Shown here: piece after piece, positions 1 to 64,000 of the stretch | Position numbering within the stretch: the stretch's first letter is position 1 | Layout: every line of letters begins with the position of its first letter | From: Mucilaginibacter rubeus | GTDB taxonomy: Bacteria; Bacteroidota; Bacteroidia; Sphingobacteriales; Sphingobacteriaceae | DNA: 64,000 nt | Direction: 5' to 3' | Assembly (NCBI RefSeq): GCF_014643835.1 | Contig: NZ_BMKD01000002.1 | Coordinates: 682,001-746,000 of the forward strand | Translations under genes and position numbers: made by a program | Notes under the pieces: model-generated | The model's input: only the letters and a program-made list of their open reading frames with translations | The model's database searches: none | What the model was told of the DNA's origin: nothing

Positions 1-1235
1 CACAGATCATTAAAGTTGGCACCTTTAAAAGCGCTGTTGAACCGTTGTTCCTTACCAAGATGAGCGATGCCAATAAACTACAGGTAACTTCATATCTTGG
101 TTCACTATATAATCATTTTTTAACCGGCATCAGCAAAAGCCGGGGCCTTAACAGGGATTCATTATTCAGCTATGCTGATAATATGCGCATTCAATTTCCT
201 GAAGATGCCTATAAATTGAAACTGGTTGACGGCTTAAAATATAAAGATGAGATCCTGAACGATTTGAAAAGGCGGACCGGTACCGATTTAAAAGACGACT
301 TAAAAAGCGTTGACCTTAGGGATTACGCCAAAAGCAAAAGTGATGATTCGGACGATAAGGAGGATGATTCATCATCTAAAAACCGCATTGCTATTGTCTA
401 TGCATCAGGTGATATTACCGGTGGCGATGGCGACGACAACAGTATCGGTTCGGAAACTATCTCGAAAGCATTACGCAAAGCCCGTTTGGATGATAAAGTT
501 AAAGCTGTGGTATTGCGTGTAAATTCGCCGGGCGGCAGCTCACTGGCATCTGATGTGATTTGGCGCGAAGTAAAGTTGATCCACGAAAAGAAGCCGATCA
601 TTGTTTCTATGGGCGATTATGCTGCATCGGGTGGTTATTACATTTCATGTGCGGCCGATTCGATCATTGCCCAGCCTAATACTATTACCGGTTCTATCGG
701 CATTTTCGCCGTATTGCCAAACATGCAAAAACTGTTTAACGATAAACTGGGTGTAACCTTTGATGGTGTAAAAACCGGGAAGTATGCAGATTTGGGCGAT
801 ATTAGCCGTCCGCTTAATCCCGACGAGCGCCTGATATTACAAAACAGTGTGAACCGTGGCTATGATGAATTTACGAAAGCAGTGGCCGAAGGCCGCGGCA
901 AAACACAGGCTTACATTAACAGCATTGGCCAGGGCCGTGTTTGGACCGGAGAGCAGGCCCTAAAAATTGGCCTGGTTGACCGTTTGGGGAATATCAACGA
1001 CGCTATCACTTCAGCTGCCAAAAAAGCCAAGGTCAAAACCTATAATATTGTAAGTTACCCCGAGCAAAAAAGCTTTTTCAACAAGGTGGGCAGCGGTTTA
1101 AGCGCCGAAGTACAAACCCGCATGGTGAAAAACGAACTTGGCGAAAATTACCGTGTTTATCAACAGATCAAAGGCATCACTCAAATGATGCGCACTCCGC
1201 AAGCCCGCCTTCCTTACGATTTGGTGATCAAATAA
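1..1235 (+). CDS. sppA: Signal peptide peptidase SppA, 67-kDa type (5' end outside window)
   Basis: Membrane-anchored serine protease of the SppA (S49) family that degrades cleaved signal peptides. The reading frame is open from the first bases of the window, so the gene begins upstream; the N-terminal membrane anchor and part of the first domain are missing. Nucleotides 18-41 encode GTFKSAVE, which matches the segment holding the catalytic lysine of E. coli SppA (Lys at 27-29). The second domain carries the nucleophile motif DYAASGGYY with Ser at 627-629, and NSPGGS lies about 25 residues before it. A charged Asp/Ser/Lys-rich linker around 330-380 separates the two domains. Family assignment is firm; only the 3' part is visible. 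Confidence 0.93.
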   Translation, partial: QIIKVGTFKSAVEPLFLTKMSDANKLQVTSYLGSLYNHFLTGISKSRGLNRDSLFSYADNMRIQFPEDAYKLKLVDGLKYKDEILNDLKRRTGTDLKDDLKSVDLRDYAKSKSDDSDDKEDDSSSKNRIAIVYASGDITGGDGDDNSIGSETISKALRKARLDDKVKAVVLRVNSPGGSSLASDVIWREVKLIHEKKPIIVSMGDYAASGGYYISCAADSIIAQPNTITGSIGIFAVLPNMQKLFNDKLGVTFDGVKTGKYADLGDISRPLNPDERLILQNSVNRGYDEFTKAVAEGRGKTQAYINSIGQGRVWTGEQALKIGLVDRLGNINDAITSAAKKAKVKTYNIVSYPEQKSFFNKVGSGLSAEVQTRMVKNELGENYRVYQQIKGITQMMRTPQARLPYDLVIK

Positions 1236-1266
1236 TATTTCATTAATACATTTAATTTTGATTGTG

Positions 1267-1297
1267 AAAAGCTGCCCGATTTGGGTGGCTTTTTTGT
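1267..1297 (+). terminator. Rho-independent terminator after sppA
   Basis: The arms AAAAGCTGCCC (1267-1277) and GGGTGGCTTTTTT (1283-1295) pair with two G-T wobbles and run into a T tract. It lies about 30 bp after the sppA stop, before the opposite-strand ankyrin gene. Confidence 0.6.
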
Positions 1298-1356
1298 TGT
1301 CCGGTAAGACTTGCAAAATTTTGAAAACTGCATAAGTCTGTTAAATATAATACATC

Positions 1357-2106
1357 TTATCCCCTCTTCAAATAAGCATTTGGAACGTTCACCGGCACAT
1401 AGTCAATCCCGTAGGCGTGCTTTATAAGCAGGCTAACTACCTCCATAATACTCTGCTCTCTGCGGCGAAATTGTGGCAATGAGCCCATCATAGCATAGCT
1501 TATCGGGTTTACTGCCGGAATAAACGTTTCCCATTCGTATCCCCTGCCCCATATCAATCCTGTAACGCTGTACAACAAGTCTGCACAATTTTGTAACAGG
1601 AAATGAAGCATATCAACAGAACTATTCCCGTTTTGATTAACCGTATGAAAAATAGGTGTATGTCCGCCGAAACCATGATCATCATAAGCTGCTTTGGCAT
1701 TTACATCAGCCCCATGCTGTAAAAGTATTTTGGCGCAGGCAAGGCTATTATATTCGGCGCAAAAATGCATGAGTGTTCCACCCGTTAAAGGAGTATAGGT
1801 ATTATTATATAAAGAATAGGTTTTGTTAACAGCAGATGGCTCTATCGTCAAGGCCTGTTTTAACATTTCTTCATCATCGGCCAAAACCGCCAGTAGTGCC
1901 TTATCTTCATACTCAAGCCCCGCATCAATAAATGCCTGTACACATTCTTTAAACCGGAGACTGCGGGCATACATTTCAACCATCATGGTAAAAACAGGCA
2001 TGCCATCATGAACTTCGTTCGGGCTGCCGCCTTTATTAAAATACGCTTTTATCCCATCAACAGAATGAGTTTCGGCAGCATAAAGGATGTCGTTGTAACC
2101 GGGCAT
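1357..2106 (-). CDS. Ankyrin-repeat protein
   Basis: A 249-residue protein with ankyrin repeats, which normally serve protein-protein contact. The clearest repeat is in the middle (TLMHFCAEYNSLACAKILLQ followed by HGADVNAK). A second unit follows (GHTPIFHTVNQ, then MLHFLLQ), and a weaker one at the N-terminus begins DILYAAETHSVDGIKAYFNK. No signal peptide or membrane segment is visible, so it is probably cytoplasmic. It stands alone, convergent with sppA and divergent from the PolX gene. The partner cannot be inferred. Confidence 0.75.
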   Translation of the reverse strand: MPGYNDILYAAETHSVDGIKAYFNKGGSPNEVHDGMPVFTMMVEMYARSLRFKECVQAFIDAGLEYEDKALLAVLADDEEMLKQALTIEPSAVNKTYSLYNNTYTPLTGGTLMHFCAEYNSLACAKILLQHGADVNAKAAYDDHGFGGHTPIFHTVNQNGNSSVDMLHFLLQNCADLLYSVTGLIWGRGYEWETFIPAVNPISYAMMGSLPQFRRREQSIMEVVSLLIKHAYGIDYVPVNVPNAYLKRG

Positions 2107-2262
2107 GATCTTTTTATTAAAGTTAAAGAATCCAATGATTACTTATCATATAATTTAAGAATGCTTAGCGGCTTTGCGTGAAAATCGCTTCCGCAAAAAC
2201 AAACCCACCACCTAAGCTGTCATTACAATGGCTTTTTGTATTTTTACCGCCTCATTGTAATT

Positions 2263-3936
2263 ATGGAAAATAAACCCATAGCCCGCACACTTCGATTACT
2301 TTCGCAACTCATGGAACTGCATGAGGCTAATCCGTTCAAGATCAAATCGGTAGCCAACGCAGCTTTTAAGGTTGATAAGCTCCCCTTCCCTATCGCCGGT
2401 AAAAAACTGGACGAACTGGAGAAGATTGATGGCATAGGTAAAAGCATAGCCGGCAAAGTTGCTGAGTTGCTTGAAACCGGCACCATGACCGAGCTGCAGG
2501 ATATGTTGGATAAAACCCCTGCCGGTGTGGTTGAAATGATGGGTATTAAAGGCATCGGCCCCAAAAAGGTAGCTGTTATCTGGAAAGAGCTGGGCATTGA
2601 AAATACCGGTGAGCTTTTTTATGCCTGCAATGAAAACCGCCTGATAGAGGCAAAGGGCTTCGGTCTTAAAACGCAGGAAGAGATCCGTAAGGCTATTGAG
2701 TTCAGGATGGCGAGCAATGGTAAATTCCTTTTTGCCCAGGTTGAAAAGGAGGCCAACGAACTGATGGATGAGGTAAAAGCCATTTTCCCTGATGCGCTAA
2801 AACACTTCGCGGGCGAATTCAGGCGTTTAAATGAGATCATTACCGAAATTGTGATTGTAGTTGGCAGTCTTAACCATGACGTTGCCTACGAAGCGCTGGT
2901 AAATTCAACCATACTTTGCAATATAAGTAAAAATCAAAACCATATTCAGGGCGAGTTGCAAAATGGCTTGCTCGTTGATATTGTTTGTGTAGATAAGGCT
3001 GATTATTACAAAGAACTATTTATCAATACAGGTACTGATGATCATGTACAAGCCGTTTTCGACAGGATTAATGTTCCTGTTGAACAGCCAGAAACAGAAG
3101 AAATGATCTACACCAAAGCCGGTTTAAGCTGGATGCAGCCCGAATTGCGTGAAGGTACCCTGTTTATTGAAAAAGCCGAAAAGAACATACTGCCAACGCT
3201 CATTAACTGGCACGACTTGAAAGGCACGCTCCATAACCACAGCACATGGAGCGATGGTGTAAACAGCATTGAAGAAATGGCCTTATACTGCCGGGATACC
3301 CTGAAACTGGAATACCTGGGCATGTGTGATCATAGTAAAAGCGCCTTTTATGCCAAGGGCTTAAGCATTGAACGGGTATTGCAGCAACATGAAGAAATAG
3401 ATGCCCTGAATAAAAAACTCGACGGTTTCCATATTTTTAAAGGTATTGAATCGGATATTTTGTATGATGGTTCGCTTGATTATCCTGACGAGATCCTGCA
3501 AAAGTTTGATTTCATTGTAGCCTCAGTTCATTCAATCCTCAAAATGGACGAGGAAAAGGCTACGTCAAGACTGATCACCGCAATCGAAAATCCTTATACA
3601 ACTATATTGGGACACCCAACAGGCAGACTTTTACTAAGTCGTAGCGGATATCCTATCAACTATAAAAAAGTGATAGATGCCTGCGCAGCGAATAACGTAG
3701 TTATTGAAATCAATGCCAACCCGTTAAGGCTCGACCTCGACTGGCGCTGGCACCAATATGCTTTAGATAAAGGTGTTATGTTGTCTATAAACCCCGATGC
3801 CCACCGTATTGAAGGCTTCACAGATATGCATTACGGTATTCTTGCCGCACGTAAAGGCGGTTTGTATAAAGAAATGTGTATGAACGCTATGTCCCTGGCT
3901 GAAATTACGAAGGCGTTTGCTGCAAAGAGATGTTAG
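2263..3936 (+). CDS. PolX-family protein with helix-hairpin-helix, degenerate palm and PHP domain
   Basis: A 557-residue protein with the order of bacterial PolX: an N-terminal 8-kDa-like region, helix-hairpin-helix motifs (IDGIGKSIAGKV and IKGIGPKKV), a palm region and a C-terminal PHP phosphoesterase. ATG 2263 is chosen over an upstream TTG because MENKPIARTLRLLSQLMELH is the conserved beginning. The PHP metal-site motifs look intact: HNH at residues 324-326 followed by SDG, then CDHS, GIESDI, SVHS, GHP and NPDAHR. The palm keeps Gly-Ser at 201-202, but the residues after it (LNHDVAYEA) lack the expected arginines and Asp-x-Asp metal ligands. It may therefore act only as a 3'-5' exonuclease or phosphoesterase in repair; loss of polymerase activity is inferred. 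Confidence 0.85.
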   Translation: MENKPIARTLRLLSQLMELHEANPFKIKSVANAAFKVDKLPFPIAGKKLDELEKIDGIGKSIAGKVAELLETGTMTELQDMLDKTPAGVVEMMGIKGIGPKKVAVIWKELGIENTGELFYACNENRLIEAKGFGLKTQEEIRKAIEFRMASNGKFLFAQVEKEANELMDEVKAIFPDALKHFAGEFRRLNEIITEIVIVVGSLNHDVAYEALVNSTILCNISKNQNHIQGELQNGLLVDIVCVDKADYYKELFINTGTDDHVQAVFDRINVPVEQPETEEMIYTKAGLSWMQPELREGTLFIEKAEKNILPTLINWHDLKGTLHNHSTWSDGVNSIEEMALYCRDTLKLEYLGMCDHSKSAFYAKGLSIERVLQQHEEIDALNKKLDGFHIFKGIESDILYDGSLDYPDEILQKFDFIVASVHSILKMDEEKATSRLITAIENPYTTILGHPTGRLLLSRSGYPINYKKVIDACAANNVVIEINANPLRLDLDWRWHQYALDKGVMLSINPDAHRIEGFTDMHYGILAARKGGLYKEMCMNAMSLAEITKAFAAKRC

Positions 3937-3968
3937 TGATCAGATGTTAGTGTTTTTTACGCGATAAA

Positions 3969-4000
3969 CAATGACCTAATGACGCAATGAAACAATGACT
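3969..4000. repeat. Tandem 8-bp-period array, four units
   Basis: Four units of the form yAATGAmn have ATG triplets at 3971, 3979, 3987 and 3995. They lie just before the ATG (4008) of the heptose kinase gene. The same unit recurs at 22028-22059 (reverse orientation) and around the cassette at 22949-23477. Confidence 0.8.
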
Positions 4001-4007
4001 AAATTAA

Positions 4008-4997
4008 ATGAACCTAAAAGATAAAGTACAATCCATACAGGCCGCAGCTCACAAACCGGCAATACTGGTAATTGGCGACCTGATGGTTGACCATTATATA
4101 TGGGGCAATGCTACCCGCCTTTCGCCCGAGGCGCCTGTGCCTATTGTAAACGTTAAAAACGAAACCACTACATTAGGTGGTGCCGGTAATGTGGTTCAAA
4201 ACCTGGTATCATTAGGTGCAAAAGTTATTGTTGCCGGCATAATTGGAAATGACCAGGCTGCCGGAGAATTGATCAAAATCCTGACCGACGAAGGGGTTGA
4301 AACTGACACTATTATTAAAGATAGCAACCGCCCTACCACAGTAAAAACCCGCGTTGTTGTTGGCAGCCACCAACTGGTACGTGTTGACCGTGAAGTTACC
4401 GACGAAGTATCGGAGCCTATTGCCAACGAGCTTATTAGTAAGCTAAGCGGTTATATTGACAACGCAGATATGGTACTTTTATCTGATTATAACAAAGGCC
4501 TGTTTTCGCCGTTCCTAACCCAGGGCATTATAAAAGCAGCAAATGCTAAAGGCAAAAAAGTAATCATCGACCCCAAAGGGCTTAATTACGAAAAATACAA
4601 AGGCGCTTTTATCATTAAGCCTAATCGCAAGGAATTGTCTGAAGCTGCTAAAACCGATAAGATCAACTCGATAGAAAGCCTGCAACAGGCCGGTAAGGTA
4701 ATTTTTGAACAAACCGGGACTCAATATATAGTAGTTACCTTATCCGAAGAAGGCATGGTAATATTAAGCGAAGAGGGCTATCAAAGTTTACCGGTAAAGG
4801 CAACCGAAGTGTTTGATGTAACAGGTGCCGGCGATACTGTACTGGCCACCATGGCATACTTTATGGCGGGAGGCTTAAGCATTGAGGATTCATGCGAACT
4901 GGCCAACCACGCGGCTGCTATAGTAATTCGCCACGTGGGCAGCGCAACAACTACGGTAGATGAGATTGTTGAGGATATTTTAAAAAGCGAAAGGTAA
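4008..4997 (+). CDS. hldA: D-glycero-beta-D-manno-heptose-7-phosphate kinase
   Basis: PfkB-family sugar kinase of 329 residues, corresponding to the N-terminal half of bifunctional HldE/RfaE. It phosphorylates heptose 7-phosphate to the 1,7-bisphosphate in the ADP-heptose pathway for LPS core. Seen: the N-terminal ILVIGDLMVDHYIWG, the glycine-rich TTLGGAGNV, and the C-terminal anion hole and catalytic base VTGAGDT, with GAGD at residues 273-276. The length fits a stand-alone kinase, and the adenylyltransferase is encoded separately at 5723. It is followed by gmhA in the same direction. In Bacteroidota the symbol rfaE1 is also used. Confidence 0.92.
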   Translation: MNLKDKVQSIQAAAHKPAILVIGDLMVDHYIWGNATRLSPEAPVPIVNVKNETTTLGGAGNVVQNLVSLGAKVIVAGIIGNDQAAGELIKILTDEGVETDTIIKDSNRPTTVKTRVVVGSHQLVRVDREVTDEVSEPIANELISKLSGYIDNADMVLLSDYNKGLFSPFLTQGIIKAANAKGKKVIIDPKGLNYEKYKGAFIIKPNRKELSEAAKTDKINSIESLQQAGKVIFEQTGTQYIVVTLSEEGMVILSEEGYQSLPVKATEVFDVTGAGDTVLATMAYFMAGGLSIEDSCELANHAAAIVIRHVGSATTTVDEIVEDILKSER

Positions 4998-5044
4998 GGC
5001 AGAGGTTAAAGGCCAATGGTTTGAATGTGCTTGCCCTAACCAAC

Positions 5045-5075
5045 CAATGAACTAATGAACCAGTGAACGAATGAA
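5045..5075. repeat. 8-bp-period array that contains the gmhA start codon
   Basis: Units of CnARTGAA repeat every 8 bp: ATG at 5047, ATG at 5055, GTG at 5063 and ATG at 5071, the last being the gmhA start. The first two ATGs open very short frames that stop at once (ATGAACTAA and ATGAACCAGTGA). The unit (ATGAAC) differs slightly from the ATGAC unit of the other arrays. Confidence 0.75.
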
Positions 5076-5637
5076 CGAAAAAATATTAAACGAACTTAAA
5101 GATCACCAGGATACGCTGCAAAGGGTAATTGATACGCTTGGCGGCGATATCGAGACAGCCTGTGATATGATTACCTCAACCATAAAAAACGGCAATAAAG
5201 TACTGCTGGCAGGTAACGGCGGCAGCGCTGCAGATGCACAACATATCGCAGCCGAACTTACCGGGCGTTATGTGAAAGATCGTAAACCTTTACCTGGCAT
5301 CGCCTTAACAGTTGATACTTCCGCGCTTACCTCTATCGCTAATGATTATGGTTACGAGCATGTATTTTCGCGCCAGCTGGAGGCCTTTGCCAGACCGGGC
5401 GACTTGTTCGTCGGCATTTCGACCAGTGGAAACAGTGCGGGGATCCTGGCGGCATTTGAGTCGGCTAAAAAACTGGAGGTTAAAACTTTAGGACTTTCGG
5501 GCAGGGATGGCGGTAAAATGAACGGACTTTGCGATTTGAATATTATCGTGCCATCAAACATTACCGCGCGTATCCAGGAAATGCATATCCTTATCGGGCA
5601 TATCCTATGTACCGCCGTTGATGACCTTTTTGATTAA
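5071..5637 (+). CDS. gmhA: Phosphoheptose isomerase GmhA
   Basis: Sedoheptulose 7-phosphate isomerase of 188 residues, the first step of ADP-heptose synthesis, cytoplasmic. It is a SIS-domain protein with the glycine/serine phosphate-binding loop LLAGNGGSAADAQHIAAEL, followed by TGRY and the second loop VGISTSGNSAGI. The conserved C-terminal QEMHILIGHILC contains the catalytic Glu/His region of the family. Length is normal for GmhA. It lies 73 bp after the kinase gene and before the adenylyltransferase, so the cluster order follows the pathway. The start codon lies inside a short tandem array. Confidence 0.95.
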   Translation: MNEKILNELKDHQDTLQRVIDTLGGDIETACDMITSTIKNGNKVLLAGNGGSAADAQHIAAELTGRYVKDRKPLPGIALTVDTSALTSIANDYGYEHVFSRQLEAFARPGDLFVGISTSGNSAGILAAFESAKKLEVKTLGLSGRDGGKMNGLCDLNIIVPSNITARIQEMHILIGHILCTAVDDLFD

Positions 5638-5645
5638 ATAATACC

Positions 5646-5711
5646 GTAGAGACGCATCACATGCGTCTTATAGTGAGCAATAACAAGGGGACGCCTGAGA
5701 AGCGTTTCTAC
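5646..5711. repeat. Interspersed inverted repeat (GTAGAGACGC type)
   Basis: Outer arms GTAGAGACGC (5646-5655) and GCGTTTCTAC (5702-5711) differ by one base. Inside the left part is a tight hairpin, AGACGCAT/ATGCGTCT (5650-5657, 5661-5668) with a 3-nt loop. It fills the gmhA-hldC gap and contains no gene. Confidence 0.7.
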
Positions 5712-5722
5712 AGAAAAAACAA

Positions 5723-6226
5723 ATGAGAACCGGCTTCGAAAAAACCCTTCTTGATAAAATAACCGACCTGCAATCACTGCAAACGCAGATCAAAAACTGG
5801 CAGGCCGAAGGCAAAAAGGTAGTGTTCACCAATGGTGTTTTTGACCTGCTGCACATAGGCCATCTCACCTACCTGGCCAAAGCGGCAGAGCTTGGCGACA
5901 AGCTGGTGATCGGCCTTAATGCCGATAGCTCGGTAAGGCGCATCAAAGGGCCAACCCGCCCGGTAAATGATCAAAACAGCCGTGCAGCACTGTTGGCGGC
6001 ATTATTTTTTGTAGATGCTATTGTGGTTTTTGAGGAAGATACGCCCTTGAATTTAATCAGCTCCCTCCTGCCGGATATCCTGGTAAAAGGCGCTGATTAC
6101 GCGGTTGAAAACATTGTAGGGGCTAAAGAAGTGATAGCAAACGGAGGCGAGGTTAAAACCATTAATTTTGTTGAAGGGTATTCATCCACTTCCATAATCG
6201 AAAAAATCAGGAACCAGATTTCCTGA
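5723..6226 (+). CDS. hldC: D-glycero-beta-D-manno-heptose 1-phosphate adenylyltransferase
   Basis: Nucleotidyltransferase of 167 residues, equivalent to the C-terminal half of HldE (also called rfaE2). It transfers AMP from ATP to heptose 1-phosphate, giving ADP-heptose. Seen: FTNGVFDLLHIGHLTYL with the HIGH signature, then GLNADSSVRRIKGPTRPVN with the conserved Lys/Arg of the cytidylyltransferase-like fold, and the C-terminal EGYSSTSIIEKI. It is clustered with the kinase and isomerase. The phosphatase GmhB and the epimerase HldD needed for the full path are not in this window. Confidence 0.93.
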   Translation: MRTGFEKTLLDKITDLQSLQTQIKNWQAEGKKVVFTNGVFDLLHIGHLTYLAKAAELGDKLVIGLNADSSVRRIKGPTRPVNDQNSRAALLAALFFVDAIVVFEEDTPLNLISSLLPDILVKGADYAVENIVGAKEVIANGGEVKTINFVEGYSSTSIIEKIRNQIS

Positions 6227-6239
6227 ACTTAATAACGAC

Positions 6240-7205
6240 ATGAAGATACTGGTGATCCGCTTTAGCTCGATGGGTGATATAATTTATACTACGCCTGTTG
6301 TGCGCGGCCTCAAAAAGCAGGTCCCCGATGCTGAAGTTCATTTTTTAACCAAACCAGCTTTCAAATACATTTACGATAATAACCCGTATGTTGATAAGTT
6401 GCTGTTACTAAAACCCTCGTTAACAGATACCATTAACGACATTAAGGCAGAAAAGTATGATCAGATCATTGATCTACATAATAATCTTCGCACAAGCATC
6501 ATCAAGCTGCGAACAGGCGTCAGGGCATCCACCTACAAAAAACAGCCGATCCTGAAATGGCTGAGTTTAAAGCTGAAACGCAACCTGGTAAGTGAGGAAC
6601 ACCTTGTAGACAGGTATTTAAAAGCCGTTAAATTTTTAGGCGTAGTTAATGACGATAAACCTATAGACTATTATATCAAAGCCCAACACGATATAACTAA
6701 ATTACTGCCGGTTAGCCATCAACATGGCTATGTTGCTTTTGTAATAGGCGCTACACATTTTACCAAAAGGATGCCTAATTACAAGATCATCAGCATTTGC
6801 AGGCAGCTTAATTTGCCTGTTTTATTGTTGGGCGGCAATGATGTAAAGGCTAACGGCGATGAAATTGCCGCGGCTGTAGGCACATCTGTTTACAATGCTT
6901 GTGGTATTACCTCTCTTGATGAATCGGTTTTCCTGGTATCGCGCGCAAAAAATATAATTGGTTTTGATACCGGTTTAACTCATATTGCCGAAGCTTTTAA
7001 TGTGCCGATAGCCTCGGTTTGGGGGGGCACAACGCCCGATCTGCTGGGAGTTTGGCCTTACAAAGTAAAAGAAACGCTGATCGCCGGTATCGAACTACCC
7101 TGCCGCCCCTGCTCCAAATTCGGACTTGAAAAATGCCCGCTCGGACACTTTAAATGTATGAATGATATGCCAGAGACCGATATTGTAGATTTCTCCAATC
7201 GCTAA
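6240..7205 (+). CDS. Glycosyltransferase family 9 (heptosyltransferase-like)
   Basis: GT-B glycosyltransferase of 321 residues resembling WaaC/WaaF/RfaF, which transfer heptose from ADP-heptose to the growing LPS core at the inner face of the cytoplasmic membrane. The N-terminus MKILVIRFSSMGDIIYTTPV is the classic GT9 opening. The donor-site region near the end reads GFDTGLTHIAEAFNVPIASV followed by WGGTTPD. The C-terminus has a cluster of four cysteines (CRPCS, EKC, FKC), possibly structural. It lies 13 bp after hldC, so it is probably in the same transcript. The exact sugar acceptor cannot be told from sequence. Confidence 0.88.
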   Translation: MKILVIRFSSMGDIIYTTPVVRGLKKQVPDAEVHFLTKPAFKYIYDNNPYVDKLLLLKPSLTDTINDIKAEKYDQIIDLHNNLRTSIIKLRTGVRASTYKKQPILKWLSLKLKRNLVSEEHLVDRYLKAVKFLGVVNDDKPIDYYIKAQHDITKLLPVSHQHGYVAFVIGATHFTKRMPNYKIISICRQLNLPVLLLGGNDVKANGDEIAAAVGTSVYNACGITSLDESVFLVSRAKNIIGFDTGLTHIAEAFNVPIASVWGGTTPDLLGVWPYKVKETLIAGIELPCRPCSKFGLEKCPLGHFKCMNDMPETDIVDFSNR

Positions 7206-7305
7206 TTAAGAGTATAAAACCTTGCCTAAGGTATACTTACAAATCCACAATTGTTAATATTTTACTAAAAAGCATCAGATACCTTTTAATGTTAGTGTAT
7301 TTGTA

Positions 7306-7313
7306 TACTTTTG
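7306..7313 (+). promoter_or_regulatory. Putative -7 element of a Bacteroidota promoter
   Basis: TACTTTTG fits the TAnnTTTG element, 25 bp before the start codon at 7339. A good TTTG at about -33 is not obvious, so this call is tentative. Confidence 0.4.
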
Positions 7314-7338
7314 CGTATTAACTTAAATCCCTTACACG

Positions 7339-7959
7339 ATGAAAAAAACATTACTAAGCCTGTGCCTTTTAATGGCATCTTTCGCAGCATTTGCACAATT
7401 ACCTACCGTTGGTTTTAAAGGAGGTGTAAACTTCGCAACGTTACATGCTACAGTTGACGGGATTAGCGGCTCCGGTAATTCGGGCAGCTTAACCACATTC
7501 AATGTAGGCGCTTTTGTCGATTTTAAATTTGGCAATGTATCGTTACAACCAGCCTTAAACTTTACCGGTAAAGGCGGATCATCAAGTGTTTCTTTTGATG
7601 GCGAAGCAAACTCTGGCGGCAAAGTAAAACTCTATTACCTGCAAGTTCCGGTAAATGTTGTGTACCACGTGCCTGCGGTGGTCGGTGACTTTTACTTTGG
7701 TGCCGGCCCTTACCTTGGCATGGGTATTTCCGGCAAAGCAAAAGACAACAACGGCAATTCTGAAGACATTAAATTTGGCAGCGGCCAGGACGAGATCAAA
7801 AGAACAGACGCTGGTTTAAATGCCATTGTTGGCTTTAAATTCAAAACCGGTTTCCTGATCAATGCTAATTATGATTGGGGTCTTACCAACATCACAAACG
7901 TTGATGGCATTAAACTTACAAACCGTGTTTTCGGCATTTCAGTTGGTTATGCGTTTTAA
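7339..7959 (+). CDS. Outer membrane beta-barrel protein
   Basis: A 206-residue porin-family-like protein (outer membrane beta-barrel, PorT-like family). It starts with a clean signal peptide, MKKTLLSLCLLMASFAAFAQ, with the likely cut after Ala-Phe-Ala. Alternating hydrophobic strands rich in Gly and aromatic residues follow (VGFKGGVNFATL, YFGAGPYLGMGISG, IVGFKFKTGFLINANYDWGL), and the protein ends in VGYAF with a terminal Phe, a typical signal for the Bam machinery. It stands alone, with a promoter-like box before it and a strong hairpin after it. No specific function can be given. Confidence 0.85.
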   Translation: MKKTLLSLCLLMASFAAFAQLPTVGFKGGVNFATLHATVDGISGSGNSGSLTTFNVGAFVDFKFGNVSLQPALNFTGKGGSSSVSFDGEANSGGKVKLYYLQVPVNVVYHVPAVVGDFYFGAGPYLGMGISGKAKDNNGNSEDIKFGSGQDEIKRTDAGLNAIVGFKFKTGFLINANYDWGLTNITNVDGIKLTNRVFGISVGYAF

Positions 7960-8004
7960 TTAACCCGGTGAAAAAATTGAAGCAGACTTTGTCTGTCTTT
8001 TATT

Positions 8005-8032
8005 ATAAGGAGAAGCAACAGCTTCTCCTTAT
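8005..8032 (+). terminator. Terminator hairpin after the beta-barrel gene
   Basis: Perfect 12-bp arms, ATAAGGAGAAGC (8005-8016) and GCTTCTCCTTAT (8021-8032), with the 4-nt loop AACA and a T/A-rich tail. The T tract is short, so it could also protect the 3' end. Confidence 0.6.
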
Positions 8033-8125
8033 TTATTTAGTATTATTGGAAACTTATTATAAATGTCTCACGTTATAATCACAAGGCCGTAACATTATAA
8101 ACCGATCGCTAAGCCGTTCAAAATC

Positions 8126-8602
8126 ATGAAAAAGTTATTATTAATACGCCACGCAAAAGCTACCCATGAAAGCGGTTATGTTGATTTTGACCGGCCTTTA
8201 AAACAATCAGGTATGCAGGATGCGGTTTTAATGGCCACCCTTTTAAAAGGACAGTTACAAATACCTCAAATTATAATAACCAGCCCTGCACTGCGTACCA
8301 AAACTACTGCCGAAATTTTTGCTAACCAGTTTAAATTACCGGCTCCTGGGGAAGACAAAAGAATTTACGAAGCCAGCGAAAACACCTGGGTTAAAGTAGT
8401 TAATAGCCTGCCCGATGAATATGATTATATAGGCATAGTTGGCCATAACCCGGGTATAAGCCAAATACTATATTACCTCACCAGCCAGCTAAAAGAGATG
8501 CCTACCTGTGCCGTGGCCATCATTACCTTTGAAAACGATACATGGCAATCCATCAGCGAAGAAGACGGGACACTGACGCATTTTGATTCACCGAAGGGGT
8601 AG
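8126..8602 (+). CDS. Histidine phosphatase, SixA-like
   Basis: A 158-residue member of the histidine phosphatase (phosphoglycerate mutase-like) superfamily, closest in layout to SixA, which dephosphorylates phosphohistidine in proteins. The N-terminal MKKLLLIRHAKATH holds the catalytic RHA triad with His9. ITSPALRTKTTAEIF follows, then the second conserved histidine in IVGHNPGISQIL. The short length and absence of extra domains fit SixA. It stands alone, convergent with dprA. The actual substrate is not known from sequence. Confidence 0.82.
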   Translation: MKKLLLIRHAKATHESGYVDFDRPLKQSGMQDAVLMATLLKGQLQIPQIIITSPALRTKTTAEIFANQFKLPAPGEDKRIYEASENTWVKVVNSLPDEYDYIGIVGHNPGISQILYYLTSQLKEMPTCAVAIITFENDTWQSISEEDGTLTHFDSPKG

Positions 8603-8632
8603 CGTTGTGTCCGAAAGTCAGAGAAGTCCGTA

Positions 8633-8746
8633 AGTCCGAAAGAAAAAATACTATTTGACCTTCATCAGTCGCCAGCGAGGCGAAACTATTTCAAATTTTA
8701 CGGAAAAAAATTACCGTTAAATAAGAATCTTACCGACTTTCGGACT
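8633..8746. repeat. Inverted repeat between sixA-like gene and dprA
   Basis: AGTCCGAAAG (8633-8642) and CTTTCGGACT (8737-8746) are perfect 10-bp arms. The left side also has two related AGTCCG units and a GTCCGAAAG copy at 8609-8617. It lies in a convergent gap with no gene. Confidence 0.6.
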
Positions 8747-8752
8747 CCCCAC

Positions 8753-9850
8753 TCAATTCACTCTATAAGTTTTCCCCGGCAGCGAACTGATATACCCTTG
8801 CATTTCCATATTAAGCAGGTTCATGGCCAGTTGGCTCATAGGCATATTAGCCCTTAAAGTAAGATCATCTATGGCAAGCGGCGTTTTATTCTGCTGCAAT
8901 ATCTCCATGATCAGCCGTTCATCTGCCGACAAATCAAAAGGCAGCATAAATTGCTCTGTAGGTTTATTGGCATCGTTCTTTTCCCAGCCAAGACTAAAAG
9001 CCAGATCGGCGGTGCAGGTGAGCAAGCTTGCTTTGTTATTACGGATTAGGAAGTTACATCCTTCAGAAAATTCATCACCCAATCTGCCCGGAAAAGCAAA
9101 AACATCCCGGTTATAGGAGTTGGCAATTTCGGCCGTGATGAGTGCACCTCCTTTTATACTGGCTTCAATCACCACGGTTGCATCGGCAATACCGGCAACT
9201 ATCCGGTTTCGCTGCGGAAAGTTTTCCCTGTCGGGGTTGGTGCCTGAAGGGTATTCGGATAGTAAGCCGCCGTTTTCGAGCATTTTATCGGCAGTGGCCC
9301 GGTTTTGAGCAGGATAAAGCCTGTCAAGCCCATGGCCAAGTACACCGATGGTTGGCACGTTTAGCTTTACACATTCTTTATGTGCCGCTACATCAATACC
9401 ATGTGCCAAACCACTTACTATTAATACATTATATTGCTGTAATTCCTCAACTAACTGGCGGCATAATTGCCTGCCATAATCGGTAGCGTTACGGGTGCCC
9501 ACTATACTAATAATGTGGGGCGGGTTAAGATCCATTTTGCCCTTCGCATAAAGCAGCACCGGTGAATCGTGGCAATTTTTTAAGCGCTTGGGGTAACGGG
9601 CATCTGTATAAAAAATAACATCGATATTGTGACCTTCTAAAAACTTCAGCTCCTTTTCGGCTTGCCTCAAAGCATCGTCAAAATCCCATTTTACAGCGCG
9701 TTTCTCACCTATTCCCGGAATCCTGGTCATTTTTTCGGGCGATGCATTAAACACTTCTTCTACGCTGCCAAGATATGCGATCAGTGACTTAGCCGCTACC
9801 GGCCCGAGGTTTTTAACAAAAGATAAAGCTACTTTATGGAGTAATGACAT
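8753..9850 (-). CDS. dprA: DNA-processing protein DprA
   Basis: Smf/DprA protein of 365 residues that binds incoming single-stranded DNA and loads RecA during natural transformation. An N-terminal helix-hairpin-helix-like region reads IPGIGEKRA. The Rossmann-like core shows ISIVGTRNATDYGRQLCRQL and VSGLAHGIDVAAH, then ENFPQRNRIVAG and a glycine-rich SIKGGALITAEIA. The C-terminal winged-helix part (LIMEILQQNKTPLAIDDLTL) is also present. Length is normal for the family. It suggests the organism may be competent, although no other com genes are visible here. Confidence 0.95.
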   Translation of the reverse strand: MSLLHKVALSFVKNLGPVAAKSLIAYLGSVEEVFNASPEKMTRIPGIGEKRAVKWDFDDALRQAEKELKFLEGHNIDVIFYTDARYPKRLKNCHDSPVLLYAKGKMDLNPPHIISIVGTRNATDYGRQLCRQLVEELQQYNVLIVSGLAHGIDVAAHKECVKLNVPTIGVLGHGLDRLYPAQNRATADKMLENGGLLSEYPSGTNPDRENFPQRNRIVAGIADATVVIEASIKGGALITAEIANSYNRDVFAFPGRLGDEFSEGCNFLIRNNKASLLTCTADLAFSLGWEKNDANKPTEQFMLPFDLSADERLIMEILQQNKTPLAIDDLTLRANMPMSQLAMNLLNMEMQGYISSLPGKTYRVN

Positions 9851-10030
9851 TGGGTTTAGACGTACGGATTATAGCCTTGCAAATTATAAATATTCGGGCG
9901 ATTTTCAAGCAGGACCTGTTATTTGCAATACAATATATAAAGTGTGGATATCATATTCAACTTTAAACCATATGTCTTTCCTTATTTAATTTGCATATCT
10001 GCACATTCCTAATTCGCACGCCTATTAAAA

Positions 10031-10046
10031 AACTACAAAAATAGTT
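10031..10046. promoter_or_regulatory. Operator 1 of the BlaI-type repressor (putative)
   Basis: AACTACAAAAATAGTT is a near-perfect dyad and the first of three related 16-bp sites upstream of the blaI-like gene. One arm has C in place of T compared with the other two copies. Confidence 0.65.
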
Positions 10047-10075
10047 TGCAAACTATAAAAATAGTTTTACCTTTA
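10045..10075 (+). promoter_or_regulatory. Putative promoter of the blaI-M56 pair
   Basis: TTTG at 10045-10048, a 19-bp spacer and TACCTTTA at 10068-10075 approximate TTTG-N19-TAnnTTTG with one mismatch. Operator 2 fills the spacer, so a bound repressor would block RNA polymerase. Confidence 0.5.
10051..10066. promoter_or_regulatory. Operator 2 of the BlaI-type repressor (putative)
   Basis: AACTATAAAAATAGTT has perfect 6-bp arms around AAAA. It is 20 bp (about two helix turns) from operator 1, so both dimers would lie on the same DNA face. Confidence 0.7.
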
Positions 10076-10078
10076 TTC

Positions 10079-10094
10079 AACTATAAAAATAGTT
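10079..10094. promoter_or_regulatory. Operator 3 of the BlaI-type repressor (putative)
   Basis: Identical to operator 2 and ends only 4 bp before the ATG at 10099. It therefore overlaps the translation initiation region and the predicted transcription start. Confidence 0.7.
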
Positions 10095-10098
10095 TACT

Positions 10099-10476
10099 AT
10101 GCGTATCAAAGAACTAACCAAAGCCGAAGAGCAGGTAATGCAGATCCTTTGGCAACTGAAAGAAGCTATTGTTAAAGACATTATTGAAGAAATGCCGGAG
10201 CCTAAACCCGCTTATAACACAGTGTCGACTGTGGTAAGGGTATTGGAGGGCAAAGGCTTTATCGACCATAAGGCCTATGGTAACTCGCATGTTTACTTTC
10301 CGCTCATCAGCGATGCGGAGTACAAAAAATTCACATTTGATAAGATGATGAAAAACTATTTCAGCAACTCATATCAAAGTTTGGTATCCTTTATTGTGGA
10401 TGAAAAGAACATCAGCGTAAAAGAACTGGACGAGCTAACATCATTAATTGATAAACTTAAAAGCAAACAACAATGA
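10099..10476 (+). CDS. BlaI/MecI/CopY-family transcriptional repressor
   Basis: A 125-residue winged-helix repressor. The start IKELTKAEEQVMQILWQLKE and the later PKPAYNTVSTVVRVLEGKGF form the recognition region typical of BlaI. The C-terminal dimerisation and cleavage part reaches the normal family length. It overlaps the M56 gene by 4 bp (ATGA), the standard BlaI-BlaR1 arrangement. Three matching dyads upstream indicate autorepression. In known systems, cleavage triggered by the membrane metalloprotease relieves repression. The inducing signal here is unknown; no beta-lactamase gene is nearby. Confidence 0.93.
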   Translation: MRIKELTKAEEQVMQILWQLKEAIVKDIIEEMPEPKPAYNTVSTVVRVLEGKGFIDHKAYGNSHVYFPLISDAEYKKFTFDKMMKNYFSNSYQSLVSFIVDEKNISVKELDELTSLIDKLKSKQQ

Positions 10477-12224
10477 ACTGGCTATATTATTTGCTTGAAG
10501 CAAACTTGTACCTATGCGTATTTTATGCAGGGTACTGCTTGTTTTTAAATAAAGAAACACACTATACCTTAAACCGTATATACCTGTTATTGAGCTGTGT
10601 GATTTCATTTGTATTACCCGTTGTACAAATTGGCTGGCTAAAACCGGTTAAAACTGCAACAAAAACAATCGTTATCATTCCGCAAACGGCTTACCAAACC
10701 ACCGTGCAAAAGCTTACTGTGCAGCCAACGTTAACCTTTAACGATATTTTGGTTTACGCCTATATACTTGGTACAATAGTACTTACCACAGTACTCTTTA
10801 TCAGGCTTTATCAATTGGTCAAACTAACAAAGGCCACCAAAACTCTGGTTAATGATAAGTATAAACTCATCAATATAGAGGGATCAAACACCGCCTTTTC
10901 CTTCTTTAACTACCTTTTTATTGGCACAAAAACCCAAGCTAATAATATCATTATCAGGCACGAGCTGGTTCACATTCGTCAAAAACACTCGGTTGATATT
11001 GTTTTTCTGGAGTTGATCAAGATTATCAATTGGTTTAATCCGCTGGTTTATTTATTGCAAATCAGCCTGAAAACCATCCATGAATATATAGCCGACGAGC
11101 AAACTGCCGCGCAGGAAAGTGATGCCCTCAGCTATTCGTCGTTTTTGGTAAGCAATGCTTATGGGTTAAACGGCTCGCCCCTGGCGCATTCATTTTTCAA
11201 TTATAACTTATTAAAAAAGAGGATAATTATGTTAAACCAAAAACGTTCGGGGAAATTAGCCAGGCTAAAATACCTCGTGGCCGTACCCATATGCGCCGGC
11301 CTGCTTTGTGCATCAACCCTGGTATTCAGTAAAACTTATGTTTTTTTCGATCTGATACCCCAACAGGAAATTGTCAATAAAAAGGTGGCCAATACGCATA
11401 CAGCCCCCGCCGACACTGTAAAAGTAGACCCAGTCCGAATAAAAAAAGCAGATGTTACTGCCAAAGGTTTTAAATACGAAGAAACCGGTTACCTTGTTAA
11501 TAAAAAAACCGATTTCAGGGTAATTATTACCGAAAAGAACGGAGAGCAAAAAGAATACTATAAAAGCAAAGCTACCCCGGAAGAACTGGCTACACTGAAA
11601 ACTAAATACGGCTATACATTTCCTAAAATGTTAATTTATCCAAAGCTTCCACCACCTCCGCCTGCTCCACCCGCAAACAGCAAAAAACCTAAGGTTATTG
11701 ATGTAAAGCTGCCACCTCCGCCACCGCCTGCAAATCCGGAAAAGATAAAGAAAGCACCTAAAGTGATAGAAGGGGCACCTGTTACCCCGAAGGCCCCCAC
11801 ACCAGCTGTTGCAGAACGTGTCCCGCCGCCCCCGCCACCTGCAGATCCATTTCAAACCCTATATATGTACGTCGCTAAACACACACGCTATCCGTCAAAA
11901 GCACGTGAAAACCACATTTCGGGAAAAGTGACGTTAAATTTTAATATTATTAATGGTAAAATAAGTGAAGTGGCCCTTGTCGAAGGCGTTGATCAGGATA
12001 TAGATAATGAAATATTAAGAGTTGTAAATAATTTCGACGGTAATCTCGGCATAAAATCAGGCCATTATAATTTACCCATATCTATGGCTTTAGTTGCTGA
12101 CAATCATAACTATTACCCCCCTGTACCTTCAAAGCAATATGATCAGGCAATGGCTTCTACAAAAGCTTCAACTACCCTTCGCGAAGTTATTGTGGTAGGC
12201 TACCCCGCAAAAGAAAACAAATAA
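10473..12224 (+). CDS. M56 (BlaR1-like) metallopeptidase with TonB C-terminal domain
   Basis: A 583-residue membrane protein. The N-terminal part has several hydrophobic segments (residues about 4-20, 28-45, 90-110 and 265-285) and the zinc motif HELVH at 163-167, with WFNPLVYLLQ and HEYIADEQ following as in M56 peptidases. After the last membrane segment comes a presumably periplasmic part with proline-rich blocks (LPPPPPAPP, LPPPPPPA, PPPPPPAD). A TonB C-terminal-like domain follows (YPSKARENHISGKVTLNFNI). The final residues read TTLREVIVVGYP, like the TonB box of SusC-type receptors. It is coupled to the BlaI-like repressor and probably senses and transmits an envelope signal; the ligand is unknown. 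Confidence 0.85.
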   Translation: MNWLYYLLEANLYLCVFYAGYCLFLNKETHYTLNRIYLLLSCVISFVLPVVQIGWLKPVKTATKTIVIIPQTAYQTTVQKLTVQPTLTFNDILVYAYILGTIVLTTVLFIRLYQLVKLTKATKTLVNDKYKLINIEGSNTAFSFFNYLFIGTKTQANNIIIRHELVHIRQKHSVDIVFLELIKIINWFNPLVYLLQISLKTIHEYIADEQTAAQESDALSYSSFLVSNAYGLNGSPLAHSFFNYNLLKKRIIMLNQKRSGKLARLKYLVAVPICAGLLCASTLVFSKTYVFFDLIPQQEIVNKKVANTHTAPADTVKVDPVRIKKADVTAKGFKYEETGYLVNKKTDFRVIITEKNGEQKEYYKSKATPEELATLKTKYGYTFPKMLIYPKLPPPPPAPPANSKKPKVIDVKLPPPPPPANPEKIKKAPKVIEGAPVTPKAPTPAVAERVPPPPPPADPFQTLYMYVAKHTRYPSKARENHISGKVTLNFNIINGKISEVALVEGVDQDIDNEILRVVNNFDGNLGIKSGHYNLPISMALVADNHNYYPPVPSKQYDQAMASTKASTTLREVIVVGYPAKENK

Positions 12225-12250
12225 AGATAAAGCTTTAAACAAGCTTTTAT

Positions 12251-12288
12251 AATTGCCGACCGGCCTAAAACCGTCCCGGCAATTTTCT
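12251..12288 (+). terminator. Putative terminator after the M56 gene
   Basis: AATTGCCG (12251-12258) pairs with CGGCAATT (12277-12284), followed by a short T run. The loop is long (18 nt) and itself GC-rich. Confidence 0.5.
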
Positions 12289-12515
12289 GCGTAAATCCCT
12301 CCGTTCTCTTTAACCGCCCTGTTTTACAAATAGCTAAATAATTTCTTTTAGTATCCAAAAATTTGTAACTTAGATATATCCAATCGGGACAATTTCTTTT
12401 AAAATATATCTAAAACAAAGCAAACACATTAAAATACGCTTTGTTTAATAAGTACCAATTATACTTCCTGGACCTTACCGTTAACCTGATTTTGTTCATT
12501 TTTAAACCTCATAAT

Positions 12516-12758
12516 ATGAAAAAGTTTGGGATCATTTTAGCAATAGTAGGCATTGTGATGCTTATTGCAGGTAATTTTTTTTATAAGCATACCATCAATG
12601 CGGTAGATAGCTCTGGCAGTTCAATTATTACTACCGGCTTAAATGGTGGATGGACATTTAAACTACCTGTTTTTGCCGGTGGTGCGTTATTTTTCCTGGG
12701 GTTTGTTTTTTGGGCAGCATCACGCACCGACAACCAGCATCATGATCATTTGATATAG
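12516..12758 (+). CDS. Small membrane protein, unknown function
   Basis: About 80 residues from ATG 12516, chosen because MKKFGIILAIVGIVMLIAG is a natural N-terminal membrane segment. The frame extends further upstream, but only from a weak TTG. A second hydrophobic segment, LPVFAGGALFFLGFVFWAA, ends in a short polar tail with a His-rich NQHHDHLI. Between the segments lies a Gly/Ser-rich loop. It is not recognised as a named family beyond general resemblance to small two-helix membrane proteins common in Bacteroidota. It stands alone, convergent with rsmG. Confidence 0.65.
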   Translation: MKKFGIILAIVGIVMLIAGNFFYKHTINAVDSSGSSIITTGLNGGWTFKLPVFAGGALFFLGFVFWAASRTDNQHHDHLI

Positions 12759-12791
12759 AAGTTAAACCGCATTTTATAAATGATTTCTCGC

Positions 12792-12839
12792 AAAGACGCG
12801 AAGGCGTAAAGTGATTTACTTTAACGCAGTAGCGTCTTT
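12792..12839. repeat. Interspersed palindromic repeat (CGCAAAGACGCG type)
   Basis: Nested arms AAAGACGC (12792-12799)/GCGTCTTT (12832-12839) and GCGTAAAGT (12804-12812)/ACTTTAACGC (12818-12827, one extra base). It sits in the convergent gap between the small membrane gene and rsmG and could serve as a bidirectional terminator. Confidence 0.65.
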
Positions 12840-12879
12840 ATGTGCATATTTATAATCAGAAAGGTGGATTACAAATAGA

Positions 12880-13506
12880 TTATCCCTTCACGTATATCAC
12901 CTGTTTTGTTTCGAAAAACTCCTCTTTAAAGTAATCTTTCAGATGATATTGGATAACTTTTAAGCCCGATTCTTTGATCTCCTGCTCCAAATCGCCGCCC
13001 TTTAAATACAGGATACCGTTGGGTAATTTGTTATTCGATTGCTTGTTGAATTTACCTTTTACCCATGGATAAAAATCCTTTAATTGGGTAACAGCGCGTG
13101 ATACTACAAAGTCAAATTTATCCGCAATTTGTTCGGCCCGCAGGTGTGATGCTTTCACATTTCTGAGGCCTAAGGCTGCAGCTACTTCCGTAACAACCTT
13201 GATTTTTTTGCCTATAGAATCAACCAAATGAAATTGTGTTTCGGGGAATAAAATAGCCAGGGGAATACCAGGAAAGCCCCCACCGGTACCCACATCAAGC
13301 ACATTTTCGCCCGGTAAAAAAGCCATTACTTTGGCAATCCCAAGCGAGTGGAGCACGTGACGTTCAAATAAAAGATCAATATCTTTGCGGGAAATTACGT
13401 TGATCTGGCTGTTCCAGTGTTCATATAAAGCTGGCAATTTTTCAAATTGCTCACGCTGTTCGGCACTTAAATCAGGAAAATATTGTAGAATTATTTCAGA
13501 TGTCAT
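12880..13506 (-). CDS. rsmG: 16S rRNA (guanine527-N7)-methyltransferase RsmG
   Basis: A 208-residue SAM-dependent methyltransferase (GidB) that modifies G527 of 16S rRNA. Seen: LYEHWNSQINVISRKD near the start, the SAM-binding VLDVGTGGGFPGIPLAI, and VSRAVTQL further on, all typical of RsmG. ATG 13506 is preferred over a start 30 bp upstream because MTSEIILQYFPDLS begins at the usual point and keeps the overlap with the sigma factor gene short (11 bp). It is the last gene of an overlapping three-gene operon with GT2 and the ECF sigma factor. Confidence 0.95.
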   Translation of the reverse strand: MTSEIILQYFPDLSAEQREQFEKLPALYEHWNSQINVISRKDIDLLFERHVLHSLGIAKVMAFLPGENVLDVGTGGGFPGIPLAILFPETQFHLVDSIGKKIKVVTEVAAALGLRNVKASHLRAEQIADKFDFVVSRAVTQLKDFYPWVKGKFNKQSNNKLPNGILYLKGGDLEQEIKESGLKVIQYHLKDYFKEEFFETKQVIYVKG

Positions 13507-14101
13507 CCCTGTTAAAACGGTTAATAATATTGCCAAGCAGGTACCTTGCCCTAAATAATTGCGCCTTTACCGTCCCTAACGGGAGATCGAGTTGCTGGGC
13601 TATTTCTTCGTACGAAAGCTCATCAAAATAGCGTAAGGTAATCAGGTTCCTATAACGCGTGGGGAGGCTTTCAATTAATGATCTTAGCTCCTGAGTTTGT
13701 TGCTTTTTGATAGATGTTTCTTCGGGGTTAAGGCTATCCGCCTTAATTTGCAGCGGTTTTTCATCCCCTTCATCGTCCATCATGCCATGAATTGACATGG
13801 TGCTTAGTTTCTTTTTGCGGATAAAATCAATGCAATTGTTAGTTGCTACTCTGAAAAGCCAGGTGCTAAAAGCAAAATCGGGCTGGTATTTTTCAAGTTT
13901 TTCAAATGCCTTGGCAAACGTTTCAACCGTTAGGTCCATTGCATCTTCTTTGTTGTTTACCATCTTAAGCACCATGAAATAAATCGAGTCTTTATAACGG
14001 TGCATCAAATCGGCATAGGCTTTTTGATCCCCTTGCCTGGCCTTCACTACCAGGTGAAAATCATTCTTTGCGTTCTCGGTAAAGTTGGCGTTTATTTCCA
14101 T
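13496..14101 (-). CDS. ECF-type RNA polymerase sigma factor
   Basis: A 201-residue sigma-70 family protein of extracytoplasmic function type. Region 2 is clear (YADLMHRYKDSIYFMVLKMV, then KEDAMDLTVETFAKAF and FSTWLFRVATNNCIDFIRKK), and region 4 ends the protein (LPTRYRNLITLRYFDELSYE followed by EIAQQLDLPLGTVKAQLFRA). No anti-sigma gene is adjacent; the start overlaps the GT2 gene by 10 bp and the end overlaps rsmG. Such overlaps suggest co-translation with housekeeping genes rather than a stress-responsive sigma/anti-sigma pair. Confidence 0.93.
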   Translation of the reverse strand: MEINANFTENAKNDFHLVVKARQGDQKAYADLMHRYKDSIYFMVLKMVNNKEDAMDLTVETFAKAFEKLEKYQPDFAFSTWLFRVATNNCIDFIRKKKLSTMSIHGMMDDEGDEKPLQIKADSLNPEETSIKKQQTQELRSLIESLPTRYRNLITLRYFDELSYEEIAQQLDLPLGTVKAQLFRARYLLGNIINRFNRDDI

Positions 14102-15234
14102 TGAGTAGTTTTTAAAAAGGTACCGATCAATCCAAAAACATTTAAATATGTATAATATAATAGGTCAAAAAAGGGGAGATACCACCAAAGGTCTTTGCCA
14201 TTAAGTTTTTTAAATATACGATTATAAATGGCCATTTGTAATATCAACCTAAAAACGTACAAACCTAATGCCAGTAACGGTTCATATCTTAAAATAAGGA
14301 ATAATATTAATAAAATATAGAATATAAAGCCGCTAACTGCATCAAAACTAAGCATACGCCTGTGCTGGTTTTTATACAGTTTCCCCACCCCCATGTGTCG
14401 CTTTTTTTGTTTAAACCACGATTTAAATGTGGTTTTAGCCTCTGTAAACATAAATGATTCGGGGCTCAATTCAACTACTGTGTTATCAGGAGTAGCATGC
14501 TGGTTAACAAACAGGTCATCATCGCCTGATATTACGTGCATGTGCGAAGCAAAACCTTTTGCACTAAAAAATAACGTTTTTGTATAGGCAAGGTTGCGTC
14601 CAATACCCATATAGGGGTCGCCGGTTAACGCGCCCGACAGGTAATTGGTTGCTGTTTTTATGGTTTCAAAGCGGGTAAAAGCATTAATAAAACCACCTTT
14701 TTTATAATAAGGAGAGTACCCCAAAACTATTTGCACACCGCTTGTAAAATTGGCTGCCATACGGCTTATCCAGTTTTCGGAAGCTGGCTTACAATCAGCA
14801 TCGGTAAATAAAAGGTGTTCATTTTTTGATGCCTTGATGCCTAAGGTAAGGGCAAACTTTTTACCTGTTTTAAAGCGGTCATGCTCGGTAATGGTAACAA
14901 CTTTCAGGTGGGCGTATTTTTTTTGCATGGTTTCAAGCACCTCGTCGGAAGTATCAAAAGAGCAATCATTGATAACAACCACCTCAAAATCAGGATAGTT
15001 TTGTTCCAGTATCGATGGGAGATTTTCCTCTAAGTTACGGGCTTCGTTGCGGGCGCTGATAATAACAGAAATGGGGATTAAGACTCTGGGCGGCGGCCCT
15101 TCGGCGGGTTTATGGCCTGCAAGGCGGGTATGCCTGCTTACCAGGTAATATAGCTGAACTATAAAACAAAGCTGAAAAAGAATAAAAAGCGCGTCGTGTA
15201 AGTACGTTTCCAAACAAAAAAAATAATGAGGCAA
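14092..15234 (-). CDS. Membrane glycosyltransferase family 2
   Basis: A 380-residue GT-A glycosyltransferase with an N-terminal membrane segment (ALFILFQLCFIVQLYYLV) and hydrophobic C-terminal segments (GFIFYILLILFLILRY and LALGLYVFRLILQMAI). The catalytic core shows ISVIISARNEARNLEENLPS, VVVINDCSFDTSDEVL and LLFTDADCKPAS with the metal-binding DxD. A later GDDDLF and the QKKRHMG motif resemble processive transferases. No ATG lies between the upstream in-frame stop and the conserved start, so a TTG (15234 or 15213) must be used. Substrate unknown; polysaccharide or glycolipid synthesis is likely. Confidence 0.85.
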   Translation of the reverse strand: MPHYFFCLETYLHDALFILFQLCFIVQLYYLVSRHTRLAGHKPAEGPPPRVLIPISVIISARNEARNLEENLPSILEQNYPDFEVVVINDCSFDTSDEVLETMQKKYAHLKVVTITEHDRFKTGKKFALTLGIKASKNEHLLFTDADCKPASENWISRMAANFTSGVQIVLGYSPYYKKGGFINAFTRFETIKTATNYLSGALTGDPYMGIGRNLAYTKTLFFSAKGFASHMHVISGDDDLFVNQHATPDNTVVELSPESFMFTEAKTTFKSWFKQKKRHMGVGKLYKNQHRRMLSFDAVSGFIFYILLILFLILRYEPLLALGLYVFRLILQMAIYNRIFKKLNGKDLWWYLPFFDLLYYTYLNVFGLIGTFLKTTQWK

Positions 15235-15419
15235 ATTTGTTAAAAATCAATGAAATTAAGGCTCAATATCAGCGTTAATTTGAAGTTTAATGTACTCTTA
15301 TTTAATCCCCCTTAAAATAAAAGTACTTTAATTAACATGGTTTTAATATTCAGCACGTTTATAAATAGCTTTTATCCTGCCGCCGTTTTGGAAAGGACGG
15401 GCATGAGGGTTTTTTTTGC

Positions 15420-15427
15420 TAATTTTG
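15420..15427 (+). promoter_or_regulatory. Putative -7 element of tgt
   Basis: TAATTTTG matches TAnnTTTG, with the ATG only 10 bp after it (15438). Transcription would begin a few bases before the start codon. No well-spaced -33 TTTG is seen. Confidence 0.45.
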
Positions 15428-15437
15428 CAACCCTAAA

Positions 15438-16568
15438 ATGAAATTTAACTTAACAGCACAAGACCCGCTTTCAAAGGCCCGAGCCGGCGAGATCACTACC
15501 GACCACGGTACCATACAAACCCCTATTTTTATGCCGGTAGGCACTGCCGGCACTGTAAAGGCGGTGCACCAGCACGAGCTTAAACAGGATATTTCGGCGC
15601 AAATTATATTGGGCAACACTTACCACCTATATCTGCGCCCCGGTTTAAATACACTTGAAAGCGCCGGAGGACTACATAAATTTAATGGATGGGACGGTCC
15701 CATCTTAACCGATAGCGGCGGCTACCAGGTATATTCATTAACCGAGGTACGCAAAATAAAAGAGGAAGGGGTTACTTTCCGCTCGCATATTGACGGATCA
15801 AAACACTTGTTTACTCCCGAAAATGTAATGGACATTCAGCGCATTATCGGCGCCGATATTATCATGGCGTTTGATGAGTGTACCCCCTATCCCTGCGATT
15901 ACAACTACGCAAAACGATCGATAGAAATGACCCACCGCTGGCTGAAACGCTGCTGCGACAGGTTTGACAGCACCGGACCAAAATATGGCTACAGTCAAAC
16001 ACTTTTCCCAATTGTACAGGGTTCGGTATATAAAGATCTGCGTGTACGATCTGCCGAAGTAATAGCCTCATATGAGCGTGAAGGTAATGCCATAGGCGGC
16101 CTTTCGGTCGGTGAACCGGCCGAGGAAATGTATGCCATGACCGAAATTGTATGCAATATATTACCGCAGCAAAAACCGCGTTACTTAATGGGTGTAGGTA
16201 CGCCTGTAAACATTTTGGAAAACATAGCTCTGGGTATTGACATGTTTGATTGCGTTATGCCAACCAGGAACGCGCGCAATGGCATGCTTTTCACCAAAAA
16301 CGGCATCATCAACATCAAAAATGAGAAATGGAAAAACGACTTTTCGGCCATTGAAGATGACAGCGATCTGTTTGCCGACAGGGATTACAGCAAAGCCTAT
16401 TTACGTCATTTGATCCACTCTGGCGAAATGTTAGGCGCTCAGATCGCCACCTTGCACAACCTCCATTTTTATCTATGGTTGGTTAAAGAGGCGCGAAAAA
16501 AAATTATTGCGGGTGAGTTTTACGATTGGAAAAACATGATGGTAAAGCGCCTTGGACAGCGTTTATAA
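15438..16568 (+). CDS. tgt: Queuine tRNA-ribosyltransferase
   Basis: TGT of 376 residues; it exchanges guanine 34 for the queuine precursor in tRNAs with GUN anticodons. Conserved parts are strong: GTIQTPIFMPVGTAGTVKAV, NTYHLYLRPG, TDSGGYQVYSL with the active-site Asp region, GGLSVGEP, and the nucleophile region GIDMFDCVMPTRNARNG. In E. coli-type enzymes the C-terminal zinc site is CxCxxC plus His. Here the equivalent stretch reads SDLFADRDYSKAYLRHL, so the three cysteines are absent while the later HNLHFY histidine remains. The rest is fully conserved, so activity is still expected. Confidence 0.95.
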   Translation: MKFNLTAQDPLSKARAGEITTDHGTIQTPIFMPVGTAGTVKAVHQHELKQDISAQIILGNTYHLYLRPGLNTLESAGGLHKFNGWDGPILTDSGGYQVYSLTEVRKIKEEGVTFRSHIDGSKHLFTPENVMDIQRIIGADIIMAFDECTPYPCDYNYAKRSIEMTHRWLKRCCDRFDSTGPKYGYSQTLFPIVQGSVYKDLRVRSAEVIASYEREGNAIGGLSVGEPAEEMYAMTEIVCNILPQQKPRYLMGVGTPVNILENIALGIDMFDCVMPTRNARNGMLFTKNGIINIKNEKWKNDFSAIEDDSDLFADRDYSKAYLRHLIHSGEMLGAQIATLHNLHFYLWLVKEARKKIIAGEFYDWKNMMVKRLGQRL

Positions 16569-16633
16569 CAACTCATAAAATCACAAGAAATCTCCAGGAA
16601 AAACATGGAAATTAACAATCAAACAACCGACAG

Positions 16634-17737
16634 ATGAAAGCTTTTTTTCATAGATATTTAAAGATCATCGACAGGTTTATTATTGGCAAATACCTTGGCA
16701 CTTTTATATTTACTATGGGCATTTTCATGGTGATATCTGTAGTGTTTGACGTGTCAGAAAAGCTTGATAACTTCCTGAATAAACACGCCAGTTTGCACGA
16801 TATCGTCTTCAGATATTACGCGGGTTTTATTCCATTTTATTTGAATATGTTATCGCCGCTGATCAACTTCTTGGCGGTGATTTTCTTTACAGCCAAGATG
16901 GCAAACCAAACAGAAATTGTTCCGATATTGAGCGGCCGGGCAAGTTTTAATCGATTTTTAAGACCTTATGTAATCGCTTCATCAATCATATTTGTGGTGT
17001 CTTTTTTTGCAAATGTATACCTTATTCCTTTCACAAACCGGCTGAAAATCGACTTTGAAAATGCCAATGGCATGATGGACAATGACCCGACTAAGGTGGA
17101 GGTACACATGCAAATTGACAAACATACTTTTGTTTATCTTGCCAATTACGATCCCACAACTCACTTCGGTTACAATTTTATAATGGAGAAATTTAATGGT
17201 GATACGTTGCGTGAAAAACTGATTGCCGAACAAATTCAATACGATTCTTTAAAACGGATCTGGTCGCTTAAACAATACAGTGTTAAATATGTAAACGGAA
17301 TGAAAGAACAATTCATTACAAGTAACACGCCAAAAGACACTGTTTTGGATATGCACCCGAGCGATTTTATTGTATATGATAACGTATACCAGGCCATGTC
17401 TTTAAGCGACCTGAACAAGAATATTGACAAGGAAAAACTGCGCCGCCCGGAATATTTAAAGGCCATTTATTTTGAAAAATATCACCGTTTTGTATACCCT
17501 TTATCAGCCTTTGTACTTACTTTAATCGGTGTTTCCATATCGTCAAGAAAGGTACGCGGAGGTGTTGGATTACCCCTGGGGATAGGTATTTTATTATGCT
17601 TCGCTTATATTATATTAGAACGGTTTGCGCTTGTATTTTCGGTAAAAGGGGGCATGACACCTTTAATAGCGGTATTCATTCCTAACATCGTTTTTGGCAT
17701 TTTAGGTTACTATCTGCTTTTAAAAGCACCCAAATAA
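16634..17737 (+). CDS. LptF/LptG-family permease (YjgP/YjgQ)
   Basis: A 367-residue inner-membrane protein of the LPS-export ABC transporter family. Three hydrophobic segments lie in the N-terminal third (LGTFIFTMGIFMVISVVF, YLNMLSPLINFLAVIFFTA, ASSIIFVVSFFANVYLI) and three at the C-terminus (YPLSAFVLTLIGVSISS, GLPLGIGILLCFAYIILE, IAVFIPNIVFGILGYYLLL). Between them is a periplasmic beta-rich domain. The N-terminal MKAFFHRYLKIIDRFIIGKY and the SSRKVRGG element are typical. It could be LptG or LptF; one gene alone cannot decide. It overlaps the next gene by one base. Confidence 0.9.
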   Translation: MKAFFHRYLKIIDRFIIGKYLGTFIFTMGIFMVISVVFDVSEKLDNFLNKHASLHDIVFRYYAGFIPFYLNMLSPLINFLAVIFFTAKMANQTEIVPILSGRASFNRFLRPYVIASSIIFVVSFFANVYLIPFTNRLKIDFENANGMMDNDPTKVEVHMQIDKHTFVYLANYDPTTHFGYNFIMEKFNGDTLREKLIAEQIQYDSLKRIWSLKQYSVKYVNGMKEQFITSNTPKDTVLDMHPSDFIVYDNVYQAMSLSDLNKNIDKEKLRRPEYLKAIYFEKYHRFVYPLSAFVLTLIGVSISSRKVRGGVGLPLGIGILLCFAYIILERFALVFSVKGGMTPLIAVFIPNIVFGILGYYLLLKAPK

Positions 17738-18639
17738 TGACGCAAAACACCCCTTCATCCCCAAATAAGAACCTAATTATTCTCCATTTTACAGTTTTTG
17801 TATGGGGATTTACCGGAATTTTGGGCGCACTGATCACCATTTCGGCCGTACAATTGGTGTGGTTTAGGGTACTTATTGCCTTTTCATCGTTATTTTTGTA
17901 TTTCAAATTCAACAAAACTGATTTTAAGGTTGACAGAAAAACCCTTGTAAAATTGGTACTCACTGGCGCGATTGTGGGCGGGCATTGGATCCTTTTTTTC
18001 GCTGCCATCAAACTTTCCACAGTCGCCGTCACCCTGGTTTGCCTCTCATCCATCACACTTTTCACGGCAATTTTTGAACCGTTGATCAACAAAAAAAGTA
18101 TTTCGAAACTTGAAATATTGGCCGGCATCTTAATTATCACTGGCATTGTTTTGATTTTCAAATTCGAAAGCAGATACACTAAGGGTATCATAACAGGGCT
18201 TGCCAGCGCTGTTTGTGCCAGCCTTTTCTCTATCATTAATTCGCGTCAGGTGCAAAAAGTACAAGCGCCGGTTATTGCATTTTATGAACTTTCCGGAGCC
18301 TTTGTCTGGATCTCGATATACCTGTTTATAACCTCCGGTTACACCAGGGCCATGCTGTTGAAACCAGCAGATATCGGTTACCTGGTACTACTTGGCACCG
18401 TATGCACATCGCTTGCTTACGTGGCCGGCGTATCTGTAATGCGCGAACTTTCGGCTTTCCGGGTGGCGCTCATTACCAACCTCGAGCCGGTATACGGTAT
18501 CATCCTTTCGTTTATTTTTTTCGGAGATCTCAACAAAATGACGCCCGGATTTTGGGGCGGAGCATTCCTTATCCTGTCAACAATTTTTTTGTACCCCGTA
18601 GCCCGAAAGCAAATAACAAGGCGCAAAACTGTAGCTTAA
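17737..18639 (+). CDS. EamA/DMT-family transporter
   Basis: A 300-residue drug/metabolite transporter with about ten membrane segments arranged as two EamA repeats. The first begins LIILHFTVFVWGFTGILGAL and the second around GIITGLASAVCASLFSIINS. The conserved ALITNLEPVYGIILSFIFFG precedes the last helices. The start codon shares one base with the stop of the LPS-permease gene, so the two are translationally coupled. The transported compound is not evident; amino acids or metabolites are usual for the family. Confidence 0.9.
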   Translation: MTQNTPSSPNKNLIILHFTVFVWGFTGILGALITISAVQLVWFRVLIAFSSLFLYFKFNKTDFKVDRKTLVKLVLTGAIVGGHWILFFAAIKLSTVAVTLVCLSSITLFTAIFEPLINKKSISKLEILAGILIITGIVLIFKFESRYTKGIITGLASAVCASLFSIINSRQVQKVQAPVIAFYELSGAFVWISIYLFITSGYTRAMLLKPADIGYLVLLGTVCTSLAYVAGVSVMRELSAFRVALITNLEPVYGIILSFIFFGDLNKMTPGFWGGAFLILSTIFLYPVARKQITRRKTVA

Positions 18640-18762
18640 TTCTTAACTCCCCATATTCTTGTTTTATACAAACACTTATAATAGCCGTGGTTCTGCCTGT
18701 TCTTAAAGCAGCCTTTCAACAACTCAAATCACCTTAATTTTTTCGTCATTTTCTCCCAAATA

Positions 18763-18804
18763 GGGGCTAAGCACCTAAGGCTGCTTTAGCCTTTTTTTAG
18801 CCCC
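18763..18804 (+). terminator. Nested hairpin, possible terminator
   Basis: GGGGCTAA (18763-18770) pairs with TTAGCCCC (18797-18804), and inside it AAGGCT (18777-18782) pairs with AGCCTT (18788-18793). A run of T's lies within the right side. It lies about 120 bp after the EamA stop. Confidence 0.45.
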
Positions 18805-18993
18805 CCTAAGCCATTTAAATTTTTTAAGACATTCCCGGCTCAACTAATGCATTAGCGCCAAACAGGGGCAAAATCCATTTTTAACTTAGTGTATTAAATA
18901 TCAATATAAAAATCAGGGCATCGAATCTACGTATTCCTATTTTTAGCCATTTTTTAAAATCTACAAACTTAAATAATTCAATTATATACTAAA

Positions 18994-19139
18994 CATATAA
19001 ATTTAAAAATCAATTACTTATAAAATTTAAATAAATAGATAGTTAATCAAAATTCATCTAAGTAAAATCTCCAAAAACTAAAAATATTAGCATTTAAATT
19101 TAAAGCCGATTTAAAGTATCATATAAATTTAAAAATCAA
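18994..19139. repeat. 20-bp direct repeat pair
   Basis: CATATAAATTTAAAAATCAA is identical at 18994-19013 and 19120-19139, 126 bp apart in an A+T-rich gap. The shared core AAATTTAAA is itself palindromic in part. Confidence 0.75.
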
Positions 19140-19647
19140 ATAAATACATGTAATTATTTAGTGTAAACCTTCTAATCAACCAAAAGTCAAAACCCAATTT
19201 ACAAAGTGTAATGAAGTAACTATTCGGGAATCAAAAAAAATCGCAGCATCTCTCCTGCTTGTATACAAAATCAGTTTTCGAACGGATTTTTTTTCACTCT
19301 CGTAGGATTCTCGCAAAGAAATTTTGGGCGAAAGAAATCCTCGCAATATCAAATTCCAGGGGTATTAAAAGTTCTGATTTTAGCCTTTGAAAAATACGGG
19401 CAAAATTTCACTGCGGTTATTGTCACCTCATTTTTGAAAGGGCAATTATCAACCGGGCAAAATCTGGGCGACTTAAAATTGAAGAGCTACCAGAGGTGGA
19501 CACAGCCAATAAAATATGAACCTAAAAATGCAGACACATCTCCGCACTATTTCGCGATCAAATTCCATGACCTCGATTTACATGAGATCAATTTTTATTA
19601 AACATTTAAAAAGCGGATATTGTATTACTCTAAAACCAACATCCATC

Positions 19648-19926
19648 ATGAGCATTAAAACAATAGTCATTGTAGCCATCGCAGTTTTGCTTACCATCGT
19701 ACTAATGCAAAATACCGACGAGGTTTACTTCAAATTTTTGTTCGCCACTTTCAGGGTATCCAAACTAATGATGATGCTGGTAGTTGCGGTAACAGGTTTT
19801 ATATTGGGTTTGATCGTGGCATGGCCTAAAAAACAAAAGTTCGATATTGAAGGCTATCATGACGCCATGCACAAAAAAGACGACACCGATACACTAAGTG
19901 ACGAAGACAGGGAATACATCAGCTAA
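19648..19926 (+). CDS. LapA-like (DUF1049) small membrane protein
   Basis: A 92-residue protein from ATG 19648, preferred because the conserved part begins MSIKTIVIVAIAVLLTIVLM. The upstream extension (44 residues) looks non-coding. There are two membrane segments: the N-terminal one followed by QNTDEVYFKFLF, and LMMMLVVAVTGFILGLIVAW, then an acidic tail. The Q-N-T-x-x-V/F pattern after the first helix is typical of LapA/DUF1049 proteins (LapA of E. coli works with LapB in regulating LpxC). It lies 3 bp before the next gene. Confidence 0.75.
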   Translation: MSIKTIVIVAIAVLLTIVLMQNTDEVYFKFLFATFRVSKLMMMLVVAVTGFILGLIVAWPKKQKFDIEGYHDAMHKKDDTDTLSDEDREYIS

Positions 19927-19929
19927 AAT

Positions 19930-20817
19930 ATGAAAACAAAGATTGGATTTATAGGCCTTGGCAACATGGGTACCAGCATGGCCAAAAACCTCATTGACTC
20001 AGGGTACCATTTGCAGGTTTACAACCGCACACTTTCAAAGGTAGACGAGCTTGGCACCGACAGTGTAACCAAATGCCAGAGTCCTGCCGAAGCCGCGGCA
20101 AATGTGCCATTTTTGATCACTATGGTATCAGATGACGAAGTGCTGCGAGAATCGGCTGTAGGCGACGGCGGAATTTTAAAAACGCTACAGCCAAATGCTG
20201 TACACATATCCATGAGCACTATTTCACCTGGAACTTCTGAAGAACTGGCCAGGTTACATGAACAGGCAGGAAATCGTTACCTCGCTTCTCCTGTATTCGG
20301 AAGGCCCGAAGCAGCCGCTGCACGTAAGCTCTGGATCTGCGTTTCGGGTGATGAACAAACTAAAACTGATGCTCGTCCTATACTTGATTTACTTGGCCAG
20401 GAAGTGATTGATTTTGGCCCCTCGGCGGGAGGTGCAAATGTGGTTAAAATAGCAGGCAATTTTATGATCATGGCATCCATGGAAATGATGGCCGAGGCAT
20501 TCACCCTTGCCGAAAAAAACGGACTAAGCAGAATGCAGGTAGCCGACTTTTTCAGCTCGACGCTTTTCAACGCTCCAATTTTCCAGAGCTACGGCAAGGC
20601 CCTTGCCGGCAAGCAATATCAACCAGTAGGCTTCAAATCAAAATTGGGTTATAAAGATGCGCGCCTCGCATTTAAATTATCGCAGACAAGCGAGATGCCC
20701 ATGCCTATTGCAAACGCCGTACACGGCCGTTTATTAACCGCTATTGCCAAAGGCTGGGGCGAGCACGATTGGGTGGAAGGCATAGGGCGAGGCGTGAGTG
20801 AAGACGCGGGGCTTTGA
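19930..20817 (+). CDS. NAD(P)-dependent beta-hydroxyacid dehydrogenase
   Basis: A 295-residue member of the 3-hydroxyisobutyrate dehydrogenase/GLYR1 family. The Rossmann motif GFIGLGNMGTSMAKNL opens the protein. The substrate-binding stretch is VHISMSTISPGTSEEL, and GGANVVKIAGN contains the catalytic lysine. The C-terminal helical domain is complete (FKSKLGYKDARLAF). The natural substrate may be a small 3-hydroxyacid or succinic semialdehyde. It is probably co-transcribed with the LapA-like gene. Confidence 0.9.
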   Translation: MKTKIGFIGLGNMGTSMAKNLIDSGYHLQVYNRTLSKVDELGTDSVTKCQSPAEAAANVPFLITMVSDDEVLRESAVGDGGILKTLQPNAVHISMSTISPGTSEELARLHEQAGNRYLASPVFGRPEAAAARKLWICVSGDEQTKTDARPILDLLGQEVIDFGPSAGGANVVKIAGNFMIMASMEMMAEAFTLAEKNGLSRMQVADFFSSTLFNAPIFQSYGKALAGKQYQPVGFKSKLGYKDARLAFKLSQTSEMPMPIANAVHGRLLTAIAKGWGEHDWVEGIGRGVSEDAGL

Positions 20818-20888
20818 TTTCGGATTTCAGATGTTTGATTTCGGATTTTGGAAATAGGATTTTGGAATCGGATATTTCTTTTAAAGAA

Positions 20889-20940
20889 AATGCCGGATGG
20901 TCTATCGACTGATAAAATGATCGATAAATCATCCGGCATT
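20889..20940. terminator. Hairpin inside the convergent gap
   Basis: AATGCCGGATG (20889-20899) and CATCCGGCATT (20930-20940) are perfect 11-bp arms, with an inner TATCGA/TCGATA pair (20903-20908, 20921-20926). It could terminate transcription from either side. Confidence 0.6.
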
Positions 20941-20994
20941 TACATGCAGCAGGATGATTAAGTTTGGTAGCAGAATTGCTTTATATCACAACGT

Positions 20995-21070
20995 CATTGC
21001 GAGGTACGAAGCAATCCCAAACAATACACGGATGGCCTGCCAATCGGGGATTGCTTCGTACCTCGCAATG
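20995..21070. repeat. Interspersed palindrome, CATTGCGAGGTACGAAGC type, copy 1
   Basis: Perfect 24-bp arms at 20995-21018 and 21047-21070 are separated by 28 bp. A second, decayed copy lies at 29632-29719. Confidence 0.9.
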
Positions 21071-21142
21071 ATGCTTTTATTTTGCTTCGGGACAGCTTCC
21101 CGAATCCTACCAAATCCGAAATCAAACATCCGAAATCCGACA

Positions 21143-21943
21143 TCACAAATAGAACACTTGGTTCTCCCCTTCCAAAAATTTCAAATCGGGAGTTTCAGCA
21201 AAAATACCGAACACGGATGCTCCGGTTCCACTCATGCTTGAGTATATGGCCCCTGCCTCATAAAGGGCCGCTTTGATGCCTCTGATTTCTGCATGATTTT
21301 CAAACACGGTTTGTTCAAAATCATTTTTGATAAGCTTCTTCCAATCAGCTATCGGTTCGTTGATCAAATCGAACAATGAATCTTTTACCGGGGTCGGCTT
21401 TATACCGCGAAAAGCTTCCCCTGTTGATACATGGACAGGCGGCATTACCAACACAATTTTGTAAGCCGACAGGTCGAGCCTGATGTTCTCAAATTCATCA
21501 CCGCGTTCAAAAGCAAACACAGGTTTGTTCTCGATGAAAAAAGCGCAGTCGGCACCGAGGCTGCGCGCGTAATTGGTCATTTCATCTACCAAAAGACCGA
21601 GTTTAAATTCATCATTCATCAACCTGATAAAAAATGCGGCATCGGCCGATCCCCCGCCCAACCCCGAGCCTATCGGGATATGCTTATGCAGATGAATGCT
21701 CACCGGTGGCAGGTCATGGTCCTGCTTGAGCATTTGATAACCTTTAACGCAGAGATTATCCTCCGGTAGGCCAGGAATATCCAGCCCGCTTGAGGTGAAG
21801 CTAAATTTGTCGCTTTTCACTACTTCAAGGGCGTCTTTAATGTCGATAGGGTAAAAAATGGTTTCGAGATTATGATAACCATCCGGCCGGCGTTCGGTAA
21901 TATTGAGGCCGATGTTTATTTTTGCATTCGGAAATAAAATCAT
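21143..21943 (-). CDS. ispE: 4-diphosphocytidyl-2-C-methyl-D-erythritol kinase
   Basis: IspE of 266 residues, a GHMP kinase of the non-mevalonate isoprenoid pathway. It begins with MILFPNAKINIGLNITERRP and DGYHNLET, which contain the conserved Lys and the substrate-binding Tyr/His region. The ATP-binding glycine-rich loop is HIPIGSGLGGGSADAAFFI, and near the C-terminus is SSMSGTGASVFGIF, the third GHMP motif. It is somewhat short but complete. It is convergent with the dehydrogenase gene, with a palindromic gap between them. Confidence 0.95.
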   Translation of the reverse strand: MILFPNAKINIGLNITERRPDGYHNLETIFYPIDIKDALEVVKSDKFSFTSSGLDIPGLPEDNLCVKGYQMLKQDHDLPPVSIHLHKHIPIGSGLGGGSADAAFFIRLMNDEFKLGLLVDEMTNYARSLGADCAFFIENKPVFAFERGDEFENIRLDLSAYKIVLVMPPVHVSTGEAFRGIKPTPVKDSLFDLINEPIADWKKLIKNDFEQTVFENHAEIRGIKAALYEAGAIYSSMSGTGASVFGIFAETPDLKFLEGENQVFYL

Positions 21944-22027
21944 ACAAATTAATTAACACGTGATGTATTTGCCAACATCCGTAGGAAACCAAAGGTAGAT
22001 TATTTTTCTTTGCCTTTTGAAACTTTG

Positions 22028-22059
22028 GTCATTGAGTCATTAGGTCATTAAGTCATTGC
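22028..22059. repeat. Tandem 8-bp-period array upstream of thyA
   Basis: GTCATT recurs at 22028, 22036, 22044 and 22052, an exact 8-bp period. It is the reverse complement of the unit at 3969-4000. It lies about 65 bp before the thyA start. Confidence 0.8.
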
Positions 22060-22123
22060 CTTCTCAAAGCATTAACCTAATCACCCAATTTAACTCAATC
22101 AACCGAATCTAACTTAAAATAAA

Positions 22124-22945
22124 ATGAAACAGTATCTTGACCTGATGAGACATGTGATGGAAACCGGAGCGCAAAAGCATGACAGAACCGGCACCGGTAC
22201 AGTAAGTGTGTTTGGCTACCAGATGCGTTTCAATCTCAAGGATGGTTTCCCGATGGTAACCACCAAAAAACTGCACCTCAAATCTATCATCCATGAGCTC
22301 ATCTGGTTTTTGAGCGGCGACAGCAATATCCGCTACCTGAAAGAAAATGGCGTAAAAATATGGGACGAGTGGGCCGACGAAAATGGCGACCTTGGCCCCG
22401 TGTACGGCAAACAGTGGCGCTCGTGGCCTACACCAGATGGCGGTCATATCGACCAGATCAAACAGGTGGTGAACCAGCTTAAAAACAATCCCGACTCGCG
22501 CCGTATCATCGTGTCGGCCTGGAACGTTGCCGAGGTTAACCAGATGGCCCTGCCGCCATGCCATAGTTTGTTCCAGTTTTACGTAGAGCCCCCTAACCCC
22601 CTGAAGGGGGAACAAAAGGGAAAACTTTCGTGCCAGTTGTACCAACGCAGTGCAGATATTTTCCTTGGCGTTCCGTTCAACATAGCTTCCTATGCGTTGC
22701 TCACCATGATGATGGCACAGGTATGCGACCTTGATCTTGGCGACTTTATACACACTTTTGGTGATGCCCATTTGTACAACAACCATATGGACCAGGCGCG
22801 CCTGCAGCTAAGCCGCGATCCTCGCCCCCTGCCAACCATGAAAATCAATCCGGAGGTAAGAGATATCTTCTCATTCAAGTTTGAAGATTTCACTTTGGAG
22901 AATTATGATCCCTGGCCGCATATTAAGGCCGAAGTGGCGGTGTAG
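22124..22945 (+). CDS. thyA: Thymidylate synthase with a repeat-derived insertion
   Basis: ThyA of 273 residues, which makes dTMP from dUMP with methylene-tetrahydrofolate. The catalytic Cys lies at residue 146 in [12 protein letters not shown], the same number as in E. coli, followed by [20 protein letters not shown] and the dUMP-binding HLYNNHMDQ. Between FQFYV and GKLSC most family members have two residues. Here there are eleven ([11 protein letters not shown]), which accounts for the 9-residue excess over the E. coli protein. The DNA of this insert (22588-22612) is a palindromic repeat. It sits in a turn between strands, so folding is probably tolerated. Confidence 0.95.
22588..22612. 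repeat. Palindromic repeat inside thyA
   Basis: The core CCCCCT-GA-AGGGGG (22597-22610) is preceded by a further CCCCCTAA. This looks like the C/G-rich interspersed repeats common between genes in Bacteroidota, but here it is read as protein. Confidence 0.7.
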
Positions 22946-22948
22946 TTT

Positions 22949-23477
22949 GGTCATTTGCTTCGCGTCATTGGGTCATTAAGTCATTTTTTGCTTGTCCTGC
23001 TTTTAGCTGTCCTAATCTTATCATGAGTAATAGAATTGAAGAACTTGAAGTGTATAATCTTTCAGAAGCATTTTCCGACAGGGTTTGGTTTATAGTGGCT
23101 AAATGGGAATACTTTGCTAAAGACACTTTGGGTAAACAAATTGTTCGCTCATCTGATTCGATTGGTGCAAACATTGCTGAAGGATTTGGACGCTATCATT
23201 ACAAGGAGAATAAGAACTTCTGCTATTTTAGCCGCGGATCAGTAATTGAAACCAAAGGTTGGCTCAAAAAGGCAAATACGAGAAGCCTGATCAATGACGA
23301 CGAATATCAATCGCTGCTCCGGGAATTAGAAACAATTCACGTAAAATTAAACATCTATATCAAATTCATTGGGAAAGGCAATGCATAACTACAAGTCAAA
23401 AAATGACTCAATGACGCGAAGTAAAATGATGCAAAGCAAAATGACACGAAGCAAATGACGCAATGACTTAATGACCA
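22949..23477. mobile_element. Putative cassette: four-helix-bundle gene between inverted 8-bp-period arrays
   Basis: The left array (22949-22994) carries GTCATT at 22950, 22964, 22972 and 22980. The right array (23392-23477) carries AATGAC at 23402, 23410, 23440, 23454, 23462 and 23470 plus AATGAT at 23425. The left arm's reverse complement matches the start of the right arm closely, including CAATGACGCGAAG. The element begins 4 bp after the thyA stop and ends 7 bp before the folA start, so it fills exactly what would be the thyA-folA junction. Mobility is inferred; no transposase is inside. Confidence 0.5.
23023..23388 (+). CDS. Four-helix-bundle protein (23S rRNA intervening-sequence protein family)
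   Basis: A 121-residue protein of the S23/IVP family, which is a helical bundle. Typical family parts are IEELEVYNLSEAFSDRVWFI, LGKQIVRSSDSIGANIAEGF and the G-R-Y/F pair that follows, and NFCYFSRGSVIETKGWLKKA. First found in spacers inside 23S rRNA genes, these proteins occur as scattered single genes in Bacteroidota, and their molecular role is not settled. A related fold (Avd) serves diversity-generating retroelements, but no reverse transcriptase or repeat pair is here. The gene sits between thyA and folA and is bracketed by inverted short arrays. Confidence 0.88.
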   Translation: MSNRIEELEVYNLSEAFSDRVWFIVAKWEYFAKDTLGKQIVRSSDSIGANIAEGFGRYHYKENKNFCYFSRGSVIETKGWLKKANTRSLINDDEYQSLLRELETIHVKLNIYIKFIGKGNA

Positions 23478-23483
23478 AATAAA

Positions 23484-23966
23484 ATGATTTTATCCATCAT
23501 CGTAGCCATAGCCAAAAACCACGCTATCGGTAAAGACAATAAATTACTCTGGTATTTGCCTAATGATCTGAAGCATTTTAAAGATGTTACTACCGGGCAT
23601 ACCGTGATCATGGGCCGTAAAACTTTTGATTCGGTTGGTAAGCCCTTGCCCAAACGCCGCAACATTGTTATTACCCGGCAGGCCATCAGTATTGAAGGTT
23701 GCGAGGTAGTACCATCCATTGAAGCGGCTATTGAGCTTTGCAAGGCCGAGGACGAAGTTTTTATTGTTGGCGGAGCTGAGATCTACCGGCAGGCTATTCC
23801 CTTTACAAACCGCATATATCTCACCATTATCGACCAGGATTTTGAAGGCGATACCTTCTTCCCGGAATTAAATCCTGATGAATGGCAGGAAACAGATCGT
23901 GAAGATTTTGAGCCCGACGAAAAAAACAAGTATAAATATTCTTTTATCACACTTGTGCGGCGCTAA
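23484..23966 (+). CDS. folA: Dihydrofolate reductase
   Basis: DHFR of 160 residues, which reduces dihydrofolate formed by thymidylate synthase. Seen: MILSIIVAIAKNHAIGKDN, LLWYLPNDLKHFKDVTTGHT, VIMGRKTFDSVGKPLP and VFIVGGAEIYRQAI, all standard DHFR motifs. The acidic active-site residue is Asp of LPNDLKHF. Length is normal. It is normally next to thyA; here the four-helix-bundle cassette lies between them, with 7 bp between the right array and the ATG. Confidence 0.95.
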   Translation: MILSIIVAIAKNHAIGKDNKLLWYLPNDLKHFKDVTTGHTVIMGRKTFDSVGKPLPKRRNIVITRQAISIEGCEVVPSIEAAIELCKAEDEVFIVGGAEIYRQAIPFTNRIYLTIIDQDFEGDTFFPELNPDEWQETDREDFEPDEKNKYKYSFITLVRR

Positions 23967-24000
23967 CATTTTTTGTCATGATTTTGTTTTAATTTAAAAT

Positions 24001-24029
24001 TTTGTGCTTACGAAATTTTATTAGATTTG
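24001..24029 (+). promoter_or_regulatory. Promoter of secDF
   Basis: TTTG (24001-24004), a 17-bp spacer and TAGATTTG (24022-24029) match the Bacteroidota TTTG / TAnnTTTG pattern exactly. The predicted leader is about 45-50 nt before the ATG at 24083. Confidence 0.7.
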
Positions 24030-24082
24030 CTGCCTTATTGAAAAAAAGCTTATAAACTAATTTATTACATATTACAAATTCG

Positions 24083-27067
24083 ATGCAAGGCAAAGGGGTT
24101 ATTAAATTTTTCGCCATACTACTGGCAGTGGTGTGCTTATACCAGCTATCATTTACGTGGGTGGCCCATAAGGTTAGGGAGGATGCCAAAGTATACTCAA
24201 AGGGAGATCCTGAGAAAGAAAAAGCTTATTTGGATTCTATTTCCAATCAACCGGTTTATCCGCTATTAAAACATGATTACGCTTATGTATTGCAAAGGGA
24301 AATTGCATTAGGTCTTGACCTTAAGGGTGGCATGAACGTTACTATGCAGATCCAGCTTGATGAGCTGGTTAGGAAAATTGCCAACAACAATCCTGATGCT
24401 ACTTTTAACCAGGCTTTGGCTAACGCCGATAAATTGCAGGCCAATGCTCAAACCAACCAAAAAGATTACATCGCTTTATTTGTAAGCGAGTACGAAAAGC
24501 TAAACCCCAATGGTAAACTTGCCGCTATCTTTTCAACAAAAGATAACCAGGACCACCTGAAGTTCAACGCTTCAAACAGCGAGGTTAAAACTTATCTTGA
24601 GGATTTGGCTTCAACTGCGGTTAAACAATCATTTACTGTTTTAAACACCCGTATCAACCAGTTTGGTGTAACCCAGCCAAACATCCAGTTGCAACAAGGC
24701 TCAAACAGGATTTTAGTTGAGCTGCCAGGCGTTAAAGAACCAGAGCGTGTTCGCAAATTGCTTTCGGGTTCTGCCAAATTGGAGTTCTATGAAACTTTTG
24801 ATAATGCGGAAGCTTACCAGTACCTGATCAACATTGACAACCTGCTTGCGGCAAAAAGCAAAACTGCCAAAGCGGACACTGGTAAATCAGCGAAAGCTGA
24901 TACCACTGCTAAACTTGCAGCCGGAAAAGCTGATACAGCTAAAGGAGGTTCATTGTTAAGCAAAGTTCAAAAGAATGCTGCTAAAAACGATACTTCAGCT
25001 GCTTCATTAAGCAAAACAAAATTAGCTGCACAACACCCGTTGTTTGCAGTAATGTCATTAAACGTTGGCCAGGGTGCAAACGGCCAGCAGCAATTAGGCC
25101 AGGGCCCTGTTGTTGGTTATGCTCCACTTCAGGATACTGCTAAAGTAAATTCATACCTGCACAGTGCAGATGTTTTAGCAGTTATTCCACGTAACATCAA
25201 ATTTTTGTGGGAAGTAAAACCCATCAAAAACACCAAAACTTTCGCGTTATACGCTATTAAACTTACTGGTGCCGAAAATGGCCCGGTATTATCAGGCGAC
25301 GTAATTAACGACGCCCGTGCCGATAACGACCAGAAAGGCAGCCCTGAGGTTGTGATGATCATGAACTCAGAAGGTGCTCAAAAATGGCGTGCGGTTACGG
25401 CCGAAGCATCATCGGGCACCAACAAAAAAGCTATCGCCATCGTTTTAGATGATAACGTATACTCTGCTCCTACCGTACAAAACGAAATTTCGGGCGGTGT
25501 ATCATCAATCTCCGGTAACTTTACCATTGATGATACGCGCGACTTAGCCAACGTATTAAAAGCAGGCCGTTTACCGGCTCCTGCCCACATCGTATCTGAG
25601 TCAATTGTAGGTCCGTCATTAGGGCAGGAAGCTATTTCAGCAGGTATTACTTCAAGTATCTTAGGTTTAGTTGTGGTGTTGATCTTCATGATCGCTTATT
25701 ACAACCGTGCAGGTACTGTAGCGGTAGTTGCGGTAATTATCAACATTTTCTTCCTGATGGGCGTACTCACCAGCTTAGGTGCGGTATTGACGGTACCTGG
25801 TGTTGCGGGTATCGTATTAACCTTAGGTATTGCGGTAGATGCCAACGTACTGGTTTATGAACGTGTACGTGAAGAATTAAACTTAGGCAAATCATTAAGG
25901 ATTGCAGTTGCCGATGGTTTCAAACATGCATTACCTTCAATACTCGATTCACAGATCAGTACATTCCTTACCGGTTTAATCCTGTTCGTATTCGGTTCAG
26001 GCCCTATCCAGGGTTTTGCAACTACATTGATGATCGGTATCGCTACTTCATTGTTCTGTTCACTATTGATCTCAAGAGTTATATTTGAGTGGATGCTTGA
26101 CAAAGGAATGGATATCAAGTTCTCAAACCCATGGAGCTCACATACTTTCAAAAATGCAAACTTTGCGTTTGTTAAAAACCGTACTAAGTTTTACATTTTC
26201 TCGGGCTTGTTCATTGCAGCGGGTTTGGTATCTATCTTCACCCGCGGCTTTACCTACGGTGTGGATTTTGAAGGCGGCCGTAACTACATTGTTAGCTTTA
26301 CCAACAAAGCGGTAACTACAGAACAAATTCACGAGGCTATTGATGCTACCTTAGGCCGTAGTACCGAGGTTAAAACCATGGGGGATAAATTCAGTATCAC
26401 TACCAACTATTTGTTTAACGATAACTCAACAGCTGCTGATGCTAAAGTAAAAGGCACACTGGTGGACTTGTTAAATAAAAAACCCGAAACCAAAATTGCT
26501 AACAGCGACTTAGGTGGTTCAAAAGTAAGTGCTACTATTGCCGATGAGTTAAAAACATCAGCTATTTACACGGTATTGTTCGCAATCTTTGTGATTTCGG
26601 CTTACATCCTGATCCGTTTCCGTAAATGGCAGTTCAGCTTGGGTGCCATGATTGCAACCGCTCACGATGCCTTATTGGTATTGTCGTTCTTCTCGTTGTT
26701 CAATGGCTTCCTTCCGTTTTCACTGGATATTGACCAGGCGTTTATTGCGGCTATATTAACGGTTATTGGTTATTCAATTAACGATACCGTGGTAGTATTT
26801 GACAGGATCCGCGAGTTCCTTGATCACTCTAACAAAAACGAAAAACCAGAAGAGGTCATCAACAAAGCCATCAACAGTACATTAAGCCGTACAATTATCA
26901 CTGCATTAACCGTGGTATTCGTATTGTTAGTATTGTTCATCTTTGGTGGTGACGTTATCAAAGGCTTCTCGTTCGCGTTATTAATTGGTGTTCTTTTCGG
27001 TACATACTCGTCGATCTGTGTGGCAACACCGGTGATCGTTGACTTTGGAAAGAAAGACCTGAAATAA
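24083..27067 (+). CDS. secDF: Protein translocase subunit SecDF (fused)
   Basis: A 994-residue fusion of SecD and SecF, the proton-driven membrane partners of SecYEG that pull proteins through from the periplasmic side. The SecD half starts with a membrane anchor (FFAILLAVVCLYQLSFTWVA), then YVLQREIALGLDLKGGMNVT, the P1 domain and membrane bundle (GVAGIVLTLGIAVDANVLVY). SecF follows from about residue 690 (FTYGVDFEGGRNY; TVIGYSINDTVVVFDRIREF). Residues about 253-320 in the P1 region form a Lys/Ala/Asp/Thr-rich low-complexity insert. Codons such as TTA, GCT and GGT are frequent, compatible with high expression. Confidence 0.95.
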   Translation: MQGKGVIKFFAILLAVVCLYQLSFTWVAHKVREDAKVYSKGDPEKEKAYLDSISNQPVYPLLKHDYAYVLQREIALGLDLKGGMNVTMQIQLDELVRKIANNNPDATFNQALANADKLQANAQTNQKDYIALFVSEYEKLNPNGKLAAIFSTKDNQDHLKFNASNSEVKTYLEDLASTAVKQSFTVLNTRINQFGVTQPNIQLQQGSNRILVELPGVKEPERVRKLLSGSAKLEFYETFDNAEAYQYLINIDNLLAAKSKTAKADTGKSAKADTTAKLAAGKADTAKGGSLLSKVQKNAAKNDTSAASLSKTKLAAQHPLFAVMSLNVGQGANGQQQLGQGPVVGYAPLQDTAKVNSYLHSADVLAVIPRNIKFLWEVKPIKNTKTFALYAIKLTGAENGPVLSGDVINDARADNDQKGSPEVVMIMNSEGAQKWRAVTAEASSGTNKKAIAIVLDDNVYSAPTVQNEISGGVSSISGNFTIDDTRDLANVLKAGRLPAPAHIVSESIVGPSLGQEAISAGITSSILGLVVVLIFMIAYYNRAGTVAVVAVIINIFFLMGVLTSLGAVLTVPGVAGIVLTLGIAVDANVLVYERVREELNLGKSLRIAVADGFKHALPSILDSQISTFLTGLILFVFGSGPIQGFATTLMIGIATSLFCSLLISRVIFEWMLDKGMDIKFSNPWSSHTFKNANFAFVKNRTKFYIFSGLFIAAGLVSIFTRGFTYGVDFEGGRNYIVSFTNKAVTTEQIHEAIDATLGRSTEVKTMGDKFSITTNYLFNDNSTAADAKVKGTLVDLLNKKPETKIANSDLGGSKVSATIADELKTSAIYTVLFAIFVISAYILIRFRKWQFSLGAMIATAHDALLVLSFFSLFNGFLPFSLDIDQAFIAAILTVIGYSINDTVVVFDRIREFLDHSNKNEKPEEVINKAINSTLSRTIITALTVVFVLLVLFIFGGDVIKGFSFALLIGVLFGTYSSICVATPVIVDFGKKDLK

Positions 27068-27086
27068 GGAAAAGAATAAATTATTG

Positions 27087-27117
27087 AAAGGCTCCAAAGT
27101 AATTTGGGGCCTTTTTT
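27087..27117 (+). terminator. Rho-independent terminator of secDF
   Basis: GGCTCCAAA (27090-27098) pairs with TTTGGGGCC (27103-27111) with one wobble and loop GTAA, followed by six T's. It lies 20 bp after the secDF stop. Confidence 0.85.
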
Positions 27118-27312
27118 GTTGATGTACAATGCAATACTGCTCATTAGAAAAAGCCATAATATCACCGACAGATGGTGTTGCATATCGCGTACAATGAACT
27201 ATACTTACACCGTATTTCATATAAATGTTATTGGCGGCACGGAGATTGCGCTATATTCCCAAAAGCGCATTACGTTGCCCTTAAAAAGTTTTTTAACAGA
27301 TACCCTGCACAA

Positions 27313-28626
27313 ATGAACACATCAAATAATTCAAAATTTCCACTTGTAGTGATCGTAGGCGGCGGCTTCGGCGGCCTGCAGGTAGCAAAACAACTAAAGG
27401 ACAAACCTGTGGACGTTTTGATGCTGGATAAGCACAACTACCATACCTTTCAGCCCCTCTTATACCAGGTGGCTATGGGCAGCCTCGAATCGGAGTCGAT
27501 AGCTTTCTCATTAAGGAAAAATTTTGCCAGTCAAAAAAATTTCCGGTTTAGGATTGCCGAAGTAACCAGGGTGGATGCGGAAAATAACATACTCGAAACC
27601 ACCATAGGCAATATAGCTTATGATTACCTGGTGATAGCAACAGGCTCAACAACCAACTTTTTTGGCAATAAAGATATCGAGCATTATTCCATGCCGATGA
27701 AGTCGATCCCCGAGGCCTTGAACCTCCGGTACTCTATTTTGCAGAACATTGAAGAAGCCCTGCTTAAAGTTGGCAAGGCCGAGCGCGATCCCTACCTTAC
27801 TTTTGTACTGGTAGGCGCTGGCCCAACGGGTGTTGAGCTTGCAGGCTCACTGGCCGAGCTTCGTAATCACGTTTTGACTAAAGACTACCCTGAACTTAAA
27901 AAGGAGGACATGAAGGTGTACCTGGTCGATTTTTTACCGAAAGTACTTGGCCCCTTCTCCGACCAGGCATCCAACGCGGCCCGCACCTTCCTGACCAATA
28001 TGGGCGTTGAAGTGCTAACCGGCGTAAAGGTGGAAAGCTACGACGGCGAGGAAATCAAATTTGAAGGCGGTAAAAGCATTCGCACCAAAAATGTGATCTG
28101 GAGTGCCGGGGTTATGGGTGTTGTGCCCGATGGCTTTGATAAAGAGGTTATTGAACGTGGAAATAGAATAAAAGTGGATAGCGTTGGCCGCGTTGCCGGC
28201 TTTAACAACGTATTTGCAATTGGCGACGTTGCAGCCATGATCACCGATGAAACCCCTAAGGGACACCCCGGCGTAGCGCAGGTAGCCATACAAATGGGCC
28301 AGCACGTGGCTAAAAATATCATTCATATCATTAACGGCGAACAAACCTCACCGTTTAAGTATAACGATAAAGGCTCATTGGCAACTATTGGCCGCAATAA
28401 GGCGGTGGCCGATTTGGGCAAAGTAAAATTCCAGGGATTTTTTGCCTGGCTTGTATGGATGTTTGTGCACCTGATATCGCTTTTAGGCGGCCGTAATAAG
28501 GTGATTGTATTCATTAACTGGGTATCGAGCTATGTAACCTATAATGGCGGTACAAGGCTTATTATCCGCAAATTTGAGCGTGAAGGCTTAACTGAGGATC
28601 AGCATTTGCCTAATACAGTTGATTAG
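27313..28626 (+). CDS. NAD(P)/FAD-dependent oxidoreductase, type II NADH dehydrogenase-like
   Basis: A 437-residue flavoprotein resembling Ndh, which passes electrons from NADH to quinone without pumping protons. The FAD motif VVIVGGGFGGLQVAKQL begins at about residue 11. The dinucleotide motif VLVGAGPTGVELAGSLAEL lies in the middle, and FAIGDVAAM binds the flavin. The C-terminal KFQGFFAWLVWMFVHLISLL and the following IVFINWVSSYV form the membrane-associating tail typical of bacterial NDH-2. ATG 27313 is chosen because MNTSNNSKFPLVV begins right before the FAD motif. It stands alone. Confidence 0.9.
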   Translation: MNTSNNSKFPLVVIVGGGFGGLQVAKQLKDKPVDVLMLDKHNYHTFQPLLYQVAMGSLESESIAFSLRKNFASQKNFRFRIAEVTRVDAENNILETTIGNIAYDYLVIATGSTTNFFGNKDIEHYSMPMKSIPEALNLRYSILQNIEEALLKVGKAERDPYLTFVLVGAGPTGVELAGSLAELRNHVLTKDYPELKKEDMKVYLVDFLPKVLGPFSDQASNAARTFLTNMGVEVLTGVKVESYDGEEIKFEGGKSIRTKNVIWSAGVMGVVPDGFDKEVIERGNRIKVDSVGRVAGFNNVFAIGDVAAMITDETPKGHPGVAQVAIQMGQHVAKNIIHIINGEQTSPFKYNDKGSLATIGRNKAVADLGKVKFQGFFAWLVWMFVHLISLLGGRNKVIVFINWVSSYVTYNGGTRLIIRKFEREGLTEDQHLPNTVD

Positions 28627-28651
28627 CTTAAGTCCTGAATCTAAAGTCTCG

Positions 28652-28739
28652 GGTTTTAAGGCTTAAGTCAAAAGTTTTAAATTGGAAGTTTAGCGTTTTC
28701 TAAACTAAATTGATGACTTTTGACTTAAGACTTAAAACC
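28652..28739. repeat. Long inverted repeat (CTTAAGTCAAAAGT type)
   Basis: 24-bp arms at 28652-28675 and 28716-28739 differ at one base. Inside lies a second pair, AGTTTAG/CTAAACT. It fills the gap upstream of the HMG-CoA lyase-like gene. Confidence 0.85.
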
Positions 28740-28753
28740 TAAGATTTCCAAAA

Positions 28754-29605
28754 ATGAGCATCAAAATAACCGAATGCCCCCGCGATGCCATGCAGGGCAT
28801 TCATGATTTTATTCCTACCGATATAAAGGCGGAATACATTAACCTGCTTTTACAGGTGGGTTTTGATACGATAGATTTTGGCAGCTTTGTATCGCCCAAG
28901 GCTATCCCCCAGTTACAGGACACAGCGGAGGTATTAAAGAAACTCGATCTGAGTAATACTCGGTCAAAGCTATTAGCTATTATAGCCAACTATCGCGGGG
29001 CAGAAGACGCGGCTAAACATGAAGAGATCACTTACCTTGGTTATCCATTTTCCATATCCGAAACATTTCAGCTTAGAAATACCAATACCACTATAACGCA
29101 AGCCTTTGAAAATGTGCAGCGCATGAATGAATTGTGTGGTAAAAACGGCAAACAGTTATTGGTATACCTCTCTATGGGTTTTGGTAATCCCTATGGCGAT
29201 GAATGGAATACCGGCATTGTTGAACAATGGGCTGAAAAAATGACAACCGAGGGAATAAAGGACATTGCCCTTGCCGATACTATAGGCATCGCAGATGCGG
29301 CACAGATCGGCAGTATTTATCCTAATCTTTGTCGGTTATTCCCCAACGTTGAGTTTGGCATCCATCTTCATTCCACACCAAATACCTGGCAACCTAAGAT
29401 AACAGCAGCCTATGAAAGCGGCTGCAAGCGTTTTGATACTGCATTAAAAGGATACGGAGGCTGCCCAATGGCCAAAGACGACCTCACAGGCAACATTGCT
29501 ACCGAAAACCTGATAGGCTACCTTAAAATACAAAATGAGCCCACAGGGCTTAATATGGATAAATTCCAGGAGGCGATGGAATTTTCGGAGAAAGTGTTTG
29601 GATGA
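28754..29605 (+). CDS. Hydroxymethylglutaryl-CoA lyase-like enzyme
   Basis: A 283-residue TIM-barrel protein of the HMGL-like family, which cleaves HMG-CoA to acetyl-CoA and acetoacetate in leucine breakdown. Seen: ITECPRDAMQGI with the catalytic Arg-Asp, DTIDFGSFVSPKAIPQLQD, the metal ligands HLH in EFGIHLHSTPNTW, and the cysteine loop GYGGCPMAKDDLTGN that carries the catalytic Cys of HMG-CoA lyases. The cysteine loop argues for a true lyase rather than a citramalate-type synthase. No other leucine-pathway gene is adjacent. Confidence 0.88.
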   Translation: MSIKITECPRDAMQGIHDFIPTDIKAEYINLLLQVGFDTIDFGSFVSPKAIPQLQDTAEVLKKLDLSNTRSKLLAIIANYRGAEDAAKHEEITYLGYPFSISETFQLRNTNTTITQAFENVQRMNELCGKNGKQLLVYLSMGFGNPYGDEWNTGIVEQWAEKMTTEGIKDIALADTIGIADAAQIGSIYPNLCRLFPNVEFGIHLHSTPNTWQPKITAAYESGCKRFDTALKGYGGCPMAKDDLTGNIATENLIGYLKIQNEPTGLNMDKFQEAMEFSEKVFG

Positions 29606-29631
29606 AAATAAAGATCATCCCCCCAATACCT

Positions 29632-29719
29632 CATTATAAGGTACGAAGCAATCCCCAATTAGCAGAGTAACTGTGCAAGTACCTCTGTATAGTTCGCGAT
29701 TGCTTCGTGCCTCGCAATG
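29632..29719. repeat. Interspersed palindrome, CATTGCGAGGTACGAAGC type, copy 2 (decayed)
   Basis: Left arm 29632-29656 (CATTATAAGGTACGAAGC, then AATCCCC) and right arm 29696-29719 (GCGATTGCTTCGTGCCTC, then GCAATG) are the same repeat as 20995-21070 with several changes. It lies between convergent genes. Confidence 0.8.
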
Positions 29720-29737
29720 ACGGTAACCGGATATTTT

Positions 29738-30970
29738 TTACGCTGCCGCGCTTTTAGCCGCTTTTGCAGCTTTGCTTTTCACCACCCTGTCAAAGTTTTC
29801 CATTACCAATACAGCCGCACCAATTAACTCAGCATCAAACCCAAGTTCAGATACCAATAGTTCGGTACCGCCTGCCAGACGCGGGATACAGTACTTGTGA
29901 AGGGCTTGTTGTATCGGGGCCATCAGTATCTTGGCAACTTTAGCTCCGCGACCACTTAATACGATGATGGCGGGGTTCATGATGTGGATAAGGATGGCCA
30001 GGGCTTTCCCTATTTTATAACCGGCGTCGGATAACAGTTCGATAGCAAACTGGTCACCGTTATTGGCAGCCTCTATCAGGGCATCTCCCATTAGTTTGGA
30101 GTGATCTTCCTCATTATATTTTAAGCTGGTTACACGGCCTTTTTTGATACCTGCTATGGCTTTTTGAGCAACTACCAATAATGATGCTTCGGCTTCCAGG
30201 CAGCCGCGTTTACCACATTCGCAAAGGGAACCATCTTCCGATAGCGGGATATGGCTTAGCTCGCCCGCAAAACCGTTGTGGCCGCGGAACAGTTTTCCAT
30301 TTACGATCATCCCCAGGCCAATACCCCAGCCCAGGTTTATTACCATAACTTCCTGCTGTGATTTGGCAATACCAAATTTTTGTTCGGCGAGGGCTATCAG
30401 ACTTGAATCATTATCGATATAAGTGGCGATGCCTGTTTTGGAAGTAAGGTAGGCAGTTAAGCTTTGTCCGCCGGCATCAAGGTAGGTATAATTGATACCT
30501 TCGGTGATATTGATGAAGCCGGGCATACCGATGCCTATTCCGGCAATCTTATCTTTAGGGATCCCACTGTTTGCTATGTAGTTGTTAATCTGCTCAACCA
30601 GCGTGGGCAACGCCTCGGGGTTATTGAGTAGTTTAAGCTCAAAGGTAAGCATATCGGCAACCGGATTATTCAGCAGATCAAACATCTGGATACGGGCGGT
30701 GAGCTGATCGAGCGCGATAGCTAAAATGTGCATAGCGCTTGACTTTACCGAATACATTAACGGGCGACGGCCGCCGCTTGAAGGGGCATACCCCTGTTCA
30801 ACCACAAAACCCTCGTGCATTAACTCGTTTATAGCTTTGGCTATAGACGGGATACTTTTATCAAATAACTCACTTAATCCGGCACACGACATGGCCTTAT
30901 TAAAATAAAGCCTTTTAATGATCATATTTTTTAACTGGCTGCCTTTTACCCCTTTATTCGTAAGTTCCAT
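29738..30970 (-). CDS. ROK-family transcriptional regulator
   Basis: A 410-residue NagC/XylR-type protein: an N-terminal helix-turn-helix (CAGLSELFDKSIPSIAKAIN) followed by a sugar-kinase-like domain. The ROK signature includes IAGIGIGMPGFIN, VINLGWGIGLGMIVNG and GHNGFAGELSHIPL. The zinc site CECGKRGCLEAEAS is intact. ATG 30970 is preferred to the two TTG codons just before it. The C-terminus ends in a Lys/Ala-rich tail. Such proteins control sugar catabolism genes; the effector sugar is not evident and no sugar operon is adjacent. Confidence 0.88.
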   Translation of the reverse strand: MELTNKGVKGSQLKNMIIKRLYFNKAMSCAGLSELFDKSIPSIAKAINELMHEGFVVEQGYAPSSGGRRPLMYSVKSSAMHILAIALDQLTARIQMFDLLNNPVADMLTFELKLLNNPEALPTLVEQINNYIANSGIPKDKIAGIGIGMPGFINITEGINYTYLDAGGQSLTAYLTSKTGIATYIDNDSSLIALAEQKFGIAKSQQEVMVINLGWGIGLGMIVNGKLFRGHNGFAGELSHIPLSEDGSLCECGKRGCLEAEASLLVVAQKAIAGIKKGRVTSLKYNEEDHSKLMGDALIEAANNGDQFAIELLSDAGYKIGKALAILIHIMNPAIIVLSGRGAKVAKILMAPIQQALHKYCIPRLAGGTELLVSELGFDAELIGAAVLVMENFDRVVKSKAAKAAKSAAA

Positions 30971-31216
30971 CAACAATTATTATAGTTTGGTTTATAACAG
31001 GCAACACCTTAGTGTTCTGAATTTTATAAAATTAAAAATAAAGTTAATAAGTACAACTGTAAATATTACAGTAAACCTGTTGTATGTACATGGACACCAT
31101 TAATGTGCCTTTTGCCTACAACGCACAAAAATATCTATTATATTGGTGTACGATATAAAATATGCGAAAGTTTTGATTAAAACTTGCTATCACGGCTATT
31201 TGAACCCAATAATTTA

Positions 31217-31748
31217 CTATGGCAGCAGCCAAAACCGCCATCCGCTCCAGTATTCATCATATTGCGATCTGAAATCTTTTAAATGCCGCGATAATGGTAA
31301 ACCGTATGAAACAGCAAAAGCGTTATACATTGGCTCATCACTGAAATTAACAACACCTTTAGTTCTTAAGTTATAAACTTTATATCCCGAATCAATCGAC
31401 ATGCAAAGGTTATCGCCTTTTAAAATAAGTATCCACATGGATTTGTTCACTTTTCCCTTTAGGCACAAAATAAGCAAACTGGTCGCTCTCCTCCATAGCT
31501 TCTCCATGCCCCAAAGGAATCCGGGATTCATCGCCGAGGCCATGATTGCCATAATAGGTAAAGGAAAACACGATCAGCGATATACTGACAATTTTATAAA
31601 CTGCAAATACGCTGAACCATTTAAAGCCGGTATACTTTTTTTGTGCTTTTAAAAACAGCACCCATAAAAACCAGACTACCGGGGTATAAAGCAACCCAAG
31701 AATGGATGATTTAATTACAACAAACAATAAATGGAACAGCGTAGTCAT
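31217..31748 (-). pseudogene. Two-helix membrane protein, frameshifted
   Basis: Two overlapping minus-strand frames make one sensible protein of about 176 residues. The N-terminal part has membrane segments (LFHLLFVVIKSSILGLLYTP and FSVFAVYKIVSISLIVFSFT) and runs to HVDTYFK. It then meets a stop unless one base of the TTTTAAAA run at 31418-31425 is skipped. The other frame continues with GDNLCMSIDSGYKVYNLRTK and ends near 31217. This would need a +1 shift, so a mutation or sequencing error is likelier than programmed slippage. The family is not recognised. Confidence 0.6.
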
Positions 31749-31756
31749 AAGGTGGT

Positions 31757-32182
31757 TTAATCTCTTTTAATTTGCATAAACATCCAGCGCTGCCCCTCCA
31801 GGTCGGCAGCACGATAGCGGGTGCCGGGAAAGCCATATTCCAATTCACTTAATATCGTTGCGCCTTTACTTTTAGCAGTTCTGTAATGCTGTTCAACATC
31901 GTCTACATACACCAAAACCCCGTTGATAATATAAGGTACAGCGCTCCATTTAGCAGCGATATCACAATTCTGGGCATGATGTGCCGGGCTTTGATAATGG
32001 GACGTAGGCTCAGCCAGCATAACCAGGCTTTCGCCCATTTTGAGCTCCCCATGAGCAAGGTGATCAGCCGCATCCGTCATCCGCATATTTTCAGTAAAAC
32101 CAAAAACATCGCACAACCAGTTCATGGCCGCAATACCATCTTCGTAGGCAAGCATGGGGATTATTTGTTGAATTATGTTCAT
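31757..32182 (-). CDS. VOC-family (glyoxalase-like) protein
   Basis: A 141-residue vicinal oxygen chelate protein with the two beta-alpha-beta-beta-beta units of the glyoxalase fold. It resembles the PhnB-type or bleomycin-resistance-like members (MLAYEDGIAAMNWLCDVFGF; VDDVEQHYRTAKSKGATI; YGFPGTRYRAADLEGQRWMF). These are often small detoxification or binding proteins; no substrate can be assigned. It is 8 bp from the frameshifted membrane gene downstream. Confidence 0.85.
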   Translation of the reverse strand: MNIIQQIIPMLAYEDGIAAMNWLCDVFGFTENMRMTDAADHLAHGELKMGESLVMLAEPTSHYQSPAHHAQNCDIAAKWSAVPYIINGVLVYVDDVEQHYRTAKSKGATILSELEYGFPGTRYRAADLEGQRWMFMQIKRD

Positions 32183-32249
32183 TAATTTACGCCTGCTGTT
32201 ATCAGCATTAATTAAAGGTAAACTATTGCGGTCTATTTATCAAAGCCGC

Positions 32250-32867
32250 TTATTTTTCTTCCAGTTGCTTTTTTAGCTTAGCTATTTCATACTCCAGTTT
32301 AAGCACATATTCATTTTGCGGTGCGAAGGCTTCCTTAATTTCCTCAACGGTGTAGCGCGGTGTAATATGCTGCGGACAATTCCAGTCGAATGCTTTTACA
32401 TCGAAAACGAGCATTCTTTCAGGTGTATGTTTGTACTCAGCGGGATCAATCAGGTCAAATAATTCGGGATTGTCGGCAAGTTCAACAATACGGGCATCAG
32501 CATAGATCTTGAGCCTTGTTTTATGCGGATAATCCATCAAAAATAAAGATACCTGCGGATGGGTCATCACGTTACCAACCGAAATATATTGCTTGTTCCC
32601 CCTGAAATCAACCACTCCAATAGTATGGTTATCTATAACTTTGATAAAACCGGCAGGGCCTCCCCTGTGCTGAATATATGGATAGCCGTTTTCGCCTATA
32701 CTGGCCATATAAAAACTGTCGCGGCTTTCAATAAATATTTGTTCAGGTTCGGAAATGCCATCTTTATCAGCCATGAGGCTTTCCATACGGGCATAACTAC
32801 TACGGCTGCCATATTTTTGCTGCAGCTTTTTAACACCATCGGTAAAAGCAAAACGTGCAAAGTTCAT
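32250..32867 (-). CDS. Pyridoxamine 5'-phosphate oxidase-family flavoprotein
   Basis: A 205-residue FMN-binding split-barrel protein. The middle part is typical: SFYMASIGENGYPYIQHRGG, VVDFRGNKQYISVGNV and VSLFLMDYPHKTRLKIYADA. It lacks the full PdxH signature, so it is not the vitamin B6 oxidase itself but one of the many related FMN proteins. The C-terminus has a short coiled-coil-like segment, YVLKLEYEIAKLKKQLEEK. It follows the carboxymuconolactone decarboxylase-like gene in the same direction. Confidence 0.82.
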   Translation of the reverse strand: MNFARFAFTDGVKKLQQKYGSRSSYARMESLMADKDGISEPEQIFIESRDSFYMASIGENGYPYIQHRGGPAGFIKVIDNHTIGVVDFRGNKQYISVGNVMTHPQVSLFLMDYPHKTRLKIYADARIVELADNPELFDLIDPAEYKHTPERMLVFDVKAFDWNCPQHITPRYTVEEIKEAFAPQNEYVLKLEYEIAKLKKQLEEK

Positions 32868-32957
32868 GATGTAAACAATTTAAAGATAAATACTTATGCC
32901 CACCCTGCAGTGCAGGGCGGGCATAAGGGTGTAAACTATAATTATAAATCAGGGATA

Positions 32958-33497
32958 TTATTTAACCAATTCAGGAATAGCAGGCCAGTCAACCGGCACC
33001 TGGGTCAAGGCGTATACATAGTTGGTAATTGTTTTATCGCCCACTGCTACGGCTACGTCAATCAGGTTAGCTTGTGTATAACCGGCAGCGTAAAAGTTTT
33101 CAACCAGTTGATGATCGGCATGGCCTTTATTTTCGGTAATTGATTTAGCTACCTTAACTAAAGCATCAATTTTCGCGTCGAATGAAGCTGAACCGCCACG
33201 GATCTCAACGATCTGGTCATCATTAAACCCATTCATTTTAGCAATGGCAGTGTGTGCGGCAGAACAATAAGCACAATCATTTACCTGGCTCACGATAAGG
33301 TTTACGGCTTCTTTTTCTTTAGCACGTAAAGATGTTTTACCGTTTGAAAGAGTTATATAGTTAGCCAGCGCATGATCTGAAGTTGCAAAAACTGCAAACA
33401 GGTTTGGCACACGGCCTACCACTTTTGTTAATGTATCAAATATGGCTTGGTTTTCTGGAGTTACTTGTTCTCTTGTTGGAATTGCGAAAGTTTTCAT
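32958..33497 (-). CDS. Carboxymuconolactone decarboxylase/AhpD-like protein
   Basis: A 179-residue helical protein with the redox motif CAYCSAAHT, which places it among AhpD-like peroxidase-type members of the family. The surrounding LRAKEKEAVNLIVSQVNDCA and FYAAGYTQANLIDVAVAVGD are also typical. AhpD-like proteins take part in peroxide removal and are frequently controlled by neighbouring regulators. An AraC regulator lies immediately upstream on the same strand. Confidence 0.88.
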   Translation of the reverse strand: MKTFAIPTREQVTPENQAIFDTLTKVVGRVPNLFAVFATSDHALANYITLSNGKTSLRAKEKEAVNLIVSQVNDCAYCSAAHTAIAKMNGFNDDQIVEIRGGSASFDAKIDALVKVAKSITENKGHADHQLVENFYAAGYTQANLIDVAVAVGDKTITNYVYALTQVPVDWPAIPELVK

Positions 33498-33593
33498 TTT
33501 TGTAACGTTAATTTTTGTTGTTTTGAATTAACAATACAAAGGTGGCAACTTAAGCAGCCCTGCGGAATGGGCAAATTTCCCGGGTACTTGTAA

Positions 33594-34457
33594 TTATTTC
33601 CCTTCGGCAACTAAAACCTTATTATTTCTGAAATCGGTTGGTGAAAATGAGGTGTGTTTTTTAAAGAAATTGCTAAAATAAGCTGCGTCATCAAAACCCA
33701 ATTCATAAGTAATTTCCTTGGCCGATTTATCAGTATAATACAACAGGCGCTTCGCCTCAATAATCAAACGCTCTTGTATCACCTGTAAAGGCGTCTTATG
33801 GTTATACAGGGCAAAAAGGTTGGAAAGCGTTTTAGGCGATTTATTTAACTGCTGCGCATAATAAGCCACGGTATGGTGTTCACGGTAATTATTCTCTACC
33901 AACAAATTAAACTTACGAATGGTACCAAATTTTTCATCGGCCAAAACTTCACGAGGCCCGCTGTGCGCCTTGGCAAGGCGGGTTACGATAATGATAAGCC
34001 GCTTCAGCAGCATCCTGAGCATATCTATCTGGATATTATCTGCTGTTTCAAACTCTTCTATAAAAATATCCAACAAGCGTTGCAGTTTAAACTGCATGGC
34101 TTCGTCAAGGGTAACGAAAACCTGGTCGGAGCTACCATAAAACAGGAAGCCCACGCAGCTTACTTCTTCGTCATGATCAACAATGCAATAAAAATCGCGG
34201 TTAAACTGCCAGGCTACTATATCTTCAGGCCGCTCAAAACGGAAAGATTGGTTAACCATTAGGGGCAGAATGGTGTTGGGCAGAAAATCATAATCCACCT
34301 CATCGATGGTTACAGTTTGCTTTTCGCCACGGTTCCAGGCTATGGTAAGGTATTTATGCTGACGATCGCGGGTAAAAAACATCCTGTCGAAATGTTTTTC
34401 ATTGATAAGCAGCAGCAGATCGCCGCCCGTGGATTGTTCTGTAGCTGATAATTTCAT
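33594..34457 (-). CDS. AraC-family transcriptional regulator
   Basis: A 287-residue regulator. The C-terminal double helix-turn-helix is clear: TVAYYAQQLNKSPKTLSNLF, PLQVIQERLIIEAKRLLYYT and AKEITYELGFDDAAYFSNFF, then KKHTSFSPTDFR. The N-terminal part reads as a cupin-like sensor (LTIAWNRGEKQTVTIDEVDY, LPLMVNQSFRFERPEDIVAW). It probably controls the adjacent AhpD-like and FMN protein genes. The inducer is unknown. Confidence 0.9.
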   Translation of the reverse strand: MKLSATEQSTGGDLLLLINEKHFDRMFFTRDRQHKYLTIAWNRGEKQTVTIDEVDYDFLPNTILPLMVNQSFRFERPEDIVAWQFNRDFYCIVDHDEEVSCVGFLFYGSSDQVFVTLDEAMQFKLQRLLDIFIEEFETADNIQIDMLRMLLKRLIIIVTRLAKAHSGPREVLADEKFGTIRKFNLLVENNYREHHTVAYYAQQLNKSPKTLSNLFALYNHKTPLQVIQERLIIEAKRLLYYTDKSAKEITYELGFDDAAYFSNFFKKHTSFSPTDFRNNKVLVAEGK

Positions 34458-34490
34458 TTGCGTAAGCGCAAAGATATTTAAAAGTAATAA

Positions 34491-35220
34491 TTAAGCGCTC
34501 ACCACCATCGGTTTATCGCAGCCGGATGACCAATCGTGCTGAACATTGGTCATAAGTAACGCATTGTCAAACGTTACTGAACCCTTCGGAAAAATGCTTT
34601 CATCTTCAAAAAAGCTTGATTTAACAGCACTCACTTCGAGCGCCTGTACTTTCCAGTTATCGGTATATAACACTAACCCTTCATACTTATTGCCATTGGG
34701 TGAATATCCCGTTGCCCCGGCCTTAAAGAAATCAGAAGCTACATCAATCAAGCGTCCCGAATATCGAATCCGGATTGAGTTCATCAGCAACTTTTGCATC
34801 CACACTAATCACCGTTCCGTCCGAACTGGTGAAAGCCACGTGATATTGGTCGTCGTGCTCATTAACGTCAAATTTGGCCTGGTGATGTCTACCGGGGAAT
34901 ACCCTGCCACCTGCAATCGTATTAAATAAGGACGAGGTATCCCGTCGAGGTATATAAACTCCTTCTTTCAATTCCCCGTTTTCCTCCCATTGTACGGCTA
35001 TTCGATGTGCGCCATTTTCCGAACCTACGCCTAAAAAAGCAGGCATACCTTTAGGGCGAACGTGCTTAAGCCTGATCAAACAGATCCCTGCTATAGCTTT
35101 GCTGTTAACAAGCTTGGGAGTAAAGGGCGGTGGCACTATTTTTTTTGCTATGTCCGCATCCGCGGTAAAGTTCACCAATATGCGCCTGTCAATTATGCCG
35201 GTAATTTTCGGAATCTTCAT
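34491..35220 (-). pseudogene. DUF2071/acetoacetate-decarboxylase-like gene, frameshifted by a 4-bp duplication
   Basis: Two minus-strand frames join into one 241-residue protein. The 5' part (MKIPKITGIIDRRILVNFTA to PDSIFGTL) meets a stop at 34744. The 3' part continues DVASDFFKAGATGYSPNG to the end at 34491. The junction has TCAATCAA (34744-34751). Removing one 4-bp unit restores a continuous reading (FGTLDVASDFF). This is a clean tandem duplication, so real gene loss or slippage rather than a base-call error is plausible. LKHVRPKGMPAF and the length suggest the DUF2071 family; function unknown. Confidence 0.7.
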
Positions 35221-35410
35221 ATGATAAATTTATAATGATTTTTCAGCGTTCGGATAACCCAGGACAAATTATACTGTCAAATGTGCTCCTCTTCCATTCA
35301 CAGTACATTAACAACCGCTTAACATACTTCATCAAACATTCATTCAAAAAAAAGATATTGCATTCTAATTGCCTTCTAATATCAAAGGCGATTACCCTAC
35401 TAATTTAAGA

Positions 35411-36244
35411 ATGACTATTACCCAATTCCTCGACCGGCATCAGGATGCTGTGCAAGTTGCTTTATATGCTTTTATTATCTGCTCACTGTGGCTGATGGAA
35501 GTCTGCGTTGCTTCTGGTATGATTTCGGTAAAAAAACGCTGGCAGCACAATAAAACCAACCTGCTGTTCATTTTCACAGCCCTCCCTATCCAACTATTAC
35601 TTACCACGATTGTTTTACTCATAGTTGGCTGGACCAACGCACATCATTGGGGGCTAATCAATTACATACCCGGTCATCATAATAAATGGGTTTACTATAT
35701 AAGCCTTTTTATGCTGCTTGACCTTTGCGAATACGTTTATCACGTGGTAATGCACAAGATAGATCCGCTGTGGAAATTTCACCTCGTGCATCACAGCGAT
35801 CTTCATGTTGACGTTTCGACCACAGTACGTGAACATCCCGGCGAAACCTGTGTACGCACCTGTTGCTTAATGCTTTGGGTATTTATTTGCGGCCCGGCAA
35901 TTGGCGTTTTGGTATTGAGGCAAACTTTTCAATCATTATTTAATATCCTGGCCCATACCGAGTTCAGGTTACCACAACGTGTTAACAAAATTGTTGGCCT
36001 GATTTTTATAACTCCTAACCTGCACCATGTACACCATCATTATCAACTACCACATACCGACCGTAATTACGGCGATGTACTAAGTATTTGGGACAGGCTT
36101 TTTGGCACCTTTGGCGAACTTGAACAGGAAAACACCCGTTTCGGCATTGATACCCATATGGATAAAGAAACTACCGGCAAGTTTTTGAATATCCTCAAAA
36201 TACCATTTCAGAAGTTGGAACGGCCAAACGGGCATCGGAATTAA
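35411..36244 (+). CDS. Sterol desaturase/fatty acid hydroxylase-family protein
   Basis: A 277-residue integral membrane di-iron enzyme. The eight-histidine pattern is visible: HKIDPLWKFHLVHHSD, then EHPGE and the later LHHVHHHYQLPHTDRNYG. Several hydrophobic segments precede it (VALYAFIICSLWLMEVCVAS and FIFTALPIQLLLTTIVLLIV). ATG 35411 is selected because MTITQFLDRHQDAVQV precedes the first membrane helix; the longer frame starts from an unlikely codon. It may hydroxylate or desaturate a lipid such as a sphingolipid, hopanoid or carotenoid; which one cannot be read from sequence. Confidence 0.88.
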   Translation: MTITQFLDRHQDAVQVALYAFIICSLWLMEVCVASGMISVKKRWQHNKTNLLFIFTALPIQLLLTTIVLLIVGWTNAHHWGLINYIPGHHNKWVYYISLFMLLDLCEYVYHVVMHKIDPLWKFHLVHHSDLHVDVSTTVREHPGETCVRTCCLMLWVFICGPAIGVLVLRQTFQSLFNILAHTEFRLPQRVNKIVGLIFITPNLHHVHHHYQLPHTDRNYGDVLSIWDRLFGTFGELEQENTRFGIDTHMDKETTGKFLNILKIPFQKLERPNGHRN

Positions 36245-36264
36245 CGGTTAACCGGGGGCAATCT

Positions 36265-36705
36265 TTATTTCCCATCCTCTCCAAAATCTTCCATTACACC
36301 AAAATATTCTTCCCATTCCGGGTCGTCAATAACCGTGATATTAATCGGGAGTTCATCAAATTCGGATAAGGCATCGTTTAACCTGTCGCCTGCTTCCTCA
36401 ATATCTGTGGTATACCAGGCCCACCAGCGTTCGTTTTCGCCGGTAAATACAAAGGCCAGTATGCTTTGATGACCATCTTCAAGCAGATCGACTAAAGCAT
36501 CCTCTACCTGTTCCATCAGCAACATTTCATCAGTTGGGGGCAACAATGACGGATCAAATGATTCATAGTTCCAGGTTACATCCATCCGCTGCAGGTAAAC
36601 ACCGGTTTCAAAAAAGTTTGATAAATTGGGTCTGTAGCGGACCAGCAACGGAATATCATCGTCGGATACGGCTTCTACCGATACCCAGGTATCATCTAAG
36701 ATCAT
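36265..36705 (-). CDS. DUF695-domain protein
   Basis: A 146-residue, strongly acidic protein matching the DUF695 pattern: WVSVEAVSDDDIPLLVRYRP near the start, then AFVFTGENERWWAWYTTDIE and the C-terminal DDPEWEEYFGVMEDF. DUF695 proteins are cytoplasmic and of unknown role. It is convergent with the fatty acid hydroxylase gene and stands alone. Confidence 0.8.
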   Translation of the reverse strand: MILDDTWVSVEAVSDDDIPLLVRYRPNLSNFFETGVYLQRMDVTWNYESFDPSLLPPTDEMLLMEQVEDALVDLLEDGHQSILAFVFTGENERWWAWYTTDIEEAGDRLNDALSEFDELPINITVIDDPEWEEYFGVMEDFGEDGK

Positions 36706-36856
36706 AAGGGATGTTTTTACAAGGTTTAGCAGAGATGTTTATATAAAATTAAAGCAAAACTATACTTAGTATAAAGATAGTCACGCTTGACCAAATCTGG
36801 TATACTTATTCAAAAAAATCATTTGTAAAAGCATCCCTTCTGCTTAATAGATACCA

Positions 36857-36887
36857 GACTTACGAAGCTTTGTAAACTTCGTAAGTC
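36857..36887. repeat. Palindrome GACTTACGAAG, copy 1
   Basis: GACTTACGAAG (36857-36867) and CTTCGTAAGTC (36877-36887). The same palindrome is at 42855-42887. It lies just after the stop of the minus-strand beta-glucosidase gene and may act as its terminator. Confidence 0.75.
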
Positions 36888-36900
36888 ATAAACATCTCTT

Positions 36901-39318
36901 TTATTCTATCTCAAACTCTTTTTTCAATTTGATATCAACAGATGAACTGCCTATCATCACCATAAATTTACCCGGCTCAACAGTCCAGTTCATATTTTTA
37001 TCCAGCAGGGCCAAATCATCAGGGTGCAAGGTAAACTGCACTGTTTTCTTCTCGCCGGGATTTAGTGTAACGCGATCAAAGCCACGCAGATCGTACTCGT
37101 AAGTAGTAACGCTGCTTACCTCATCCTTAAGGTAAAGCTGCACCACATCATCGCCTTTGCGCTGCCCGGTGTTGGTTACATCAACGCTAACCTGCATAAG
37201 TCCCTGAGAATTACCTTTTTCGGGCGATACCTGCAGGTTGCTGTACTCAAATGTGGTGTAGCTTAACCCGTAACCATAAGGGTACAAAGCTCCTTTCACA
37301 CTGGTTTTGCCCCAGCTGTTCTGTCCGCCCTGCTCTGCCTGTGACGACGGTTTAAAAGGAAAATTATATTCCAGTTGACCTGTTGTTTTTGGGAAAGTGA
37401 TCGGCAATCTTCCACCGGGATTATTATCGCCAAATAAGGTTTCGGCAATCACCTGCCCGCTTTGTACGCTCGGAAACCAGGCCTCTAAAATGGCCGGCAC
37501 ATATTTATTTTCCCAGTTGATGGTAAGCGGCTGCCCGTTGATCATCACCATTACCACAGGTTTTCCGGTAGCCTGCAAAGCCTGGATCAACTTCAATTGC
37601 CTGCCCGGCAGGTTTAAACCCGTACGCGATAAACTTTCGCCAACACGGTCAACATCCTCGCCTACCACAGCAATCACAATATCCGATTGTTTAGCCTGTG
37701 CAACTGCCGAATCAATACCGGCCTGCTCCTGGGCGGTTAGCGGTGTTTCAATAATTTCGCTCTCCGGCCAGGTAGCATCAATCATGTCACAGCCTTTAGC
37801 ATAGCTTACTTTGGCATCGCTGCCTACGTAATTTTTAACACCGTCAAACGCGGTAATAACCGGGTTGTGCGATGGACCATACCTGCTCACAACATAGTTA
37901 GTTTCCTTAGCCAGCGGACCAGTTACCAGGATATTAGGATATTTCTTTTTATCCAACGGCAGCAGATTGCCTGCATTTTTTAGCAATACCATCGACTCGC
38001 GGTTCATTTTCAGGCTCATGGCTTTATCCGCATCGGTATGCACTATTTTATCGGCAGTTTTAGGGTCTTTAACATAAGGGCTATCAAACAAACCTAATCT
38101 GAACTTCACTTTTAATACCTCGCCAACACGGGTATCGATGATCTTCATGGAGATACGGTTTTCTTTGATCAGCTCGCGCAAAGGCATAATAAAGGTTTGC
38201 GGCATAGTGAAATTAGTACGCACGTTAAGGCCAGCCTCAACAGCCTGCCTTACAGCTTCTTTGTAATCGGCAGCAACATGATGTTTTGAATAAAGAAACT
38301 CAACAGCCTCACTATCGCTTACCACATAGCCATTAAAGCCAAATTGCTGACGTAAAAGCTGCGTAAGGAAGTAATAGCTGCCAGTTATTGGTACGCCGTC
38401 CCAATCATTATAACTGCTCATTACCCCCATTGGATGCGCCTCCTGGATCACCCTGCGGAAGGGATACAAATATAGCTGGTGCATTTCGCGCGGAGCGACA
38501 TGCGGATCAGTACGGGCACTGCCATCACGGCCTCCTTTAGGTACGCTGTACACAGCAAAGTGCTTAAGGGTTGACGCTACGCCGCCTTCCTGGATGCCCA
38601 ACACCATCTGCTTGCCCATTTCGGCAATATGAAAGGGATCTTCACCATAACATTCAACCACACGGCCCCAGCGTTGGTCGCGGGCGGGGTCAAGTATGGG
38701 GGCGTAAACATTGGTATAGCCCAAAGCTTTAGCCTCGCGGCCAACGGTTCTACCTGCCTCATAAACCAGTTCTTTATCAAAGGTGCTGCCTATAGATATC
38801 GGCGCGGGCAACGGCGTGGCCCTGTCATGGTTAAGGCCGTGAATCCCCTCATTGGTGAAATCAACCGGGATCCCTAAACGGGTTTCCTCAACAAACCATT
38901 TTTGAATGTTATTAATGGCCGATGCATGTTTACTAAACGGGTATGAATATTGTGTAGGCGCATCATCAGTATGCGAAGTAAGATTATTCAGTTCTTCATC
39001 AATATTGGCTATGCCATCTTTCCATACTTCATTTTTCCAGTTAGGGACGGGCATTTCGTCCTTTAACACACGCTTATAACCATAAAGGGTAGCCATTTGG
39101 CAGGTTTTCTCTTCAACGGTCATCTGGCTTACCAGGTCGGCCACGCGCTTATCAATGGGTTGTGACGGGTCTTCGAACACATCCATTTTACCGTTCTTGT
39201 TAAAATCTATCCAGCCTTTATGATAGATGTTCTTTTGCTGTGCCGAGGCTGCAAGGCTAAAGCTGATAGATAAAGCGGATGCCACAAATACCCGCGGCAG
39301 ATAGTACTTAATTCTCAT
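36901..39318 (-). CDS. bglX: Glycoside hydrolase family 3 beta-glucosidase (BglX-like)
   Basis: An exported 805-residue enzyme that releases glucose or related sugars from the non-reducing end of beta-glucosides. ATG 39318 gives a good signal peptide (YLPRVFVASALSISFSLAAS, then AQQ). After it comes an EF-hand-like loop, DFNKNGKMDVFED. The (alpha/beta)8 domain shows EGIHG, GRVVECYGEDP, KHFAVY and the nucleophile region FNGYVVSDSEAVE. The second domain has VAVVGEDVDRVGESLSRTGL and LPGRQ, and a C-terminal fibronectin type III-like domain follows (VSVDVTNTGQRKGDDVVQLY). It is probably periplasmic. It stands alone, without an adjacent SusCD pair. Confidence 0.92.
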   Translation of the reverse strand: MRIKYYLPRVFVASALSISFSLAASAQQKNIYHKGWIDFNKNGKMDVFEDPSQPIDKRVADLVSQMTVEEKTCQMATLYGYKRVLKDEMPVPNWKNEVWKDGIANIDEELNNLTSHTDDAPTQYSYPFSKHASAINNIQKWFVEETRLGIPVDFTNEGIHGLNHDRATPLPAPISIGSTFDKELVYEAGRTVGREAKALGYTNVYAPILDPARDQRWGRVVECYGEDPFHIAEMGKQMVLGIQEGGVASTLKHFAVYSVPKGGRDGSARTDPHVAPREMHQLYLYPFRRVIQEAHPMGVMSSYNDWDGVPITGSYYFLTQLLRQQFGFNGYVVSDSEAVEFLYSKHHVAADYKEAVRQAVEAGLNVRTNFTMPQTFIMPLRELIKENRISMKIIDTRVGEVLKVKFRLGLFDSPYVKDPKTADKIVHTDADKAMSLKMNRESMVLLKNAGNLLPLDKKKYPNILVTGPLAKETNYVVSRYGPSHNPVITAFDGVKNYVGSDAKVSYAKGCDMIDATWPESEIIETPLTAQEQAGIDSAVAQAKQSDIVIAVVGEDVDRVGESLSRTGLNLPGRQLKLIQALQATGKPVVMVMINGQPLTINWENKYVPAILEAWFPSVQSGQVIAETLFGDNNPGGRLPITFPKTTGQLEYNFPFKPSSQAEQGGQNSWGKTSVKGALYPYGYGLSYTTFEYSNLQVSPEKGNSQGLMQVSVDVTNTGQRKGDDVVQLYLKDEVSSVTTYEYDLRGFDRVTLNPGEKKTVQFTLHPDDLALLDKNMNWTVEPGKFMVMIGSSSVDIKLKKEFEIE

Positions 39319-39631
39319 GAGGTTGTATTGGAGTTGGAACTTCAAATATATAAACCTGTGTGGGGTGCAGCCATGCCCGGGGCCGTATATTTTAACTATA
39401 TCGTTTGAGTGATGAGGTTTAAACCCGCCACTTGCATAGTAACAACCCTAATCTAATCCAATTCGGCATTTGCGTACCTTCTAATTTTAACGCTGATCAT
39501 TTATGGCATCTGCCGGGAAGGCCGCGAGATAACGGCAGCTATTATGTAAGGTTTGTTTGCAATTGCGGATTATATAATTGGCGTTTGCAGCTATTTGATA
39601 ATATATATTATCAAAACTCCATGGCATGATC
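39319..39631. other. Intergenic region upstream of bglX
   Basis: About 310 bp between two minus-strand genes. It should hold the bglX promoter, but no clear TAnnTTTG/TTTG pair stands out. A frame of about 65 codons on the plus strand lacks any recognisable feature and was not called. Confidence 0.4.
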
Positions 39632-41029
39632 TTAACGGGCATCTGCCCAATCAGCTTCGGTAAAGGCTGGATTTATTTTATAATCGTTATATGTAATGCT
39701 GCTTTTTTGCGCACCCTCTGTTTGTAATTCGGCGGCAGGGAAAACAATACCATCAACCGTTTTAAAACCGGTAAAAGCCGATATCTGCACTACCGAACCT
39801 ACTTTAGTACCTTCGCCAACCAGCTGATTTTTACCGTCTAACACTGCAAAACTGGTTACGCCGTCAAAACTATAGCTCACTATCATCACGTTATTTTTAC
39901 CCTCCTGTGCCTTAACATTTTGAATATGGTCGAGGTTCTCTTTCCTGAATAATAACGCTCCTGAACGGAAACCTTGTTTCAATTGCGATATGCGGGAAGA
40001 TGAAAGCGGTTTTTTATCGCCGTTACGCCATTGCCAGCCATTATCACCTTCCATTTGCTCAACCTGCAACAACTTCCCACCTTTGCGAATCTCAGAGCGG
40101 ACACGATGAGCAGACAGGTCAATCTTAATGGTAAAATCGAGGCCCGTCATCGTAGCAGAGATCTGCATGGTTTTAATTGCATTGAGCTTTGCACCGCCGT
40201 GTACTTCGGCAGCCTTGTTTAATAAACCCGCAGCATCATTATCACCGGTTTCAGCTGCCTGGTTTCCGGCAGTTGTTTTGGCATTGCCGGAAGACCCGGA
40301 TGTTGTTTTAGATGAAGATGACGCGCTTTTAGGCGCTTTATCTTCCATAAAATAAATATTGCCGTCTATGGCAGCCATTACCGGCTTTTCACCGGGACGG
40401 CAAAAGAAACTATGCGTTTCGGTTTTACCTGTATTGTAATTTAGGGTAAGTACTCCATCTTTAATTGTATAGGTACCAGCCCCGCTGTCTTTGCGACCGC
40501 CGCCACCGCCTATGCCTTCACCCGATACCATAGTGGCTGAAGAGCTATTTTGGCTAAAATTACCCTTCCCATCAAAATAAAGACCTTTTGAGCCCGATGT
40601 GCCAACAAATACCTGCCCGGTATTCCCTCCTCCCATGCTACTTGCGTGGGTAAATTGGTAGTAACCGGCAGGCACCCTGTCGGCAGTATTGAGCTTTAGG
40701 ATACTAAAAGAGCCCGCATCGATATCGCCGTCAGATTCAATTTTATACTCCTGTTTGGAGCCTTTGAGGTATTGCAATTTGAGCGTATTGCCCTGTACCT
40801 GGTAACGACCTGCAACATGTGTTTTCCAATCGGGCTTTTCAAGCAAATCGTTAAAAGTACCATCGGGCCTTAACTGGAAAACAACATCACTGCGGCCCAT
40901 GCCTCCCCCCATAGTAACAGGTAAGGTTATTTCAATACCGGCGTAAACGCCGCTTACATTTTTTGGTTGCGCACCGGCATTAACACCGGCAAAAAGTGTG
41001 ATAAGCAAACCTAACACAAAAGCTTTCAT
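39632..41029 (-). CDS. Exported protein of unknown function with lipocalin-like and LolA-like parts
   Basis: A 465-residue protein with a signal peptide (MKAFVLGLLITLFAGVNAGA, then Q). The first half is beta-rich with repeated glycine stretches and short pattern repeats (GRYQVQGNTLKLQY; GTYTIKDGVLTLNYNTGKTE), like lipocalin-like domains. A low-complexity Ser/Thr linker (SASSSSKTTSGSSG) follows at about residues 235-265. The second half (LLNKAAEVHGGAKLNAIKTM, then LLQVEQMEGDNGWQW) resembles outer-membrane lipoprotein-sorting-like domains found in Bacteroidota peptidase-associated proteins. The family is not recognised with confidence. Confidence 0.6.
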   Translation of the reverse strand: MKAFVLGLLITLFAGVNAGAQPKNVSGVYAGIEITLPVTMGGGMGRSDVVFQLRPDGTFNDLLEKPDWKTHVAGRYQVQGNTLKLQYLKGSKQEYKIESDGDIDAGSFSILKLNTADRVPAGYYQFTHASSMGGGNTGQVFVGTSGSKGLYFDGKGNFSQNSSSATMVSGEGIGGGGGRKDSGAGTYTIKDGVLTLNYNTGKTETHSFFCRPGEKPVMAAIDGNIYFMEDKAPKSASSSSKTTSGSSGNAKTTAGNQAAETGDNDAAGLLNKAAEVHGGAKLNAIKTMQISATMTGLDFTIKIDLSAHRVRSEIRKGGKLLQVEQMEGDNGWQWRNGDKKPLSSSRISQLKQGFRSGALLFRKENLDHIQNVKAQEGKNNVMIVSYSFDGVTSFAVLDGKNQLVGEGTKVGSVVQISAFTGFKTVDGIVFPAAELQTEGAQKSSITYNDYKINPAFTEADWADAR

Positions 41030-41135
41030 AGTATCGGCAGGAAAAAATTCTACGATTCAGATTTAACTATCAACTCCTGCACGATAAAAATGTTTTTAAC
41101 CTAATGATAAGGTTTTGTTAAATTTTACCGGCCGA

Positions 41136-42158
41136 CTAATACTTTAACGCCGTCTTAAAAAAACCGACAGCCAAGCTGTCCACCTGTAAGTGAATGGCAT
41201 GCCTGTTAACCGAAGGATCATCCGTAAAATATATCGGAGCTTCTTTTTTTACAGCGTCAATGGCTTCACCAAGCATTACGTAATGGCCAACCTTACCGGG
41301 CAACTCTGTATATTTTGATCTACCAATGAGCTGATGATAATGCCTTGCATTGGTTTTAACCGGGGCTATGCTATCACTTTGCGAGCCTACAATATACAAG
41401 GCGCCTTTAATATCAGCTACCTGCTCTTTACGAGTGAAACCAAAGCCTAATGCGGGCGATATGGAAAAGAATGCTTTGATCCGGTTATCTTTTAGCGGGG
41501 GCACATGTTTAGAATCGGCGATCATGGAGCTATCGTCCAGTAATTTTACCAAGCCCGGAAATTCGGGGATTTCCAGCTCTTTGCGGCCTGTGGTTTTGTA
41601 ATAGTTGCGGGCCTGTTCAAAATCGAGCTTTGCACCGGCCAGGGCGATCATAGTATAGCCGCCAAATGAAAACCCGGTTGCGCCTATTTTTTGCTGATTA
41701 ATAAGGGGGCCGATCTCGGGGTTATTCAATAAGGATGTAAGAGCAAAACTGATATCCAGCGGGCGTTCCCATGGCTTAACAAATTCAAGGGGAATTTTAT
41801 GATCGTAGGTATTGCCATAATGATCGACAGCAGCAACTATACAACCGCTGTTTGCGATGGCCTGGGCCAGCCACTCCAAAGTTAACCGGCCGCCACCTGT
41901 GCCATGCGAAAGCAGGATAAGCGGCAGTATATTTGCGGGAAGCTTGCCATTACGGACCGTCGGTTGCCGTAAAAAGGGCGAAAAATGCTTATCTGCAGGC
42001 TTCAATGTATCGGCAGTTGGATACCAGATTTCGGTTACCACCGGACGGTTATTACGGCTTTCGTCCTTAAAATTGAGGGTACGCTCGCCTAAGTTTTGGG
42101 CAATCGCAAGATGGCCTGATAGCAAGATTATAATAATGGTGAAGGTTTGTTTCCACAT
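41136..42158 (-). CDS. Exported alpha/beta hydrolase (dienelactone/PAF-acetylhydrolase-like)
   Basis: A 340-residue hydrolase. ATG 42158 gives a signal peptide (MWKQTFTIIIILLSGHLAIA, then Q). Oxyanion and nucleophile regions are LILLSHGTGGGRLTLEWLA and IGATGFSFGGYTMIAL (GxSxGG). The acid residue is probably in VGSQSDSIAP and the His in GKVGHYVML. The layout resembles predicted dienelactone hydrolases and platelet-activating-factor acetylhydrolase-like esterases. A Crp-type regulator lies directly upstream, possibly its controller. Confidence 0.82.
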   Translation of the reverse strand: MWKQTFTIIIILLSGHLAIAQNLGERTLNFKDESRNNRPVVTEIWYPTADTLKPADKHFSPFLRQPTVRNGKLPANILPLILLSHGTGGGRLTLEWLAQAIANSGCIVAAVDHYGNTYDHKIPLEFVKPWERPLDISFALTSLLNNPEIGPLINQQKIGATGFSFGGYTMIALAGAKLDFEQARNYYKTTGRKELEIPEFPGLVKLLDDSSMIADSKHVPPLKDNRIKAFFSISPALGFGFTRKEQVADIKGALYIVGSQSDSIAPVKTNARHYHQLIGRSKYTELPGKVGHYVMLGEAIDAVKKEAPIYFTDDPSVNRHAIHLQVDSLAVGFFKTALKY

Positions 42159-42225
42159 AATGTTAGCGTTTATATCACAAAGCAACACATTCAGTGAGTC
42201 AAAAAGATTGACAATAGTCAATAAA

Positions 42226-42795
42226 TCACTTTTTTGATTTAAGGCGGCTCAGGGTTTCCTGAGAGATGCCAAGGTAATCGGCAACTATTTTATTGGGCAG
42301 TCTTTTGATGATTTCGGGCTGGGTTTGCATCAGGATATTATAACGGGCTTTTGAATCCATAGTGATAAGGCTTTCTATCCGCTGGATGGATGCGATATAA
42401 TCAAGCTCAAGACCCGTACGGTACATAGTTTCAAAGCCGGGGATCTCCTTCAGTAGCAAATCGCGATCTGCATAGCTCAATACCAATAATTCTGATGGCT
42501 CGGGGCTTTGAATAGATGCAACAGAGGGCTCTTTCAATATGAAACTCGGGAATGCGGTACCCATGCGCCCTTCAAATATCAGGAACCGGGTTGATTCGTT
42601 GCCCTCATCATCGGTTAAAAACACGCGGAGGCATCCTTTTACCACAAAATATAAATGCTTTGCGATGCTCCCCTTTTCAACCAGTATCTCGTTTCGTTTG
42701 GTAAAACGGGTTTTAAAACAATTAGCAATCAGCCGCTCATGTTCAGGCGAGAGGATTAATTTATCTTCAAGATGTTGTTTTAAAGCAGGATGCAT
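42226..42795 (-). CDS. Crp/Fnr-family transcriptional regulator
   Basis: A 189-residue protein with a cyclic-nucleotide-binding-like barrel (EKGSIAKHLYFVVKGCLRVF, then LTDDEGNESTRFLIFEGRMG) and a helix-turn-helix at the C-terminus (LPNKIVADYLGISQETLSRL). Cysteines for an Fnr cluster are absent, and the classic cAMP-contacting arginine is not obvious. Similar regulators with a short C-terminal DNA-binding domain are abundant in Bacteroidota. It precedes the exported hydrolase on the same strand. Confidence 0.88.
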   Translation of the reverse strand: MHPALKQHLEDKLILSPEHERLIANCFKTRFTKRNEILVEKGSIAKHLYFVVKGCLRVFLTDDEGNESTRFLIFEGRMGTAFPSFILKEPSVASIQSPEPSELLVLSYADRDLLLKEIPGFETMYRTGLELDYIASIQRIESLITMDSKARYNILMQTQPEIIKRLPNKIVADYLGISQETLSRLKSKK

Positions 42796-42854
42796 AGTTG
42801 CAATTTATGCACTTAGCATTGGGTTGACAAATTCCAGATTATTTTAACCTGTGA

Positions 42855-42887
42855 AGACTTACGAAGTTTTAGAAACTTCGTAAGTCT
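42855..42887. repeat. Palindrome AGACTTACGAAGTTT, copy 2
   Basis: Perfect 15-bp arms at 42855-42869 and 42873-42887, loop TAG. The same palindrome family is at 36857-36887. It lies downstream of the minus-strand macrodomain gene and could be its terminator. Confidence 0.85.
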
Positions 42888-42924
42888 GGGTCTACAACAT
42901 ATAAGGGATAAGCACAGTCTGCTG

Positions 42925-43467
42925 CTAAGTAAGCAGCTTATTATACAAGCTGTAATTTTCGTTATCGAAGCAGACAAATATGACTTTCTCAACTACTTCG
43001 TTATCTGACAAAAAATCTTTAACCGTTTTAACAGCGATTGCCGCAGCCCTGTCCTTTGGAAAATGATAAATGCCGGTACTGATATTAGGAAAAGCTACGG
43101 TATGCACATCATTTTGGGCAGCAAGCTTCAAACTATTTAAATAAGCGGATTGCAAAAGTTCATTCTCACCTCTTTTACCACTATTGTAAACGGGGCCAAC
43201 CGTGTGGATCACATATTTAGCCGGCAGCTTACCGCCGGTTGTAATTACAGCCTGCCCGGTTTTGCAGCCGCCCTGCCGGGCTACTATCTTACGACAATCT
43301 TCCAGAATCTCCGGTCCGCCGGCGCGATGGATAGCGCCATCGACACCGCCGCCGCCCATGAGCGAGGTGTTTGCCGCGTTTACAATGGCATCAGCTTTAA
43401 TTTTTGTGATATCGCCCTGTACTAATTCAATAGTGCCATAATATTTTAAATTATAGCAGATAAACAA
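42925..43467 (-). CDS. Macrodomain protein (ADP-ribose deacetylase-like)
   Basis: A 180-residue macro domain of the YmdB/MacroD type, which removes acetyl or ADP-ribosyl groups from ADP-ribose derivatives. Seen: [40 protein letters not shown] and [19 protein letters not shown], the standard nucleotide- and ribose-binding loops. No ATG begins the protein; the best start is TTG 43467, just after the esterase gene on the same strand. A longer start overlapping that gene is possible. Confidence 0.9.
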
Positions 43468-43486
43468 ACAGGAAAGTGTTTTGCTT

Positions 43487-44215
43487 TTAGAAATAAAGTT
43501 GCACCATTTTACGCCAGTAACGGGCGCGGTGTGCTTCCTCGTGCCAAATATACAAGCTGTTTTGGATGCCTTTGCTGGCCAATACGGTGCTTAGGTATTT
43601 ATTATCTTCCAAAAATGCATCCTCCTCGCCCACGGCCAGGATAATTTGGAGACGCTTGATCTGGTCAATAATTTCGGGGCTATGCAGGTTATTTAAAAAC
43701 TGGTTAGGCATATTGAAATACACATTCTCATCGCGGTACCCATCTAACAGGTCGCGGAAATTGCCCATAGCCTGGGTAATGTCATAGCGCCCGCTCATAC
43801 CTACTACTTTCACAAATACCAAGGGATGTTTAAACGCTATGTTAACCGCATGATAGGCCCCCATGCTGCAACCTGCCGAAATAATTGAACCGGCGGCGTT
43901 AAGTGTTTTCATTAAGGGCACTACCTCCTGTAAAATGTATTGCTCATACTGAAGGTGCCTTTCCATGCGATGGTAGGGATGACTGAACTCATTATAAAAG
44001 CTTTCACGGTCGATGCTATCCACACAGTAGACCTGCAGGTGACCTGCCTCAATTTTACTGCGTAAGGCTTCAATTACTTTCCAGTCTTCATAATCATAAA
44101 ACCGGGCTGTGCGGGTGGGAAAAAATAGAACAGAGGCGCCCGCATGGCCAAAAACCAGCAATTCCATATTGCGCTGAAGCGACGGACTGAACCACTTGTG
44201 GTACTCTCTTTTCAT
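43487..44215 (-). CDS. Putative esterase (alpha/beta hydrolase)
   Basis: A 242-residue putative-esterase family protein, related to esterase D/antigen 85-type folds. The nucleophile sequence is [17 protein letters not shown] (GxSxGA). LAVGEEDAF may hold the acid residue, and [15 protein letters not shown] the histidine. No signal peptide is visible, so it is probably cytoplasmic. It precedes the macrodomain gene closely (20 bp between stop and its TTG start) and probably shares a transcript with the SGNH gene upstream. The substrate is unknown. Confidence 0.82.
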
Positions 44216-44258
44216 CTTTTAAACCGCTGAAAGATGACAAATGCGTGTAAACCCTATA

Positions 44259-44864
44259 TTAAGCTAATTTGATACTTTGTGGCATTCGCTGTAAAACAGC
44301 TTTTTTCCACAAAGCGTAACCGGCGCTGCTCAAATGCAAACCATCTTTATCATAATATTCTCGTATTGGTTTACCGGAAGCATCTATCATCTGATTAAAT
44401 ATATTGATGAACTGCCAGTTTTTATGGCGGTGTATTATCTCGTTTTCAATTAGGCTATTGGTGTACCTGTACTTTTCAACAATAGGCCAGCGGGCAAGGC
44501 TTGGCTTAAGCGATATATAATAGCAGGGAATGTTACCAAAAAGCCGCTCAACCTCGACAGTGAGCTGCTTAAAAAATATAAAAACTTCTTCAGGGTTGCG
44601 GCCATCGCCGAGATCATTATCGCCCGCATACACTACGATGGATTCGGGGTTATAAGAATGCATTATACGCTCAAAAAACCATACGCAAGCAGCCAGTGTA
44701 GAACCGCCAAAGCCAAGGTTAACTGGTTGCATGTCATCAAAATCAACATCAAGCGTATTCCACAAACGAATGGATGAGCTTCCATAAAAAATTACCCGCG
44801 GCACATAATCAAGCTTGGTTCGCTTAATTTCCAGCTGCTTCACATCCTCTTCGTACCAGATCAT
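44259..44864 (-). CDS. SGNH/GDSL-family hydrolase
   Basis: A 201-residue esterase/lipase-like protein. The four blocks of the family are visible: VIFYGSSSIRLW with the nucleophile Ser (block I), NLGFGGSTLAACVWFF (block II Gly), VVYAGDNDLGDGR (block III Asn) and YYDKDGLHLSSAGYALW with the Asp-x-x-His pair (block V). No signal peptide is seen. It probably cleaves an ester in sugar or lipid metabolism; the target is not evident. Confidence 0.87.
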   Translation of the reverse strand: MIWYEEDVKQLEIKRTKLDYVPRVIFYGSSSIRLWNTLDVDFDDMQPVNLGFGGSTLAACVWFFERIMHSYNPESIVVYAGDNDLGDGRNPEEVFIFFKQLTVEVERLFGNIPCYYISLKPSLARWPIVEKYRYTNSLIENEIIHRHKNWQFINIFNQMIDASGKPIREYYDKDGLHLSSAGYALWKKAVLQRMPQSIKLA

Positions 44865-44964
44865 ATTCTTTTATAGTAGGGCCGTATTAATTTAAGCGCT
44901 AAAGATAATACAATAGCCCTAACTTAATGTAACGATGATAAAACTAAAAATGTAAAAATGACTA

Positions 44965-45279
44965 TTATTCTGCCGCTTCTTCACCTTTGGTGCCCAGCTC
45001 AACAATATCACCTTCTTTAAAAAGGATAGCTTGCAGCGTAGTACGCCATACCGGCTTTTTGCGCAGTAAAAACTCAAGGTCCATACCAAAGTGCTTAAAC
45101 TCCTCCTGCTGTGCGTTTTGCATAATGGCTTTGGCCTGGTTATCTTTCTCGACAGAAATCCGCTGTTCGTACCAGTTTATAGCCTCAGCCTCTTCGGTTA
45201 ATGAAACTATCATTCGGGCAAAGGTGCGGGTTTCGTCGGATAGTTCATTTGCCGGCTCGTGATATTGATCAAATGACAT
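44965..45279 (-). CDS. Ferritin-like protein of the encapsulated-ferritin (EncFtn) family
   Basis: A 104-residue, two-helix iron protein. The pattern EEAEAINWYEQRISVEKDNQ and QEEFKHFGMDLEFLLRKKP matches EncFtn, which builds the ferroxidase site at the interface of two subunits. The metal ligands known from the Rhodospirillum protein (Glu32, Glu62, His65) correspond to Glu32, Glu60 and His63 here. In EncFtn a C-terminal peptide targets the protein into an encapsulin shell. Here the tail (LGTKGEEAAE) shows no such peptide, and no shell gene is in the window. It is the last gene after the FdhF-like oxidoreductase (71 bp gap). Confidence 0.78.
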   Translation of the reverse strand: MSFDQYHEPANELSDETRTFARMIVSLTEEAEAINWYEQRISVEKDNQAKAIMQNAQQEEFKHFGMDLEFLLRKKPVWRTTLQAILFKEGDIVELGTKGEEAAE

Positions 45280-45350
45280 AATACTTTTTTTAAGGAGATA
45301 AGTATTATGTAAACGCTTTTGTTTTAAGGTGTAAGTATTTAGAATGGTTA

Positions 45351-47666
45351 TTAACCCACGTGTTTCCTGATTTTGATATTAACCAGTTTGGATGTGGGCG
45401 TATTACTTTGTTCGGCAACGCTGTTGATAGGAACCAGTACATTGGCCTCGGGGTAATAGGTAGCTGTATTCCCTTCGGGGATGTTGTAAGGCACAACTAC
45501 AAACAACCTCGCTACCCGCTCAACACCATCATCATAATTAAACAGGTTAACTTTTTCCTGCGCCCTGAAACCGGCTTTTTTCATATCTTTTTCATTCATC
45601 AAAATTACCCGGCGCTCATTGTGAATGCCCCGGTAGCGGTCGTCAAGGCCATATATGGTGGTGTTAAACTGATCATGACTGCGGATGGTTGCCATATGGT
45701 ATTCGTCGGCAGCCAGTTCATGCTTCGGCAACGGGGCGATATTGAAAGGCACAACAGCTCCATTCTTTTCGGTGATAAACTTACCCTCGCGGGCGGCGTT
45801 TGGCAGGTAAAAACCGCCGGGCAAACGTACCTTTTGGTTATAATCCTCACAGCCCGGAATGACTTTGGCAATCGCATCGCGCACAGCATCATAGCTTTGT
45901 GCGTACTTATCCCAGTCGACAACGGCACGATTACCTAATGTGGCTTTAGCAAGATTACAAATGATCTGGTTCTCGTTCATCAGATGTTCAGATACAGGCT
46001 TCAGCATCCCTTTTGACATTTGGACAACCCCCATGGAGTTTTCACAGCTTATAAATTGATCCTCGCCATTTACAACATCTCTATCGCTTCGTGACAGTGT
46101 TGGCAAGATCAAAGCTTCTTCACCATGAACCAGATGGCTACGGTTTAATTTGGTTGATACATGTACCGAAAGTTTAAGTTTACGCAAGGCCTGTGCCGTA
46201 AACAGGGTATCCGGCGTAGCCGAAAGGAAATTGCCGCCCATGGCAAAAAACACTTTAAGTTTGCCTTCGTCCATAGCTTTAATAGATTCAACAACATCAT
46301 AACCATGGCCCCGCGGCGGCTCAAAACCAAAAACTTCCTTGAGTTTATCCAACTGCTTCGGTTTTGGCTTATCCCAGATCATCATGGTACGGTTACCCTG
46401 TACGTTGCTATGACCACGCACCGGACACAAACCGGCACCGGGTTTACCAATGGCGCCTTTAAGCATGGCCAGGTTCACAATTTCTTTTACGGTATCCACT
46501 CCGTTTTTATGCTGGGTGATGCCCATAGCCCAGCAAATAATGATGCGGCTTTTATTTTTAATCAAATCAACCGCCTGTTCAATTTCATTCACTGTTAAAC
46601 CGGCAGCTTTAGCCAGGTCGTCAACCTCATATTGGTTCAGACTGTCTAAAAAGGCAACGTAACCGGTAGTGTTCTTTTTAATAAATTCATGATCGAAGAC
46701 GCTGCCGGGATTTTCCCGCTCGGCTTTATATAGCAGTTTTTCCATGGCTTTTAGCAAAGCCATATCACCGTTTATTTTTACCTGCAGGTACAGATCGGCC
46801 AATTGCGTTTTGATACCTAAAATGCCTTTTACCGTTTGCGGGTTTTTAAAACCCATTAACCCAGCCTCATGCAAGGGGTTTACCGCAATGATCTTTGAGC
46901 CTTTCTGCTTAGCCTTTTCAAGCGCGCTAAGCATCCGGGGATGATTGGTACCTGGGTTTTGCCCCATGATAATGATTACATCGGTATCGTAAAAATCATT
47001 AAGGGTGACTGTGCCCTTGCCAATGCCAATAGTATCGGCAAGGCCAACACCGGTACTTTCATGGCACATATTGGAGCAATCGGGCATGTTATTGGTACCA
47101 AACTCGCGCACAAATAACTGGTAAGTAAATGAAGCCTCGTTACTGGTACGGCCGGATGTATAAAATGCAGCTTCATCGGGCGACGCCAAAGCGTTAAGCT
47201 CATTCGCTATTTTTTTAAACGCGAAGTCCCAGTTTACCGGTGTGTAATGTGTAGCTCCTTTGGCCAGATATACTGGTTGGGCTATGCGTCCCTTCTTCCC
47301 TATCTCATAATCGTTAAGTTTGGCAAGATCCGCTACCGAATTTTCAGCAAAAAAATCACCAGTGAGCTTTTTGGTAGTAGCTTCTTCGGCAAGGGCTTTG
47401 GCACCATTTTCACAGTATTCGGCAATGGGCGAACGGTCGTCATCCGGGTCGGGCCAGGCACAGCCAGAACAATCAAAACCGCTCTTTTTGTTCATATGAA
47501 ACAAGCCTTCCATACCTCTTGCCAGGCCTGCTTCCTTTAATATATCAACCATAGCCACTGTAACAGCAGGGACACCCGCCGCCCAGTCTTTTGGATGTGT
47601 TATTTTCAGGTCGAGTAGCTCCTCAGGATTCTCTGCTGCCGGTCCTTGTTCTGCTTGCTTGCTCAT
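45351..47666 (-). CDS. FdhF/YdeP-family molybdopterin oxidoreductase
   Basis: A 771-residue molybdopterin enzyme of the formate dehydrogenase H-like (YdeP) type. The N-terminal motif is FDCSGCAWPDPDD instead of the usual four-cysteine iron-sulfur site, as typical for YdeP. Later parts show FYTSGRTSNEASFTYQLFVR, PDCSNMCHESTGVGL, IIIMGQNPGTNHPRML and GAGLCPVRGHSNVQGNRTMM. The C-terminal molybdopterin dinucleotide-binding domain is present (RSHDQFNTTIYGLDDRYRGI). Its true substrate is not established; formate is only suggested by the neighbouring fdhD. Its ATG overlaps the end of the upstream gene by 4 bp. Confidence 0.9.
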   Translation of the reverse strand: MSKQAEQGPAAENPEELLDLKITHPKDWAAGVPAVTVAMVDILKEAGLARGMEGLFHMNKKSGFDCSGCAWPDPDDDRSPIAEYCENGAKALAEEATTKKLTGDFFAENSVADLAKLNDYEIGKKGRIAQPVYLAKGATHYTPVNWDFAFKKIANELNALASPDEAAFYTSGRTSNEASFTYQLFVREFGTNNMPDCSNMCHESTGVGLADTIGIGKGTVTLNDFYDTDVIIIMGQNPGTNHPRMLSALEKAKQKGSKIIAVNPLHEAGLMGFKNPQTVKGILGIKTQLADLYLQVKINGDMALLKAMEKLLYKAERENPGSVFDHEFIKKNTTGYVAFLDSLNQYEVDDLAKAAGLTVNEIEQAVDLIKNKSRIIICWAMGITQHKNGVDTVKEIVNLAMLKGAIGKPGAGLCPVRGHSNVQGNRTMMIWDKPKPKQLDKLKEVFGFEPPRGHGYDVVESIKAMDEGKLKVFFAMGGNFLSATPDTLFTAQALRKLKLSVHVSTKLNRSHLVHGEEALILPTLSRSDRDVVNGEDQFISCENSMGVVQMSKGMLKPVSEHLMNENQIICNLAKATLGNRAVVDWDKYAQSYDAVRDAIAKVIPGCEDYNQKVRLPGGFYLPNAAREGKFITEKNGAVVPFNIAPLPKHELAADEYHMATIRSHDQFNTTIYGLDDRYRGIHNERRVILMNEKDMKKAGFRAQEKVNLFNYDDGVERVARLFVVVPYNIPEGNTATYYPEANVLVPINSVAEQSNTPTSKLVNIKIRKHVG

Positions 47667-48019
47667 GGCTTTTTAGCTGCTAAGGGATTAGGATAATTAT
47701 CGCTTTGATCTTCGGCGACTTCATCCAAACACGTAAAATCTTTTTCAACCAGTAAATGCAAACTGCCGTGTTTACCTTCATAACCTACCTTATCGTCGTC
47801 GGCAAAGCCGGTGGCCACAGCTTTTGGCACATATAGTGTTATGGCATTCTCCTTATAGGTTGCCGAAAGATGCTCATCATCAACCAGTCTCAAAGCATAA
47901 ATAAGCTGCTGACTGCCAAAATCGACGGTTTCCTGAACATAACCTTCTTCGGCCAGTTTGGCTACATCGGTTTTAGTGAGCCTGTATCTTAGTGAATTAC
48001 CTTTTATCCTTATTTTCAT
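47663..48019 (-). CDS. DUF7009-like small protein
   Basis: A 118-residue protein from ATG 48019, starting MKIRIKGNSLRYRLTKTDVA. The middle has LIYALRLVDDEHLSATYKEN and ITLYVPKAVATGF. The C-terminal part (DKVGYEGKHGSLHLLVEKDF, then TCLDEVAEDQSDNYPNP) looks like a binding or adaptor protein rather than an enzyme. Similar proteins lie next to FdhF/YdeP oxidoreductases in other Bacteroidota, as far as I recall; the DUF label is tentative. Translational coupling with the oxidoreductase (4-bp overlap) suggests a role in its maturation. Confidence 0.6.
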   Translation of the reverse strand: MKIRIKGNSLRYRLTKTDVAKLAEEGYVQETVDFGSQQLIYALRLVDDEHLSATYKENAITLYVPKAVATGFADDDKVGYEGKHGSLHLLVEKDFTCLDEVAEDQSDNYPNPLAAKKP

Positions 48020-48033
48020 TGGTATCAATCAGT

Positions 48034-48915
48034 TTACACCGATGGTGCCGTTAGTACGGCCTCATCGGGGACCATTACCCGGTGCGCGCCCGCGTAAATA
48101 TTAAAGCGCTCATCGCGTAAAAAGCCAATCAGTGTAATATTAAATTCGTTTGCCAGTTCTATAGCCAGGCTTGACGGCGCACCTACTGCCGCAATAATAC
48201 TGATGCCTGCCATCGCGGCCTTTTGAATAAGCTCAAAACTCGCCCTGCCGCTAAGTAACAATACTGTTTGCTGCAACGGCAGCCAGTTATACATCATAGC
48301 AGCACCTATCAGCTTATCTAAAGCGTTATGCCTGCCTACGTCTTCTCTTAATAATAACAGTTCACCCAAAGGAGTAAACAAAGCCGATGCATGCAAACCG
48401 CCCGTATCATCAAATACCCGTTGGTGCCCGCGCAAAATCTTCGGTAACTGATTAAGTACCAAACTATGAATCACATTGCCATCATCTGCCCCGGCGGCAA
48501 AATTGCTTACTATGCGAATAGCGCTGATAGAACCCTTTCCGCACACACCGCAACTGCTTGTGGTATAAAAATTCCGTTCGGTATTTTGAAGGTACGGCAG
48601 TGCATCTTGTTCAAGTGTTACCAGCATGGTATTCTTCTTGTTTTCAGCGCAGGTTATAAAGCTGTGTTTAGCTGATTTTATCTCATCTGCATTTTTAATA
48701 ATGCCTTCGGTAAAAAGGAAACCGGTTGCCAGTTCGGCATCATGACCGGGGGTACGCATAGTTACAGAGATATTACGTAACTCTCTGCCATCTGCAGGAC
48801 CATATTCCAGTTTAATTTCAAGTGGTTCTTCAATGGCTATGCTATCCTCCTCCCTTGCGCTTCGGTTAGCGTTAACTTTTACAACCGGGATATGAATAAC
48901 TGATGGCGAAGACAT
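48034..48915 (-). CDS. fdhD: Formate dehydrogenase accessory sulfurtransferase FdhD
   Basis: FdhD of 293 residues. It passes sulfur from a cysteine desulfurase to the molybdenum cofactor of formate-dehydrogenase-like enzymes. The paired cysteines are in TTSSCGVCGKGSI. Also seen are MRTPGHDAELATGFLFTEGI near the start, GGLHASALF, LLREDVGRHNALDKLIGAAM and LSGRASFELIQKAAMAGI. ATG 48915 is preferred over a TTG two codons earlier. It is the first gene of the minus-strand operon fdhD - DUF7009-like - FdhF/YdeP - ferritin-like. Confidence 0.95.
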   Translation of the reverse strand: MSSPSVIHIPVVKVNANRSAREEDSIAIEEPLEIKLEYGPADGRELRNISVTMRTPGHDAELATGFLFTEGIIKNADEIKSAKHSFITCAENKKNTMLVTLEQDALPYLQNTERNFYTTSSCGVCGKGSISAIRIVSNFAAGADDGNVIHSLVLNQLPKILRGHQRVFDDTGGLHASALFTPLGELLLLREDVGRHNALDKLIGAAMMYNWLPLQQTVLLLSGRASFELIQKAAMAGISIIAAVGAPSSLAIELANEFNITLIGFLRDERFNIYAGAHRVMVPDEAVLTAPSV

Positions 48916-48918
48916 ATT

Positions 48919-48926
48919 CAAAGATA
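48919..48926 (-). promoter_or_regulatory. Putative -7 element of the fdhD operon
   Basis: Read on the minus strand this is TATCTTTG, a match to TAnnTTTG, ending 3 bases before the ATG. If used, transcription would start at or within the start codon, giving a leaderless mRNA. No good TTTG was found at the expected distance. Confidence 0.4.
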
Positions 48927-49283
48927 CAATTTATGGCATAGTTTGTTTATGCAAGTTTATATGCAGAAGGCAAGTTTAAGTCCCTTCGTTTGAATTGTTT
49001 TTGAGGCAAGCGTCTGCAAAACAGCCGTTAACTTAGGCAGGCAAGGGGTTAACAGGGTTAACAGAAATTCGAGCAATTTTATACTATCCAATTAACAATC
49101 AATTAATTACATTAAAAATAGTATTAACACATGTAAACCCCGGCAAGGTTAAGGCTTCACGCTTATTTTTTGTTTAGGCTCAAACCCGGAGGCTTTAACC
49201 CGCATAATGAACTTACATATGTTGATTTGTTAAATTTAAAACCCAGTACTCGTTTTGTAAGCTAATTTGAATATTTTTGAGAT
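48927..49283. other. Divergent intergenic region between fdhD and moaD
   Basis: About 360 bp. It must hold promoters for both directions. Seen are GGTTAACAGGGTTAACAG (49037-49054), a direct repeat of GGTTAACAG. No riboswitch of the molybdenum-cofactor type could be recognised, and no gene is present. Confidence 0.4.
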
Positions 49284-49526
49284 ATGAAGATCAACATACT
49301 GGCTTTTGGAGTGGCTAAGGAGATATTTGGAAGCAGCGAAGTTAGCCTGGAAATGACCAACGATGCAACTATCTCCAATTTAAAATACCTGCTTGAGCAA
49401 CAATACCCGCGTTTAAAGCAGCTTTCATCATACATGCTGGCTGTTAACAACGAATATGCCCTGCCCGGCGATACTATTCACGAACGCGACGAAATAGCGA
49501 TCATTCCGCCGGTAAGCGGGGGGTAG
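49284..49526 (+). CDS. moaD: Molybdopterin synthase sulfur carrier subunit MoaD
   Basis: An 80-residue ubiquitin-like protein whose C-terminal Gly-Gly (IIPPVSGG) is adenylated by MoeB and then thiocarboxylated. It delivers sulfur to cyclic pyranopterin monophosphate together with MoaE. Seen: MKINILAFGVAKEIFGSSEV, LKYLLEQQYPRLKQLSSYML and AVNNEY. Length is normal. MoaE lies 0.6 kb downstream, with an acetyltransferase gene between. Confidence 0.93.
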   Translation: MKINILAFGVAKEIFGSSEVSLEMTNDATISNLKYLLEQQYPRLKQLSSYMLAVNNEYALPGDTIHERDEIAIIPPVSGG

Positions 49527-49533
49527 ATCAGTT

Positions 49534-49608
49534 TGCAGTTTTTAAGTAGCAGTGGCAGTAAACTTTTTAGCGGCAGTTTACAGTTTTTAGTGGGCAGCTT
49601 GCAGTAGT
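49534..49608. repeat. GCAGT micro-repeats after moaD
   Basis: Words like GCAGTTTTTA, GGCAGTAAAC, GGCAGTTTACAGTTTTTAG and GGGCAGCTTGCAGTAG recur irregularly over 75 bp. It is a non-coding spacer between moaD and the GNAT gene. Confidence 0.5.
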
Positions 49609-49662
49609 ATTTTAGGACTTACCCTCAATTTCATCAATATAAAACAATCAACTTAATATAGA

Positions 49663-50097
49663 ATGGCCATCAGAAGCGCAACGCTTGCCGATCATACTGC
49701 AATATCAAATTTGCTAACACAATTGGGCTATCCAGGCACTGAAGATTTTTTGCCGGGTAACCTTGAACGAATGTTAGAGCAACCTTCATCGAAGGTTTTG
49801 GTTTATGAAGATGAAGGTAAGGTTGCAGGTTTTATCGCCATTGATTTTTTAACTCAACTGGTTGTTAAGGGTGATTTTATTCGCATAAGTTGTTTTTCTG
49901 TTGATGAAAACACCCGGGGCAAAGGTATTGGTAAGGCTCTTGAGGGTTATATTACCGAACTTGGCAAAGAACGTGATGCCGACAGGATAGAGGTGCACTG
50001 CCATACACGCAGGACCGACGCCCACCGGTTTTATTACAAGCAGGGTTATACTGAATCGCCCAAATACCTCATGAAATCATTGGCAGATAAAATATAG
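49663..50097 (+). CDS. GNAT-family N-acetyltransferase
   Basis: A 144-residue acetyltransferase that uses acetyl-CoA. The acetyl-CoA-binding pattern RISCFSVDENTRGKGIGKAL (R/Q-x-x-G-x-G/A) is clear, with IRSATLADHTAISNLLTQLG at the start and HRFYYKQGYTESPKYLMKSL at the end. The substrate is unknown. It lies between moaD and moaE in the same direction, 12 bp before moaE. A link to cofactor synthesis is not known for the family, so this may be an inserted gene. Confidence 0.88.
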   Translation: MAIRSATLADHTAISNLLTQLGYPGTEDFLPGNLERMLEQPSSKVLVYEDEGKVAGFIAIDFLTQLVVKGDFIRISCFSVDENTRGKGIGKALEGYITELGKERDADRIEVHCHTRRTDAHRFYYKQGYTESPKYLMKSLADKI

Positions 50098-50109
50098 ATT
50101 TGCATTGCT

Positions 50110-50529
50110 ATGAACACACAGATCCTCCTATCGGCCCAAACACTGGATATCCAATCATGTATCGACTGGATCATGTCACATGAATCCGGGGGGATAGATG
50201 TATTCATTGGTACCGTACGCAATTCAACCAAAGGAAAAAAAGTTTTAAGGCTCGATTTTGAAGCTTACGAGCCAATGGCCATCAGCGAAATGAATAAGAT
50301 TGTTGCCTGGGCCTTTGAACGCTGGCCGGTACAAAAAATACTGATCCACCACCGTACCGGATTGCTGCAGGTTGGCGAGGTACCGGTTGTTATTGCCGTT
50401 TCAGCAGCGCACCGTGACGCTGCCTTTGATGCCTGCAGGTACATCATCGATACACTTAAACAAACCGTCCCTATCTGGAAAAAAGAAAGCTTTGAGGACG
50501 GCGATGTCTGGGTAGCAGCACATCCTTAG
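50110..50529 (+). CDS. moaE: Molybdopterin synthase catalytic subunit MoaE
   Basis: MoaE of 139 residues, which converts cyclic pyranopterin monophosphate to molybdopterin with MoaD-thiocarboxylate. Seen: GGIDVFIGTVRNSTKGKKVL, LDFEAYEPMAISEMNKIVAW, ILIHHRTGLLQVGEVPVVIA, VSAAHRDAAFDACRYIIDTL and the active-site VPIWKKESFEDG with the conserved lysines. Length and motifs are standard. Confidence 0.95.
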   Translation: MNTQILLSAQTLDIQSCIDWIMSHESGGIDVFIGTVRNSTKGKKVLRLDFEAYEPMAISEMNKIVAWAFERWPVQKILIHHRTGLLQVGEVPVVIAVSAAHRDAAFDACRYIIDTLKQTVPIWKKESFEDGDVWVAAHP

Positions 50530-50599
50530 GATTTGGGGATGTTGGATTTCGGAACTTGAAATTCGGATTTTTCAATTTTCAATGGGAGATTTTCCTCGT

Positions 50600-50712
50600 C
50601 GTTGTTGGTGTTGTCACCAACAACTCCCGCTCCGTAGCTGCCGCTTGTTGGAGGTTTCGTCATTATAAAAGCTTAGGATACAAAAAAGTTGTTGGTGACA
50701 ACACAAACAACG
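50600..50712. repeat. Inverted repeat of GTTGTTGGTG type
   Basis: Arms of 26 bp at 50600-50625 and 50687-50712 differ at a single position. Outside them are further TTCGGATTTTT/AAAAATCCGAA-like words. It fills the convergent gap between moaE and moeB. Confidence 0.85.
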
Positions 50713-50773
50713 GCACAAACTTTCGATTCAAATTAAAAAAATCCGAAATCGAAATTCCGATATCCGAAATCAT

Positions 50774-51832
50774 TTAATCAGCCTTATACTCTTCTAACCC
50801 GCCTTCCAATGAAAACACATCGGCCTCGGGGATCATTTTGAGGATAAGTTTTACGGCTTCCTCGCTTCGTTTACCTGATGAGCAGTAAAGGACTTTGGTA
50901 TTCGGGCTGGTAAAGTAGGCCAGGTACTCTTCTATTTCGTCCAGCGGGATATGCGTACCGCCAATATCATAGGCTTCACGCTCGTGGATGGTACGCACGT
51001 CAATAAGTTCTACCGTATCATCTAAAAGGATCCGTTTTTTTAGTTCATCTGCATTGATGGTTGGAATAGTGATAGTTGTTTTTAACCTGCGGATATGTGT
51101 TTTTGTTACCGGGCCAATCTTAAAGATGCGGCTTTGCATGCTTTGTGCATCAAAGATCAGCACTTTCCCGGCCAGTAATTCACCGGTTTTGGTAATGTAC
51201 TTGATTACTTCATTGGCCTGCATACAGCCAATGATTCCGGCCAGTGTAGGTACTACTCCGCCTTCAGTACAGTTAGGGATCTGGGTAGCATCCACTTCGG
51301 GGAACAAATCACGATAATTGGGCGAATTTGCCCCTTTGGGGTTGCTTACGTTCCAAATGGCAACCTGCCCTTCAAACTGATAAATGGCACCATAAACAAG
51401 CGGCTTACCGGCCAAAACACAGGCATCATTAAGCAGGTAACGGGTTTCGAAATTATCGGTACCATCCAGCACAATGTCGTAATTGTTGATAACATCCATC
51501 ACATTATCGGATGTTATTTTGATGGCATGAGGTACGAGCTTAATACTCGGATTTTGAGCCTGTAGGCGTAAACAAGCCACTTCAGCTTTATTTTTCCCCT
51601 CATCAGCAGGGTTATATAATACCTGGCGGTGCAGGTTACTTATCGATACCTGGTCGAAATCGGCAATTCCTAATGTGCCAATTCCGGTTGATGCCAGGTA
51701 TTGTGCAGCCGGGCAGCCCAACCCCCCAGCCCCGACAACCAGTACGCGGGCTTGCTGCAATAATTGCTGGGCTTCCTCGCCAAAACCGGGCAGTGCTATC
51801 TGGCAGTTATATCGTTGTAAATCCTGATTCAT
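50774..51832 (-). CDS. moeB: Molybdopterin-synthase adenylyltransferase MoeB with rhodanese domain
   Basis: A 352-residue ThiF/MoeB/HesA-type enzyme that activates the C-terminus of MoaD (or a ThiS-like carrier) with ATP. The ATP-binding region is VLVVGAGGLGCPAAQYLAST, then GIADFDQVSISNLHRQVLYN. The middle carries DGTDNFETRYLLND and CTEGGVVPTLAGIIGCMQAN. A C-terminal rhodanese domain (ELIDVRTIHEREAYDIGGTH; KVLYCSSGKRSEEAVKLI) has the active-site Cys in YCSSGKRS. ATG 51832 is used. It overlaps the mobA-like gene by 26 bp. Confidence 0.9.
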   Translation of the reverse strand: MNQDLQRYNCQIALPGFGEEAQQLLQQARVLVVGAGGLGCPAAQYLASTGIGTLGIADFDQVSISNLHRQVLYNPADEGKNKAEVACLRLQAQNPSIKLVPHAIKITSDNVMDVINNYDIVLDGTDNFETRYLLNDACVLAGKPLVYGAIYQFEGQVAIWNVSNPKGANSPNYRDLFPEVDATQIPNCTEGGVVPTLAGIIGCMQANEVIKYITKTGELLAGKVLIFDAQSMQSRIFKIGPVTKTHIRRLKTTITIPTINADELKKRILLDDTVELIDVRTIHEREAYDIGGTHIPLDEIEEYLAYFTSPNTKVLYCSSGKRSEEAVKLILKMIPEADVFSLEGGLEEYKAD

Positions 51833-53018
51833 TAGTAGCAACTATTGTATGGTGGATCATTGATTTTACTTTCTCCAATTCTTCAGGCGTATTGACATTG
51901 GTCAGCGCCTCCTGTTGTGGTGCGTTTAACAATGTAATATCACTATTGATCAAAACCTTACGCGGGCATGAATACCCCTGCGCCAAAAACGATAAAAGTA
52001 CAGGGTAGCTTTTAGGCTCCCATATGGCTATCAAAGGTTCCGGGAAATTGGTTACCGGGCTGTGATAAGCCGTAGCCACCGACGAACTGTTTCGCCAGGC
52101 CACTAAATTGCGAAGGGTAGCTTCATCCATCAAAGGCAAATCACAGGCTATGATCAGCCAGGCGGCATCCGGCTGTTCGCGAAAAGCGGAAAGAATTGCC
52201 CCATAAGGTCCTAAACCAGTAAATGTATCCTCAATAACGGGATAAGCAGGGTCAATTTCCTGCTGCTGGCCGGGGCGACCAGAAATGTAAACCTCCCGGC
52301 AAAAGGTTTTGAGCAAATCGGCCATATAATATCGTTGCTGCTTGCCATGCCACTTGGCCGCACCTTTATCAAAACCCATTCGGGTACTTTTACCGCCGGC
52401 CAATACCAGTCCATTTAAAACGGGTTTGGCTAACTTTAATGCGGCTTCAAAAAAGGCAACGATCTTTTCACGTTCATCTACTTTTAAAATTGGGATCTGA
52501 TGCCAGTTGGGTGTAACTTCCTGTATAAAGTCCGGGATTTCGCTTGCATTATCGGCCAGCAGAAAAAGCTGAATATTATTGAGCTGACCTGTCCTTTTTT
52601 GCAGTGACGCCTCTTTATTAACGTCGATAATAACTACCTGGGCCTTAGCCTGCTGGTGATTTCCATTAACTAATACCAGGTCGGCAGACGAAAATTGCTG
52701 TTTAAGCTGATAAGGATATACCGGGTTTTGATAGTTAAACTGCTGATAGTTTACCTGGTCGGTATAATCAAGCGAAGCGCCGCTCACCAATCTGCCGGGC
52801 AGCAAAGTAATATCATCATTATGTGACATATCCACATAAGCACATTTATAAACCGGAGAAAGTGAACGGATCACATCATCGGCCAATAATTTGATCACGG
52901 TACAGGGGCCACCTAAAATTGCCCATTCGTTACGGCCGAAGTTACCGGTTGAAGGGCGGGCCAGTTTAGCGTGTTTTTTATGCGTGCCTGATGGCTGGTT
53001 ATGATCTTTTAAAGTCAC
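51807..53018 (-). CDS. mobA: MobA-like molybdopterin guanylyltransferase with degenerate MobB-like N-terminal part
   Basis: A 403-residue protein. The C-terminal half is clearly MobA: LNGLVLAGGKSTRMGFDKGA, VEVYISGRPG-like segment, VIEDTFTGLGPYGAILSAFR and WLIIACDLPLMD. It attaches GMP to molybdopterin. The N-terminal half (NEWAILGGPCTVIKLLADDV, then IRSLSPVYKCAYVDMSHNDD) recalls the P-loop fold of MobB, but the GxxGxGKT nucleotide-binding loop is missing. The start is GTG 53018, inside the end of moaC, preceded by AGGAGG. It overlaps both neighbours, so it is co-translated with moaC and moeB. Confidence 0.85.
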   Translation of the reverse strand: MTLKDHNQPSGTHKKHAKLARPSTGNFGRNEWAILGGPCTVIKLLADDVIRSLSPVYKCAYVDMSHNDDITLLPGRLVSGASLDYTDQVNYQQFNYQNPVYPYQLKQQFSSADLVLVNGNHQQAKAQVVIIDVNKEASLQKRTGQLNNIQLFLLADNASEIPDFIQEVTPNWHQIPILKVDEREKIVAFFEAALKLAKPVLNGLVLAGGKSTRMGFDKGAAKWHGKQQRYYMADLLKTFCREVYISGRPGQQQEIDPAYPVIEDTFTGLGPYGAILSAFREQPDAAWLIIACDLPLMDEATLRNLVAWRNSSSVATAYHSPVTNFPEPLIAIWEPKSYPVLLSFLAQGYSCPRKVLINSDITLLNAPQQEALTNVNTPEELEKVKSMIHHTIVATNESGFTTI

Positions 53019-53469
53019 GTTTACCTCCTGTTTTTGAGATCAGTTTGGTTTCTTTTATCACTATATCATGGCTCATGGCCTTGCACATATCATAAATAGT
53101 AAGTGCCGCTATTGAAGCGCCTACCAGCGCTTCCATTTCCACACCTGTCTTTGCCGTAATGCTTGCAGTACAGTCAACCACCACTTCCTGCTGCTCATTT
53201 ATTCGGATAGTAACATTACAGTTATCCAAACCCAGCGGATGACAAAGCGGGATCAGGTCGCCGGTTTTTTTTGCGGCCATGATACCGGCGATGATAGCTG
53301 TTTGAAAAACGGGGCCCTTTTTACTCTGCAATTCATTCCCTGCTAAAAGTTCAAATACCTCTGCCGGCAAACTAATAATGCTACGCGCAGTAGCAGTACG
53401 GTGTGTAACCTGCTTTTCAGTTACATCAACCATATTAGGATCGCCTTGTTTGTTTATGTGGGTTAACAT
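52999..53469 (-). CDS. moaC: Cyclic pyranopterin monophosphate synthase MoaC
   Basis: MoaC of 156 residues, which acts after MoaA to form cyclic pyranopterin monophosphate. Seen: MVDVTEKQVTHRTATARSII, KKTGDLIPLCHPLGLDNCNV and ASITAKTGVEMEALVGASIA, then LTIYDMCKAMSHDIVI, all characteristic. The C-terminal KTGGKRDFKRS is as expected. It overlaps the mobA-like gene by 20 bp. A palindrome-rich gap of about 160 bp separates it from moeA. Confidence 0.95.
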   Translation of the reverse strand: MLTHINKQGDPNMVDVTEKQVTHRTATARSIISLPAEVFELLAGNELQSKKGPVFQTAIIAGIMAAKKTGDLIPLCHPLGLDNCNVTIRINEQQEVVVDCTASITAKTGVEMEALVGASIAALTIYDMCKAMSHDIVIKETKLISKTGGKRDFKRS

Positions 53470-53482
53470 TATTTTTTATTAT

Positions 53483-53619
53483 GATTACACTGATTTCTTA
53501 TTGTGATTTCATCGATTTGTTAGGGCCATGATTCCTTTGTTTGTTTATAGCGACTTATTATGTTATGGATTCGATCAAATCAAAAAATCGGTGTAATCAA
53601 CAAAGAAAATCGGTGAAAT
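53483..53619. repeat. Interspersed repeats GATTACACYGATTT, two forward and two reverse
   Basis: Units at 53483-53496 and 53505-53518 are forward, and 53584-53597 and 53606-53619 are reverse-complement versions with small changes. They fill the moeA-moaC gap. Confidence 0.75.
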
Positions 53620-53627
53620 CCCAAAAA

Positions 53628-54821
53628 CTAAAACCTCCAAACCTTAAACACCTCTCCTGCTTTAAAATTATTCTTTTCAGGCGGAAGTTCTAAAAAAGCT
53701 TCGGTATCTGCTAAGTTAGCAAAATCGCCCGAACCATTTCCTTCAACGGGTGTAGCTATCAATTGGCCCTGCCCGTTACTTTGCAGCTTTACCTGCAGAT
53801 AGTATTGTAAAGCCGGCTGAAATGTAAAATCTTTTCCTAATACCGCATATGTGACGGCTTTCGCGGGCAAGCCGAGCGCTGTATTAAGCCATGTTAAAAA
53901 GTAACGGTGCAGGCACATAAATGTGGCTACAGGGTTACCCGGAAAAGCAAACACCAATGCACCGTTATTATGCCTGCCAAACCAAAAGGGTTTACCGGGC
54001 CGCTGGGCTACTTTATGAAACAACTTTTCAACCTTTAATTCCTCAAGTGCCCGGGGGATATAATCAAACTTCCCCATCGAAACACCGCCGCTTAGCAGCA
54101 GTACATCATAGTTTTGTAAACAGTATTGGATCTTTTCTTTAGTAACCGCGGGCTCATCGGGGATATGCAAAATATCAGCATCGGTACCATGTTGTTTTAA
54201 AACGGCTTTTACCATATAGCTGTTTGATTTGCGGATCTGGTACGGCAGCGGCGTTTCATGCACATCAACTAATTCATCTCCTGACGAAACTATTACCACC
54301 CGCGGCATTTTTTTAACAAGCAGGTGGGTTTTACCTACTGATGCCGCCACACTAATGATAGCGGGGCTTACCACCTGTCCTGCCGTTGATATAACATCAT
54401 TTTGTTTTTTATCAAGGCCCTGCAAATGCAGGTTCTGCCCCTTTTTTATGTCGCGGGTGTGTACGCTCGCCGACCCGGCGATGATCTCCACATCCTCATA
54501 ACGGATCACTGTATCAACCGAAGCGGGCAACACAGCACCGGTCATGATCTCGATGCATTCATCGGCGCTGTCGATTTGAACCGGCTCGTCACCGGCTGCC
54601 TGGGTAGTTTTGATCCGGAAAATATTGATCCCACTCTCAATAGCTTCATATCTTATAGCGATACCATCCACGGTTACCCGGTTAAAGGGCGGCAGATCAC
54701 GGTCGGCCTTCAGGTCTTCGGCCAGGGCACAACCCAGAGCCTGTTCAAACGGGAGGCTTTGAGTACCATAATCCCTAATTTGCGCAAGCACCAGTTTTTC
54801 AGCTTCTTCAACCGTTGTCAT
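53628..54821 (-). CDS. moeA: Molybdopterin molybdotransferase MoeA
   Basis: MoeA of 397 residues, which inserts molybdate into adenylated molybdopterin. Seen: LPPFNRVTVDGIAIRYEAIE, SADECIEIMTGAVLPASVDT and VIRYEDVEI in domains I-II. The MogA-like domain III has PRVVIVSSGDELVDVHETPL and VLLLSGGVSMGKFDYIPRAL, and KPFWFGRHNNGALVFAFPGN completes it. Domain IV ends at residue 397. It lies 17 bp after moaA, so the two are co-transcribed. Confidence 0.94.
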   Translation of the reverse strand: MTTVEEAEKLVLAQIRDYGTQSLPFEQALGCALAEDLKADRDLPPFNRVTVDGIAIRYEAIESGINIFRIKTTQAAGDEPVQIDSADECIEIMTGAVLPASVDTVIRYEDVEIIAGSASVHTRDIKKGQNLHLQGLDKKQNDVISTAGQVVSPAIISVAASVGKTHLLVKKMPRVVIVSSGDELVDVHETPLPYQIRKSNSYMVKAVLKQHGTDADILHIPDEPAVTKEKIQYCLQNYDVLLLSGGVSMGKFDYIPRALEELKVEKLFHKVAQRPGKPFWFGRHNNGALVFAFPGNPVATFMCLHRYFLTWLNTALGLPAKAVTYAVLGKDFTFQPALQYYLQVKLQSNGQGQLIATPVEGNGSGDFANLADTEAFLELPPEKNNFKAGEVFKVWRF

Positions 54822-54838
54822 ATATATGTAGTTTAAAA

Positions 54839-55828
54839 CTATCCGCCAATAGTGGCCATTGACTCGTGGATACCTGTTTTGGCTACCCGTGCCCGCTCGG
54901 CTTCCCAGCCATCTGCCGGGCGGTGGCTAAAAGCGGTTAACAGGGCATCCTCCAATACTTCATCAGAAGCTCCCGCACGCATCAGATCTTTTAAATTGAG
55001 CACGCCATCATCATACAAACAGGTTTTTAACCCACCCTGAGGCGTTATGCGGATCCGGTTACAGCTGCCGCAAAATGTACGCGAATAAGCGGCTATAATA
55101 CCAACTGTACCCTTATGCCCCGGGACCTGATAATTGTATGAAGTAGAATAAGCCGGGTCATCCAGTTTCTTTATTTGCGGATACTTGCTTTTTATTTCAT
55201 CTAAAATGCGAAGATAATCCCAATGTAATCCATCGTACACATGACCATCGCCGTTAAAAGGCATTTCTTCTATAAACCTGACACTTACCGGCAACTCTTT
55301 GGCCAATTCAACCAGCGGGATAATATCCTGTATATTTTTGCCATCCATCACCACGGCATTGATCTTTACTTCCATATCATGGCTCAGCATGGCATCTAAG
55401 GCTGTCATCACACTAGCAAATTCGTCGCGGCGGGTAATGGTAAAAAAGCGGTTGGCATCCAGCGTATCAAGGCTCAGGTTTATTGACCGTACACCTATCT
55501 TTCTTAATTCGGGCACATAAGGAGCTGTAAGTACGCCGTTAGTTGTAAGGCCCAGCTCTTTTAAGCCGTCCAGCCTGGATATAGCTGTGAGCAAATGCAT
55601 AATATCTTTGCGTACAAAGGGCTCGCCCCCGGTAATACGGATTTTTTCGATACCCATTTTTACAAGCAAACTGCAGCTGCGCAGCATTTCCTCATAGGTC
55701 ATGAGCTCGGCACGTGAAAGCCAGTTCAAGCCATCCTCAGGCATACAGTAAAAACAGCGCAGGTTGCACCTGTCTGTCACCGCGAGGCGCATATAGCTGA
55801 TCTTCCGTCCATGATTATCTATTAACAA
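54839..55828 (-). CDS. moaA: GTP 3',8-cyclase MoaA
   Basis: A radical-SAM enzyme of 329 residues, the first step of molybdenum cofactor synthesis. The SAM cluster is TDRCNLRCFYCMPEDG, and the second cluster uses CGSCNRIRITPQGGLKTCLY. IRITGGEPFVRKDI and LGLTTNGVLTAP are also seen, and the C-terminal Gly-Gly is present. There is no ATG in the right place; in-frame after the last upstream stop only ATT and TTG are possible, and TTG 55828 gives the conserved MLIDNHGRKISY start. Confidence 0.95.
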   Translation of the reverse strand: MLIDNHGRKISYMRLAVTDRCNLRCFYCMPEDGLNWLSRAELMTYEEMLRSCSLLVKMGIEKIRITGGEPFVRKDIMHLLTAISRLDGLKELGLTTNGVLTAPYVPELRKIGVRSINLSLDTLDANRFFTITRRDEFASVMTALDAMLSHDMEVKINAVVMDGKNIQDIIPLVELAKELPVSVRFIEEMPFNGDGHVYDGLHWDYLRILDEIKSKYPQIKKLDDPAYSTSYNYQVPGHKGTVGIIAAYSRTFCGSCNRIRITPQGGLKTCLYDDGVLNLKDLMRAGASDEVLEDALLTAFSHRPADGWEAERARVAKTGIHESMATIGG

Positions 55829-56261
55829 AATATAGCTTTTTTATCCTGTAAATTTAATTAATTAACAGCCATTACACCTTTTAGTTTATGCACGGCAATT
55901 GTAAAAATAAGCATTACCCCGCTTGGAGACGTTTACGAAATGTATTTTTATTCCCTTCCTCAGTGATATATCCGGTCTGAAATAAAATTACAAAAGCGTA
56001 ACAGGGTTACACCCCTTTTCCAATACACGCATAAAGCACAAAAAATCAAATTGTTATAAATGAATAGATCCGACTAAAACTTTAATTAAATTATTACCGT
56101 ATTAAGGCAAGCATCCGCCCCAAAGAATTTATAAAAAGGAAGCCCCCTGAGCCTAACAAACATAAACCGCAGGACCGGAAGCTACAAAATGGTAATGCAT
56201 GATCATTAACAAGGCATTACAACAACAGTTATACCAACATCTAATGTAACAGTTATAAAAA
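55829..56261. other. Divergent intergenic region between moaA and mocA-like gene
   Basis: About 430 bp without a gene. It should hold promoters for moaA-moeA and for the mocA-like gene. Fairly A+T-rich, with scattered CATTAC/GTTATAA words. I could not recognise a molybdenum-cofactor riboswitch or a ModE-type site. Confidence 0.4.
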
Positions 56262-56852
56262 ATGACAGGGATTATTATTCTGGCAGCGGGCGCATCAAAT
56301 CGTTTTGGCTCGCCCAAGCAAAACCAAATTTACCAGGGTAAAACCCTTTTACAGCGGGCAATTCAAACCGCGCTTACCTGCCTGCATTGCGAAAAAGTTA
56401 TTGTGGTGTTAGGAGCCAATGAACAATTAATCCGTCCCAATATAGATGAACAACTTGTAGGCGTCATTCACAATCCGCGTTGGGAAGAGGGAATGGGCTC
56501 GTCAATAAAAGTTGGTGTAGCCGAAATTTTGAGGCTTGAACCCCGCATAACTTCAATTATCCTGATGCTTTGCGATCAGCCATTTGTTGATTCATTCCTG
56601 ATATCACAATTAATGGAAAAAAAAGAAGTTAATGACTGCGGTATTATTGCCTGCGGCTATCGTGATGTTTTGGGCGCGCCCGCTTTGTTCGATATAAAAT
56701 ATTTCCCCGAACTACTTGACCTGCAAGGCTCCGAAGGTGCAAAAAAAATCATTGAAGCACATACCGATGACGTTTTTATACTCCCTTTTCCGCTGGGCGC
56801 TATTGACATTGACACCGCCGATGATTTAGAAAGGCTTAACCAGGTAGGATAA
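56262..56852 (+). CDS. MocA-like molybdenum cofactor nucleotidyltransferase
   Basis: A 196-residue nucleotidyltransferase related to MocA, which adds CMP to molybdopterin for xanthine dehydrogenase-type enzymes. The GTP/CTP-binding start is GIIILAAGASNRFGSPKQNQ, and the metal-binding sequence is ILMLCDQPFVDSFLI. Later, YRDVLGAPALFDIKYFPELL followed by GSEGAKKII and the C-terminal DIDTADDLERL fit. MocA rather than MobA is favoured by these residues. The window has no xanthine dehydrogenase gene. Confidence 0.82.
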   Translation: MTGIIILAAGASNRFGSPKQNQIYQGKTLLQRAIQTALTCLHCEKVIVVLGANEQLIRPNIDEQLVGVIHNPRWEEGMGSSIKVGVAEILRLEPRITSIILMLCDQPFVDSFLISQLMEKKEVNDCGIIACGYRDVLGAPALFDIKYFPELLDLQGSEGAKKIIEAHTDDVFILPFPLGAIDIDTADDLERLNQVG

Positions 56853-56857
56853 GATAA

Positions 56858-57301
56858 TTAAGCCGAAGCAACCAGTTTATTTACACTGCGATATACAAAC
56901 TCGTTAAAAATATGCCTGCGGGCAAACCGGCCGGGCGAATCAGCATTGATCAGTTTGATATAAACCGCTTTGGGCACGCCAAAATATTCATACACATTAC
57001 CATCAAGAAAAGTAACTTTCAGTACCTGTTGCTTATACTCAAAATCGGCAATGTTTGATAACGTTGTGGTAGCTGTATAATCAGGCAAAGTTTGAGCACG
57101 GGTTTCAGGTGCAATGCTTACCAAAAAATGATAAGCTTCAATAATTGTTTTACTCTTCTCTTCTGCCTCTGCCCTGTTGTCGTCCTGAAACCTGTCGGGG
57201 TGCCAGGTTTTCATCATGCTTTTATAAACCGAACGTAACTCGCTTAACTCTGCATTTTCGGTCACGTTCAGGAGTTTCCTGTAGTCGCCAATTTTTTTCA
57301 T
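56858..57301 (-). CDS. J-domain protein with KTSC domain
   Basis: A 147-residue protein. The N-terminal J domain reads DYRKLLNVTENAELSELRSV, then MMKTWHPDRFQDDNR with the HPD motif that stimulates DnaK ATPase. The C-terminal KTSC domain is FEYKQQVLKVTFLDGNVYEY, then FGVPKAVYIKLINADSPGRF; such domains probably bind nucleic acid. The combination points to chaperone or RNA-related work in the cytoplasm. It is convergent with the mocA-like gene. Confidence 0.85.
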   Translation of the reverse strand: MKKIGDYRKLLNVTENAELSELRSVYKSMMKTWHPDRFQDDNRAEAEEKSKTIIEAYHFLVSIAPETRAQTLPDYTATTTLSNIADFEYKQQVLKVTFLDGNVYEYFGVPKAVYIKLINADSPGRFARRHIFNEFVYRSVNKLVASA

Positions 57302-57566
57302 TGTTTATTTAATTCTTTTTTATTGTCGATGAAGGGATTACAGGCAAAAAAGCGCTCAGCACCACCATGAAAATAACGGCGCGAAGGTACACTTTTTTAA
57401 CGAGGAAAAACAGGAAGTTTTATTTATTAAACGATGATGATATGGAGTAAATATTAGCTAAAACTTTTATTAACATTCAACTTAATTCCTTACCCCCCTG
57501 TTTGCAGCTTTAATTTAGCAGCATAAATGAATAAAATACGGTGGCAGCTGTTTAAATTATAAACCG

Positions 57567-57574
57567 TATTTTTG
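57567..57574 (+). promoter_or_regulatory. Putative -7 element of the RluA-type gene
   Basis: TATTTTTG matches TAnnTTTG, 7 bp before the ATG at 57581. It implies a very short or absent leader. No convincing -33 TTTG. Confidence 0.4.
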
Positions 57575-57580
57575 CGGGCT

Positions 57581-58306
57581 ATGAAGTTTCCCAAATTTGC
57601 CGATCTGATACTGTTTGAGAACGACGACGTTATTGTTGTAAACAAACCGCCTTTTATAAGTTCACTTGATGAACGGGGCGAAGGCAGCAGCGAGATCAGC
57701 ATGTTAAGGCTGGCTAAGGCTTATTGGGACGATGCGCAGATCTGTCATCGCCTTGATAAAGAAACATCCGGCGCGCTTATTTTTGCAAAAAATCCCGAGG
57801 CTTACCGGTCGGTTTCCATTCAGTTTGAAAAGCGTAAGGTTAAAAAAGTATATCACGCGGTTATTGACGGCACACATACTTTCGATAACCTGCTTGTTGA
57901 TTTGCCTATATTAAATGTTGGCAAGGGCAGTGTAACCATCAGCAGGCAGGAAGGCAAGCGTGCCGAAACCTGGTTTCAGTCGTTAAAATATTATAAACAT
58001 TATACTTTGGTTGAATGCCGCCCGGTTACAGGCCGTATGCACCAGATCAGGATCCACCTGGCTACACAAAGAGCCTCCATAGCCGGCGATGAGATGTATA
58101 AGGGCGAGCCTGTTTTTCTCTCTAAAATAAAGCGCAAATATCATTTGGGTAAAGATCAGGAAGAGCTGCCTATCATGAAGCGCTTTGCCCTGCATGCTTA
58201 TGAAGTAACATTTCGTATCAATCCCGAAACCGAAGTTACCATCCATGCTCCATATCCTAAAGACTTTGAAACGCTTTTGAAGCTGCTTGATAAATTTGAC
58301 AGTTAA
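57581..58306 (+). CDS. RluA-family pseudouridine synthase
   Basis: A 241-residue pseudouridine synthase acting on rRNA or tRNA. The active-site Asp is in CHRLDKETSGALIFAKN. VVNKPPF precedes it, and PVTGRMHQIRIHLATQRASI follows, all RluA-type. ATG 57581 is preferred to TTG 57572. It lacks an S4 RNA-binding domain, so it resembles the short RluA/TruC types. The exact target uridine cannot be told from sequence. Confidence 0.9.
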   Translation: MKFPKFADLILFENDDVIVVNKPPFISSLDERGEGSSEISMLRLAKAYWDDAQICHRLDKETSGALIFAKNPEAYRSVSIQFEKRKVKKVYHAVIDGTHTFDNLLVDLPILNVGKGSVTISRQEGKRAETWFQSLKYYKHYTLVECRPVTGRMHQIRIHLATQRASIAGDEMYKGEPVFLSKIKRKYHLGKDQEELPIMKRFALHAYEVTFRINPETEVTIHAPYPKDFETLLKLLDKFDS

Positions 58307-58362
58307 AATTAAATGGTACAAAGTATTTGAAATTATCATGCGCCAACGTATTTTTATGCTCC

Positions 58363-59841
58363 ATGCCGCGTAGCTTAAAAAAATTCCTCTACTGTTTTTT
58401 GCTGGTAATATTTGGTGTGAGCTATTCAAAAGCTGATCCTTATATATATCTTCCTGAAGACAGTCTTGTTCATTTTTTAAAGATCCAGAACAGGGATCTT
58501 CAGGATAAAAAACTGGTTAATTATATTAAGCTCCGCTTTCAGCAGGGGCCCGTAAATACAATCCCGCAGGGTAAAAATGAAGTTTATAAGGAGCTTGATA
58601 AATACGATGTGGGCGATAAGGAAGCTTTAAAATACTTTATTGAAAGCATTATTCAGAAACGCTTTTTAAAACTCCCCGAAGCTGAAAGTGCTATGGTTAA
58701 AGCCATTAATCAGGCTTCAAAGAACAAAGCCGATTTTTTGCTTTATTCGTTTATTAGCCATCTTGCTTTTATTCAAACAGATAAAGGCAACCCAATAGGC
58801 GCTATATACAGTTACGGCCTGGCTCAAAAACAAGCTTTAAAACTTAACGATCCGCTATTGCAGGTATTCTTGAACATCAATATATCCGATCTGTATTACA
58901 AACTCAACCTGTATAGCCAGTCATTATATTACCTTAACCAGGCATTCCATATCAAGGAGGAAAATAAGATAAAGGACGACAGATTTTACACGATAATAAG
59001 CTATAACAAGGCCGAGAATTTTTTTAGGATGAAAAACCTTGATTCGCTGCAGCGATGTCATGATGATTTAATGGGGCCAAACAACAAAAGTTATAAACTA
59101 TTCAGCTACCAATATCGTACTGCCTATTATATATCGCTGTTAAAACATGATTATAACAAAGCTATAACACAAATCAAAAACCTTCAAAGGGACAAAAAAT
59201 ATGTACCTAACGATGTTGAGAAACAAAATCTGGCCGATGCTTTTTACCTGAACGGACAACCGGATTCGGCAAGCGCTATAGCTAACCAACTGCTCGCGCT
59301 TCCATATTCTGATAATCACCCTGAAATAAAGCATCATCTTTATCAATTGCTTGGAAAAATAGCCCGGGACAGGGGCGATTACAAACTGGCTGTCGAGAAT
59401 TTTGACCTTGCATTGAAACAATCAGAAGAGAGCCTGAATAATACTACACAGGTGGGCAACGTATCGGCGCAAATAAAAATTGATAAAATTGAAACCTCGT
59501 TTACCGATACTGCCGAAAAATACAGGCGCGAACGCCTTATTTTGATCCTCATCAGCATTACCACAGTTTTCATGTTTGCTGTTATTGCCCTGTTATATCG
59601 CAGCGCCAGGCAAAAACGGCACTATGAAAAATTACTATATGATACCAAAAAAAACGAGCTGGCTTTTATCAACTCGCATGAGGTACGCAAACATCTTACC
59701 AATATATTAGGCCTTGTTGAGCTGATGAGCGAAAGCAAAGACAAAAAAGAGGAGTTTTTACAGGTTGAAAAGCATCTTTACGATTCGGCCACCAGGCTCG
59801 ACGACGCTATTAAGAACATATCAGAAAAATTAAGCGACTAA
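58363..59841 (+). CDS. TPR protein with histidine-kinase dimerisation segment but no ATPase domain
   Basis: A 492-residue membrane protein. ATG 58363 gives a signal peptide or membrane start (SLKKFLYCFLLVIFGVSYSK, then A). The periplasmic part is helical with tetratricopeptide-like repeats (GAIYSYGLAQKQALKLNDPL; QSLYYLNQAFHIKEEN; HHLYQLLGKIARDRGDYKLA). One membrane segment (LILILISITTVFMFAVIALL) lies at about 391-412. After it comes an H-box-like stretch, INSHEVRKHLTNILGLVELM, with His439, then a second helix to the end. No N, G1 or G2 boxes of the ATPase domain follow. It could be a phospho-acceptor partner, a kinase needing a separate ATPase, or a degenerate sensor. Confidence 0.75.
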   Translation: MPRSLKKFLYCFLLVIFGVSYSKADPYIYLPEDSLVHFLKIQNRDLQDKKLVNYIKLRFQQGPVNTIPQGKNEVYKELDKYDVGDKEALKYFIESIIQKRFLKLPEAESAMVKAINQASKNKADFLLYSFISHLAFIQTDKGNPIGAIYSYGLAQKQALKLNDPLLQVFLNINISDLYYKLNLYSQSLYYLNQAFHIKEENKIKDDRFYTIISYNKAENFFRMKNLDSLQRCHDDLMGPNNKSYKLFSYQYRTAYYISLLKHDYNKAITQIKNLQRDKKYVPNDVEKQNLADAFYLNGQPDSASAIANQLLALPYSDNHPEIKHHLYQLLGKIARDRGDYKLAVENFDLALKQSEESLNNTTQVGNVSAQIKIDKIETSFTDTAEKYRRERLILILISITTVFMFAVIALLYRSARQKRHYEKLLYDTKKNELAFINSHEVRKHLTNILGLVELMSESKDKKEEFLQVEKHLYDSATRLDDAIKNISEKLSD

Positions 59842-60177
59842 GTTCCTGTATCAATAATTTTTATCTCAGCCTTACCGGAAGAGGCAAGTATATCTGCTTG
59901 TATTATACCTGCAAGGCTACCCCGTACATGCACATTTGCATTATTGATAAAAAACAGCCCTTATTCATTTCCGAAAATATGAAATTGTTAAAAACACAGT
60001 TTTACAGACCCTTTTTTACAGGTTTGCAGCTATAATTAACGTGTTATTGAAAAAAAATACAAAATTTCTTAACATTTGTAATGAATTTTGTAAAAATAAT
60101 TTAAATTCGCCTTAATAATTATTGAGATTAATACAAAAACTATAATTAGAACCCCAACTTTACAAATTAATTAAAAA
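59842..60177. other. Upstream region of glutamine synthetase
   Basis: About 335 bp without a gene. TTTG (60075-60078), 23 bp, and TAAATTCG (60102-60109) could be a weak promoter. The rest is A+T-rich. No nitrogen-regulator site could be recognised. Confidence 0.35.
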
Positions 60178-61188
60178 ATGGCAACGAAACTCGAGTACAT
60201 TTGGCTTGACGGCTATAAACCAACACAAAGCCTGCGTAGCAAAACAAAAATCGTTAAAGAATTTAGCGGAAAAGTAGAAGATTTAGATAACTGGAGCTTT
60301 GACGGTTCTTCAACTGAGCAGGCACCAGGTGGTTCATCTGATTGTATCTTAAAGCCAGTTTTTGTTGTTCCAGATCCGCAAAGAAAAAGCGCTTACTTAG
60401 TAATGTGCGAAGTATTAAGTGCTGATGGCAAACCACATGAATCAAACGGCCGTGCTACCATTGCTGATGATGATAATGATTTCTGGTTCGGTTTTGAGCA
60501 GGAATACTTCCTGTGGGATCCCGCAACAAACAAACCACTTGGTTTCCCTGCAGGTGGCTACCCTGGCCCGCAAGGCCCTTACTACTGTTCAGTAGGTGCA
60601 AACAATGCTTTCGGTCGCGAAATTGTTGAAGAACACTTAGACGTATGTTTAGAAGCAGGCTTAAACGTTGAAGGTATCAACGCTGAGGTTGCTGCCGGCC
60701 AGTGGGAATTCCAAATCTTTGCTAAAGGTGCTAAAGAAGCTGGTGACCAGATCTGGGTTGCACGTTATTTATTGGAAAGAATTGGCGAAAAATACGGAGT
60801 TGCTGTTAACTGGCATTGCAAACCGCTTGGTCAATTAGACTGGAACGGTTCAGGTATGCACGCTAACTTCTCAAATACTACTTTACGTACTGCAAACAGC
60901 AAAGAAATTTTCACAGCTATCTGCGAGTCTTTCCGCCCTGCAGTTGCTGAGTGTATCGCTGTTTACGGCGCTGATAACGATCAGCGTTTAACCGGTAAAC
61001 ACGAAACAGCTTCTATCCATGACTTTAGCTATGGTGTATCTGACCGTGGTGCTTCTATCCGTATCCCTCTGTACGCTGTTGACCACAACTGGAGCGGTTA
61101 CCTGGAAGATCGTCGTCCTAACTCAGCTGCCGATCCATACAAAGTTGCTGCTGTGATCATCAAAACTGTAAAATCAGCTAAGCTTTAA
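60178..61188 (+). CDS. Glutamine synthetase type II
   Basis: A eukaryotic-type (GSII) glutamine synthetase of 336 residues, which joins ammonia to glutamate. Seen: LEYIWLDGYKPTQSLRSKTK, DLDNWSFDGSSTEQAPGGSS, FWFGFEQEYFLWDP with metal-binding Glu, INAEVAAGQWEFQI, HCKPLGQLDWNGSGMHANFS and TGKHETASIHDFSYGVSDRG. These all match GSII rather than GSI. Length is normal. Codon choice resembles secDF and suggests strong expression. It ends in a strong terminator. Confidence 0.95.
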   Translation: MATKLEYIWLDGYKPTQSLRSKTKIVKEFSGKVEDLDNWSFDGSSTEQAPGGSSDCILKPVFVVPDPQRKSAYLVMCEVLSADGKPHESNGRATIADDDNDFWFGFEQEYFLWDPATNKPLGFPAGGYPGPQGPYYCSVGANNAFGREIVEEHLDVCLEAGLNVEGINAEVAAGQWEFQIFAKGAKEAGDQIWVARYLLERIGEKYGVAVNWHCKPLGQLDWNGSGMHANFSNTTLRTANSKEIFTAICESFRPAVAECIAVYGADNDQRLTGKHETASIHDFSYGVSDRGASIRIPLYAVDHNWSGYLEDRRPNSAADPYKVAAVIIKTVKSAKL

Positions 61189-61214
61189 TCCCCCTAATAA
61201 ATAGTTATTATTTT

Positions 61215-61244
61215 ATCCCCCGGTTTATAACCGGGGGATTTTTT
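61215..61244 (+). terminator. Rho-independent terminator of the GSII gene
   Basis: Perfect 11-bp stem ATCCCCCGGTT (61215-61225)/AACCGGGGGAT (61229-61239), loop TAT, then TTTTT. It is the strongest terminator in the window. Confidence 0.92.
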
Positions 61245-61272
61245 GTACCGGGATATTATGCTTTGAAATGCC

Positions 61273-62250
61273 TCAATTGTCGATTATCACCACAAGGCGT
61301 TGCCCGTTAGGCACTTCCAGGTTCCAGAGTTCGGCAATATCTGCTAAATTCACCTTAACAGTATCTCCTTTTAATTTACCTGCAGCCGCAAGCGCAAACA
61401 TCTCCGGTAAAATCTCCCTAAAAAGTTCACCTACCTGTGCTTTTGACCATGCGCCAAGTCCCGACCCTGTTAACTGAAGATCAGCACTTCGGAGGGTTGC
61501 CGCCGAAAGCTGTACAAGATCTCCGGCCATACTACCTACAGATACATATCTTATTTTATTGGTAAATGAACCGTTACCCTTTAAGCAAGTAAGGATCATT
61601 TCGGCAGTATGCCCCCATAAATAGTCTATGACAATATCTATCGGTGTTTGCGAATGTACTGCTGATAACCGTGCTTTAAAGCCGTCATCATCCTGCGTTA
61701 AGGAAATAGTCTCATCGGCCCCAAGTGCCAACAGTTCGTTAAGGGATGCTTTGTTTCTACCGGTTGCAATTATTTTTTTTGCACCGTAGTGTTTGGCAAT
61801 CTGTACGGCTACACGCCCGGTAAAGCCGGTGGCGCCATTGATAAGCACAACATCTCCGGGTTTGATATTGGCCTTAAATTTAAGTCCCATAGCGGCGCCA
61901 ATAACTGCATTTGGCAAAGCGGCCGCAACGGCATCATCCACACCATCAGGTATTTTCACCATCCTGTTTTTATTTATAACAGCCTTTTCTGCCAGCATAC
62001 CGCTTACACCTATACTATATACGCGTTTCCCATCTTCAAGAACACAAACACCGTCGCCACCAATTACACGACCGTTTTCATTAAGTGCATCGCTCGAATA
62101 ATGCTTGCCCGATGCCCTGCTTTTGTCAAGATGTTTAATAGCTACTGCTTTTACACTAACCAATACTTCGTCGGGGTTTTGAACCGCCGGTTCAGGAAAA
62201 TCTGTATATTGAGGTAGGCCTCCCTGTTGATACATTACTGCTGCTTTCAT
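61273..62250 (-). CDS. Quinone oxidoreductase-like protein (MDR family)
   Basis: A 325-residue medium-chain dehydrogenase/reductase without the zinc ligands of alcohol dehydrogenases. ATG 62250 is used (MKAAVMYQQGGLPQYTDFPE). The NAD(P)-binding region is VVLINGATGFTGRVAVQIAK, and VMVDYLWGHTAEMIL-like residues follow. It probably reduces quinones or enones with NADPH. A Crp-type regulator gene lies directly upstream on the same strand, possibly its controller. Confidence 0.85.
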   Translation of the reverse strand: MKAAVMYQQGGLPQYTDFPEPAVQNPDEVLVSVKAVAIKHLDKSRASGKHYSSDALNENGRVIGGDGVCVLEDGKRVYSIGVSGMLAEKAVINKNRMVKIPDGVDDAVAAALPNAVIGAAMGLKFKANIKPGDVVLINGATGFTGRVAVQIAKHYGAKKIIATGRNKASLNELLALGADETISLTQDDDGFKARLSAVHSQTPIDIVIDYLWGHTAEMILTCLKGNGSFTNKIRYVSVGSMAGDLVQLSAATLRSADLQLTGSGLGAWSKAQVGELFREILPEMFALAAAGKLKGDTVKVNLADIAELWNLEVPNGQRLVVIIDN

Positions 62251-62323
62251 GTTATTTTTCTTTTTTTGATAACACAAAATTAGCCAGGCATACAAACCGG
62301 GACGATAACATATGTTATCAAGT

Positions 62324-62908
62324 TCAGAAATGCGATTTGCCTTTTGCCAGTTTGCTTTTTATGCGGCTTAAATGTACTTTGCTTACACCCAGATACGAGG
62401 CAATATAATGCTGAGGTACTCGCTGTATGATATGCGGCCTCTCGTTTAAAAGAAGCTGATAGCGTTGTTCAGGTGTATCGCGAATAATGGAAACAAACTC
62501 ATTAATGTAATGCATTTGCCGCCGGGCCGTCATCTGTAATATCATTTGTGCAAAATCGGGCTCGTGGCTTAACTCATCCATTAATTGGGAAACATACTGC
62601 CTGGGCAACAGATAAATAACCGATGGTTCAATAGTTTCGATTGTGAACGAGCTTGGCACGTTGTTTACAAAACTATCGAAAGAACTTAACCCTTCATTTT
62701 CAAAGAAAAATTGTACCGTTTTATCATCACCATTGTTATTGAAAAATGTTCGTACACAACCTTTTTCAATAAAGATATAATGCTGAGATATTTTGCCTTC
62801 CTGAAGTAACACTGTTTTAGCCGGTACCTCCATGCGTTTCTGAAATGGCAGGTATCTGTCCCAATAGGCATTCAACTTCGGAAATCTATCTTTGAAATGA
62901 AAAAACAT
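62324..62908 (-). CDS. Crp/Fnr-family transcriptional regulator
   Basis: A 194-residue protein with a cyclic-nucleotide-binding-like domain (VLLQEGKISQHYIFIEKGCV, then RTFFNNNGDDKTVQFFFENE) and a C-terminal helix-turn-helix (VPQHYIASYLGVSKVHLSRI). It has the same layout as the regulator at 42226 but is not a close copy. It lies between a GGCT-like gene and the quinone-oxidoreductase-like gene, with 2 bp separating it from the former. Confidence 0.88.
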   Translation of the reverse strand: MFFHFKDRFPKLNAYWDRYLPFQKRMEVPAKTVLLQEGKISQHYIFIEKGCVRTFFNNNGDDKTVQFFFENEGLSSFDSFVNNVPSSFTIETIEPSVIYLLPRQYVSQLMDELSHEPDFAQMILQMTARRQMHYINEFVSIIRDTPEQRYQLLLNERPHIIQRVPQHYIASYLGVSKVHLSRIKSKLAKGKSHF

Positions 62909-62910
62909 CG

Positions 62911-63357
62911 TTATTTAAATGGCTGCTTAGCAACATTATTTTTGACAGAAGTATCTTTTAAATATTGGATATAGTCACCCGTGGCAATCTCATTATAAGC
63001 GGCTACAGGTAAATTATAAAGATACATCCAACACTCCATGATATCATTAGTGGTATAGATGCTCACCGTTTCCCTTATATATTCATGCGGATGTTGGTAT
63101 AACCCACCGACACCTTCATAATCGTCAATTACCTTTAATATAATGTCGGGGTCATCCATCATAAAAATACTACCGTAAATGTAGCGTTCTTCAGTATTAC
63201 CGATCACTGCGCCAGGATATTCGCCAATATCATAAAGTCGCCCTCTTATTCTTCCGTCACCTATAAATTTACAGTGTTTATTTAGATACGCTGCAAACTC
63301 ATTGCCGGGCTGCAGCAATGTGCCATACACAAATAAAAATTGACTTGTTGTTTCCAT
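62911..63357 (-). CDS. Gamma-glutamylcyclotransferase-like protein
   Basis: A 148-residue GGCT/AIG2-like protein. The signature FLFVYGTLLQPGNEFAAYLN forms the substrate-binding YGTL loop. GRLYDIGEYPGAVIGNTEER and IFMMDDPDIILKVIDDYEGV, with the acidic Glu, follow. These are standard for the fold, which forms 5-oxoproline from gamma-glutamyl amines in characterised members. ATG 63357 is chosen because METTSQFLFVYGTLL begins directly before the motif. Confidence 0.88.
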   Translation of the reverse strand: METTSQFLFVYGTLLQPGNEFAAYLNKHCKFIGDGRIRGRLYDIGEYPGAVIGNTEERYIYGSIFMMDDPDIILKVIDDYEGVGGLYQHPHEYIRETVSIYTTNDIMECWMYLYNLPVAAYNEIATGDYIQYLKDTSVKNNVAKQPFK

Positions 63358-63473
63358 AAATAGCTCAAACAAAGGTAAGCGCAAACGCGTATTATACACG
63401 CACAGGCTATTTTTTTATAGTTTAAGCCATAATAGCTATCTTGCTGCACCTTAACCGGCCATACTTTTATACC

Positions 63474-64000
63474 ATGAACACAGAAGAGATCAAAGCGTAT
63501 ATAGAACAGAATAACATCCAGAAAATAAAATTCGCCTTTGCCGATATTGATGGCATTTTGCGCGGTAAGGTGATCCACCCTAAAAAATTTATTGATGGAT
63601 TGCAAAGTGGCTATGGCTTTTGCGATGTGGTATTTGGCTGGGATAGCAGCGATGTTTGTTATGATAACGTACAGTTAACCGGCTGGCAAAGCGGTTACCC
63701 GGACAAACTTTGCCGTATTGACCTGTCGACCCTGCGTAATGTGCCCTGGCAGGATGATATCCCCTTTTTTTTAGCCGATTTCAGCAAACCCGACGGCAAC
63801 GACTTGCCGGCCTGTCCGCGTAGCCTGCTCAAACATGTTAAAGCGCAATGTGATGAGATGGGCTATCACGCCGAATTTGCACAGGAGTTTGAATGGTTCA
63901 ATTTTAAAGAAACACCGCAAACCCTTGCCGATAAAAAGTTCACTAATATTGAACCGCTCACACCGGGCATGTTCGGCTATTCTATACTGCGTACATCAGA
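63474..64000 (+). CDS. Glutamine synthetase family protein (3' end outside window)
   Basis: A frame open from ATG 63474 to the end of the window (about 175 residues). The start IKFAFADIDGILRGKVIHPK and the later YGFCDVVFGWDSSDVCYDNV match the N-terminal beta-Grasp domain of glutamine synthetase type I relatives, such as gamma-glutamylpolyamine synthetases. HAEFAQEFEWFNF could be the first metal-binding Glu region. It is not the same type as the GSII at 60178. The catalytic C-terminal domain is beyond the window. Confidence 0.8.
   Translation, partial: MNTEEIKAYIEQNNIQKIKFAFADIDGILRGKVIHPKKFIDGLQSGYGFCDVVFGWDSSDVCYDNVQLTGWQSGYPDKLCRIDLSTLRNVPWQDDIPFFLADFSKPDGNDLPACPRSLLKHVKAQCDEMGYHAEFAQEFEWFNFKETPQTLADKKFTNIEPLTPGMFGYSILRTS

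What the first reader, a model, noticed from the sequence alone, without database searches (positions are those of the whole stretch)
22949..23477. Four-helix-bundle cassette bracketed by inverted 8-bp-period arrays, exactly filling the thyA-folA junction
Seen: GTCATT words on the left and AATGAC words on the right of a four-helix-bundle gene. The left arm (22949-22994) is nearly the reverse complement of the start of the right arm (23392-23433), sharing CAATGACGCGAAG and the A-run. The element starts 4 bp after the thyA stop and ends 7 bp before the folA start. Known: thyA and folA are often adjacent, and these bundle proteins occur as scattered single genes of unclear role. Inference: a small mobile or domesticated cassette in which the protein and the terminal arrays belong together, perhaps as a REP-like repeat plus its binding protein.
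Basis: partly seen in the sequence, partly recalled or inferred. Interest (0 to 1): 0.72.

Follow-up and report, generated by a model that had tools for sequence, protein, structure and literature searches.

The report
Four-helix gene between matching repeat arrays
A small bacterial gene of unknown role lies between two inward-facing arrays of short repeats, and many of its relatives in other bacteria do too, each gene subfamily with its own repeat word, which points to an undescribed kind of mobile or domesticated genetic cassette.

Summary
A PF05635 ("23S rRNA intervening sequence", four-helix-bundle, 4HB) gene at 23023-23388 fills the thyA-folA gap between inward-facing arrays of GTCATT units.

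It is one case of a general rule. In the nearest genus 90 of 113 PF05635 genes have inverted arms in their flanks, against 8 of 437 other genes; 17 of 20 did so in a second sample. Where a period is clear it is mostly 7 nt; arrays are about 31 nt. The word follows the protein, not the host: at 65% identity or more it is shared in 99 of 130 cross-phylum pairs, below 50% in about 1%. Gene-less array pairs are scattered through the genomes. At thyA-folA and metH-metF the gene comes and goes between relatives.

Best reading: a mobile, partly domesticated cassette whose Avd-like protein recognises its own arrays. It works like a REPIN/RAYT system but has no transposase. Binding and movement are not shown. 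One of two copy-number tests failed. My searches found no paper linking the two parts.

The parts
22946..22994 (+). left (5') array: four GTCATT units in 22950-22985 plus a T-run, inward-facing
23023..23388 (+). four-helix-bundle gene, PF05635/TIGR02436, 121 aa, under strong purifying selection (dN 0.025, dS 0.87 against the G026 copy)
23392..23477 (-). right (3') array: six AATGAC units in 23402-23475, inverted to the left array, inward-facing
22124..22945 (+). thyA (thymidylate synthase), left neighbour; host gene, not part of the cassette
23484..23966 (+). folA (dihydrofolate reductase), right neighbour; host gene, not part of the cassette
22028..22057 (+). third GTCATT array, upstream of thyA; at this site G001 also has GTCATT, while G117, G122, G053 and G026 have GTTCATT
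3970..3999 (-). AATGAC array in another intergenic space, with a degenerate array of a different word on its left (by eye)
5042..5079 (-). GTTCATT-word array just before a gene start
8603..8769 (.). gene-less inward-facing array pair (AGTCCGAA word, by eye); the same site in some relatives carries pairs with other words
28625..28749 (.). gene-less inward-facing array pair (CTTAAGTC-like word, by eye; right arm found by period)

Best explanation
The element is a small cassette: one gene for a PF05635 four-helix-bundle protein between two inward-facing arrays, each of about four to six copies of a 7- or 8-nt word. Shown: gene and arrays occur together in many bacterial groups; the word follows the protein clade and not the host; the word outlasts saturation of silent sites; the cassette is present or absent at the same junction in related species; gene-less array pairs are scattered through genomes. 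Inferred: the protein, which has the fold of the Avd pentamer of diversity-generating retroelements and of the 23S rRNA intervening-sequence proteins, recognises its own word in DNA or RNA; the arrays are its recognition ends; and the unit moves or copies its arrays with catalysis supplied by another enzyme, since the gene is small and matches no catalytic domain. The gene-less pairs would be its non-autonomous forms, as REPINs are for RAYT. Word changes at fixed sites suggest that arrays are rewritten in existing arrays as well as inserted anew. The position right after a stop codon and right before a start codon is probably what selection leaves. Least certain are the movement step and whether recognition is of DNA or RNA.
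For: Bracketing: 90 of 113 genus loci score 28 or more, against 0 of 113 Markov-shuffled, 39 of 452 permuted partners and 21 of 113 in direct orientation, and 8 of 437 other genes. By synteny and protein groups, 25 of 30. Second sample of 20 loci: 17 of 20. 30 loci from across the phylum: 11 of 30. Other phyla: 33 of 52. Plasmids, mostly cyanobacterial: 10 of 14. Word tracks protein: non-syntenic pairs from different genomes share the word in 62 of 5224 pairs below 55% identity, 61 of 102 at 65-70%, 136 of 158 at 70-80%, 10 of 10 above; paralogue pairs in one genome 1 of 40. Cross-phylum 99 of 130 pairs at 65% or more. Two deltaproteobacterial proteins 50 and 58% identical to the window's carry the same GTCATT word (L228 scores 36, L229 only 18, its arrays seen by eye). 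Non-syntenic same-word pairs at 65-80% identity have dS above 1 in 197 of 197. Arms of one cassette resemble each other more than arms of other same-clade cassettes in 73 of 92. Presence or absence at one site. Unlike 4HB subfamilies with different words at the metH-metF junction (gene names confirmed). Gene-less inward pairs: 36 of 60 pattern loci, against 2 outward. GTCATT arrays occur in 17 of 23 genomes with the window-clade gene and 13 of 38 without (p 0.0037); the unrelated GAGATDT word shows no such link (p 1). Fold: 2gsc and 2rld first (E below 0.001), then Avd 4dwl (TM 0.73-0.84, probability 1.00 but E 0.05-0.3).
Against: For the word GAGATDT, array number is unrelated to its cognate gene (6 of 6 genomes with the gene, 38 of 55 without; p 0.17), and the genomes richest in it (G084, G083, G098) lack the gene. 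Array sites persist while words switch, so insertion of whole cassettes is not the whole story. No target-site duplication and no clean, array-free donor/recipient pair was found for a 4HB cassette. No enzyme is encoded. Strong purifying selection on the gene is unusual for a purely selfish element. 23 of 113 genus loci, 19 of 30 phylum loci and 19 of 52 in other phyla miss the score threshold; a clear period stands out in at least one flank in only 70 of 113 genus loci and in both in 37. Some misses show decayed arrays by eye, others none (plasmid locus L174). L190 (Acidobacteria) is 66-81% identical to array-bearing relatives but shares no word; it is in 18 of the 31 cross-phylum misses. Rehm et al. 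found few paired repeats in Nostoc PCC 7120 and no general tie of the repeats to mobile elements (PMC4692102, passages).
Confidence: 0.6

Rival explanations
1. The arrays are independent short repeat elements that live between genes, and the 4HB gene is a passenger that happens to sit inside array pairs. Gene and array travel together only by linkage.
For: Of 60 pattern loci only 4 enclose a 4HB gene; for GAGATDT, copy number is independent of the gene; words change at fixed sites.
Against: Only 8 of 437 other genes are bracketed, and three of those eight are thyA beside this same site. The word follows the 4HB clade across sites, genomes and phyla beyond saturation of silent sites. The gene is under strong constraint.
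Confidence: 0.2
2. RNA-level element, like the 23S rRNA intervening sequences: the arms pair in the transcript, RNase III cuts the stem and frees the 4HB mRNA, which makes insertion between co-transcribed genes tolerable. The protein may bind the stem.
For: The same protein family lies between complementary termini in IVS elements (PMC4990558, passages). Cassettes sit between co-directional gene pairs, including cas genes on cyanobacterial plasmids.
Against: Mismatches between arms show no excess of G.U-compatible over A.C changes (66 against 72). Arms keep the word but not a register-exact complement.
Confidence: 0.13
3. Cis-acting regulatory unit only: the arrays are operator or 5'-UTR sites through which the 4HB oligomer controls its own operon, without mobility.
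For: Arrays lie next to start and stop codons; the gene is under strong constraint. Heptamer repeats upstream of starts were proposed as regulator sites in Beggiatoaceae (PMC4679880, passages).
Against: Presence/absence at the same junctions in close relatives, unlike cassettes at one site, and dispersed gene-less pairs.
Confidence: 0.07

Closest known systems
REPtron: RAYT (TnpA-REP) gene with flanking inverted REPs, and REPIN doublets (features recalled; papers seen only as the listing)
   Same: One small gene between inverted repeats; dispersed gene-less inverted doublets; repeat sequence specific to the protein clade.
   Different: The protein is a four-helix bundle whose only Pfam match is PF05635, not a Y1/HUH transposase; repeats are arrays of 7-8 nt words, not single palindromes; up to 15 PF05635 copies per genome.
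23S rRNA intervening sequence (IVS) with S23p/IVP open reading frame
   Same: Same Pfam family (PF05635) between complementary ends.
   Different: Lies in a protein-gene junction, not in rRNA; ends are word arrays, and the word is clade-specific.
Diversity-generating retroelement accessory protein Avd
   Same: Fold (4dwl and 8ub7 follow the PF05635 structures in the PDB search).
   Different: 6-9% sequence identity; in the window the neighbours are thyA and folA, with no reverse transcriptase or template/variable repeat next to it.
Heptamer tandem repeats: cyanobacterial STRR (recalled) and tRNA-Leu(UAA) intron P6b repeats, Xanthomonas GGGAATC and Nostoc GGGGA(T/C)T repeats, TAACTGA repeats
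   Same: 7-nt units, mostly intergenic; in Xanthomonas most often four units per array and 70 (Xcc) and 75 (Xac) convergent pairs (PMC4692102, passages).
   Different: None of these papers ties the repeats to PF05635 genes in the passages seen; here that tie is the finding. In Nostoc PCC 7120 the same paper found only a few pairs.

Membership tests
PF05635 / TIGR02436 four-helix-bundle protein | score above curated cut-off | tested here: met
   94.6 bits vs 33.8; 91.1 vs 24
PF05635 / TIGR02436 four-helix-bundle protein | four-helix fold of 2gsc/2rld | tested here: met
   model pLDDT 93.4; 2gsc TM 0.82-0.92, best E 8e-6
23S rRNA IVS element | S23p ORF between complementary ends | tested here: met
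   definition from PMC4990558
23S rRNA IVS element | insertion inside 23S rRNA | tested here: not met
   lies between thyA and folA
23S rRNA IVS element | excision by RNase III | not testable with these tools
   needs RNA; arm mismatches give no sign of selection on an RNA stem
REPtron (RAYT + REP) | Y1/HUH tyrosine transposase (RAYT) | tested here: not met
   the only Pfam match is PF05635
REPtron (RAYT + REP) | gene flanked by inverted repeats that also occur as dispersed doublets | tested here: met
REPtron (RAYT + REP) | repeat abundance tied to presence of cognate gene | tested here: inconclusive
   held for GTCATT (p 0.0037), not for GAGATDT (p 0.17)
DGR (Avd) | reverse transcriptase, TR and VR beside the gene | tested here: not met
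   immediate neighbours are thyA and folA; an RT elsewhere in the genome was not tested
Insertion sequence / MITE | transposase in the autonomous copy | tested here: not met
   within the junction the 4HB ORF and the overlapping ORF 22965-23174 on - match no transposase; no other ORF was scanned
Insertion sequence / MITE | target-site duplication | tested here: inconclusive
   no clean empty/filled pair for a 4HB cassette; gaps hold other elements
Heptamer simple-sequence repeats (STRR-like) | tandem 7-nt units | tested here: met
   period 7 in 96 of 107 flanks with a clear period, out of 226 flanks of the genus set; the window itself has period 8

The most novel reading that the evidence does not exclude
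Heptamer arrays across bacteria, including the cyanobacterial short tandem repeats and the paired GGGAATC arrays of xanthomonads, are the recognition ends and copied products of PF05635 proteins. That would be a widespread class of word-specific repeat systems in which an Avd-like pentamer reads one word per clade and, with a reverse transcriptase or other enzyme in trans, inserts or rewrites arrays at existing sites. The 23S rRNA intervening sequences would be one branch of it.
Probability: 0.25. Interest if true: 0.95.

Novelty: categorically new. Interest (0 to 1): 0.82.

Why it matters
PF05635 is found in 146 of 149 genomes of the nearest genus and 232 of 296 across the phylum, and its proteins have no known function (PMC4990558, passage). 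[quoted passage not shown] If each array word has a cognate protein, both puzzles become testable at once: bind the protein to its word, swap words, delete the gene and watch the arrays. It would also give a natural set of protein-word pairs from which to read a recognition code.

Tried and rejected
RNA-stem selection between arms: tested by G.U-compatible against mirror mismatches, no signal. REPIN-style copy-number test with a second word: failed. Phage or plasmid cargo: the window protein matches 0 of 50,697 phage and 6 of 72,556 plasmid records; with an XCC0516 fragment as query 30 plasmid records match, mostly cyanobacterial, so plasmids are not excluded as carriers. Defence-system and phage families: none. 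Xanthomonas prediction (XCC0516 gene between GGGAATC arrays): could not be tested; no Xanthomonas record is named among the 30 plasmid rows, and the 11 viral contigs found carry no host name. Those viral contigs score 28 or more in 4 of 11 (L353, L356, L357, L359). The strand polarity of arms (G above C in 87 of 90; 30 of 33 in other phyla and 10 of 10 on plasmids) is a property of inward-facing pairs, not of the gene's orientation: an inverted pair reads the same from either strand, and in L260 the gene lies on the other strand. The score threshold of 28 was set after the pilot.

Left out before counts: L003 (broken G001 copy) and L004 (a thyA locus) from the 113-locus set; listed places that I did not fetch, among them G104:C559 and G115:C111 near contig ends and the places after G136:C122; L186 for lack of flank, so 52 of 53; also L177, L185, L198, L204, L205 and L210 (edge, frame or no phylum label); L368 (Gemmatirosa, score 61) and the 11 viral contigs are not in the 14-plasmid count, and only 14 of the plasmid records found are in it. 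In one search the gene counted as present at 63% identity or more for the window clade (23 genomes, one of them, G045, by a fragment) and at 79% or more for the second clade (6 genomes). An early note gave 12 of 30 for the phylum set; the recount is 11 of 30. One search stopped on a script error and was rerun.

Full report
What is there. The thyA-folA junction (22946-23483) holds a 121-residue four-helix-bundle gene (23023-23388) between a left array of GTCATT units (22950-22985) and a right array of AATGAC units (23402-23475), inverted to each other. The protein matches PF05635 at 94.6 bits and TIGR02436 at 91.1 bits. A further GTCATT array lies upstream of thyA (22028-22057), and other arrays or array pairs lie at 3970-3999, 5042-5079, 8603-8769 and 28625-28749.

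The window's own assembly is not held; the nearest genome, G001, shares 30% of sampled words and aligns at 92.9% over most of the window. G001 has the same junction with the gene broken. Its two other PF05635 genes have inverted arms too, but of other words. That led to the general test.

General test. PF05635 matches 146 of 149 genomes of the genus. I took flanks of 113 loci: two of G001, the 30 loci handed out, 80 of the other listed places and the window. These are the strongest matches, not a random sample. The best local alignment of the 300-bp 5' flank to the reverse complement of the 3' flank scores 28 or more in 90 of 113; direct orientation 21 of 113, permuted partners 39 of 452, Markov shuffles 0 of 113, other window genes 0 of 60. 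In a wider control, seven homologous stretches of 60-67 kb (so not independent), 8 of 437 non-4HB genes reach 28; three of these are thyA itself (265-270 of 274 residues identical to the window's), between GTTCATT arrays, four show other repeats and one is unclear. Grouped by synteny and protein, 25 of 30 groups of the 113 have a median of 28 or more. A second sample of 20 loci, picked by me from weaker matches, gives 17 of 20 with median 52. A clear period (above the 99% null) is seen in at least one flank in 70 of 113 loci and in both in 37; of the 107 periodic flanks 96 have period 7, 8 have 8 and 3 have 9, and array length has a median of about 31 nt.

Wider range. In 30 loci from across the phylum 11 reach 28 (direct 3), with heptamer words visible in more. 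In 52 loci from Nostocales, Deltaproteobacteria, Acidobacteria, Verrucomicrobia, Nitrospirota, Chloroflexi and others, found with a Nostoc protein, 33 reach 28 (direct 10), with periods 7 and 8. Of 14 plasmid loci, 13 of them cyanobacterial, 10 reach 28. Many of the non-Nostoc loci are metagenome bins on short contigs, so single phylum labels may be wrong. Pseudanabaena L174 shows no arrays.

Word follows protein. Among pairs from different genomes without synteny, the arm word is shared in 62 of 5224 pairs below 55% identity, 5 of 78 at 55-60, 15 of 59 at 60-65, 61 of 102 at 65-70, 136 of 158 at 70-80 and 10 of 10 above. Paralogue pairs within one genome share it in 1 of 40. Between phyla: 67 of 6544 pairs below 50%, 11 of 97 at 50-55, 41 of 87 at 55-65, 99 of 130 at 65 or more. 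The top bin comes wholly from the loci found with the Nostoc protein, with GGGGAAA-like words whose low complexity may ease matching; 18 of its 31 misses involve one locus without arrays, L190. The window's clade gives a separate case: two deltaproteobacterial proteins 50 and 58% identical to it carry GTCATT arrays. For the 197 same-word non-syntenic pairs at 65-80% identity in the genus, dS is above 1 in all and third-position identity at shared residues has a median of 0.48, so the word is held longer than silent sites. Arms of one cassette match each other better than arms of other same-clade cassettes in 73 of 92.

Presence, absence and turnover. At thyA-folA, 8 of 31 entries examined (29 best-matching relatives of 145 genomes with thyA, G001 and the window) have the 4HB gene, broken in some (L004, L121, L135); five others have an inward GTTCATT pair without the gene, including the closest relative by thyA, G117; one has no folA downstream; the rest show single or mixed arms, other inserts or short gaps. 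At metH-metF (names confirmed), 8 of 30 examined loci have a 4HB gene and 22 do not; in the genus set, unlike 4HB subfamilies with different words occupy that site. Against six relatives over about 60 kb, array sites are often kept in place while the word differs: GTCATT against GTTCATT upstream of thyA, AGTCCGAA against AGTCGTA and AGTCTTA at 8603-8769 (by eye). So arrays are rewritten or replaced at old sites, not only inserted at new ones.

Dispersed pairs and the copy-number test. GTCATTDDGTCATTDDGTCATT occurs in 30 of 61 genomes and GAGATDTGAGATDTGAGA in 44 of 61; the reversed control pattern gave 0 for the first and 4 hits in one genome for the second. Of 60 pattern loci, within about 200 bp of the hit, 36 are inward pairs 15-120 bp apart, 2 outward, 21 single and 1 mixed; in 4 the wider array pair encloses a 4HB gene. 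GTCATT arrays are commoner where the window-clade gene is present (17 of 23 against 13 of 38, p 0.0037), and the other word is not (p 1). For GAGATDT and its clade the link fails (6 of 6 against 38 of 55, p 0.17; rank test p 0.89). None of these tests corrects for kinship among genomes.

Protein. The window gene is under strong constraint: dN 0.025 and dS 0.87 against G026, dN 0.032 and dS 1.43 against G032. The AlphaFold model (pLDDT 93.4) matches 2gsc and 2rld first and then, with E above 0.05 but TM 0.73-0.84, Avd of the Bordetella phage retroelement, 4dwl, and the retroelement RNP 8ub7, in line with the homology noted in PMC10053308 (passages).

How it works. I commit to a mobile, partly domesticated cassette whose protein recognises its own word, with catalysis in trans (0.6). 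An oligomeric ring that meets an array of equal units recalls TRAP and its repeats; that is recall and analogy only. RNA-stem excision as in IVS elements is possible but the arms show no G.U preference (66 against 72). The passenger reading is the strongest rival, because few dispersed arrays enclose the gene and one word has no tie to its gene.

What is known. IVS elements place the same protein family between complementary ends in 23S rRNA (PMC4990558, passages). Heptamer repeats are described in Beggiatoaceae, cyanobacteria and some Bacteroidetes (PMC4679880, abstract and passages), in Nostoc tRNA-Leu introns (PMC3488679, passages), and in Xanthomonas and Nostoc, most often four units and 70-75 convergent pairs per Xanthomonas genome, but few pairs in Nostoc and no general tie to mobile elements (PMC4692102, passages). 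The solved PF05635 protein 2gsc is from Xanthomonas campestris, so its gene should lie between GGGAATC arrays; I could not test this. Searches for a link in print between PF05635 proteins and such arrays found none; the library lacks most subscription journals and bioRxiv. REPIN/RAYT comparisons rest on the listing and recall.

Noticed in passing
22589-22613: A CCCCCCTAACCCCCTGAAGGGGGAAC repeat element lies in frame inside thyA; G001 thyA has different sequence there, and similar CCCCCT..AAGGGGGA elements fill metH-metF gaps of other genomes.
   Followed up: no
29607-29733: Inverted element with a CCTCGCAATGACG end and a GGTACGAAGCAATC core; fuller GTCATTGCGAGG copies fill metH-metF and thyA-folA gaps in relatives.
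   Followed up: partly
50594-50726: A 133-bp insertion relative to G117 with inverted GTTGTTGGTG-type ends and an empty site in G117.
   Followed up: partly
12792 (insert in G117, L330-L333): G117 carries a 1.9-kb insert here; its end resembles a group II intron, by recall only.
   Followed up: no
L361, L363, L367: On cyanobacterial plasmids PF05635 genes sit between cas genes (cas10 and a Cmr3-family gene; cas6 and cas4), with arrays in both flanks.
   Followed up: partly
L130, L269, L272: Some thyA-folA junctions carry long, nearly perfect GTCATTGG arrays of about 8 to 13 units, far longer than usual.
   Followed up: no
G117, G053, G122 thyA loci: thyA itself is bracketed by near-identical inward GTTCATT arrays in three relatives.
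   Followed up: partly
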